Shown here piece by piece: positions 1 to 32,370 of a DNA stretch of 32,370 nt. The position numbers and the translations under genes were made by a program. The stretch is from Oscillospiraceae bacterium (lineage in GTDB: Bacteria > Bacillota > Clostridia > Oscillospirales > Ruminococcaceae). The stretch's first letter is position 1, and every line of letters starts with the position of its first letter. The DNA lies in contig JAAVID010000106.1 of assembly GCA_014799395.1 (NCBI GenBank), positions 1-32,370 of the forward strand. The letters run 5' to 3'. Below the pieces are notes generated by a model. The model was not told where the DNA came from and did not search any database. It worked only from the letters and a program-made list of their open reading frames with translations.

Positions 1-726
1 GTGCAGTCCGAGACGTATCACCCGGATACCGTTCCGCTCGAATTTTCGCAGAAGCTCCGCGCACAATTCGACCGTTTCATCGAATGAAAACGAATCGTAT
101 TCGCCGCGCGCGAAAAGCTCTCCGAGCCGCGTGTTTTTCATTATCACGGTCGGGTAGATACGCACGGTTTTCGGCGCGAGCTTTATGAACTCGTCCGCCG
201 TTTTAAGACAGCGCTCGGAGGTATCCTTGTACAGCCCCGTCATCATCTGCAAGCCGAGCTCTATTCCGCTTTGCTTTATCAGCGCGGCGGCTCTGCGGAC
301 GTCCTCGGCGGTGTGTCCGCGGTCGTTCGCGAGAAGCACCTCGTCGTTCATTGACTGCGCGCCAAGCTCGACCGCCGTCACGCCGTAACGCTTCAAAATA
401 CCGACGACTTCCTCGTCGATACAGTCGGGACGCGTCGAACAGCGTATCCCCGAATAGACGGAAAACCGCCCGACAGCCGCTTTTGCCGTGTCGAGCAGCT
501 CCAGCATATAATCCCGCGGAATAGCTGTAAAGCTGCCGCCGAAAAACGCTATTTCCGCCGACATTCCGCGCTCCGAAAGGTGCGCCGCCTGTTCGGCGAG
601 AACCGTTCCGACCTGCTCCGCCGACGGCGCGGACCGCTCGCCCGAAATGCTCCGCTGGTCGCAGAAGCTGCACATATGCGGACAGCCGGCGTGCGGTATA
701 AATATCGAAAGATTAGTCTGTTTCAT
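1..726 (-). CDS. Elp3-like radical SAM protein (N-terminal 242 residues, runs off window)
   Basis: The frame opens with MKQTNLSIFIPHAG followed by CPHMCSFC (residues 15-22). This is the CX3CX2C cysteine triad that holds the 4Fe-4S cluster of radical SAM enzymes. FFGGSFTAIP and a TRPDCID stretch follow, as in the COG1243/Elp3-like family that lies between rnc and smc in many clostridia. The ATG lies inside the end of rnc (14 nt overlap), so the two are probably translationally coupled. The frame is open to base 1, so the C-terminal part, including any acetyltransferase-like domain, is outside the window. Membership of the radical SAM superfamily is clear; the substrate (perhaps tRNA) is inference from the family name. 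Confidence 0.88.
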   Translation of the reverse strand, partial: MKQTNLSIFIPHAGCPHMCSFCDQRSISGERSAPSAEQVGTVLAEQAAHLSERGMSAEIAFFGGSFTAIPRDYMLELLDTAKAAVGRFSVYSGIRCSTRPDCIDEEVVGILKRYGVTAVELGAQSMNDEVLLANDRGHTAEDVRRAAALIKQSGIELGLQMMTGLYKDTSERCLKTADEFIKLAPKTVRIYPTVIMKNTRLGELFARGEYDSFSFDETVELCAELLRKFERNGIRVIRLGLH

Positions 727-1411
727 AGCCCATCAGCTTTACAGCCTCTTTGGCGGCGGCTTGCTCGGCTTCCTTTTTGGACTGCCCGCTTCCGCTGCCT
801 ATGACCTGTCCGTTGAGCAGCACGTCCGCGAAAAACGTCTTGTGGTGCGACGGCTCCTCGTTTTCGGAGACGTTGTAGGAGATGTGCTCCTCGGGGTTCT
901 GCTGGATTATCTCCTGGAGTATCGTCTTGTAGTCGCCGAGCTTTACCTTGCCCGACTTCAGCGCCTCTATGCTCGGCACGAACGATAGGATCATACGCGC
1001 CGCCTCGTCCATTCCGCCGTCGAGATAGACCGCCGCGATAAGCGCCTCGAACGCGTCCGCGAGTATCGAGCGCCTGTCGCGCCCGCCCGTCATCTCCTCG
1101 CCCTTTCCGAGCAGGATATATTTGCCGAGGTCGATCTTCTTCGCGAAATTGTACAGCGAATTCTCGCAGACGATAGACGCGCGGAGCTTTGTAAGCCCGC
1201 CCTCGGGAACGGTAGTCATATTCGTGAAAAGATACTGCGAAACGGTGATCTGCAGCACGCTGTCGCCGAGGAATTCCAGCCGCTCGTTGCTTCCGTTGTT
1301 CTTGCCGCCCGAGTAGCTGGAATGGGTCATAGCGCGCTTTAAGTAATCCCGATCACCGAATTTATAGCCGATCTTCTCTTCAAGCTCGTCAAGCGGGCTA
1401 ATCTCAGCCAT
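713..1411 (-). CDS. rnc: Ribonuclease III
   Basis: Double-strand-specific endoribonuclease for rRNA and mRNA processing, 232 residues. The RNase III signature NERLEFLGDSVL is at about residues 42-53, and the second acidic pair is in ILADAFEALIAAVYLD. A double-stranded RNA-binding domain fills the last 70 residues (from DYKTILQEIIQ to AAAKEAVKLM). I place the start at the ATG at 1411: a GGAGGGGG Shine-Dalgarno (1421-1428) lies 9 nt upstream, and the start overlaps the plsX stop by 8 nt. A TTG three codons earlier (1420) directly abuts the ribosome site. The gene overlaps the downstream radical SAM start, giving plsX-rnc-radical SAM as a coupled series. All catalytic motifs look intact. Confidence 0.97.
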   Translation of the reverse strand: MAEISPLDELEEKIGYKFGDRDYLKRAMTHSSYSGGKNNGSNERLEFLGDSVLQITVSQYLFTNMTTVPEGGLTKLRASIVCENSLYNFAKKIDLGKYILLGKGEEMTGGRDRRSILADAFEALIAAVYLDGGMDEAARMILSFVPSIEALKSGKVKLGDYKTILQEIIQQNPEEHISYNVSENEEPSHHKTFFADVLLNGQVIGSGSGQSKKEAEQAAAKEAVKLMGYETD

Positions 1412-2417
1412 TTTCCGCAACCCCCTCCAACGCCGCGACCGCCTTGGTCATTTCCTCGATCGCGTTGTTCTCGACGAACAGCTTAGCCTGTCTGAACGCG
1501 CCGAAGAACGCCTTCGCGTCGCTGCTTCCGTGCGCCTTGAACACGGGCTTTGCCGTGCCGAGCAGCGGCGAGCCGCCTATTTCCTTATAGTCCATCTGCT
1601 TGGTGAACTCGGTAAGTTTTGACTTTACGCAAAGCGCGCCGAGCTTGGTAACGATATTCGCGAAGAACATCGATTTCAGCGCGTCCTTCATAAGTACGCC
1701 CATACCCTCGCAGGCTTTAAGGAACACGTTGCCCGTAAAGCCGTCGGTGATAAGTACGTCGACCGCGCCGAGCGGTACCTCGCGCGCCTCGACATATCCC
1801 ACAAAGTTTATGGGGGTTTTCTCGAGCAGCGCCTTGGTCTCGTGCTCGAGCTCTCTGCCCTTTTCTTCCTCCGTGCCGTTGTTGAGCAAGCCCACGCGCG
1901 GGTTCGCGACCCCCATCGTCGTTTTCATAAAGCAGCTGCCGAGTATCGCGAAAAGCCGCAGCATTTCGGGCGTGCAGTTGATATTCGCGCCGCCGTCGAG
2001 CACGCAGAAGCGCTTTCCTCCCGAGCAGGGCATAAGCGGCACGAGCGCGGCTTTCTTTACGCCCTCGATACGCTTTGCGTATGTTCTGCCGCCGACTACG
2101 ATAGCCGCCGTGCTTCCCGCCGATATAAACGCGTCCGCCTTGCCGTCCGCAAGCATTTTGAACGCCACGCCCATCGACGTGCCGCTCTTCTGCTTAGCCA
2201 CGGACATGGGGTTGTCCTCGGTGGTTATAACGCCCTCCGCGGGTACCAATTCGATACCGTTTTCGGGAATTTTCAGCGCCGCCATACGCCCTTTCAGCTT
2301 ATCGACCTCGCCCGTTACCGCAACGTCTATTCCCAGTCCTTTAACGGCAAGCGCCGCGCCCTTTAAGATCTCGTCGGGAGCGTTGTCGCCGCCGAAACCG
2401 TCTATTACAATCTTCAT
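1404..2417 (-). CDS. plsX: Phosphate acyltransferase PlsX
   Basis: Makes acyl-phosphate from acyl-ACP, the first committed step feeding PlsY in Gram-positive phospholipid synthesis; peripheral membrane enzyme. The 337-residue protein begins MKIVIDGFGGDNAPDEIL, with the conserved GGDNAP. Also visible are VGLLNNGTEEEKG, VDVLITDGFTGNVFLKACEG and IGGSPLLGTAKPVFKAHGSS, all typical of the family. The start at 2417 has GGAG five bases upstream; longer starts lack a ribosome site. rnc follows directly. In many clostridia acpP lies between these two genes, but there is no room for it here, so ACP must be encoded elsewhere. Confidence 0.96.
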   Translation of the reverse strand: MKIVIDGFGGDNAPDEILKGAALAVKGLGIDVAVTGEVDKLKGRMAALKIPENGIELVPAEGVITTEDNPMSVAKQKSGTSMGVAFKMLADGKADAFISAGSTAAIVVGGRTYAKRIEGVKKAALVPLMPCSGGKRFCVLDGGANINCTPEMLRLFAILGSCFMKTTMGVANPRVGLLNNGTEEEKGRELEHETKALLEKTPINFVGYVEAREVPLGAVDVLITDGFTGNVFLKACEGMGVLMKDALKSMFFANIVTKLGALCVKSKLTEFTKQMDYKEIGGSPLLGTAKPVFKAHGSSDAKAFFGAFRQAKLFVENNAIEEMTKAVAALEGVAENG

Positions 2418-2454
2418 AAATACTCCGTTCTTTCGGAAGATCAACTTCCGAAGT

Positions 2455-3189
2455 TTAGTGTTTTTCGTTATCCACCGTAACGTTTATCCCCGCTTTGCGA
2501 AGCTCGTCCGCCTGCTCCTCGGTTATCGGCGGCTCGTCGAGAGTGTACCTTTTAACGGTCAGTTCCTTTAATGACTTCATATCCAGAAAGCCGCTTATAT
2601 CGGGAATACTCATATTCGTTATCTCAAGGGCGGTCACATAATCAAATCCCGCCAGTATTTGACTGTCAAGCTGATATGAAACTTGGTCGTTTCCCTCGCC
2701 GCTCAAATTGCTTTGAAATATGCTCATCTCCTTTATTGCGGGGCATTTGCCTACCTTGTCAAAATTTCGCGTATTACACGTCCACAAATCCATTTTTTCT
2801 ATAGACGCTTCAACCGATAGATTTTCAAAGTCAACATTTGTGCCTGTAAAATTAAGATATCGAACATTTTCAAAATTGTTCAAAAAATCCGTGCTTTTTA
2901 ATTCCGAAAAAGGAATAGTAAGCCGTCCTAAACTCTTCACTTGAGGAATGTATTCGGTATTATCATCGTCGGTAATAAATTTCAGCCAAAGATCATCCAT
3001 TTCCGAGAACCTGTCAAGCCTTTTCAGATCTCTGCCAATCCTCTTATTCTTAAAATCTATTTCCACTACCGCACTGTCTTTTCGGATAGCTTCACCGCCG
3101 ATAAACACATAATTTAAATTTACCACAAGCATGACAACCAAAACTACGACTACGGCGATAATAACGTATATCCGTTTCTTCGTATTCAT
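2455..3189 (-). CDS. Membrane-anchored LRR-like protein of unknown function
   Basis: 244 residues. After MNTKKR comes one hydrophobic segment (about residues 7-29), consistent with a signal anchor with the rest outside the cell. The remainder has irregular leucine-rich-repeat-like units (FLNNFENVRYLNFTGTNV, SIEKMDLWTCNTRNF, AIKEMSIFQSNL, YVTALEITNMSIPDISGF, SLKELTVKRYTL), spaced about 22-28 residues. No catalytic motif is seen. The GGAGG ribosome site lies in the last codons of trmFO, so expression is probably coupled to trmFO. Many clostridia have yceD/rpmF just upstream of plsX; this protein occupies that place. The LRR call is by pattern only, and the partner is unknown. Confidence 0.8.
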   Translation of the reverse strand: MNTKKRIYVIIAVVVVLVVMLVVNLNYVFIGGEAIRKDSAVVEIDFKNKRIGRDLKRLDRFSEMDDLWLKFITDDDNTEYIPQVKSLGRLTIPFSELKSTDFLNNFENVRYLNFTGTNVDFENLSVEASIEKMDLWTCNTRNFDKVGKCPAIKEMSIFQSNLSGEGNDQVSYQLDSQILAGFDYVTALEITNMSIPDISGFLDMKSLKELTVKRYTLDEPPITEEQADELRKAGINVTVDNEKH

Positions 3190-3191
3190 AA

Positions 3192-4517
3192 TTATCCTCC
3201 CGATTTTTTCAAAGCCTTATCCAGATCGGCAAGCGCCCTCTCGGCAAGCGCCGCGTATTTCCTCTGCTTTGCGTCTTTGCCGCGGAACTCCTCATCGAGC
3301 GGCGACAGTATTCCCATATTGCTTCCCATTGGCTGAAAATTACATTCCCACGCGTGAGCCACATAATCGGAGAGCGCCCCGAGCATTGTCGTCCTCGGAA
3401 AAGTCAGCGGCTCTTTTCCGTCGAGTATATCCGCGAGCGCTCTGCCCGCCATAATGCCGCTTGCCGCGCTCTCAACGTAGCCCTCCACGCCCGTTATCTG
3501 TCCGCCGAAAAATACGTTATCCGAGCCCCTGAGCATAAAATGCTCGTCCAACAGCCGCGGACTGTTTAAAAACGTGTTGCGGTGCATTACGCCGTATCTC
3601 GCGAATTCCGCGTTCCGTAATCCCGGAATCAACGAAAAAACGCGCTTCTGCTCGCCGAATTTCAGATTGGTCTGAAATCCCACGATATTGTACAGCGTGC
3701 CCTCGGCGTTCTCCTTTCGGAGCTGGACTGCCGCGAACGGTCGTGTTCCCGTGCGCGGGTCGGTAAGTCCGACGGGCTTCATACAGCCGTAGCGAACGCT
3801 GTCGTAGCCGCGTTTCGCGAGAACCTCGACCGGCATACAGCCCTCGTAAACCTTTAGCCCTTTAGCCTCGGACGGCACGTCGAACTCGTGCAGCGGCGCC
3901 TGCTCCGCGTTGACGAGCGCGTTGTAGAAAACCTCGTACTCCTCGCGCGTCATCGGGCAGTTGACATAATCCGCGCCGCCGTGGTCGTACCGCGACTGCT
4001 CAAACGCTATCGAGAAATCAATGCTCTCGGCGGTCACTATCGGCGCGGCAGCGTCGTAAAAGCTGAGATAATCGCCGCAGCGCTCGCGTATCTTGTCGAC
4101 TAAGCCGTCGCTCGTGAGCGGTCCCGTGCATATAATCGCGTTGCTTTCGGGGAACTCGGTAAGCTCCTCGTACTTTACCGTGATATTCGGGTGCGACTTC
4201 ACGACCCGCGTTATCTCGTCCGAGAACGCCGTGCGATTCACGGCGAGCGCGCCTCCCGCTGGAACGGCGGTCTTTTCGGCGGCGGCGCAGACTACCGAGC
4301 CCAAGCGCCGCATTTCCTCCTTGAGCAGTCCGCAGGCGCTGTCCACCCTCGACGATTTCAGCGAATTCGAGCAGACAAGCTCCGCGAAGCCCTCGTATTT
4401 ATGCGCGGGGGAGAACTTCTTCGGCTTCATCTCATACAATTCCACCGAATATCCCCTCCGAGCAAGCTGCATTGCCGCCTCGCAGCCCGCAAGCCCCGCG
4501 CCTATTACCTTAATCAT
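3192..4517 (-). CDS. trmFO: tRNA (uracil-54-C5)-methyltransferase, folate/FAD-dependent
   Basis: Forms ribothymidine at position 54 of the tRNA T-loop using methylenetetrahydrofolate and FADH2. The N-terminus MIKVIGAGLAGCEAAMQLAR is a dinucleotide-binding (GxGxxG) motif. ELVCSNSLKSSRVDSACG, CPMTREEYEVFYNAL, YEGCMPVEVLAKRG, MKPVGLTDPRTGTRPFA and IVGFQTNLKFGEQKRVF are family landmarks. It is 441 residues, the usual length. The ATG overlaps the topA stop by 8 nt, so the pair is coupled, as is common for topA-trmFO in Firmicutes. A longer open frame (to 4640) runs into topA and has no support. Confidence 0.97.
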   Translation of the reverse strand: MIKVIGAGLAGCEAAMQLARRGYSVELYEMKPKKFSPAHKYEGFAELVCSNSLKSSRVDSACGLLKEEMRRLGSVVCAAAEKTAVPAGGALAVNRTAFSDEITRVVKSHPNITVKYEELTEFPESNAIICTGPLTSDGLVDKIRERCGDYLSFYDAAAPIVTAESIDFSIAFEQSRYDHGGADYVNCPMTREEYEVFYNALVNAEQAPLHEFDVPSEAKGLKVYEGCMPVEVLAKRGYDSVRYGCMKPVGLTDPRTGTRPFAAVQLRKENAEGTLYNIVGFQTNLKFGEQKRVFSLIPGLRNAEFARYGVMHRNTFLNSPRLLDEHFMLRGSDNVFFGGQITGVEGYVESAASGIMAGRALADILDGKEPLTFPRTTMLGALSDYVAHAWECNFQPMGSNMGILSPLDEEFRGKDAKQRKYAALAERALADLDKALKKSGG

Positions 4518-6609
4518 TGTTGTCCTTTGCGTTGTCCAGAGGGCGCTCGTAGCCGCAGCCGTCCTTCTGGCAGTATATCTTGCCGAGCTTGCCCGTTTTC
4601 TTGAACAGGCTTGAGCCGCACTGCGGGCACTTTTCCTCAAGCGGCATATCCCACGTCATAAAATTGCAGTCCTTAAAGTTCTCGCAGCCGTAGAACGGCT
4701 TGCCCTTCTTGGACTTTTTCAGCAGCATTTTCGCGCCGCATTTCGGACATAATCCCTTTGTCTCGGTGACTATCTTCTTCGTGAACTTACACTCCGGGAA
4801 GCCCGAGCAGCCGAGGAATTTGCCGTAAGGACCTATCTTGATGACCATATTCTTGCCGCACTGCTCGCAGATTATATCGGTGGGCTCGTCGGGAACTTTA
4901 AGGTGCTTGCCCTCCATATCCTGCTCCGCCTTTTCAAGCGACTTCGCGAAGCCCTTGTAAAAGCCGCGCAGCGTCTCGACCCAATCCTTTGTGCCCTTTT
5001 CGATGTTGTCGAGACTGGTCTCCATTTTCGCGGTGAACTTAACATCCACGATATTGTTGAACTTCTCCTTGAGCAGCCCCGTGATGACCTCGCCGAGCGG
5101 CGTGGGCTTGAGCTGATTGCCGTTCTCGCGCTCGACGTAATGCCTGTCGAGAATTGTGGAGATAGTCGGAGCGTAGGTGGACGGACGGCCTATGCCGTTC
5201 TCCTCGAGCGCCTTTATCAGCGACGCTTCGTTATAACGCGCGGGCGGCTGAGTGAAGTGCTGATTTCCGAGAACTTCAACGGGACTCAGCTTTTCGTCCT
5301 TTTCTATCTTCGGGAGCGCGCCGCCCTGCTCCTCATTGTCGCGCGACTCCTCGTAGAGCTTGGTAAAGCCGTCGAACTTCACCGAATAGCCGCTTGACTT
5401 GAACATATAACTTTTCGCCGAAATATCCACGGACACCGTATCCATAACGGCGTTCGCCATCTGGCTCGCCATAAAGCGCTCCCATATCAGCTTATACAGC
5501 TTGAACTGGTCGTTCGTGAGCGATTTCTTCACCTTTGCCGGCGTAAGCTCCACGTTCGCGGGACGGATAGCCTCGTGCGCGTCCTGCGCGTTGCTCTTGG
5601 ACTTGTAGGTGCGCGGCTTCTCGGGAAGATATTGCGCGCCGTACTCGCTCTTGATGACCTCGGCGGCGGCGGTTTTCGCCTCGTCCGAGATACGCAGGCT
5701 GTCCGTTCTCATATAGGTGATAAGACCGACGGCGCCCAGCCCCTCGACCTCAACGCCCTCGTACAGCTCCTGCGCGGTCTTCATCGTTCTGCGCGCCTGG
5801 AATGACAGCTTGCGGCTCGCCTCCTGCTGCAATGTCGAGGTAGTGAACGGCGGCGCGGGCTGCTTCTTGCGCTGCGATTTTTTCAGATTTGTAACGACAA
5901 ACTCCGCGCCCTCAAGGTCTGCGAGAATTTTGTCCGCCTGCTCCTTGTTGTCTATCTGCGCCTTTTGTCCGTTTATCTCGGCGAGCTTCGCCGCGAACAC
6001 TTTTTTCGAGGCAGCCGCGGATAGCTTCGCGTCAATGCTCCAGTATTCCGTGGAGGTAAACGCGCGTATCTCCTCTTCCCTGTCAACGATAAGCCGCACA
6101 GCAACGGACTGCACACGTCCCGCGGACAGTCCTCTGCGCACCTTCTTCCACAAAAACGGCGAGAGCTTGTAGCCGACTATTCTGTCAAGAATGCGGCGCG
6201 TCTGCTGAGCGTTCACAATATCCATATCAATAGTGCGCGGATGGCTCATACCGTACTGAACGCCCGTTTTTGTTATTTCGTTGAACGTTACGCGTATCTT
6301 AGCCTTGTCGTCGATATTCAGCAGGTGCGACAAATGCCACGCTATCGCCTCCCCCTCGCGGTCCGGGTCGGTCGCGAGATAGATGACGTCGCTTTCCTTG
6401 GCGCGCTTTTTCAGCTCCTTGATGATGTCCGACTTGTCTTTCATATTCACATACTGCGGCTGAAAATCGTTATCGACGTCAACCGCGAATTTGGACTTGG
6501 GCAGGTCGATGATATGACCCGTGGAAGCCATTACATCATACCCCGCCCCGAGATATTTCTTAACCGTTTTCGCCTTTGACGGCGACTCGAGAATAACCAG
6601 ATTTGCCAA
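4510..6609 (-). CDS. topA: DNA topoisomerase I (type IA)
   Basis: Relaxes negative supercoils by a 5'-phosphotyrosine intermediate. The N-terminal Toprim domain has VILESPSKAKTVKKYLG and TDPDREGEAIAWHL. The active-site tyrosine is in ITYMRTDSL (about Tyr299). The C-terminus has three four-cysteine zinc ribbons starting CEQCGKNM, CPKCGAKM and CPQCGSSL, like many Firmicutes enzymes. I take TTG at 6609 as start (699 residues, reading MANLVILESP) because GGAGGA lies 7 nt before it. The alternative TTG at 6624 would sit on that ribosome site. trmFO follows with an 8-nt overlap. dprA, a common upstream neighbour in Firmicutes, is not here. Confidence 0.97.
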   Translation of the reverse strand: MANLVILESPSKAKTVKKYLGAGYDVMASTGHIIDLPKSKFAVDVDNDFQPQYVNMKDKSDIIKELKKRAKESDVIYLATDPDREGEAIAWHLSHLLNIDDKAKIRVTFNEITKTGVQYGMSHPRTIDMDIVNAQQTRRILDRIVGYKLSPFLWKKVRRGLSAGRVQSVAVRLIVDREEEIRAFTSTEYWSIDAKLSAAASKKVFAAKLAEINGQKAQIDNKEQADKILADLEGAEFVVTNLKKSQRKKQPAPPFTTSTLQQEASRKLSFQARRTMKTAQELYEGVEVEGLGAVGLITYMRTDSLRISDEAKTAAAEVIKSEYGAQYLPEKPRTYKSKSNAQDAHEAIRPANVELTPAKVKKSLTNDQFKLYKLIWERFMASQMANAVMDTVSVDISAKSYMFKSSGYSVKFDGFTKLYEESRDNEEQGGALPKIEKDEKLSPVEVLGNQHFTQPPARYNEASLIKALEENGIGRPSTYAPTISTILDRHYVERENGNQLKPTPLGEVITGLLKEKFNNIVDVKFTAKMETSLDNIEKGTKDWVETLRGFYKGFAKSLEKAEQDMEGKHLKVPDEPTDIICEQCGKNMVIKIGPYGKFLGCSGFPECKFTKKIVTETKGLCPKCGAKMLLKKSKKGKPFYGCENFKDCNFMTWDMPLEEKCPQCGSSLFKKTGKLGKIYCQKDGCGYERPLDNAKDNND

Positions 6610-6684
6610 AGGTATTTCCTCCAATTTATATTTTTATTCAACACTGCAAAACCGAAAGTTTTTCTTATGATTTTGCACTGTCAA

Positions 6685-7446
6685 TTACTTTGAAAGCTCC
6701 CACAACAGAACAGCCGCCGCCATTGCGGCATTGAGCGACTCCGCGCCCTTTATGGGAATGTAGATCTTTTCACCGCATATTTCGGCGATCTCGGGCGAAA
6801 TTCCCCTGCCCTCGCTGCCGATGACTATCGCGGTCTTTTCGGGGAATTTGACTTCACCGAGCCGCCGCGCGGTATCGTCGAGCATTGCCCCGTACACGGT
6901 ATACTCCCGCAGAAAATGCTTTAACGACTTAATATCGGACGGATATAACGACGGCATTCTGAAAACGCTCCCCATTGAAGCCCGAAGCGTTTTCGGTGAA
7001 AATCTGTCGGCGCAGTCTCCCCAAAAAACGATCCCGTCTGTTCCGAACGCCTCCGCCGCGCGGATCATCGTACCGACGTTTCCCGGGTCCTGAACTCCGT
7101 CGAGCACCACGAGCCGCCGCGCGTTTTCGGGTATCGTGCCGAACCTTTCCGCCGCCGCGAACAGACCCTGCGGCGACTTTGTATCGGAAATATATTCGGA
7201 AAGCTCTTCGGATATGACAGCCGTAATAAACGCCTTTTCCGCCGCCTTATTAACGGTCCCGGGATATTTTTTCGCCGCCTTTTCGGTATACAGAAAATAC
7301 TCTATCCCCGAACAGTCCGCAAGCTCGCCGCACAAGTGATCTCCCTCTACCGCGAACATATCGTGCTCACGGCGGTATTCGGCGCTTTTCAGCAGTTCCC
7401 TCATTATGCGGACATTACCGTTTTTCCGCGAAGTTATTACCTCCAA
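6685..7446 (-). CDS. TrmH/SpoU-family RNA 2'-O-methyltransferase
   Basis: SAM-dependent ribose methyltransferase of the SPOUT class; the target (rRNA or tRNA) cannot be told from the sequence. The N-terminal substrate-binding part contains RREHDMFAVEGDHLCGEL. The knot domain carries LDGVQDPGNVGTMIRAAEAFG, IVIGSEGRGIS and IPIKGAESLNAAMAAAVLLWEL, the three SpoU motifs. The start is probably TTG at 7446 (MEVITSRKNGNVR), 253 residues, with AGGAG about 9 nt upstream; a TTG at 7470 is the longer alternative. It lies 75 nt upstream of topA and may begin that transcription unit. Resemblance is to RlmB/YsgA-like proteins often found near pheST or infC operons. Confidence 0.92.
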   Translation of the reverse strand: MEVITSRKNGNVRIMRELLKSAEYRREHDMFAVEGDHLCGELADCSGIEYFLYTEKAAKKYPGTVNKAAEKAFITAVISEELSEYISDTKSPQGLFAAAERFGTIPENARRLVVLDGVQDPGNVGTMIRAAEAFGTDGIVFWGDCADRFSPKTLRASMGSVFRMPSLYPSDIKSLKHFLREYTVYGAMLDDTARRLGEVKFPEKTAIVIGSEGRGISPEIAEICGEKIYIPIKGAESLNAAMAAAVLLWELSK

Positions 7447-7488
7447 AGCCGCCGCTCCTCTCCGTGTCAAATAGTCTTTATAATAGCG

Positions 7489-7522
7489 AAAATCTCACGC
7501 CCCGAAATCTCAAGGCGTGAGA
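7489..7522 (-). terminator. Terminator after rplT
   Basis: Nine-base-pair GC-rich stem (TCTCACGCC with GGCGTGAGA, 7493-7501 and 7514-7522), followed on the minus strand by TTTT then CG. It lies just after the rplT stop, where the infC-rpmI-rplT message should end. The U run is short, so read-through into the methyltransferase gene is possible. Confidence 0.7.
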
Positions 7523-7531
7523 AAAAAGTCA

Positions 7532-7885
7532 TTACAGCGCCGCCTTAGCCTTTTCGGTAAGTGCGGTAAAGCCTGCCGCGTCATTGATAGCGATCTCGGA
7601 AAGCATCTTTCTGTTGAGGGAAATGTTCGCTTTCTTAAGACCGTTCATAAACGTGGAATAATTCATACCGTTTGCCTTGCAGGCAGCGGAAATTCTTGTG
7701 ATCCAGAGACGTCTGAAATCTCTCTTCTTCAGTCTTCTGCCGACATAAGCGTACTGACCCGACTTCATTACCGCTTCCTTAGCGGTCTTGAAAAGTCTGC
7801 TCTTGCCGCCCCAGTAGCCCTTTGCGAGCTTTAAGGTCCTGTTTCTTCTCTTGCGCGTAGCAAGTGCGCCCTTAATTCTTGCCAT
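7532..7885 (-). CDS. rplT: 50S ribosomal protein L20
   Basis: 117 residues, [32 protein letters not shown], the standard L20 start and length. L20 is an early 23S rRNA-binding assembly protein and, in Bacillus, represses its own operon by binding the infC leader. The matching leader is present upstream (see 8677-8893). GGAGG ribosome site precedes the ATG; rpmI lies 28 nt upstream. Confidence 0.99.
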
Positions 7886-7913
7886 TTCGGTTTCCTCCTA
7901 TATCTGTTCTACA

Positions 7914-8111
7914 TTATTTGTACGGGATAAGGCTCTTTACCTGAGCTATGTTCGTATCGTCCGCATATGCGCCCAGACGGAGACCTCTTTTACGCTTGGT
8001 GGACTTCTTGGTAAGAATGTGACGCTTGTTGCAGTGCTGCATCTTTACCTTGCCTGTTCCTGTCAGCTTAAAGCGCTTTTTCGCGCCGCTGTGTGTTTTG
8101 ATCTTTGGCAT
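7914..8111 (-). CDS. rpmI: 50S ribosomal protein L35
   Basis: 65 residues, [23 protein letters not shown], with the basic [17 protein letters not shown] region typical of L35. It has a strong AAGGAGG site and lies between infC and rplT in the conserved order. Confidence 0.99.
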
Positions 8112-8161
8112 TTCAATTTCCTCCTTAATACTCTACGAAAGTGCGCCGATAACGCTTAAAA

Positions 8162-8677
8162 TTACTTCTTCGGGCTTAAAACGACCGCGTAATTTCTGCC
8201 CTCGAGCTTGGAGGGCTTATCCGAGCCGCCGTACTCCGAAACAGCGTCCATGAACTTCTTCATCAATTCCTCACCGAGATTAACGTGCGTCAACTCACGC
8301 ATACGTCTGAACCGCACCGTGACCTTGACCTTATCGCCGTTCTGCAAGAACTTGATCGCGTTCTTCACCTTGATATTAAAGTCGTTGGTGTCGATATTCA
8401 GGGACATCTTGATCTCCTTGACGTCCGCGGTCTTTTGGTTCTTTTTGGCTTCCTTTTCCCGTTTTGTCTGCTCGAAACGGTATTTTCCGTAATCCATTAT
8501 ACGGCATACCGGAGGATTTGCTGTCGGAGATATCATTACAAGGTCGAGATCCGCGTCGAACGCTTTCTGCAAAGCCTCCGCGGAGGACATAATGCCCAAC
8601 TGCTCGCCGTCCGTACCGATGACCCGAATTTCCTTTTCGCGAATATCCTCGTTGATGAGCTGTTCTTTCGTGCCGAT
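8162..8677 (-). CDS. infC: Translation initiation factor IF-3, probable ATC start
   Basis: Binds the 30S subunit and proofreads initiator tRNA and start codon. The N-domain starts INEDIREKEIRVIGTDGEQLG and the C-domain ends LEGRNYAVVLSPKK, both typical. No ATG, GTG or TTG is well placed. AAGGCGGTG (8685-8693), one mismatch from the ideal AAGGAGGTG, sits 7 nt before an ATC at 8675-8677, giving 171 residues, close to family length. A rare start is expected, since infC in other bacteria begins with AUU or similar and IF-3 represses its own translation. The GTG at 8743 that opens the longest frame is within the leader terminator hairpin and is not credible as a start. Confidence 0.95.
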   Translation of the reverse strand: MGTKEQLINEDIREKEIRVIGTDGEQLGIMSSAEALQKAFDADLDLVMISPTANPPVCRIMDYGKYRFEQTKREKEAKKNQKTADVKEIKMSLNIDTNDFNIKVKNAIKFLQNGDKVKVTVRFRRMRELTHVNLGEELMKKFMDAVSEYGGSDKPSKLEGRNYAVVLSPKK

Positions 8678-8893
8678 TTTGAAGCACCGCCTTTCCGTAA
8701 TAACCTTTTCTTTACTAAAGAAATAAATTAAGCGTGAGCACACAACTCACGCTTAACATAAAAAACCTTTACGGTATATTCACATTAAACAACCGCGCCC
8801 GACTGTCCGTCCGCGTCTCATTCGGCGATCCCGAAGACCGCTTCACAAATACGCGCCGCGCCGGCGGGTGAGAGTGTGGTGGCTCTGCTTTAC
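8677..8893 (-). promoter_or_regulatory. infC operon leader, probable L20-responsive attenuator
   Basis: About 215 nt of untranslated leader lie between the predicted transcription start (near 8893) and the infC start. It ends with the terminator hairpin at 8728-8756. Near its 5' end, CACAC (8874-8878) and CTCAC (8868-8872) on the minus strand are complementary to GTGTG (8739-8743) and GTGAG (8746-8750) in the loop and first arm of the terminator. This would be a competing antiterminator. In Bacillus, L20 binding to such a leader promotes termination. Identity as an L20 leader is inferred from position and architecture. Confidence 0.65.
8715..8756 (-). terminator. Leader terminator hairpin before infC
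   Basis: Perfect 11-bp stem, TTAAGCGTGAG with CTCACGCTTAA, around a 7-nt loop, followed on the minus strand by a U-rich tract (TTTATTTCTTT). It lies inside the operon leader, about 50 nt before the infC start, so it must be conditional. Confidence 0.8.
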
Positions 8894-8899
8894 CGTAAT

Positions 8900-8928
8900 A
8901 TTATACACCTTTCATTTTTGTTTGTCAA
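8900..8928 (-). promoter_or_regulatory. Sigma-A promoter of infC-rpmI-rplT
   Basis: Exact consensus on the minus strand: TTGACA (8923-8928), 17-nt spacer, TATAAT (8900-8905). It begins only 26 nt after the eno stop. Confidence 0.9.
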
Positions 8929-8954
8929 GAGGTTTTCCGAATTTTTTTAAAATT

Positions 8955-10253
<1,299 letters not shown>

Positions 10254-10315
10254 TTACCTCCAAATTAAGTTTTGGAAGTATTATTTCACATTTTAGGGAA
10301 TATATGCTTGCCGGC

Positions 10316-10344
10316 TTGACATTCGGAATATTTTATCGTACAAT
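10316..10344 (+). promoter_or_regulatory. Promoter of the sigma factor operon
   Basis: TTGACA (10316-10321), 17 nt, TACAAT (10339-10344); TATAAT overlaps at 10344-10349 but at poor spacing. AGAGGTG ribosome site at 10351-10357, 7 nt before the ATG. A housekeeping-type promoter suggests basal expression; a second, self-recognised promoter is not evident. Confidence 0.75.
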
Positions 10345-10364
10345 ATAATCAGAGGTGACAAAAA

Positions 10365-10907
10365 ATGTTTGATACGACATTTGCGGTTATTGAAAACGAA
10401 AAACAGCGCAGCGAGTTAGCGGAGTTTTATTCCGAGCACAAAAGCAGGCTCTATGCGATCGCGTTGTCAAAATTACATAATAAAGAGGAAGCGGAGGACG
10501 CGGTTCAGGAGGTATTTTCGCAGATCGCGGACAAGCCCGAAAAGTTCTTTGAAGTACCTCCCGATTATCGACTTGCATACGCCGATATAATGCTGAAAAA
10601 CATTGCGGTTGATATGTTCAAAAGAAACAATAAAGTTCACGTTGAAGAGCTGAGCGAAGATATTGAAGACGGCGTATCTCCGGAAGATAGTTTGTTTGAC
10701 GGTATCGGGCATAGTGAGATGATCGAGTTTATAAATAACCTGCCGACGATGAGGAGAAACGTTTTAATGCTCCGATGCTTTTTTGACATACCGATAACGG
10801 AGATCGCTCAAAGGCTGAAAATAGCTCCCGCGACCGCAAGCAAGCATTTAACGCTGGCTCGGAAAGCGGTAAGGGATTTTATTGCCGAAAGGAAAAACCG
10901 CTTATGA
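10365..10907 (+). CDS. ECF-type RNA polymerase sigma factor
   Basis: 180 residues with two sigma-70 regions. Region 2 is near residues 20-85 (FYSEHKSRLYAIALSKL, then KEEAEDAVQEVFSQI, the -10 recognition helix area). Region 4 is near residues 120-175 (INNLPTMRRNVLMLRCFFDIPITEIAQRL, then KIAPATASKHLTLARKAV, a helix-turn-helix). Regions 1 and 3 are lacking, as in extracytoplasmic-function sigmas. The next gene starts inside the stop codon (ATGA) and encodes a single-pass membrane protein, the usual arrangement of sigma and anti-sigma. It stands alone on the plus strand among minus-strand housekeeping genes. The target promoters and the inducing signal are unknown. Confidence 0.93.
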   Translation: MFDTTFAVIENEKQRSELAEFYSEHKSRLYAIALSKLHNKEEAEDAVQEVFSQIADKPEKFFEVPPDYRLAYADIMLKNIAVDMFKRNNKVHVEELSEDIEDGVSPEDSLFDGIGHSEMIEFINNLPTMRRNVLMLRCFFDIPITEIAQRLKIAPATASKHLTLARKAVRDFIAERKNRL

Positions 10908-11980
10908 ACGAAAGTGTTTTTAAAGAAATTCTCGGCGAAGCGCTCAAATGCGGATTAGAGGAGTTTGACAACGCTCCCGAGCATAAATTCTCGCTGAAAC
11001 ACCGCCTTGCTATGAAACGCGTTTTCGCGAAATATGACCGAAATGTACGCAAATTGAAAGAGACAACGGCAGAAAATGCCGCAATTGAGTATGAGCCGAG
11101 ATTAACTTTCAGAAAGCGTATAATCCTTGTGACGGTCATTATAATTTTTATGGTTTTTCTTGCAGGGTGCGTTGTGCTTGCTACGGATATATATGTACGG
11201 GATATGTATGTAAAAACTCATCAGACTACGCTTTTAGCGTCAAAAAAGGATTTTTACGGCTCAATACAGCCGTGGATGAACACAGATTACTTACAGGTTC
11301 CCGTAGCGGGAGACCTGGCGGAGCTTATGGAAAGCATTGAGACGGGGATAGCCGACGGCAGACCGCTCGGGGATATACTTCAGGACAGGATCGACAGATA
11401 CGCCAAAGAATATATGGCAGCGTCGGGAGAAGAGGGCATTGCCGCGGTCGGAAGCAATCGCGCGGATATTATTCTGATAGACCCCGAGACGGGGAAAGTT
11501 ATCGACTCGCACCCGAAAGGCGGCTGCATTATTCTGTCAAAGAAAATTCAGAATATGGATTACGCTACGGCAAAATCCCAAGCGGACGACCTCGCGACAT
11601 TTATAAGATATACGGTGTTAAAAAAAGAATCCGACGACCCCGAAAGGGTCAGCGCCCTGCTCTCGGAGTTAAAGGAAAAGCAGTCGGAATACGATACCTC
11701 CCGGTTTTTGCCGATATTCTATTCGGGCGGAAAGCTGGTAGATAAGAACCTGGAGTACTGGGATAATTTGCTTGGAGAGGACGGATTAAATTGGGATATT
11801 CGCCACAAAGACAAGTACGAAAAAGACGCCGATGAACTGCTGGACATTATAAACGAGTGCTATTCTTCCGTCAGCGCGGACGACGATACGCTTAACGCAA
11901 TGGAAAAGATAATGTCCGAAAGTACCGCGGAAAAATTGAAAGCCGAGATTTGTCGGAGGTTGGACTTGCCGCAAAATTAA
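10904..11980 (+). CDS. Single-pass membrane protein, probable anti-sigma factor with unrecognised extracytoplasmic domain
   Basis: 358 residues. The N-terminal cytoplasmic part (1-71) is basic and helical (FKEILGEALKCGLEEFDN, HKFSLKHRLAMKRVF), a style I associate with clostridial sigma-linked membrane proteins. RKR at 70-72 precedes one hydrophobic segment at about 73-94, giving a predicted N-in/C-out topology. The 260-residue C-terminal domain is acidic and mixed alpha/beta, with VPVAGDL, DILQDRIDRYAKE, DPETGKVIDS, KSQADDLATF and KQSEYDTSRFLPIF; I know no family for it. The next gene repeats this domain. The start overlaps the sigma stop. The anti-sigma role is inferred from position and topology only; a sensor without anti-sigma activity is the alternative. 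Confidence 0.82.
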   Translation: MNESVFKEILGEALKCGLEEFDNAPEHKFSLKHRLAMKRVFAKYDRNVRKLKETTAENAAIEYEPRLTFRKRIILVTVIIIFMVFLAGCVVLATDIYVRDMYVKTHQTTLLASKKDFYGSIQPWMNTDYLQVPVAGDLAELMESIETGIADGRPLGDILQDRIDRYAKEYMAASGEEGIAAVGSNRADIILIDPETGKVIDSHPKGGCIILSKKIQNMDYATAKSQADDLATFIRYTVLKKESDDPERVSALLSELKEKQSEYDTSRFLPIFYSGGKLVDKNLEYWDNLLGEDGLNWDIRHKDKYEKDADELLDIINECYSSVSADDDTLNAMEKIMSESTAEKLKAEICRRLDLPQN

Positions 11981-12115
11981 CAAAGATAACGACGATTATA
12001 TCCCCGGGATATTTGCCGATTCAGCCAAAAATCATACGATAAATTTGTCTAAGTTAAACAAAATTTAAAAATTTTTGATAATCGATTACCAAAAACGCAA
12101 TAAAAAACAGAAGTA

Positions 12116-12121
12116 TATAAT
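12116..12121 (+). promoter_or_regulatory. Possible -10 element before the soluble paralogue
   Basis: TATAAT about 40 nt before the start at 12162. No TTGACA-like box lies at 17 nt, so it may be a weak promoter, need an activator, or use another sigma. The 181-nt gap (11981-12161) holds no gene and no clear terminator. Confidence 0.35.
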
Positions 12122-12161
12122 AGAGGGATCATCACAGCAAGCATTTATCGGGAGGTTTATT

Positions 12162-13091
12162 ATGAATGGTATAAGCACAAATTGGGGAACCGAAAGGTTT
12201 AATTTCAGAAAAAGCGGCGCGGTTTCCCGTGAAGAAAGTGGAGCGTTTGCGCCCTTGATATCGGAATCTCGGGAATCGTCCGAAAGCGGTGAAACAAAAT
12301 ATGATTTTTCGGATATGTATGTAAGAACTCACCAGACTTCTCTTGAAGAAGCTGTAAAAGACCTTTATGCCGTATCAAGACCGTGGGGGAATCAGAAATA
12401 TATGCAGGTTCCCGTAGCTGGAGATTTGAAAGAGCTTATGGAAAGCATTGAGAAAGGGCTTGCCGACGGCAAACCGCTAAGAGACATACTTCAGGACAGG
12501 ATAGACAGATATGCTAAAGAACATATGGCAGAGTACGGCGAAGAGGGCGTTGTTTCGGTTGGATCTGATGTAGCTGATCTAATTTTAGTCGACCCGGATA
12601 CGGGGAGAGTGATCGACTCAGACCCGAAAGGACGCTGTATTGTTCTGTCAAATAAAATTCAGGACATGGATTACGCAACAGTCAAATCCCAAGCGGACGA
12701 CCTTGCAACATTTTTAAAATACGCGGTGTTTAAAAAAGAAAACGACGATCCCGAAAAAGTAAATGCTCTGATCTCTGAGTTAAAGGATAAACAGTCGGAA
12801 TACGATACATCTCGGTTTTTGCCGATTTTCTCTATGCATGGGGAAGATGGAGCAAAGAATGTGGCGTATTGGCTGAACTTGCTTGGAGATGATTGGGGCG
12901 GCTGTCTTGGCGATGAGGAGTGTGAAGAAATAGCCGACGAGCTGATGAGAATTATAGCCGAACGCTATTCCTCCGACAACAGCACTGACGATGACCTGCT
13001 CGACGAAATGAATAAGATGAAGTTATCAAGCGCCGCGGCAAAAATTGAAAGGCGCAGTTTAGCGGAACTCGGGGTTGCGGTAATGGAGTGA
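12162..13091 (+). CDS. Soluble paralogue of the preceding extracytoplasmic domain
   Basis: 309 residues from the ATG at 12162, which has GGGAGG at 12150-12155; the longer frame has no ribosome site. From DMYVRTHQT to SRFLPIF it aligns without gaps to the upstream protein for about 173 residues at roughly 73% identity by eye. After that the two diverge, although both keep AYW/EYW-LLG, an acidic helix and DDDLLDEMN/DDDTLNAME. The first 50 residues (MNGISTNWGTERFNF...) are unrelated to the neighbour, polar, rich in serine and glutamate. They contain neither signal peptide nor transmembrane segment. Function unknown. The pair looks like a recent tandem duplication in which one copy lost, or never gained, the membrane and sigma-contact parts. 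Confidence 0.85.
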   Translation: MNGISTNWGTERFNFRKSGAVSREESGAFAPLISESRESSESGETKYDFSDMYVRTHQTSLEEAVKDLYAVSRPWGNQKYMQVPVAGDLKELMESIEKGLADGKPLRDILQDRIDRYAKEHMAEYGEEGVVSVGSDVADLILVDPDTGRVIDSDPKGRCIVLSNKIQDMDYATVKSQADDLATFLKYAVFKKENDDPEKVNALISELKDKQSEYDTSRFLPIFSMHGEDGAKNVAYWLNLLGDDWGGCLGDEECEEIADELMRIIAERYSSDNSTDDDLLDEMNKMKLSSAAAKIERRSLAELGVAVME

Positions 13092-13123
13092 TAAAAGGCT
13101 ATTGGTTATAAAAAACCGTTAAT

Positions 13124-13161
13124 AAAAAATCACGGCAGTGCTCATGCATTGCCGTGATTTT
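13124..13161. terminator. Bidirectional terminator between convergent genes
   Basis: Stem AAAATCACGGCA (13126-13137) with TGCCGTGATTTT (13150-13161), extended into the loop by GTGC/GCAT pairing. It is followed by TTTTTT on the minus strand, for pheT, and by TTTTGTT on the plus strand, for the sigma locus. The pheT stop lies immediately beside it. Confidence 0.9.
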
Positions 13162-13162
13162 G

Positions 13163-15586
13163 TTATCTTCTGACCGCCCCGAGCTTATCACTAAGCGCCG
13201 AAACGATATTCTCCATTTCCTTGTCGGCGATGTCGTCGGTAACGTCGTCATCTCCCGCGAACGTTATCGAGAACGACAGCGACTTCTTGCCGAAGCCGAG
13301 CTTTTCGCTCTCAAAGTGGTCAAACAGACGAACCTCCTTAGCAAGCGCGCTTGTCTTTGCTATTTCGTCCTCGATCTCCACGCAGAGCGTTTTCTTGTCG
13401 CAGATAAGCGAAATGTCGCGCTTTACCGTCGCCTTTCCGTTGTCGGCGGTGAAGCGTATCTCGCGCTTGTACAAGCCCTCGATAGCCGAGTAATTCAGCT
13501 CCGCGAGGATTATATTAAGGTCGTTTTTCTTGCCCTCCGCGACGTTCAGCCCCTCGATTATCTCATAACGGAGCTTGCCGAGCTGACCGATCTTTATGAC
13601 CCCGGGGGCGACGCTCGCCTCGCAGTAGATGTCCGCGCAGATACCGGGGTGCAGCCAAGCCGCTTCTCCGCGCTCATAGCGGAATTTCAGACCGTTTACC
13701 GCCGCGAGATCCTCCAGCGTTTCCTTGACGGTGAAGAAGCTCTCGTCCGCGCCGTAAGCGCCTATGCAGAGCGTTTTCTGCTCGACGGGCTGTTCGGTCA
13801 ACGGGAGCGACTTCGGCAGGTATACGTTAGCCAACTCAAAGAACCTGCCCGCGCCGTGGTCGGTCTTTACGTTGTCCGCGATAACGTTTATCATACAAGG
13901 TGCCATTACCGTGCGCATTATCGAGAGATTGTCCGTTATGGGGTTAAGAAGCTCGACTACGGTGCGGCGCGGGTCGTTCTCGGGGAGCATTATCATATCC
14001 AGCTCGCGGCGCGAATACATCGCGAGGGTCTGAACCTCGTAATAGCCCTCGGCGCAGAGGAATTTCTTCGCGGCGAGCTCCTTGCTCTGGAGGAACGAAA
14101 GTCCGCCGTTCGTTACCTTCGCGCTGTCAAGGAACGTCGGCACAACGTGCGAATATCCGTACTCGCGGATGACCTCCTCGGCGATGTCCTGATAATGCTC
14201 AACATCAGTTCTCCAGCGCGGCACGGTAACCGTGAGCGTTTCGCCGCTTTCCGTCACGCCGAATTGCAGCGATTTCAGAATACGCACGATCTCCGCCTGC
14301 GGAACTTCTATTCCCAGCACGGAATTTATCTTGCTTACGGTCACGTCGAATACCGTTCTGTTTGCGTCCTCGCCCGCGTTTACGTCGATATGGGTAGCGC
14401 CGACGGTCGCTATGCCGAGCGTCTGCACGAGATTGAGCGCTCTCGCCATTCCGCGCTCAACTCCGTACTCGTCAACGCCCTTTTCGTAACGCGCCGCCGC
14501 GTCGGTGTGCATACCGAGGGCGCGGGCGGTCTTGCGGACGTTGTCGCGGCGGAACTTCGCGCACTCAAACAAGACCTCGGATGTGGACGGCTTAATCTCG
14601 GAATTGAGACCGCCCATTACTCCCGCAAGTCCTACCGCCTTTACCTTGTCGCAGATAAGCAGATTGTCGGGCGTGAGCACGCGCTCCTTTTCGTCGAGCG
14701 TTGTGAGTTTTTCACCGTCCTTTGCGCGGCGAACGATTATCGACTTACCGTCAAGCGTGTCCATATCGAAAGCGTGCATAGGCTGACCTATTTCAAGAAG
14801 AACGTAATTTGTAACGTCGACAATAGCGTCTATCGACGAAAAACCGCACACCGAGAGCCTGCGCTTCATCCACTGCGGGCTTTCAAAATGCTTGACATCG
14901 TATACATAGTGACCGAGATAGCGCGGGCAGACGTCGGGCGCTTCGACGGTTATCGTGGTTTCGGGAGCGGTCTTGTCGGTGCATTCGTAGCTGTAATCGG
15001 GCTCCTTGAGCGGCTTTCCGAGGAACGCCGCGACCTCGCGCGCTATTCCGAGAACGCTCTGGCAGTCGGGGCGGTTCGCGGTTATCGAAATATCGAAAAC
15101 GTAGTCGTCCAGTCCGAGCGTGGTTCGGATGTCCTCGCCGACCTTTGCGTCATCGGGGAGAATCAAAATTCCGTGAACCTCCGCGCCCTTTATCCAGTTT
15201 TCGTCAACGCCGAGCTCCTCGCCCGAGCAGAGCATTCCGTAGCTCATCATATCCGCCATTTTGCGCGGCGCGATCTCAATACCTCCGGGCAGCTTAGCGC
15301 CTACAACAGCGGCGGGAACTTTCGCGCCCTTGAACACATTGTCCGCGCCCGTGAGTATCACGTTGTCCGCGCCGAATTCTCCGCAATCAACGTGGCAGAT
15401 ATACAGGTGAGTGCCATCGTACTTCTCGATAGACGTTACCTCTCCGACAACTACCTTTTCTATATCCTTGCCGAGATAAATCGTCTCCTCGACCTCGAAG
15501 CCCGCGCCGAAGAGCTTGTCCTCAAGCTCCTGCGCTTGAACGTCTATATCGACATAATCCTTTAACCAGCTGAATAAGATCTTCAT
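13163..15586 (-). CDS. pheT: Phenylalanine-tRNA ligase, beta subunit
   Basis: 807 residues, normal for the large subunit of the alpha2-beta2 enzyme. It starts MKILFSWLKDYVDIDVQAQEL. A tRNA-binding (EMAP-like) domain spans about residues 40-150 (VVVGEVTSIEKYDGTHLYICHVDCG). Next come the B3/B4 editing region (DVTNYVLLEIGQPMHAFD), B5, and a C-terminal ferredoxin-fold anticodon-binding domain (NYSAIEGLYKREIRFTADNGKATVKRDISL). A GGGGGAG site precedes the ATG, 11 nt after the pheS stop. The whole pair is under the T-box upstream of pheS. Confidence 0.98.
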   Translation of the reverse strand: MKILFSWLKDYVDIDVQAQELEDKLFGAGFEVEETIYLGKDIEKVVVGEVTSIEKYDGTHLYICHVDCGEFGADNVILTGADNVFKGAKVPAAVVGAKLPGGIEIAPRKMADMMSYGMLCSGEELGVDENWIKGAEVHGILILPDDAKVGEDIRTTLGLDDYVFDISITANRPDCQSVLGIAREVAAFLGKPLKEPDYSYECTDKTAPETTITVEAPDVCPRYLGHYVYDVKHFESPQWMKRRLSVCGFSSIDAIVDVTNYVLLEIGQPMHAFDMDTLDGKSIIVRRAKDGEKLTTLDEKERVLTPDNLLICDKVKAVGLAGVMGGLNSEIKPSTSEVLFECAKFRRDNVRKTARALGMHTDAAARYEKGVDEYGVERGMARALNLVQTLGIATVGATHIDVNAGEDANRTVFDVTVSKINSVLGIEVPQAEIVRILKSLQFGVTESGETLTVTVPRWRTDVEHYQDIAEEVIREYGYSHVVPTFLDSAKVTNGGLSFLQSKELAAKKFLCAEGYYEVQTLAMYSRRELDMIMLPENDPRRTVVELLNPITDNLSIMRTVMAPCMINVIADNVKTDHGAGRFFELANVYLPKSLPLTEQPVEQKTLCIGAYGADESFFTVKETLEDLAAVNGLKFRYERGEAAWLHPGICADIYCEASVAPGVIKIGQLGKLRYEIIEGLNVAEGKKNDLNIILAELNYSAIEGLYKREIRFTADNGKATVKRDISLICDKKTLCVEIEDEIAKTSALAKEVRLFDHFESEKLGFGKKSLSFSITFAGDDDVTDDIADKEMENIVSALSDKLGAVRR

Positions 15587-15597
15587 ATTTCTCCCCC

Positions 15598-16638
15598 TTA
15601 ACCCTTGAACTGCTGTAACAGATCGAGATTATTCTCAAAGAACAATCCCATATTCGGAATACCGTATTTCAGCATTGTAATGCGCTCTATGCCGATACCG
15701 AACGCCAGACCCGAATATTCCTCGGGGTCTATGCCGCAGTTTTCCAGCACCTTTTTGTTGACAACGCCGCCGCCGAGGACCTCTATCCAGCCCGTTCCCT
15801 TGCACAGCGGACAGCCATTGCCAGGGAGAAACTCTGTTTCTCTCGCGCACTCGAAGCAGCTAACGTCGACCTCTACCGACGGCTCGGTAAACGGGAAGTA
15901 GGACGGGCGCAGACGAGTCTTTGTGCCGCCGCCGAATATCTGCTGCACGAATCTGTCCAGCATACCCTGCAAGTCGCACAGCGTAATGCCCTTATCGACT
16001 ACCAGACCCTCCATCTGCGAGAACATCGGCGAGTGCGTAGCGTCGCTGTCCGAGCGGAAAACCTTGCCGGGAACAAGAACCTTGATAGGCGGCTTTTTCG
16101 CGTCCATTGTGCGTATCTGTCCGGGGGAGGTGTGCGTTCTCAAAAGAAGATCCTCCGTCAGCCAGAAGGTGTCCTGCATATCGCGCGAGGGGTGATCCTT
16201 TGCGACGTTCAGTCTCGTGAAGTTATGATCGTCATCCTCGATCTCGGGACCCTCGTAGATATCAAAGCCCATACCCGCGAAAACCTCTATCATCTCCTGC
16301 TTGATGAGCGTTATCGGGTGCAGATTGCCGGGAGCGCGCTTTAACGCGGGCATTGTAACGTCCACGGTCTCGCGCTCGTAGCGGCGCTCCAGCTCGCGCT
16401 GCTTTATCTCCGCCTGCTTTGTCTGATACAGCTCCTGCGCCCACACGCGCACGTCGTTGACCGCCTTGCCGAAATTCGGCTTTTCCTCGGGCGGAACGCT
16501 CTTCATCTCTTTCATCAGCCCCGAGATAACGCCCGTTTTCCCGAGATAGCTCTGCCAGAACTCGGACAGCTGCGCGCCGTCCTTGACCTCCGCTATTTTT
16601 GCTTTTACCTGCTCCTTAATTTCACCGAAATCTTTCAT
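15598..16638 (-). CDS. pheS: Phenylalanine-tRNA ligase, alpha subunit
   Basis: 346 residues, class II synthetase core. An N-terminal coiled-coil tRNA-binding arm ([21 protein letters not shown]) is followed by motif 2 and 3 stretches: [51 protein letters not shown]. The start at 16638 has AAAGGGG just upstream; a longer frame to 16662 runs into the T-box terminator. Transcription should depend on uncharged tRNA-Phe through the leader. Confidence 0.98.
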
Positions 16639-16651
16639 ATTTGCCCCTTTC

Positions 16652-16893
16652 TCAAAAAACAAAAAATCCGTCCCATAAATGGGACGGAATAATTATCCGC
16701 GGTACCACCCAAATTCGGAGCATACGCTCCGCGCTTAAAAACCTTAACGCGGTAAACACGACCTGCTTACTTTCTCGCAGGCAACTCCTATGCTGAAATT
16801 CACATTCCGCCCGACAGAGCGCTCTCAGCCCATAGACGCTCATTCTCTGAAATCGGTTTTCCGAAACGCTACTTACACATATTCACAGTCATT
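16652..16893 (-). promoter_or_regulatory. T-box riboswitch controlling pheST (Phe specifier)
   Basis: The minus strand carries GGGTGGTACCGCGG (16697-16710), the T-box antiterminator sequence that pairs with the tRNA acceptor end. It is followed by a terminator (16667-16688, TCCGTCCCA stem, then TTTTTTG). Upstream is a Stem I with an AGTA/GAA loop-E-like pair; after GAAT comes TTC (16795-16797), the Phe codon expected as specifier. The leader is about 250 nt, normal for this class. Uncharged tRNA-Phe should stabilise the antiterminator and allow pheS transcription. The specifier assignment is by reading alone. Confidence 0.95.
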
Positions 16894-16899
16894 ATCGGT

Positions 16900-16928
16900 A
16901 TTATAACACTTTTTTCGAGGTTTGTCAA
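16900..16928 (-). promoter_or_regulatory. Sigma-A promoter of pheST
   Basis: Exact TTGACA (16923-16928), 17 nt, TATAAT (16900-16905) on the minus strand. The -35 box overlaps the stop codon (16925-16927) of the upstream hydrolase gene, so that operon has no room for a terminator before this promoter. Confidence 0.92.
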
Positions 16929-17809
16929 GTACTTTTAATACTTTTCCACAACAATTTGCTTCCATCGAAAACGCACCCGACCTCGCCGTTTGCCGAAAGC
17001 CACGAAAGATAGCTCCGCGCCGTCGAGCCTATGAGCTCGTACTGCATTAAATACAGCTTTATGCCGAATTCCGCGAACAGCTTTTCGATAAGCCCGTCTA
17101 TCGTCAGCGGTGTTTCGAGTTTTCTTTTTATAACTTCGGCGACCTCGTGAACGTTGCGTATATTCTCCTCCGCAAGCTCCGCGATACTTGTCAGCGGCTC
17201 GGAATGCGACGGTATGAATAAGCTCCCCTCGAACGTTTTCAGCCGCTCGAGCGAGCGCAGATGCTCGGCAACGTCGTACAGAAACGATATTTTATACCGC
17301 TCGATAACGCTCTTATCGACCGCGCAGTCCGCCGTGAACCACACGCCGTCGCTCGTTTTAAACGCCGCCTGCTCGAAATCGTGACCGCCGACGCGTTCAA
17401 ATGTAAGACCCTCGGGAAGCGCGTTTTCGGTCAGTTCCCCGCACTCGCACGGCTTTGCCATAACGAATTTGGAGCGCATTTCCCTCATCGGATAGCCGCC
17501 GAACAGCGTAACGGGCTGCAAATACGAATACCGCAGAACAGCCGCGCACACTCCCGGAGCATATATCTCGCAGCCCGTTCTCTCGCGGAGCGCCGAGCAG
17601 CCGCCCGTATGGTCGGCGTGAGAATGAGTGCAGAACACCTTTTCAAGCGTCCAGCCGCGCTCCGCGATCAGCCGAATTATCTCCTCCGCCGCGCCGCTGT
17701 CGCCGCCCGCGTCTATCAGGCTGCACCGCCCGCCGTATTCGTAAACTCCGATATTGGTCGGCGCGGCAATGTAATAGGTATTTTCTCCTACCTGTTTCAA
17801 CTCATACAT
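16925..17809 (-). CDS. Metallo-beta-lactamase-fold hydrolase
   Basis: 294 residues. The zinc motif HSHADH is at 62-67, with later ligands in FTADC and IPSHSEP. LIDAGGDSG and VGGHDFEQAAF are typical of the glyoxalase II-like/RNase Z-like superfamily. The last 90 residues, after the metal core, form a helical domain (RKLETPLTIDGLIEKLFAEFG, YELIGSTARSYLSWL) that resembles a small winged-helix of the kind seen in LACTB2-like proteins. The substrate is unknown. It lies 12 nt after mutS2 and probably belongs to the recO-mutS2 transcript. The active-site residues look intact. Confidence 0.88.
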   Translation of the reverse strand: MYELKQVGENTYYIAAPTNIGVYEYGGRCSLIDAGGDSGAAEEIIRLIAERGWTLEKVFCTHSHADHTGGCSALRERTGCEIYAPGVCAAVLRYSYLQPVTLFGGYPMREMRSKFVMAKPCECGELTENALPEGLTFERVGGHDFEQAAFKTSDGVWFTADCAVDKSVIERYKISFLYDVAEHLRSLERLKTFEGSLFIPSHSEPLTSIAELAEENIRNVHEVAEVIKRKLETPLTIDGLIEKLFAEFGIKLYLMQYELIGSTARSYLSWLSANGEVGCVFDGSKLLWKSIKST

Positions 17810-17821
17810 TTTTATCTGCCC

Positions 17822-20194
17822 TTATTTTAAATCGACTACGGTAACGCCCGCCTCGCCCTCGCCGTAAGCGCCGAGACGAAAGCTCTTTACGGGCATTCTG
17901 CGCAGCGCGGAATGTACCGCCTCGCGCAGCGCTCCCGTGCCCTTTCCGTGGATTATAACGACCTGCGAAAGCCCCGACATTATCGCGCTGTCGATAAACC
18001 GCTCGACCTCCATTACGCCGTCGTCGCCCATATATCCGCGAATATCCAGCTCCATTCCTCCGCGGCGGTTCATATTCGAGGTTACTGTTTTCTTTATCTT
18101 GCCGACAGACTGCTTAGGCTGCTCCTTCTTTTCGACAAGACGGAGATTTTTCGCGTTTGTTTTGACCCTCATAGACCCGACCTGAACATAGCACTGCCCC
18201 TGCATATTCGGCACGGAGAGCAGACTGCCCTCGCGCCCGGTATCGGCGAGCTTGACCGTATCGCCCTGCTTGAACGGGCGCGGCGGAACGTAATTCTCGA
18301 GCTTTTTCTCGATAACCGGGTTAGCCTCGTCCTGCAATTTATTCAGGCGGCTGCCGACCTTTGATTTAGCGTCGGAAAGCCCCTTGCGGAGCGCCTCCTT
18401 GTCCTTGACCTTTTTCAGCTCCTCAAGCTCGTTGAGCAGCATATTCGACTGCGTTCTCGTCTGCTCGATTATCGACATCGCGCGCTGACGAGCGTTTTCA
18501 AGCTCCTTTTCCTTTTGCGCTTCAAGCTCGGAGAGCTTCTGCTTCAATTCGCTCTCGGTGAGCTTGGCGTTGCGCTCGGAGACTGCGACGCTCTCGCGGA
18601 GCTGTTCAAGCTCCTTGCGCGACTGCTCCAACTGATCGATTATCTTCTCGAAACGGCGGTTCTCGGTGCTTACCAATTCCTCGGCGCGAGAAATTACATA
18701 GTCGCTCATTCCGAGCTTTTTCGTAATCGCGAACGCGTTGGACTTTCCCGGAACGCCGACGATAAGCCGATATGTGGGCTTGAGCGTTTCCACGTCGAAC
18801 TCGCACGAGGCGTTTTCCACGCCGTCCGTTTCGAGCGCGAACATCTTGACCTCCTGATAATGCGTAGTGGCAAGCACTTTCGCGCGGTAACTCTTCAACT
18901 GCGTGAGTATCGACACGGCAAGCGCCGCGCCCTCTACGGGGTCTGTTCCGCTGCCAAGCTCGTCTATCAGCACGAGCGAATTCTCGTCCGCCGCGTCGAT
19001 TATCTTGATAACATTAGTCATATGCGAGGAGAACGTCGACAGGCTCTGCTCAATGCTCTGCTCGTCGCCGATATCGACGTAGATACGGTCAAAGCAGCCG
19101 ATGACCGAGCCGTCGCCCGCGGGTATCATAAGCCCGCACTGCGCCATTAACGTAAGCAAGCCCACCGTCTTTATCGCGACGGTCTTGCCGCCCGTGTTCG
19201 GTCCCGTGATGATAAGACAGTCGTACTTCTCGCCGATCTCCACGCTTATCGGTACGGCGAGGTCGCGGTCAAGCAAGGGGTGACGCGCGTTGTTGAGAAT
19301 GACCTTGGGCTGCTCCACGATCTTCGGCGTTATCGCGCGCATTCTCGCGCCGAGATTCGCCTTGGCGAAGTACAGCTCGAGTATCTGCGACAGTCTGAAA
19401 TTCTCCGCGATAGCCGCCGAATTCTCGCCGACCTCCGCGGACATCTCGCGCGTTATTTTTTCGATCTCCGCCTGCTCGCGCGCTTTCAGCACGCGTATCT
19501 CGTTGTTCGCCTCGACAACGCTCATAGGCTCGATAAAGAACGTCTGCCCCGTCGCCGAGGTATCGTGAACGAGACCCGGGACGTCGTTTTTATGCTCGCT
19601 GCGGACGGGCACGACATAACGCCCGTCGCGGATAGTCACGACCGCGTCCTGCAAGTAGGAGCGCGTGTTCTTGTTCTTTATCATGCTGTCGAGCTGCTCA
19701 CGGATATTCAAACCCTGACGTGTAATGCGCTTGCGTATCGAGGCAAGCTCCGCGCTCGCCGCATCGGACATCTCCTCCTCGGAGAGAATGCTCTCGGAAA
19801 TGCGCCGCTCCAGCGCCTTGACGGGAACAAGACCGCGGAAGTACTCCGCGATAGAGCTCTCCATATTCTCGCACTGCGAGAACCAGTCGCACAGCGCCGC
19901 CGTTTCGCGGAGCACCGCCGCCGTGTCCAGCAGCTCGCGGAACGACAGCATACTGCCCGTCTCCGCGCGTTTGAGCGAGCCCGAGATGTCCTTTATCTTG
20001 CGAAACGCGGGCGTGCCGAATTTCGCGGACAGCGTGAACGCGTCGTCCGTTTTTTTCAGCTCCTCCGTTATCGCCGTAAAGTCCGTGACGGGCTTTAATT
20101 TTAACGCGCTCTCGCGGCAGCCGTCGCTTACCGTCTGCTCCGCGAGAAGCTCCAGTATTTTGTCAAGTTCAAGTTTTTTGTAATATTTATTCAT
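17822..20194 (-). CDS. mutS2: MutS2 (Smr-domain ATPase)
   Basis: 790 residues. It has a MutS-like core without the mismatch-recognition domain; a clamp/lever helical region; an ABC-type ATPase with Walker A GPNTGGKT (about 331-338) and Walker B LVLIDELGSGTDP (about 407-419); a long charged coiled coil (about 500-600); and a C-terminal Smr endonuclease domain (ELDIRGYMGDDGVMEV, VVIIHGKGTGALREAV). In Bacillus MutS2 acts in ribosome rescue by splitting collided ribosomes, and in other bacteria it suppresses recombination. The start at 20194 has GAGGT 7 nt upstream; the 20242 start lies within the preceding gene. It is co-oriented with recO. Confidence 0.97.
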   Translation of the reverse strand: MNKYYKKLELDKILELLAEQTVSDGCRESALKLKPVTDFTAITEELKKTDDAFTLSAKFGTPAFRKIKDISGSLKRAETGSMLSFRELLDTAAVLRETAALCDWFSQCENMESSIAEYFRGLVPVKALERRISESILSEEEMSDAASAELASIRKRITRQGLNIREQLDSMIKNKNTRSYLQDAVVTIRDGRYVVPVRSEHKNDVPGLVHDTSATGQTFFIEPMSVVEANNEIRVLKAREQAEIEKITREMSAEVGENSAAIAENFRLSQILELYFAKANLGARMRAITPKIVEQPKVILNNARHPLLDRDLAVPISVEIGEKYDCLIITGPNTGGKTVAIKTVGLLTLMAQCGLMIPAGDGSVIGCFDRIYVDIGDEQSIEQSLSTFSSHMTNVIKIIDAADENSLVLIDELGSGTDPVEGAALAVSILTQLKSYRAKVLATTHYQEVKMFALETDGVENASCEFDVETLKPTYRLIVGVPGKSNAFAITKKLGMSDYVISRAEELVSTENRRFEKIIDQLEQSRKELEQLRESVAVSERNAKLTESELKQKLSELEAQKEKELENARQRAMSIIEQTRTQSNMLLNELEELKKVKDKEALRKGLSDAKSKVGSRLNKLQDEANPVIEKKLENYVPPRPFKQGDTVKLADTGREGSLLSVPNMQGQCYVQVGSMRVKTNAKNLRLVEKKEQPKQSVGKIKKTVTSNMNRRGGMELDIRGYMGDDGVMEVERFIDSAIMSGLSQVVIIHGKGTGALREAVHSALRRMPVKSFRLGAYGEGEAGVTVVDLK

Positions 20195-20204
20195 AATCGA
20201 TACC

Positions 20205-20909
20205 TCATTTGTATTTTCCGCATGATTTACATTCGCTGTCATTTTTTACATTTATGTAACCACAGCGTTCACAGCGCCATTCCTTTGAATCCACAGCGCC
20301 GTACCTTTTCTTGTAAATTTGTTTAAGCCGCATATCTCTCGGTTTTTTTCTGCCTATCACAAGCTCCGAGATGATAAGCATAAGCAATGCGGCAAACAGC
20401 AATCCGAATCCAAGAAAATTCCTTGTGAAGATCATTAACTGTCCAAATCCCTCCGCGCCTGCAACAAATACCCGCAGTTCCTTTGGGTTATTGGATATAA
20501 TTTCGGTAACGCCGTAAGCCAGTATAAGGAGTGCCAACGCTCCCATAGCCGCTATCGGGAAAAGTCCGTAATACTCTATCGGCTGAAAAATTGATTTTTC
20601 ATTCCAATGCCCGATCATTACCGACATCACGGGCTTGACCGTATATCCCGAAACAAGCCGCACTATTCCCCTTACGCAATATGCCAGATGCACCGCGTAA
20701 GCCGCCGCTATCGTTATCTGCGCCGCTTTATAAAATATCCCCGAGACCTTTCCCGATTTTCCGCCGCGTTTTAAGCGCTCCTCAAAGCTTATCGGCACAA
20801 GCGGCTCACCGCAGGTGGGGCAGTTTCCTTTACATCTGCCCATTGTCGGTTCAAAGCATTTCGAGCAGTATTCCGTTTCAAAAGCGTCCTGATTTGACAT
20901 ACCTCTCAT
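20205..20909 (-). CDS. Zinc-ribbon membrane protein of unknown function
   Basis: 234 residues. An N-terminal treble-cysteine knuckle CSKC...CKGNCPTCG (about 15-33) is followed by three predicted membrane segments: TIAAAYAVHLAYCV near 70, FPIAAMGALALLILAYGV near 125, and FGLLFAALLMLIISELVI near 170. The C-terminal tail WRCERCGYINVKNDSECKSCG has the spacing of a RanBP2-type zinc finger. The start at 20909 is chosen for its ATGA overlap with recO and AAAGGG 5 nt before; an ATG at 20900 is too close to its ribosome site. Its place between recO and mutS2 suggests co-transcription, but no function can be assigned. Confidence 0.8.
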   Translation of the reverse strand: MRGMSNQDAFETEYCSKCFEPTMGRCKGNCPTCGEPLVPISFEERLKRGGKSGKVSGIFYKAAQITIAAAYAVHLAYCVRGIVRLVSGYTVKPVMSVMIGHWNEKSIFQPIEYYGLFPIAAMGALALLILAYGVTEIISNNPKELRVFVAGAEGFGQLMIFTRNFLGFGLLFAALLMLIISELVIGRKKPRDMRLKQIYKKRYGAVDSKEWRCERCGYINVKNDSECKSCGKYK

Positions 20910-21676
20910 ACCAACCCTTTATAATACTCCAACGCGGTAAAAGTACGCTCCGTCCGATACAGAAAATAATCCTCCGTTATCGCCGAGAGCTGCTTTTCCG
21001 CCGCGCCGCTCACCGAGAACTTAAAGCACCTCTCAAGCGGCGAGAACACCGCGCACCGCATGGCGAACAGCGTTTCGGGATACAGCAGAACATTCTCGCC
21101 GCCGTAATCCGTGTTGAAGCAGTCCTTGCAGAGCAGTATCGCCTTTCGCGGAAGAAAATACATTCCGCGCCCGCACTCGTATTGTCCGCAGTTGTCGCAG
21201 GCTACCAGATTGGGCACAAAGCCGAGCATTGAGCTGTAACGGAGCTCAAACGCGCTCTTGACCGCGTTCAGCGAGCGACACTCCCCCGCGTGAAGTATCT
21301 CGTACAGCGCTATCGCGAAAAATCTGACTACGCTGTCGCGCGAATTTTCCGCCTGGACCTGCTCGCTCGGAGTGCAGTACTTCACCGCCTGCGCGAAATA
21401 CGACGCGAGCGCGAGCTTTCCGATATCGCTGCCCAGCTCGTGGAACCCGAATTTCGGCTTTGCGGAGTTGACCGTATACCGCAGCTTGTTCTTGTTAAGG
21501 CAGAACGTCGAGTACGAAAACAGCGCCGCGGACGACAGTAGATTGCTGTTTATCTTCTTCGCCCCGTGAGCGGTCGCCTCGACTACTCCCTGCTCGTCCG
21601 TCAGTATGTCGATAAAGCAGCTGTTCTCGCCTATCTCGCGCCGACCTATCACTATACCGTCGTAGGTTACAAGCAC
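20906..21676 (-). CDS. recO: DNA repair protein RecO
   Basis: Loads RecA at gaps with RecF/RecR. 256 residues from GTG at 21676 (VTYDGIVIGRREIGENS), an OB-fold start (residues 1-80). A helical domain follows, containing a four-cysteine zinc site, CDNCGQYECG...CKDC. I prefer the GTG because AGAGGTG lies 5 nt upstream; the longer frame (to 21715) lacks one. The ribosome site is formed by the last codons of the small ORF just upstream, so translation is probably coupled to it. Confidence 0.95.
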   Translation of the reverse strand: MLVTYDGIVIGRREIGENSCFIDILTDEQGVVEATAHGAKKINSNLLSSAALFSYSTFCLNKNKLRYTVNSAKPKFGFHELGSDIGKLALASYFAQAVKYCTPSEQVQAENSRDSVVRFFAIALYEILHAGECRSLNAVKSAFELRYSSMLGFVPNLVACDNCGQYECGRGMYFLPRKAILLCKDCFNTDYGGENVLLYPETLFAMRCAVFSPLERCFKFSVSGAAEKQLSAITEDYFLYRTERTFTALEYYKGLV

Positions 21677-21680
21677 ACTC

Positions 21681-21800
21681 TCACCTCTGTATCTTCTCGA
21701 TAAACTTCGCCACACCGTCGTTGTCGTTGGTATCGGTGACGAACTCTGCCGCCTTTATCTCGGGGAGCAGAGTGCCGTCAAAGACTATCAGTCTGTACAT
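21681..21800 (-). pseudogene. Internally deleted Cof-type HAD phosphatase remnant (39 codons)
   Basis: Reads MYRLIVFDGTLLPEIKAAEF then VTDTNDNDGVAKFIEKIQR, stop. The first 12 residues match the start of Cof-type (HAD-IIB) phosphatases, usually ...VFDLDGTLL, here without LD, so motif I is broken. The last 20 match their C-terminal end, with the NDNDGVAKFIEK tail. About 220 residues in between are gone, in frame. It keeps a strong AAAGGAG site 5 nt before the ATG and a consensus promoter, and its end forms the recO ribosome site. It is either a decaying pseudogene or a retained leader ORF for recO. The family call rests on short matches at both ends. Confidence 0.65.
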
Positions 21801-21807
21801 AAAAACT

Positions 21808-21863
21808 CCTTTCGGTCGGAAAGCGGTACATTTTAACTATTATACCACTATTCGACCGAAAGG
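21808..21863. repeat. Perfect 11-bp inverted repeat flanking the recO promoter
   Basis: CCTTTCGGTCG at 21808-21818 and CGACCGAAAGG at 21853-21863, with centres 45 bp apart. One arm covers the -35/spacer; the other covers the ribosome site of the small ORF. In the mRNA, CTTTC...GAAAG (21809-21823) could also form a small hairpin over that site. Confidence 0.7.
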
Positions 21864-21867
21864 TCAA
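21839..21867 (-). promoter_or_regulatory. Promoter of the recO-mutS2 operon
   Basis: TTGACC (21862-21867), 17 nt, TATAAT (21839-21844) on the minus strand, about 40 nt before the small ORF. Confidence 0.88.
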
Positions 21868-21909
21868 GGGTTATTCGGTTAAATTTTAATTTGACAACTC
21901 GGATTTAAA

Positions 21910-22140
21910 TCAAACCTCCGCCTGAATCAAACTGCCGAAATTTCTTTCATCCTGAAAAATCCCGTACACATACGCCGAGCTTTCAAGATACAAACCCGTT
22001 TCGACATCGGAAAGCTTGTCAAAAGTCTGTGAATTGTAAAAGATCCGCATAGCTTCATCGTATTCGATGTGCTGATCGTTGACTATATATTCAATAATAT
22101 CTTGAATACTGTATTCTATCAGCTGATCTTTTTTCGTCAT
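21910..22140 (-). CDS. Small protein, third gene of the DUF3791-DUF3990 module
   Basis: 76 residues, acidic, no membrane segment. The sequence (IEYSIQDIIEYIVNDQHIEYDEAMRIFYNS, then DKLSDVETGLYLESSAYVYGIF) predicts a compact helical fold. It starts within the stop of the DUF3990 gene (ATGA), so it is translationally coupled. I recognise it only as a companion often seen beside DUF3990/DUF3791 genes. An antitoxin or immunity role for this or the DUF3791 protein is a hypothesis from context. Confidence 0.82.
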   Translation of the reverse strand: MTKKDQLIEYSIQDIIEYIVNDQHIEYDEAMRIFYNSQTFDKLSDVETGLYLESSAYVYGIFQDERNFGSLIQAEV

Positions 22141-22646
22141 TTTAAAACGCCTTCTTTCTTCAAAAGCCGTATCGCTCTTTCGGTGTGAAATGAATATTGG
22201 CTTGTGACTTCTTTAAATGTCATTCCTTTTATCAATGCGTCAAAGGAGATCAGCTCATTCTGATATTGCCGAAAAAGCATAGTCATATCATCATCGGCAA
22301 CCGGACCGCAAACTATATCGTACTTACAGTCGAAATTGCAGTCGCCGCTCCCGAAATCCGTAAAGAATTTATTCCTGTTATTCATTACAAACAACGCCCA
22401 GCTTTCCGAGGGAATGCCGCCGAAATCCTTGACGTTTAAACCGTCGGACTGCATAAAATCATCATCGATTTTGTAAATGTTAACAACGGGCTTGCCACCG
22501 TATATCCTCGCGACACGCTTTGCCATTTTCTGCGCTTGTTCGGGGAACTCGGTAGTATAAAATCCTCTGCCGAAATCCTTGTACGGACGGCACAGCGCAA
22601 GATCAATCGATTGAATATCAATATTTGTTCCGTGGTATAGCGTCAT
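22137..22646 (-). CDS. DUF3990 protein, possible ADP-ribosyltransferase-fold toxin
   Basis: 169 residues beginning MTLYHGTNIDIQSIDLALCR and then KDFGRGFYTTEFPEQA. The YHGT and GFYTT pair matches the H and Y motifs of the ADP-ribosyltransferase fold (H-Y-E type). A later acidic residue in YQNELISFDAL could be the third. The C-terminal SQYSFHTERAIRLLKKEG is shared across DUF3990 proteins as I know them. ATGA overlaps link it to genes on both sides. The family call is fairly firm, enzymatic activity is inference, and NAD-binding but non-toxic roles are possible. Neighbours of similar size on each side suggest a three-part toxin-antitoxin-like operon. Confidence 0.82.
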   Translation of the reverse strand: MTLYHGTNIDIQSIDLALCRPYKDFGRGFYTTEFPEQAQKMAKRVARIYGGKPVVNIYKIDDDFMQSDGLNVKDFGGIPSESWALFVMNNRNKFFTDFGSGDCNFDCKYDIVCGPVADDDMTMLFRQYQNELISFDALIKGMTFKEVTSQYSFHTERAIRLLKKEGVLK

Positions 22647-22864
22647 GTGAGGGTTCCTCCGTTTTGTTCGCAGATCATCAGCATATCATCAAGCGCGTCA
22701 TCCAGTGACAGAGTATGCTCAATGTCGTAGTTTTCTTTTAAAAAATCTATTGCTTTATGTTCAAACAGAAAACCGAATGCTTCTTTCATTCCCATACCGT
22801 GCTTTCTTGCAAACTCGCTCACACAAGCAACGGTGTAATTTATCTGTTTTCTTTGTTCGCTCAT
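22643..22864 (-). CDS. DUF3791 protein
   Basis: 73 residues from the ATG at 22864 (MSEQRKQINYTVACVSEFAR), with AAAGGA 8 nt before. The pattern of an early Cys-x-x-E/helix, GMGMKEAFGFLFEHKAIDFLKENYDIEHTLSLDDALDDM is characteristic of DUF3791. An alternative ATG at 22873 overlaps the ribosome site. It starts 22 nt after the ATP-grasp stop with no visible promoter between, so the trio is probably transcribed from the ATP-grasp gene. A putative partner or antitoxin of DUF3990; this is inferred. Confidence 0.83.
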   Translation of the reverse strand: MSEQRKQINYTVACVSEFARKHGMGMKEAFGFLFEHKAIDFLKENYDIEHTLSLDDALDDMLMICEQNGGTLT

Positions 22865-22886
22865 AATTGACATCCTTTCAAGGTGT

Positions 22887-23909
22887 TTATCCCTTAAAAA
22901 AATCCTTCCCAAGCACCTCTTCAAACCTTGGCTTTATCCCGATCTTCTCATCAAGATGTCCGTAATTCTGCGCAATATCAAAGCCCGGCATATTGTTCGC
23001 TTCCAGAAGGATCGGACCTTCGGGCGTTACCGCAACGTCCCAGCCGAGATATCCCATGTTCGGGAACTTTTCCGAAGCCCTTTCAACAAGCCCGACAGCC
23101 TCGTTATAATACGGTATTTCAAAGCCGATAAACGAGGTACCGGTAAACGGGTGAGGCTCGTAAAACTCCCCCGTCTCCGAGCAGTAGGCGGGCTTGCGGA
23201 TAACACCGTCCTCATCGATGGGGCAGTACATTCCTCCGCTGCAAATATTGTCGACGCATTTCTTTCCGTCAGACATTCTCAGCATCGCGTACATAAGGTG
23301 AAGCTCGCCGTTTTGGTAAAGCGTAACTATCCTCAGCGTGTTTACCGACGAGCCCGCAAGCGAGCTCATTTTATCGTGCTGGATTATCTCCTCCTCGACC
23401 ATAAGCTGACCGTTCTTCATAAGCCGCTCATACAGTCCGTCAAGATCGGCGCTCTCGAGCGCTATCTTCTCAACGTTCGTTCCGCCGCACCCGTCCACGG
23501 GCTTTGCAAAAATACAGCTCTTTCCGCCGCAGAAGCTCTTGAAATCCTCCCTTGAAGCGTCCCGGAGGTCAAGCCATTCGCGCCCCGCAAACTCCGAAAA
23601 CGCCTTGTTGAACTTGCCCTTGTCATAAAAAATATCAAAAACCTCGCGGGAATTCAGTCTGCTCGACAAAATGATATTGTCGTTCATAGTCAGAAAAGTC
23701 AGCCGCTGTTTTCCGCGGACGTTCGCGAAGCCGAAGCAGTGATAATCCGAATACCCCATTTTAAAGCGGAATATGCACCATGTCATATCAAAAAACAGCC
23801 AGACGCGGTTTTTTCCGGTCTCCTTGTGGATAAGACCGATATGCATAAACATTTTTTTAATGCTGCCGCCCGTCAGCCGCCTAAAAAACACGCTTGTTTT
23901 GTTCGTCAT
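22887..23909 (-). CDS. Sugar-transfer-associated ATP-grasp-like protein (copy 1)
   Basis: 340 residues from the ATG at 23909 with GGGGA 7 nt upstream. The N-terminal 70 residues are basic and aromatic (FFRRLTGGSIKKMFMHIGLIHKETGKNR). An ATP-grasp domain follows: IFAKPVDGCGG (nucleotide loop), LMVEEEIIQH, SVNTLRIVTLYQNG, GYLGWDVAVTPEGPILLEANNMPG (metal-binding ExN), ending FEEVLGKDFFKG. The family adds carboxylate-amine bonds and is often found with polysaccharide synthesis genes, but none are here. The substrate is unknown. The DUF3791-DUF3990 trio follows at once. Confidence 0.86.
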   Translation of the reverse strand: MTNKTSVFFRRLTGGSIKKMFMHIGLIHKETGKNRVWLFFDMTWCIFRFKMGYSDYHCFGFANVRGKQRLTFLTMNDNIILSSRLNSREVFDIFYDKGKFNKAFSEFAGREWLDLRDASREDFKSFCGGKSCIFAKPVDGCGGTNVEKIALESADLDGLYERLMKNGQLMVEEEIIQHDKMSSLAGSSVNTLRIVTLYQNGELHLMYAMLRMSDGKKCVDNICSGGMYCPIDEDGVIRKPAYCSETGEFYEPHPFTGTSFIGFEIPYYNEAVGLVERASEKFPNMGYLGWDVAVTPEGPILLEANNMPGFDIAQNYGHLDEKIGIKPRFEEVLGKDFFKG

Positions 23910-24080
23910 ATCTTTTCCCCGTTTCATTTTTTTAATATCCCCTTGCTTACATTGACGGAAAATTTTCGGAAAAGTCACATTCTCGAAAAAGAAACAGGTA
24001 TGATGTGTGATATATTACGATTGGAGATCATCTTTTATTATACGACATCGACTTGTAAAAAAAAGAAATTTTTTCCGATA

Positions 24081-24120
24081 ATTATGTGAAAATATTGTGT
24101 AGCGGATATTTCACAATAAT
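24081..24120. repeat. AT-rich imperfect inverted repeat between the ATP-grasp genes
   Basis: ATTATGTGAAAATAT (24081-24095) and ATATTTCACAATAAT (24106-24120) are near-complementary around a 10-nt loop. An oligo-T run follows some 15 nt later on the minus strand, so it may be a weak terminator for copy 2 or a protein site. The 226-nt gap (23910-24135) holds no gene; a TATAAT near 24035 lacks a good -35. Confidence 0.45.
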
Positions 24121-24135
24121 TTGTCGAAAAAAGGA

Positions 24136-25164
24136 TCATCTTCCGTTTTTGAAAAAGTCGTCGCCGAGAACGTTCTTGAATTTCGGGAGCACGCCGACCT
24201 TGTTGTCGATGTGTCCGTAATTCTGGCACATATCGTAGCTCGGGAGCGTGTTCCCCTCGACCAGCACGGGCTTGTCCGGAGTTATCGCGACGTCCCACCC
24301 GATATAACCGACCTGCGGATATACCGCCGCCGCGCGTTTGCAAAGCTCCACCGCCTCGTCAAAGAGCGGTATCTCAAAGCCCTCGAACACCGTTTTCGTG
24401 AACGGATGCGCGGCGTAATACTCGCCCGTCGCGTCGCAGAACGCGGGTTTGCGGATAATTCCGTCGTCGCATATAGAGATGTACATTCCGCCGCTGCATA
24501 TATTGTCAACGCAGTTCTCGCCGTTGCTCATGCGCACAAGCGCGTACATAAAGTGCGCGGTATCGTTGCGGTACAGCGTTACGATACGGATTGTGTTCAC
24601 CGACGACGGCGACAGCAGATTCATCTTCTCGTGCTGCACCAGCTCGTCCTCGATAAGATACTGCTTGTTTTCGCAAAGCCGCCCGTACAGCGCCGCGAAA
24701 TCGGTATCCGCGGTTATCTCCTCGCGCGAGATACCGCTTCCGCCGAAGTCGTTGGTGTGCTTTGCGAATACGGTTTTCTTGCCCTCGCAGAATTTTTTCA
24801 ATTCCTCCGCTCCGACATTGCGCAGGTCGATAAAATCCCGCCCGATATACTCGCGGAATTGCCCGTTGAACTCCGCCTTATCGTCGAAAAAGTGAAAAAA
24901 CTCGCGCGAATTAAGGCGGTGCGAGATCGCGGAATTATCGTTCATAGTCATAAAGGTGCGACGCTTTTTGCCGTGTATCAGCGCGAACCCGAAAACGTGA
25001 TAATCCTGATACCCCACGCCGTAACGGAAAATGCACCATATCATATCGAAAAACATCAAAAAACGGTTAGCGCCCGTTTCCTTATGGATAAGCTCTATCT
25101 GCTTGAACATTCGTTTGAAGCTCCCGCCGAAAAGCCGTCTGAAAAATATTTTTATCTTGTTCAT
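24136..25164 (-). CDS. Sugar-transfer-associated ATP-grasp-like protein (copy 2)
   Basis: 342 residues from the ATG at 25164, GGGGAG 7 nt upstream. It is collinear with copy 1 over the full length and clearly homologous throughout (for example SSVNTIRIVTLYRN, CVDNICSGGMY, IIRKPAFCDATGEYY, AHPFTKTVFEGFEIP, YIGWDVAITPDKPVLVEGNTLPS, QNYGHIDNKVG). The nucleotide loop reads VFAKHTNDFGGSG and the ExN metal pair is kept, so both copies should be active. It has its own promoter. Tandem duplication with divergence, probably for related but different substrates. Confidence 0.86.
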   Translation of the reverse strand: MNKIKIFFRRLFGGSFKRMFKQIELIHKETGANRFLMFFDMIWCIFRYGVGYQDYHVFGFALIHGKKRRTFMTMNDNSAISHRLNSREFFHFFDDKAEFNGQFREYIGRDFIDLRNVGAEELKKFCEGKKTVFAKHTNDFGGSGISREEITADTDFAALYGRLCENKQYLIEDELVQHEKMNLLSPSSVNTIRIVTLYRNDTAHFMYALVRMSNGENCVDNICSGGMYISICDDGIIRKPAFCDATGEYYAAHPFTKTVFEGFEIPLFDEAVELCKRAAAVYPQVGYIGWDVAITPDKPVLVEGNTLPSYDMCQNYGHIDNKVGVLPKFKNVLGDDFFKNGR

Positions 25165-25196
25165 TTGTACGCTCCCCAAAAATACTCCTGTTTGTT

Positions 25197-25225
25197 ATTA
25201 TAGCATTTTATCGCGAATTTTGCAA
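25197..25225 (-). promoter_or_regulatory. Promoter of ATP-grasp copy 2
   Basis: TTGCAA (25220-25225), 17 nt, TATAAT (25197-25202) on the minus strand. Confidence 0.75.
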
Positions 25226-25235
25226 GTATATTTGT

Positions 25236-25269
25236 GAAAAAAAGCAGACCGCCCCGAAATCTCGGGGCG
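25236..25269 (-). terminator. Terminator of the toxin-antitoxin pair
   Basis: Stem CGCCCCGA/TCGGGGCG (25250-25257 and 25262-25269) with a four-base loop, followed on the minus strand by a seven-T tract a few bases on. It lies directly after the toxin stop. Confidence 0.88.
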
Positions 25270-25281
25270 ACCATTATTAAG

Positions 25282-25587
25282 TTACAGCAGCCTATCAATA
25301 TCACGCCGCGAATAAATTATTCTCTCAATGCAGATCGTTTCGGCAGCGTCATTGATAAGATAAAAAATCGTGTAATTACCGACATTAAAAAATCTTAAAC
25401 CGCGGCTTTTCCACGGCTCGGACTGCCATACCTTATGCCGTTTCGGAAAGACCTTCAATTCGGAAATACTTTCCCTGATCTGAGTAACGACCTCCGTCGC
25501 TGTTGCCCTCATACCGATAACGTCCGCAATATAATCGAAAACAGCATCAAGGTCGATTAACGCTTTTTGAGTGTAAATTATTTTCAT
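25282..25587 (-). CDS. RelE/ParE-family toxin
   Basis: 101 residues. MKIIYTQKALIDLDAVFDYIAD, then FPKRHKVWQSEPWKSRGLRFF, VGNYTIFYLINDAAETICIERIIYSRRDIDRLL: the typical small beta-sheet fold with R/F/Y residues near the C-terminal end, closest to ParE/YoeB-like plasmid stabilisation toxins. Such toxins cut mRNA on the ribosome or poison gyrase; which applies cannot be told. The start overlaps the antitoxin stop (ATGA). Confidence 0.9.
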   Translation of the reverse strand: MKIIYTQKALIDLDAVFDYIADVIGMRATATEVVTQIRESISELKVFPKRHKVWQSEPWKSRGLRFFNVGNYTIFYLINDAAETICIERIIYSRRDIDRLL

Positions 25588-25820
25588 ATGCCGAATTTCT
25601 CCCGCATATGCTTGTTGACCTCTTCTTCCGTGAACACTCTTCCCGCGCGGATATCTTCTTCCGCCTCCTCGAGCATTGCGTTAAGCTCGGCACGGTTTTT
25701 CGGAAACACGGACGCGGGCGGCTCAACCGTTATACGGTGCTCAAAAAGCGCCACAAATCCCGCAAGCTCCTCGTCGGTCAGCTGATCGAATATCATCTGC
25801 GCGCGTTCTCTCGTGCTCAT
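25584..25820 (-). CDS. Antitoxin of the RelE/ParE pair
   Basis: 78 residues, acidic and helical (AQMIFDQLTDEELAGFVALF), with a C-terminal toxin-binding-like part (LEEAEEDIRAGRVFTEEEVNKHMREKFG). The family is not certain. AAGGAG lies 8 nt upstream of the ATG. It comes first in the operon, as usual for antitoxins, and probably represses the operon through the palindrome at its promoter. Confidence 0.82.
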   Translation of the reverse strand: MSTRERAQMIFDQLTDEELAGFVALFEHRITVEPPASVFPKNRAELNAMLEEAEEDIRAGRVFTEEEVNKHMREKFGI

Positions 25821-25852
25821 ATAACCAACTCCTTATAAAACACGGATTTTAC

Positions 25853-25869
25853 AATATAATTGTTATATT
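25853..25869. promoter_or_regulatory. Palindromic operator at the toxin-antitoxin promoter
   Basis: Perfect AATATAA-TTG-TTATATT, just after the -10 and over the likely transcription start. A second pair, TTACAAT (25849-25855) and ATTGTAA (25873-25879), brackets it and overlaps the -10. The position suits autorepression by the antitoxin. Confidence 0.6.
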
Positions 25870-25872
25870 TTA

Positions 25873-25901
25873 ATTGTAACACACTTTACTGCAAATGTCA
25901 A
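25873..25901 (-). promoter_or_regulatory. Promoter of the toxin-antitoxin operon
   Basis: TTGACA (25896-25901), 17 nt, TACAAT (25873-25878) on the minus strand. Confidence 0.88.
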
Positions 25902-25913
25902 TGATTTATTATG

Positions 25914-25941
25914 AAAAAGGGGCTGCCGAATCGACAGCCCC
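25914..25941 (-). terminator. Terminator of the glutamine synthetase gene
   Basis: GGGGCTG (25919-25925) pairs with CAGCCCC (25935-25941); on the minus strand TTTTT follows. It lies 65 nt after the gene's stop. Confidence 0.9.
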
Positions 25942-26006
25942 AAAGAAAAGGGAGCGGGATATTTTCGGTCGAAAGCCGACGGCAAACCCGCCGAACCTTG
26001 ACCGCA

Positions 26007-28106
26007 TTATACGTTGAACAGCAGCTCGTCGTAGGTCGGGTACGGCCAGTACTCCTCGCCGACGATGGTCTCCAGTTCATCCGCGACGGCGCGCAGGCTC
26101 TGCATATCCGCGAATACCTCGTCGTGATAGTAACGCGCCTTTTTCTCCGCGTCCTCGATGGACTGCGCCTTTACGACAGCGTCGGACAGCGCGTGAGCCT
26201 TGTCGTTGAGCGCGATCGTAAGCTCGTTGACCTTCTTCGCCATTTCGGTCTCGACGGTCGGCTCTACGCCGAGCGCCTTCTTGCTTGCCGCGATATCGCA
26301 AATATCCTTCGCGAACTTCATTACCGCGGGCAATATCTCCGTCTTAGCCATATCAGCGGCGGTGAGCGCTTCTATGTTGATGACCTTTGAGTAATTCTCG
26401 AGAAGGATCTCCTGTCTTGCGTGAAGCTCTACCTCGCTGTATACGCCGAACTTCTTGAACAGGTCGATATTCTTCTGCGCGGTAATGCACGGGATAGCGT
26501 CTACCGTGGACTTGAGGTTCGGCAGACCGCGCTTCTCGGCTTCTACGGGCCATTCGTCGCCGTAGCCGTTACCGTTGAAGATAACGCGCTTGTGCTCCTT
26601 GATGGTCTTAACAAGCAGGTCGTGGAGCGCTTCGTTGAACTTTTCGGGAGCAACGCCCTCCAGTTCGTCCGCGAACTCGGTAAGCGAATTAGCGACGATA
26701 GTATTCAAGATCGTGTTAGGACCCGCAACGTTAAGGTTAGAACCTACCATTCTGAACTCAAACTTGTTGCCCGTAAACGCGAACGGAGAGGTTCTGTTTC
26801 TGTCGGTACTGTCCTTGGGGAACTCGGGAAGCGACGACACGCCGACGTTGAACATCTGCTTGCCCGCGCCGGTGTACTCCTTGCCCTCGACAAGCGCGTC
26901 AACGACTGCCTGGAGCTCCTCGCCGAGGAATATCGAGATGATAGCGGGAGGCGCTTCGTTCGCGCCGAGACGGTGGTCGTTGCCCGGACTTGCCACGGAC
27001 ATTCTCAGCAGGTCGGAATACTCGTCGACAGCCTTGATTATCGCCGCGAGGAACGTGAGGAACTGCGCGTTCTGCATAGGCGAACGTCCGGGATTGAGCA
27101 GGTTCTGACCGTCGTCGGTGGACAGGCTCCAGTTATCGTGCTTGCCCGAGCCGTTTATACCCGCAAAGGGCTTCTCGTGGAGCAGACATACAAGGTCGTG
27201 CTCGAGAGCTATCTTCTTCATAAGCTCCATAGTGAGCTGGTTCTGGTCGGTCGCGAGGTTTGCGGGCGCGAATATCGGCGCGTTCTCGTGCTGAGACGGC
27301 GCGACCTCGTTATGCTTGGTCTTGGATGTAATGCCGAGCTTCCACAAATGCTCGTCGAGGTCTTTCATATAATCGGCAACGCGCTCCTTGATAGAACCGA
27401 AATAGTGGTCGTCGAGCTCCTGACCCTTGGGAGCGGGAGCGCCGAACAGCGTTCTGCCCGTGAAAATAAGGTCTTTTCTCTTATCGTAAGTAGCCTTGTT
27501 TACGAGGAAGTACTCCTGCTCCGCTCCGACGGTCGCAACAACGCGCTTGGTCGTCTCGTTGCCGAACAGGCGGAGAATACGGACAGCGGCGTCGGAAACA
27601 ACGTCCATAGAGCGCAGAAGAGGGGTCTTTTTGTCAAGCGCCTCGCCCGAATACGAATAGAACGCGGTAGGAATGTACAGCGAGCCTTCCTTTACAAACG
27701 CGTACGAGGTCGGGTCCCATGCCGTATATCCGCGCGCCTCGAACGTTGCGCGAATACCGCCCGACGGGAAGCTCGACGCGTCGGGCTCGCCCTTGATAAG
27801 CTCCTTGCCCGAGAACTCCATGATAACCGTGCCGTCGCCCATCGGCGAGATAAAGCTGTCGTGCTTTTCGGCGGTGATGCCCGTCATCGGCTGGAACCAG
27901 TGCGTATAGTGGGTCGCGCCCTTTTCTATCGCCCAGTCCTTCATTGCCGCCGCAACTACGTCGGAGATCGAACTGTCAAGCTCCTTGCCCTCCGCGATAG
28001 TCTTTTTCAGCGCCTTGAAAACGTTCTTCGGCAGGCGCTGCTTCATCGTCTCCTCGTTGAACACGTCAATGCCGAACTGGTCTACAACATTAAATTTCTC
28101 TTCCAT
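26007..28106 (-). CDS. glnN: Glutamine synthetase, type III
   Basis: Makes glutamine from glutamate, ammonia and ATP. 699 residues, the long GSIII form. It starts [21 protein letters not shown]. Family landmarks are [32 protein letters not shown] (metal site), [51 protein letters not shown] and [20 protein letters not shown]. The start at 28106 has GGAGG 11 nt upstream; a second AAAGGG lies closer. It is monocistronic: own promoter, leader hairpin and terminator. Control probably acts in the leader. Confidence 0.97.
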
Positions 28107-28130
28107 TGTCCCTTTCCTCCACATAAATTT

Positions 28131-28181
28131 AAATAAAAAACGGCGTTCTGAGCACAGTTCACCCGTACACGAAACGCCGTT
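28131..28181 (-). terminator. Terminator-like hairpin in the glnN leader
   Basis: AACGGCGTT (28139-28147) pairs with AACGCCGTT (28173-28181), loop 25 nt, followed on the minus strand by TTTTATTT. It lies between the promoter and the gene's ribosome site, starting about 10 nt into the transcript, so it is a possible attenuator. Confidence 0.65.
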
Positions 28182-28197
28182 GTTTCTTACAGTTATT

Positions 28198-28226
28198 ATT
28201 ATAACCGATTTTTCCTTATTTGTCTA
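28198..28226 (-). promoter_or_regulatory. Promoter of glnN
   Basis: TAGACA (28221-28226), 17 nt, TATAAT (28198-28203) on the minus strand. Confidence 0.78.
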
Positions 28227-28254
28227 CTGCCTTCCTGCACAAAAAATCATTTTT

Positions 28255-28356
28255 TATTCGGAGATTTTTCGGCATTCTGCACAATAAATTGCAATTCCGC
28301 ATCTCAAAAAAATTCTTTTTGAGAGCTTATCCGAGAATTTTTCTCCGAATTCTGCA
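28255..28356. repeat. Imperfect direct repeats upstream of the glnN promoter
   Basis: ATTCGGAGATTTTTC...ATTCTGCA (28255-28281) recurs as ATCCGAGAATTTTTC...AATTCTGCA (28329-28356), with a further CTGCACA near 28234. Between them is a short stem, TCTCAAAAA/TTTTTGAGA (28302-28324), which may end the DUF3737 transcript. No gene is seen in 28227-28383. Confidence 0.4.
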
Positions 28357-28383
28357 AGTTGGCACATTCGCTCTTTCACACGG

Positions 28384-29229
28384 TTATGCGCAGCAGCCGC
28401 AGACGATCACCTCGCCGCGCGAGTTTTCGTCGTCGCGGATGATCTCGCCAACGCTCGGCGCGCAGATACGCCCCGAAAGAGGATTTTTAACGCTCACTAT
28501 CGGCGTTGTTACGCACGCCTCGACCTCGGATTTTTCAAAGCTGAGGTTGGTATCGGTCATCTCGCAGTTTACGAGCTTTAAGCCCTTGCAGTAGCAAAGC
28601 GGCTGAGTGCCCGAGATCTTGCAGTTCTCAAAGGTGACGTTCTCGCAGTACCACGCGAGGTATTCTCCCTTGACGACCGAATTCCTCACAACAACGTTTT
28701 TCGCGTGCCAGAACGCGTCTTTCGTATCGAAAACGCAGTTCTCGAACGTGGAATTTTCGATATACTGGAACGAATATTTTCCCTTGAAATTCACGTTTTT
28801 AAACCGCAGATCGGACGAGCGCATCATAAAATACTCGCTCTCGGCGGTGCAGTCGGTCATTTCAATACCGTTCACCGACCAGCCGAACTCGGGGGAGATT
28901 ATGTCGCAATCGCGCATTACAACATTTTCACACTCGCGGAGCGCCTTTATGCCGTGCAGCCGGGTATCCGTTATCTCGATACCGCGCGAATACCACAGCG
29001 CCGCCCTGCAAAGCTCGGTCATTTCCGAATGCGAGATCTTCAGATTGTCATCGTGCCAGAACGGATAACGCAAATTAAGAAAGCAATTCTCCGCCGTAAC
29101 GTCCCTGCACTCCTTGAACGCGCTCTCGCCGTCCGCGGGACCGTCAAATCTGCAATCCCGAACGATAATGCCGCGCTCGCCGTACAGCGCTCTTTCCTCG
29201 TCGAAGGTCTGATTTGAAATAGTTTTCAT
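28384..29229 (-). CDS. DUF3737 protein (right-handed beta-helix-like)
   Basis: 281 residues made of repeating units of about 20 residues with regularly spaced Cys/Asn/Phe (VRDCRFDG, AENCFLN, EITDTRLHG, VMRDCDII, EMTDCTAE, RFKNVNFKG, TFENCVFDT, VVRNSVVKG, TFENCKISG, KLVNCEMTD). This is the pattern of a beta-helix, and the whole matches DUF3737. There is no signal peptide, so it is probably cytoplasmic. It ends with CGCCA. GGGAG precedes the ATG. It follows dnaJ by 20 nt and may be on the heat-shock transcript. The function is not known to me. Confidence 0.87.
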   Translation of the reverse strand: MKTISNQTFDEERALYGERGIIVRDCRFDGPADGESAFKECRDVTAENCFLNLRYPFWHDDNLKISHSEMTELCRAALWYSRGIEITDTRLHGIKALRECENVVMRDCDIISPEFGWSVNGIEMTDCTAESEYFMMRSSDLRFKNVNFKGKYSFQYIENSTFENCVFDTKDAFWHAKNVVVRNSVVKGEYLAWYCENVTFENCKISGTQPLCYCKGLKLVNCEMTDTNLSFEKSEVEACVTTPIVSVKNPLSGRICAPSVGEIIRDDENSRGEVIVCGCCA

Positions 29230-29249
29230 ATTGAACTCTCCCGAAAACG

Positions 29250-30404
29250 TTACTTATTAAACATATCCTTGATCTTGTTCAAGAACGTCTTGCGCTTCTC
29301 GTAATTCTTCTCGTCAAGCGTTTCCTCAAAGGCTTGCAGAGCTTCTTTCTGCTTCTTGCTGAGGTTCTTGGGAACTTCTACGTTTATTCTGACCATTTGA
29401 TCTCCCCTGTCGCCCTCGGAGCGCTGGAGCTTCTGAACGCCCTTTCCGCGAAGTCTGAACACCGTTCCCGGCTGAGTTCCCGCGGGAACGTTATAGCTCA
29501 CCTTGCCGTCGATAGTCGGCACCTCTATCTCCGCGCCGAGCGCCGCCTGCGAATAGGTTATCGGGAAATCTATCCAGATATTGTAGTCCTCGCGCTCGAA
29601 AACGGGGTCTTTACGAACCGAAATGCGCACCTTGAGGTCGCCGCGCGAGCCGCCGTTTGAACCCACGCTTCCCTGTCCGCGGACGTTGAGGGTCATTCCG
29701 TCGTCGATACCCGCCGGCACCTTGACGGAAACGGTTTTCTTCATCGCCGTCTTTCCCGAACCGCCGCACTTCGCGCACGGGCTTTCCACTATCTTGCCCT
29801 TGCCGCCGCACTTCGAGCAGGCTCTCTGCGACTGCATCATACCGAACATACTGCGCTGCTGAACCGTAACAAATCCCCTGCCCTTACAATCGGGACAGGT
29901 CTTTGTGCTCGTGCCCGCCTTTGCGCCCGTACCGTTGCAGTCGGGACAGTCCTCCGTGCGGTTTATCGTTATATCGTGCGAAACACCCTTGCACGCCTCC
30001 ATAAACCCGATCTCGAGCTGCACCGCGATGTCCGCGCCGCGCCGCGGAGCGTTCGGATTAGACGCGCGTCCGCCGCCGAAGCCGCCCATACCGCCGCCGA
30101 AAATGTCCGCGAAGATGTCGCCCAAGTCCACGCCCTCAAATCCGCCCGTGAAATTAGCTCCGCCGCCGTAGCTCGGGTCAACGCCCGCGTGACCGAACTG
30201 GTCGTACTTGGCGCGCTTTTCGGGGTCGCTGAGCACCTGATTTGCCTCGTTGACCTCCTTGAACTTCGCCTCGGCTTCGGGATCGTCGGGGTTAAGGTCG
30301 GGGTGATACTGCTTAGCCAGCTTGCGGTACGCCTTTTTTATCTCCGCGTCGGTAGCGCCCTTCTGAAGCCCCAGCACCTCGTAATAGTCTCTTTTCTCTG
30401 CCAT
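29250..30404 (-). CDS. dnaJ: Chaperone protein DnaJ
   Basis: 384 residues. The J domain (1-70) has the HPD motif in [11 protein letters not shown] Gly/Phe-rich linker (about 75-115) is followed by four CxxCxGxG zinc repeats ([32 protein letters not shown]) at about 150-215. The C-terminal substrate domains carry [11 protein letters not shown] and LRGKGVQKL. It stimulates the ATPase of DnaK, whose gene lies one gene upstream. All motifs are intact. Confidence 0.99.
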
Positions 30405-30434
30405 ACTTTATCCTCTTATTCTATGTTATGTTGA

Positions 30435-31487
30435 TCAATCGTACAGATCGGGATCGACCATCGGAACGATAAGCTCGCAGACCTCGCCGCTCTCGTCAAA
30501 GCCCCAGAAGCTCCGATAAAAGCCGTCGCCGAAACCCGAGCTTATCTGCACCATACGCCCGCCGCTGTCGGGGTTCGTCCACTCTATGAAGTCGCCGCCC
30601 TCGCGCTGATACGCGGGCAGTTTTTCAAAGCTCTCGGCGAAAAACGCCGCAAAGTAATCATCATAATGATTTTTCCCCGCGTTTTCCTTATGCCACTTTT
30701 CGAGGAACTCCGCGTAATTTTTCGCTCCGTTCGCGTCGATAAAGCACATCATTCCCGCGTCTACGGGGAAGCCGTGCATAACGCCGTCGCTCGCTTTAAA
30801 CGCCGCCGTCTCCTCCTCGGACTCCGCAAGCTCGTAGCGAACAGCCCTTGTGTCCTTTATTTTGAGCCGAGCCGTACACATTCGTATACCTATATAATTA
30901 TGGCGGCATATCGACACCTCGGCGGGATAGCTGCCTTTCGGTATTCCGCGTTTAAGTACGGGCGCTATAACGTGATCGCCGTACATATAGCACAGCGGGT
31001 CCGCAACAACGACCTTTCCGCTCGGCACGTCCACCGTGCCGACCGTGAGGAAAAAGCGCGTTTCGGTCTTGACGAACTGCCGCGCGATTTTTTCAACGTC
31101 GACCTCGGACTGCGAGATGTACTTCAGATTTTTCTCGAAAACCGCCTGTATCCGTTCCCTCGCGTTGAATTGAAGAATAAAATCGATCATCTTGAATGCC
31201 AGCTCGACCGCCTCGTCCTTGTCGGACGGGAACTCGTCAAAACCGCTGAAAACCGCGGTGCAGTCGGTGCTTTCCTCATCGGGGAAACCACCCGCGATAC
31301 CGATAAGGTACTTCCCGAGCGCGCTCTTCTTGAACTTAAACACAAAGAAGATCAGATCGCCGTTCTGGTCGTCCTTTAACGCAAACGCAAAATCGATCTT
31401 CTTAGGCGGCTTGCCGTCCATTTCGTCTCTTTCGGAGAGCCATTCGCACAATGCCTTTTGCGCGATGTCTTTCTGTTTTTCGTTCAT
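30435..31487 (-). CDS. DUF4241 protein
   Basis: 350 residues from the ATG at 31487, with GAAAGG 7 nt upstream. The N-terminal third (about 1-125) is mixed alpha/beta (IDFAFALKDDQNGDLIFFVFKFKK). The second part is DUF4241-like: VPSGKVVVADPLCYMYG, IPKGSYPAEVSICR, IGIRMCTARLKIKDTRAVRYELA, VDAGMMCFIDANG, FIEWTNPDSGGRMVQISSGFGDGFYRSFWGFDESG. The VxDP and GDGxYxxFWG motifs are typical of that domain. It lies between dnaK and dnaJ, with 63 nt to dnaK and 30 nt to dnaJ. There is no signal peptide. The function is unknown; the N-terminal part may be a separate domain. Confidence 0.83.
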   Translation of the reverse strand: MNEKQKDIAQKALCEWLSERDEMDGKPPKKIDFAFALKDDQNGDLIFFVFKFKKSALGKYLIGIAGGFPDEESTDCTAVFSGFDEFPSDKDEAVELAFKMIDFILQFNARERIQAVFEKNLKYISQSEVDVEKIARQFVKTETRFFLTVGTVDVPSGKVVVADPLCYMYGDHVIAPVLKRGIPKGSYPAEVSICRHNYIGIRMCTARLKIKDTRAVRYELAESEEETAAFKASDGVMHGFPVDAGMMCFIDANGAKNYAEFLEKWHKENAGKNHYDDYFAAFFAESFEKLPAYQREGGDFIEWTNPDSGGRMVQISSGFGDGFYRSFWGFDESGEVCELIVPMVDPDLYD

Positions 31488-31512
31488 AAAAAAACCTTTC
31501 AAAATCGGCAAA

Positions 31513-31536
31513 TACACCGCGGATTTACGCGGTGTA
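31513..31536 (-). terminator. Hairpin after dnaK
   Basis: TACACCGCG (31513-31521) pairs with CGCGGTGTA (31528-31536). On the minus strand the downstream tract is ATTTGCCGATTTT, poor in U. It is more likely a partial terminator or stabilising/processing hairpin between dnaK and the DUF4241-dnaJ part than a full stop. Confidence 0.5.
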
Positions 31537-31550
31537 CAAGCCTTAAATAA

Positions 31551-32370
31551 TTACTTCTCGGTGAATTCAACGTCTACCGCGCCGTCGTCATTGCCGCCGT
31601 TATCCTCGGGAGCCGCTCCGGCTGCGCCCGCAGCGCCTGCCGCATTGGGATCGCCGCCGTTTGCCTGGTAAACCTTACCGGCTACCTCGTAGAACGCGTT
31701 CTGGAGCTCCTCCTTGGCTTTCTTGATAGCCTCGATGTCCGTGCCCTTGAGCGCCTCCTCGAGAGCCGCGATCTTCGGCTCTACCTTTTCCTTGTCCTCT
31801 GCGGTTACCTTGTCTCCGAAATCGGTCATAGACTTCTTCATCTGGTAAACCATAGAATCCGCTTCATTGCGCGTGTCTACGTCCTCCTTGCGCTTCTTGT
31901 CCTCCGCCGCGAACGCCTCCGCTTCCTTGACCGCCTTGTCAATATCGTCCTTGCTCATATTCGTGGAAGCCGTAATGGAGATGTGCTGCTCCTTGCCCGT
32001 GCCGAGGTCCTTTGCGGATACGTTTACGATACCGTTTGCGTCAATATCGAACGTAACCTCGATCTGCGGGATCCCGCGGGGAGCGGGAGCGATACCCTCC
32101 AGACGGAAGTTGCCTATGGACTTGTTGTCCTTCGCGAACTCGCGCTCGCCCTGGAGTACGTTTACGTCAACGGACGGCTGATTGTCCGCGTAGGTCGTGA
32201 ACACTCTGCTCTCCTTGGTCGGGATAGTGGTGTTGCGCTCGATCATTCTCGTGCAAACGCCGCCCGCGGTCTCGATACCGAGCGACAGCGGAGTAACGTC
32301 GAGCAGTACTATGCCCTGTACTTCCTTATTCAATACGCCGCCCTGAATGGACGCTCCGATAGCAACGCAC
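31551..32370 (-). CDS. dnaK: Chaperone protein DnaK (C-terminal 273 residues, runs off window)
   Basis: The frame enters the window as [19 protein letters not shown], the end of the ATPase domain. It continues through the interdomain linker [14 protein letters not shown] and the substrate-binding domain ([21 protein letters not shown], then [19 protein letters not shown]). The helical lid follows, ending in an Ala/Gly/Asp-rich tail with VDVEFTEK. This is standard for Hsp70. The N-terminal part and any hrcA-grpE genes are beyond the window edge. Confidence 0.98.

Follow-up and report, generated by a model that had tools for sequence, protein, structure and literature searches.

Why should a single sigma factor locus carry the same domain twice, once joined to a membrane protein and once in a separate protein encoded downstream? 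We addressed this question in a gut bacterium of the Oscillospiraceae (GCA_014799395.1, contig JAAVID010000106.1, positions 1-32,370 of the forward strand; this whole stretch of 32,370 nucleotides is called the window), in which the cassette lies within positions 10316-13161 (table 1). The domain is referred to as D1.

Organization of the Cassette

The three plus-strand ORFs proposed in an earlier, sequence-only reading were all present, and the sigma gene and the membrane-protein gene overlapped by 4 bp. The cassette is flanked by eno and pheT (named by reading the sequence), both on the minus strand, and a Pfam scan of the minus-strand neighbours detected families, mostly housekeeping, in 17 of 20 further ORFs. 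The promoter and terminator said to enclose it were also found; since the totals of the scans were near those of shuffled sequences (7 vs. 5.7 and 5 vs. 3.6, respectively), both calls rest on position and quality. The promoter stretch is also present in the relative G021, with TACAAA as its second hexamer, and G021 has no cassette at that site. Two points of the earlier account were revised: an ATG preceded by GGGAGG is the more probable start of the third gene and replaces the upstream TTG at 12075, and a second promoter-like element, located before this gene, had been missed.

Table 1. Features of the cassette in the window
Feature	Position	Strand	Remarks
Sigma-A-type promoter, TTGACA-17-TACAAT	10316..10344	+	5' of the sigma operon
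ECF-type sigma factor, 180 aa	10365..10907	+	Pfam Sigma70_r2 and r4_2, NCBIfam sigma70-ECF superfamily, all above cut-off
Putative membrane anti-sigma factor, 358 aa	10904..11980	+	Residues 1-92, sigma-coupled module; 100-358, D1
D1 copy 1 (fused, presumed sensor)	11201..11977	+	Position equals that of DUF4367 in sister proteins
Promoter-like element AAACAGAAGTATATAATAGAGGG	12105..12127	+	5' of the third gene; candidate target site of the cassette sigma
Standalone D1 protein (third gene), 309 aa	12162..13091	+	ATG start; without a Sec-like N-terminus
D1 copy 2 (standalone)	12312..13088	+	Alignment with copy 1
Terminator-like stem, 16 pairs	13126..13161	+	Separates the cassette from convergent pheT

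The assignment of the first protein as an ECF-type sigma factor was confirmed by sigma70 regions 2 (E 1.7e-7) and 4 (E 5.2e-9), both above the Pfam cut-offs and lying within about 180 aa, and by NCBIfam superfamily TIGR02937 (sigma70-ECF), also above cut-off. NCBIfam gave 80 matches, and the best 25 of these included no equivalog or subfamily model that reached its cut-off and no SigI-type sigma; SigI lies outside the ECF group. The membrane protein has a transmembrane segment at about residues 72-92, as read from the sequence. Known anti-sigma domains include zf-HC2, RsgI_N, and RseA_N; none was found in this protein, whose sole Pfam match at E up to 1 was PepSY_TM (0.18). We infer that it is an anti-sigma factor, and the positive charges preceding the transmembrane segment suggest that its D1 part is located outside the membrane. 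Lipoprotein processing at the GC following this segment (LAGC, LVGC) was considered and rejected, as many sister proteins have GW there.

Copies and Distribution of D1

The fused and standalone D1 copies were 63% identical across 249 aligned residues (E 1e-107). An earlier figure of about 73% over 173 ungapped residues proved accurate (126/173, 72.8%), and the motifs VPVAGDL, DRIDRYAKE, KSQADDLATF, and SRFLPIF were found in both copies. As also claimed, D1 fits no recognised family: Pfam, NCBIfam, PHROGs, and PDB sequences gave weak matches at most, the best in NCBIfam being Eex_IncN (E 0.0034, below cut-off), which covered the transmembrane segment of the membrane protein. Two candidates from the PDB sequence search, an inactivate TOD4 chain (E 0.00035, no stretch passing alone) and AcrIF14 (E 0.28), were taken as chance. 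AlphaFold2, run on a D1 alignment of 8 sequences, gave no usable fold (mean pLDDT 37). D1 had no match in phage and plasmid records, and none of 58 pattern matches in viral contigs was a D1 relative; thus, a phage or plasmid origin is unsupported.

D1 was rare, occurring in 8 of 100 genomes, the window's own included, in 3 of 396 genomes of the family, and, with an E-value limit of 0.01, in 5 of 394 genomes of the order; two of these five lay above 0.005, and the G784 copy contained two stops. The sequence-only reading had taken the domain to be sensor-like and had itself named homologues without any linked sigma factor as refuting this. Such homologues were observed: standalone D1 genes lacked a relative of the window's sigma within stretches of 11-12 kb in G042, G034, G057, and the window's own genome (contig C3), and the same held for a truncated copy within 8 kb of C86. 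D1 therefore does not serve solely as a sensor in sigma systems; it makes up the main part of a family of standalone proteins and seems to have been fused from there onto an anti-sigma factor. The proposal of a sensor-like domain therefore stood in part: D1 occupies the DUF4367 position of sister anti-sigma factors, but it is not reserved for sigma systems. Between the window and G014, dN/dS was 0.10 for the sigma gene, about 0.23 for the standalone D1 gene, and 0.36 for the fused D1, and all three genes appear to be under purifying selection.

The Putative Anti-Sigma Module across the Genus

The N-terminal module (the first 92 residues) was found at 40 places in 23 of 43 genomes of the genus; together with the sigma gene having the lowest dN/dS of the three, this overturned the claim that conservation is confined to the domain. 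For comparison we used 40 anti-sigma ORFs, namely 39 of the 40 places plus the G025 pair, G016:C5 being left out because of five in-frame stops; one ORF (L091) begins at a contig end and the sigma of another (L100) is split over two ORFs. A sigma ORF adjoined the anti-sigma ORF in 39 of the 40, which, with the gene overlap, bears out the suggested coupling of the single-pass membrane protein to the sigma factor. Distances among sigma factors and among anti-sigma N-termini were correlated (Mantel r 0.765, 0/5000 permutations, 38 pairs, with L091 and L100 dropped), although some covariation is expected without contact because the Mantel tests share the cassette phylogeny.

The outer domains of the 40 proteins were DUF4367-like (PF14285) in 34 (Pfam-confirmed in 4/4 sister proteins tested, the other 30 assigned by motif), D1 in two, and D2 in four; Pfam found no DUF4367 in the membrane protein or the third protein of the window. 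In the tree of the same 38 pairs, the two D1 proteins were sister to the DUF4367 pair L071 (99/93). Thus, the D1 sensor seems to have replaced an ancestral DUF4367 sensor through capture of the domain of a standalone D1 gene. Treating D1 and D2 as one family was rejected (hhalign probability 0.2%, at shallow alignment depth), and D2, unrelated to D1, was probably captured separately by anti-sigma factors. Both are protein families without a Pfam model.

All six anti-sigma factors bearing D1 or D2 were followed by a same-strand gene with the same domain; among the 34 DUF4367-like ones there was a single downstream match, which was the anti-sigma factor of the next pair (the four nearest called genes were compared in each case, and L104 contributed none). 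G025 and G001 have a D1 or D2 gene 3' of an anti-sigma factor that retains a DUF4367-type domain, which shows that sensor and target need not match. A design in which the sensor copies the target would seem to have arisen more than once in related bacteria, with unrelated domains. The occurrence of the same arrangement with two non-aligning domains makes a general rule, sensors captured from targets, open to testing, and it bears on how membrane anti-sigma factors acquire sensors and on the signals of uncharacterised ECF systems in gut Clostridia.

A Putative Target Promoter of the Cassette Sigma

With a motif seed derived from the very cassettes scored, the promoter-like element (score of at least 18/28) was located 3' of the anti-sigma ORF in 31 of the 40 cassettes, including all six with D1 or D2 (19-25). 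The same score was reached in 14/800 mononucleotide shuffles and upstream of just 1/39 sigma genes; sigma autoregulation through the element was therefore rejected. It was absent upstream of nine of nine other D1 genes, one of which lies behind the DUF4367 pair of G025. In 14 chosen genomes, all nine matches at up to two mismatches were within cassettes, and allowing three gave 16 matches vs. 8 for a reversed control pattern, with four of the seven at exactly three mismatches lying outside cassettes. The genome of the window had two matches at up to three mismatches, both in cassettes. The element also covaried with the sigma factor (Mantel r 0.706, 0/5000 permutations, 30 cassettes, under the shared phylogeny noted above). 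From its position across the genus, its near-uniqueness, and this covariation, we infer that the cassette sigma would drive the third gene from the element.

Proposed Switch and Alternative Explanations

We proposed, with a probability of roughly 0.6, that the locus encodes a self-contained transmembrane sigma switch with a D1 sensor, sigma release, feedback through the third gene, and a sensor captured from the target. The sigma-A-type promoter would express the sigma factor and the single-pass anti-sigma factor, which would hold the sigma; gene order, overlap, and covariation are observed, and binding is presumed. By analogy, the outer D1 may sense something beyond the membrane, and the stimulus would free the sigma through regulated proteolysis or a conformational change. 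The freed sigma would then transcribe the third gene, whose product, D1 with its own N-terminal leader, might meet the ligand or partner of the sensor copy outside the cell and so close a feedback loop.

An ordinary ECF sigma/anti-sigma pair, in which the shared domain is a by-product of a tandem duplication fused by chance and the two copies do not cooperate, is unlikely. Neighbouring tandem copies recombine easily, the D1 pair of G014 (90% DNA identity, dS 0.21 vs. 0.58-0.73 between genomes) points to recent conversion or re-duplication, and decayed copies exist, truncated on C86 and stop-containing in G033. However, the fusion with a matching downstream gene recurs in six of six cases and involves two domains that could not be aligned with each other, and the dN/dS of the fused copy (window vs. 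G014) points to purifying selection. Somewhat less probable still is that the element functions as a sigma-A promoter or as a signal in an RNA leader, with the third gene outside the control of the cassette sigma. It includes TATAAT, the usual form of a -10 box, and in many cassettes it is followed by GAGG...CCTC repeats, yet no TTGACA-like hexamer occurs 16-18 nt 5' of the TATAAT in the window, the conserved columns extend farther upstream and across GAGGG, and both the confinement of close matches to cassettes and the covariation with sigma argue against this explanation.

Instead of being an exported output, the standalone D1 protein could stay in the cytoplasm and act as an anti-anti-sigma factor or decoy through direct binding to the membrane protein or the sigma factor. 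Its gene adjoins the sigma/anti-sigma pair and the protein has no Sec-like N-terminus, so that the fused and standalone copies may occupy different compartments. We considered this improbable: a D1 protein in the cytoplasm would be out of reach of a fused D1 predicted to be outside, D1 genes are known without a linked sigma gene, and of the 31 third genes from DUF4367 cassettes, 23 satisfy a crude Sec-like rule, some coding for membrane proteins, which indicates that the third position often codes for an exported product.

Comparison with Known Systems

The closest precedent to the proposed switch is RsgI6/Xyn10D, of the SigI/RsgI systems of Clostridium thermocellum. There, the GH10 module of RsgI6 reportedly shares 57% identity with Xyn10D across 381 aa, and sigmaI6 recognised the predicted promoter of xyn10D as well as those of the sigI6 gene itself and of many others (PMC4711584). 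As proposed for the window, a membrane anti-sigma factor with exchangeable outer sensors carries one that is paralogous to a protein of the regulon (PMC4711584). In contrast, Pfam found no RsgI_N in the window's anti-sigma factor, and the window's element stands before the neighbouring gene but not before the sigma gene, whereas many promoters are described for sigmaI6.

The DUF4367 cassettes of the genus share the sigma type, the anti-sigma N-terminal module, the intergenic element, and the position of the third gene; they differ in the outer DUF4367 and in a third product that is often Sec-like, with sensor and third product not matching. No paper using the term DUF4367 was found in the PMC literature searched. 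Class I anti-sigma factors (ASDI), as described in PMC7406223, likewise adjoin their ECF factor and usually have the sigma-binding part N-terminal to further domains. Domains associated with ECF factors are described there as typically well conserved within a group, whereas the window's group exchanged its outer domain within one tight group; the likeness is one of layout. In RsiV/SigV (PMC4183432, PMC5014341), the anti-sigma factor is a receptor for an outside protein, with release by proteolysis; the activator of RsiV is lysozyme, and the resemblance to the window's system would be in mode of action.

Possible Flagellar-Type Export of D1 and D2 Proteins

The gate recognition motif of flagellar export substrates has the form FxxxPhi, and FAPLI (residues 29-33) of the third protein fits it. 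FxxxPhi occurred at residues 20-46 in 21 of 23 standalone D1/D2 N-termini vs. 102 of 309 control ORFs, and a stricter form in 19 of 23 vs. 26 of 309; the 23 rows, from 27 known N-termini, are not independent, and a near copy (L158), two with unclear starts (L160 and L174), and the broken G033 gene were left out. According to PMC8983047, early flagellar export substrates carry export signals in their N-terminal region, the gate recognition motif of FlgD being residues 36-40. The D1/D2 proteins analysed here resemble them in having FxxxPhi at residues 23-42. They are not recognisable as rod or hook proteins, however, and their putative flagellar-type export is a lead only. A wider reading, which we hold as tentative and rather doubtful, is that anti-sigma factors would repeatedly gain outer sensors from the target of their own sigma, giving cassettes of one sigma, one promoter, and one target, with the D1/D2 output passing the flagellar export gate and the switch monitoring non-Sec export. 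FlhA was present in 12 of 12 D1- or D2-bearing genomes of the genus vs. 25 of 31 others (p 0.16), and it was also present in G057 and G784.

A cassette that encodes the same domain twice

The sequence-only reading had described a sigma gene, a membrane protein gene and a third gene with a repeated domain, and this observation proved correct: the ORFs were confirmed (see table), and the C-terminal domain common to the membrane protein and the third-gene product, here called D1, was 63% identical between the copies over 249 residues, with 126 of 173 residues identical in an ungapped part. The window is an entire 32-kb contig of a 2.76-Mb genome. D1 gave nothing beyond the weak level against Pfam, NCBIfam and PHROG, and no relatives were found among phage, plasmid and viral-contig records. 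All three cassette genes were under purifying selection when compared with G014, a genome of the same genus that carries the same cassette.

Cassette genes and further D1 copies in the window genome
Feature	Location	Strand	Remark
ECF sigma gene	10365-10907	+	
Single-pass membrane protein gene	10904-11980	+	overlaps the sigma gene by 4 bp
Third gene	12162-13091	+	start codon most likely ATG at 12162
Standalone D1 relative, 302 aa	contig C3		no window-sigma relative in the fetched stretch
Truncated D1 copy, 113 aa	L027 1712-2053 (G000, contig C86)		no window-sigma relative in the fetched stretch

Exchange of outer domains on a shared anti-sigma module

In the membrane protein, which we take to be an anti-sigma factor, residues 1-92 matched 40 places in 23 of the 43 genus genomes, and any match to this anti-sigma N-terminal module was seen in 26 genomes. 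With one place omitted for its five in-frame stops and a more distant pair from G025 added, 40 anti-sigma ORFs were compared; their outer domains were DUF4367-like in 34 (Pfam confirmed all four tested, the others being called by motif), D1 in two, and a second domain, D2, in four. D2 had no match in Pfam, and a profile comparison of D1 with D2 gave no alignment. The same domain was encoded by a same-strand downstream gene for all six D1 or D2 anti-sigma factors, with two such D2 genes in the G014 cassette on contig C116, and for 1 of the 34 DUF4367-like factors, where the match was the anti-sigma factor of the next pair. Among the 38 pairs placed in a tree, the one with D1 was sister to a DUF4367 pair (99/93), so D1 most likely replaced DUF4367; a single gain of D2 and several gains were both compatible with this tree. 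On contig C33 of G014 (L018, 8905-11167), a second cassette, with a sigma gene, a D2 anti-sigma gene and a standalone D2 gene, adjoins the D1 cassette in divergent orientation. The anti-sigma transmembrane segment ends in GC or GW in many sisters (about 11160-11175 in the window); the GC is lipobox-like, but far from the N-terminus.

Origin of the D1 copies

With the third-gene product as query, D1 was detected in 8 of 100 genomes: the window genome, six more members of its genus, and G057, from a different genus of the same family. Standalone D1 genes without a sigma gene in 11 kb were present in G042, G034 and G057; because such copies exist without a linked sigma gene, the native context of D1 is a standalone protein. 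The anti-sigma/D1 fusion, found only in the window genome and G014 among the 43 genus genomes, looks derived. In G036, a weakly similar sigma gene (25%) lies on the opposite strand about 1.2 kb from the D1 gene; in G025, the D1 gene follows a sigma/anti-sigma pair whose anti-sigma carries DUF4367; and in G033, the copy is interrupted by stops on a 4.2-kb contig. The truncated C86 copy of the third gene, directly behind a gene that we take to be ftsZ, is likely a decayed insertion. Two standalone D1-type genes lie in tandem in G057 (L024, 4852-6232), the first apparently only the protein's ends.

The two copies were 90% identical in DNA in G014, with a 57-residue block free of any difference, and 74% identical in the window. 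Synonymous divergence between the copies was 0.21 in G014 and 0.87 in the window; since the G014 copies are closer than the genomes are to each other (0.58-0.73), conversion or re-duplication within G014 appears likely.

A probable insertion between pheT and eno

The cassette genes, on the plus strand, lie between two minus-strand genes presumed from our reading of the sequence to be eno and pheT, in mostly housekeeping surroundings (17 of 20 further minus-strand ORFs had a Pfam match). An eno locus was available in 29 relatives; in 10 of them pheT preceded eno by 81 to 1206 bp with no cassette between, and these included G021 and G020, with enolases 96-97% identical. Of the remaining 19 loci, seven were cut short and 12 had a full 1.5-kb flank without pheT, so this adjacency is not universal. 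Window positions 10278-10351 were conserved in the cassette-free G021 (85.5% over 76 bp), with promoter hexamers TTGACA and TACAAA there and TTGACA and TACAAT in the window. This is most simply explained by insertion of the cassette behind a promoter that was already present; loss of the cassette in the relatives would be a less simple account. G014 carries the cassette in a different neighbourhood. The pheT-eno spot may be an insertion hot spot. Other small ORFs occupy it in relatives (L127, L128, L133; gaps about 0.8-1.2 kb). All six related records came from assemblies of uncultured Clostridia or Oscillospiraceae; four carried the label 'Lapin', presumably rabbit gut.

A promoter-like element and a proposed feedback circuit

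Past the anti-sigma stop codon and ahead of the third gene is a block whose sequence is close to AAAACAGATGTATATAATAGAGGG. With a seed taken from the same cassettes, 31 of the 40 cassettes contained this element at a score of at least 18 out of 28, a level reached by 14 of 800 mononucleotide shuffles and by 1 of the 39 regions upstream of sigma genes; none of nine regions upstream of other D1 genes carried it (scores 14-16). Across 14 chosen genomes, there were 16 matches at up to three mismatches (a reversed control pattern gave eight): all nine with at most two mismatches were within cassettes, as were three of the seven with three. The two in the window genome were at 12105 and in a DUF4367 cassette on contig C65. 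Divergence of the sigma factors correlated with that of the element (r 0.706 over 30 cassettes) and with that of the anti-sigma factors (r 0.765 over 38 pairs), each with 0 of 5000 permutations and with shared phylogeny still included. From this distribution and covariation, we infer that the cassette sigma factor would have essentially one target, the third gene.

Gene order, domain identity, outer-domain exchange and element distribution were observed directly. In the circuit that we propose, the anti-sigma factor would bind sigma and hold its D1 outside the membrane; a signal would release sigma, which would transcribe the third gene, and the product, having the same domain as the sensor, could feed back by sharing its ligand or by binding it. 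The nearest documented precedent found is RsgI6/Xyn10D (PMC4711584); the window cassette differs in its ECF factor, in a domain without a family, in its apparently single, adjacent target and in the recurrence of the arrangement with D2.

Products of the third genes

DUF4367 cassettes had a same-strand gene within 450 bp in 31 of 34 cases. By a crude rule that some membrane proteins also pass, 23 of these 31 had a Sec-like start and four more narrowly failed; in D1 and D2 cassettes, 0 of 5 did, the sixth being outside the called-gene set. Among the third genes of DUF4367 cassettes, one encoding roughly 146 aa recurs about 100 bp past the anti-sigma gene (L071, L078, L082, L083 and others); its product has a Sec-like start, often followed by SPAYEIA.

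An N-terminal FxxxPhi was found in 21 of 23 standalone D1 and D2 proteins (four further N-termini omitted) versus 102 of 309 control ORFs; because the members are related to one another, the p-value of 3e-8 overstates the contrast. FlhA was present in 12 of 12 D-bearing genus genomes versus 25 of 31 others (p 0.16); in the window genome it had a Pfam match, within what we read as a flagellar export cluster. Flagellar export of the standalone proteins is therefore a lead rather than a result. D1 and D2, present in 7 and 10 of the 43 genomes, co-occurred in five, more than expected (p 0.004), which may reflect relatedness. A KLKEDFG-like tail closes 11 of 16 distinct standalone D2 ORFs, and the C3 D1 protein has the similar KLKADF; the KLKEDFG-like tail is absent from all four fused D2 proteins.
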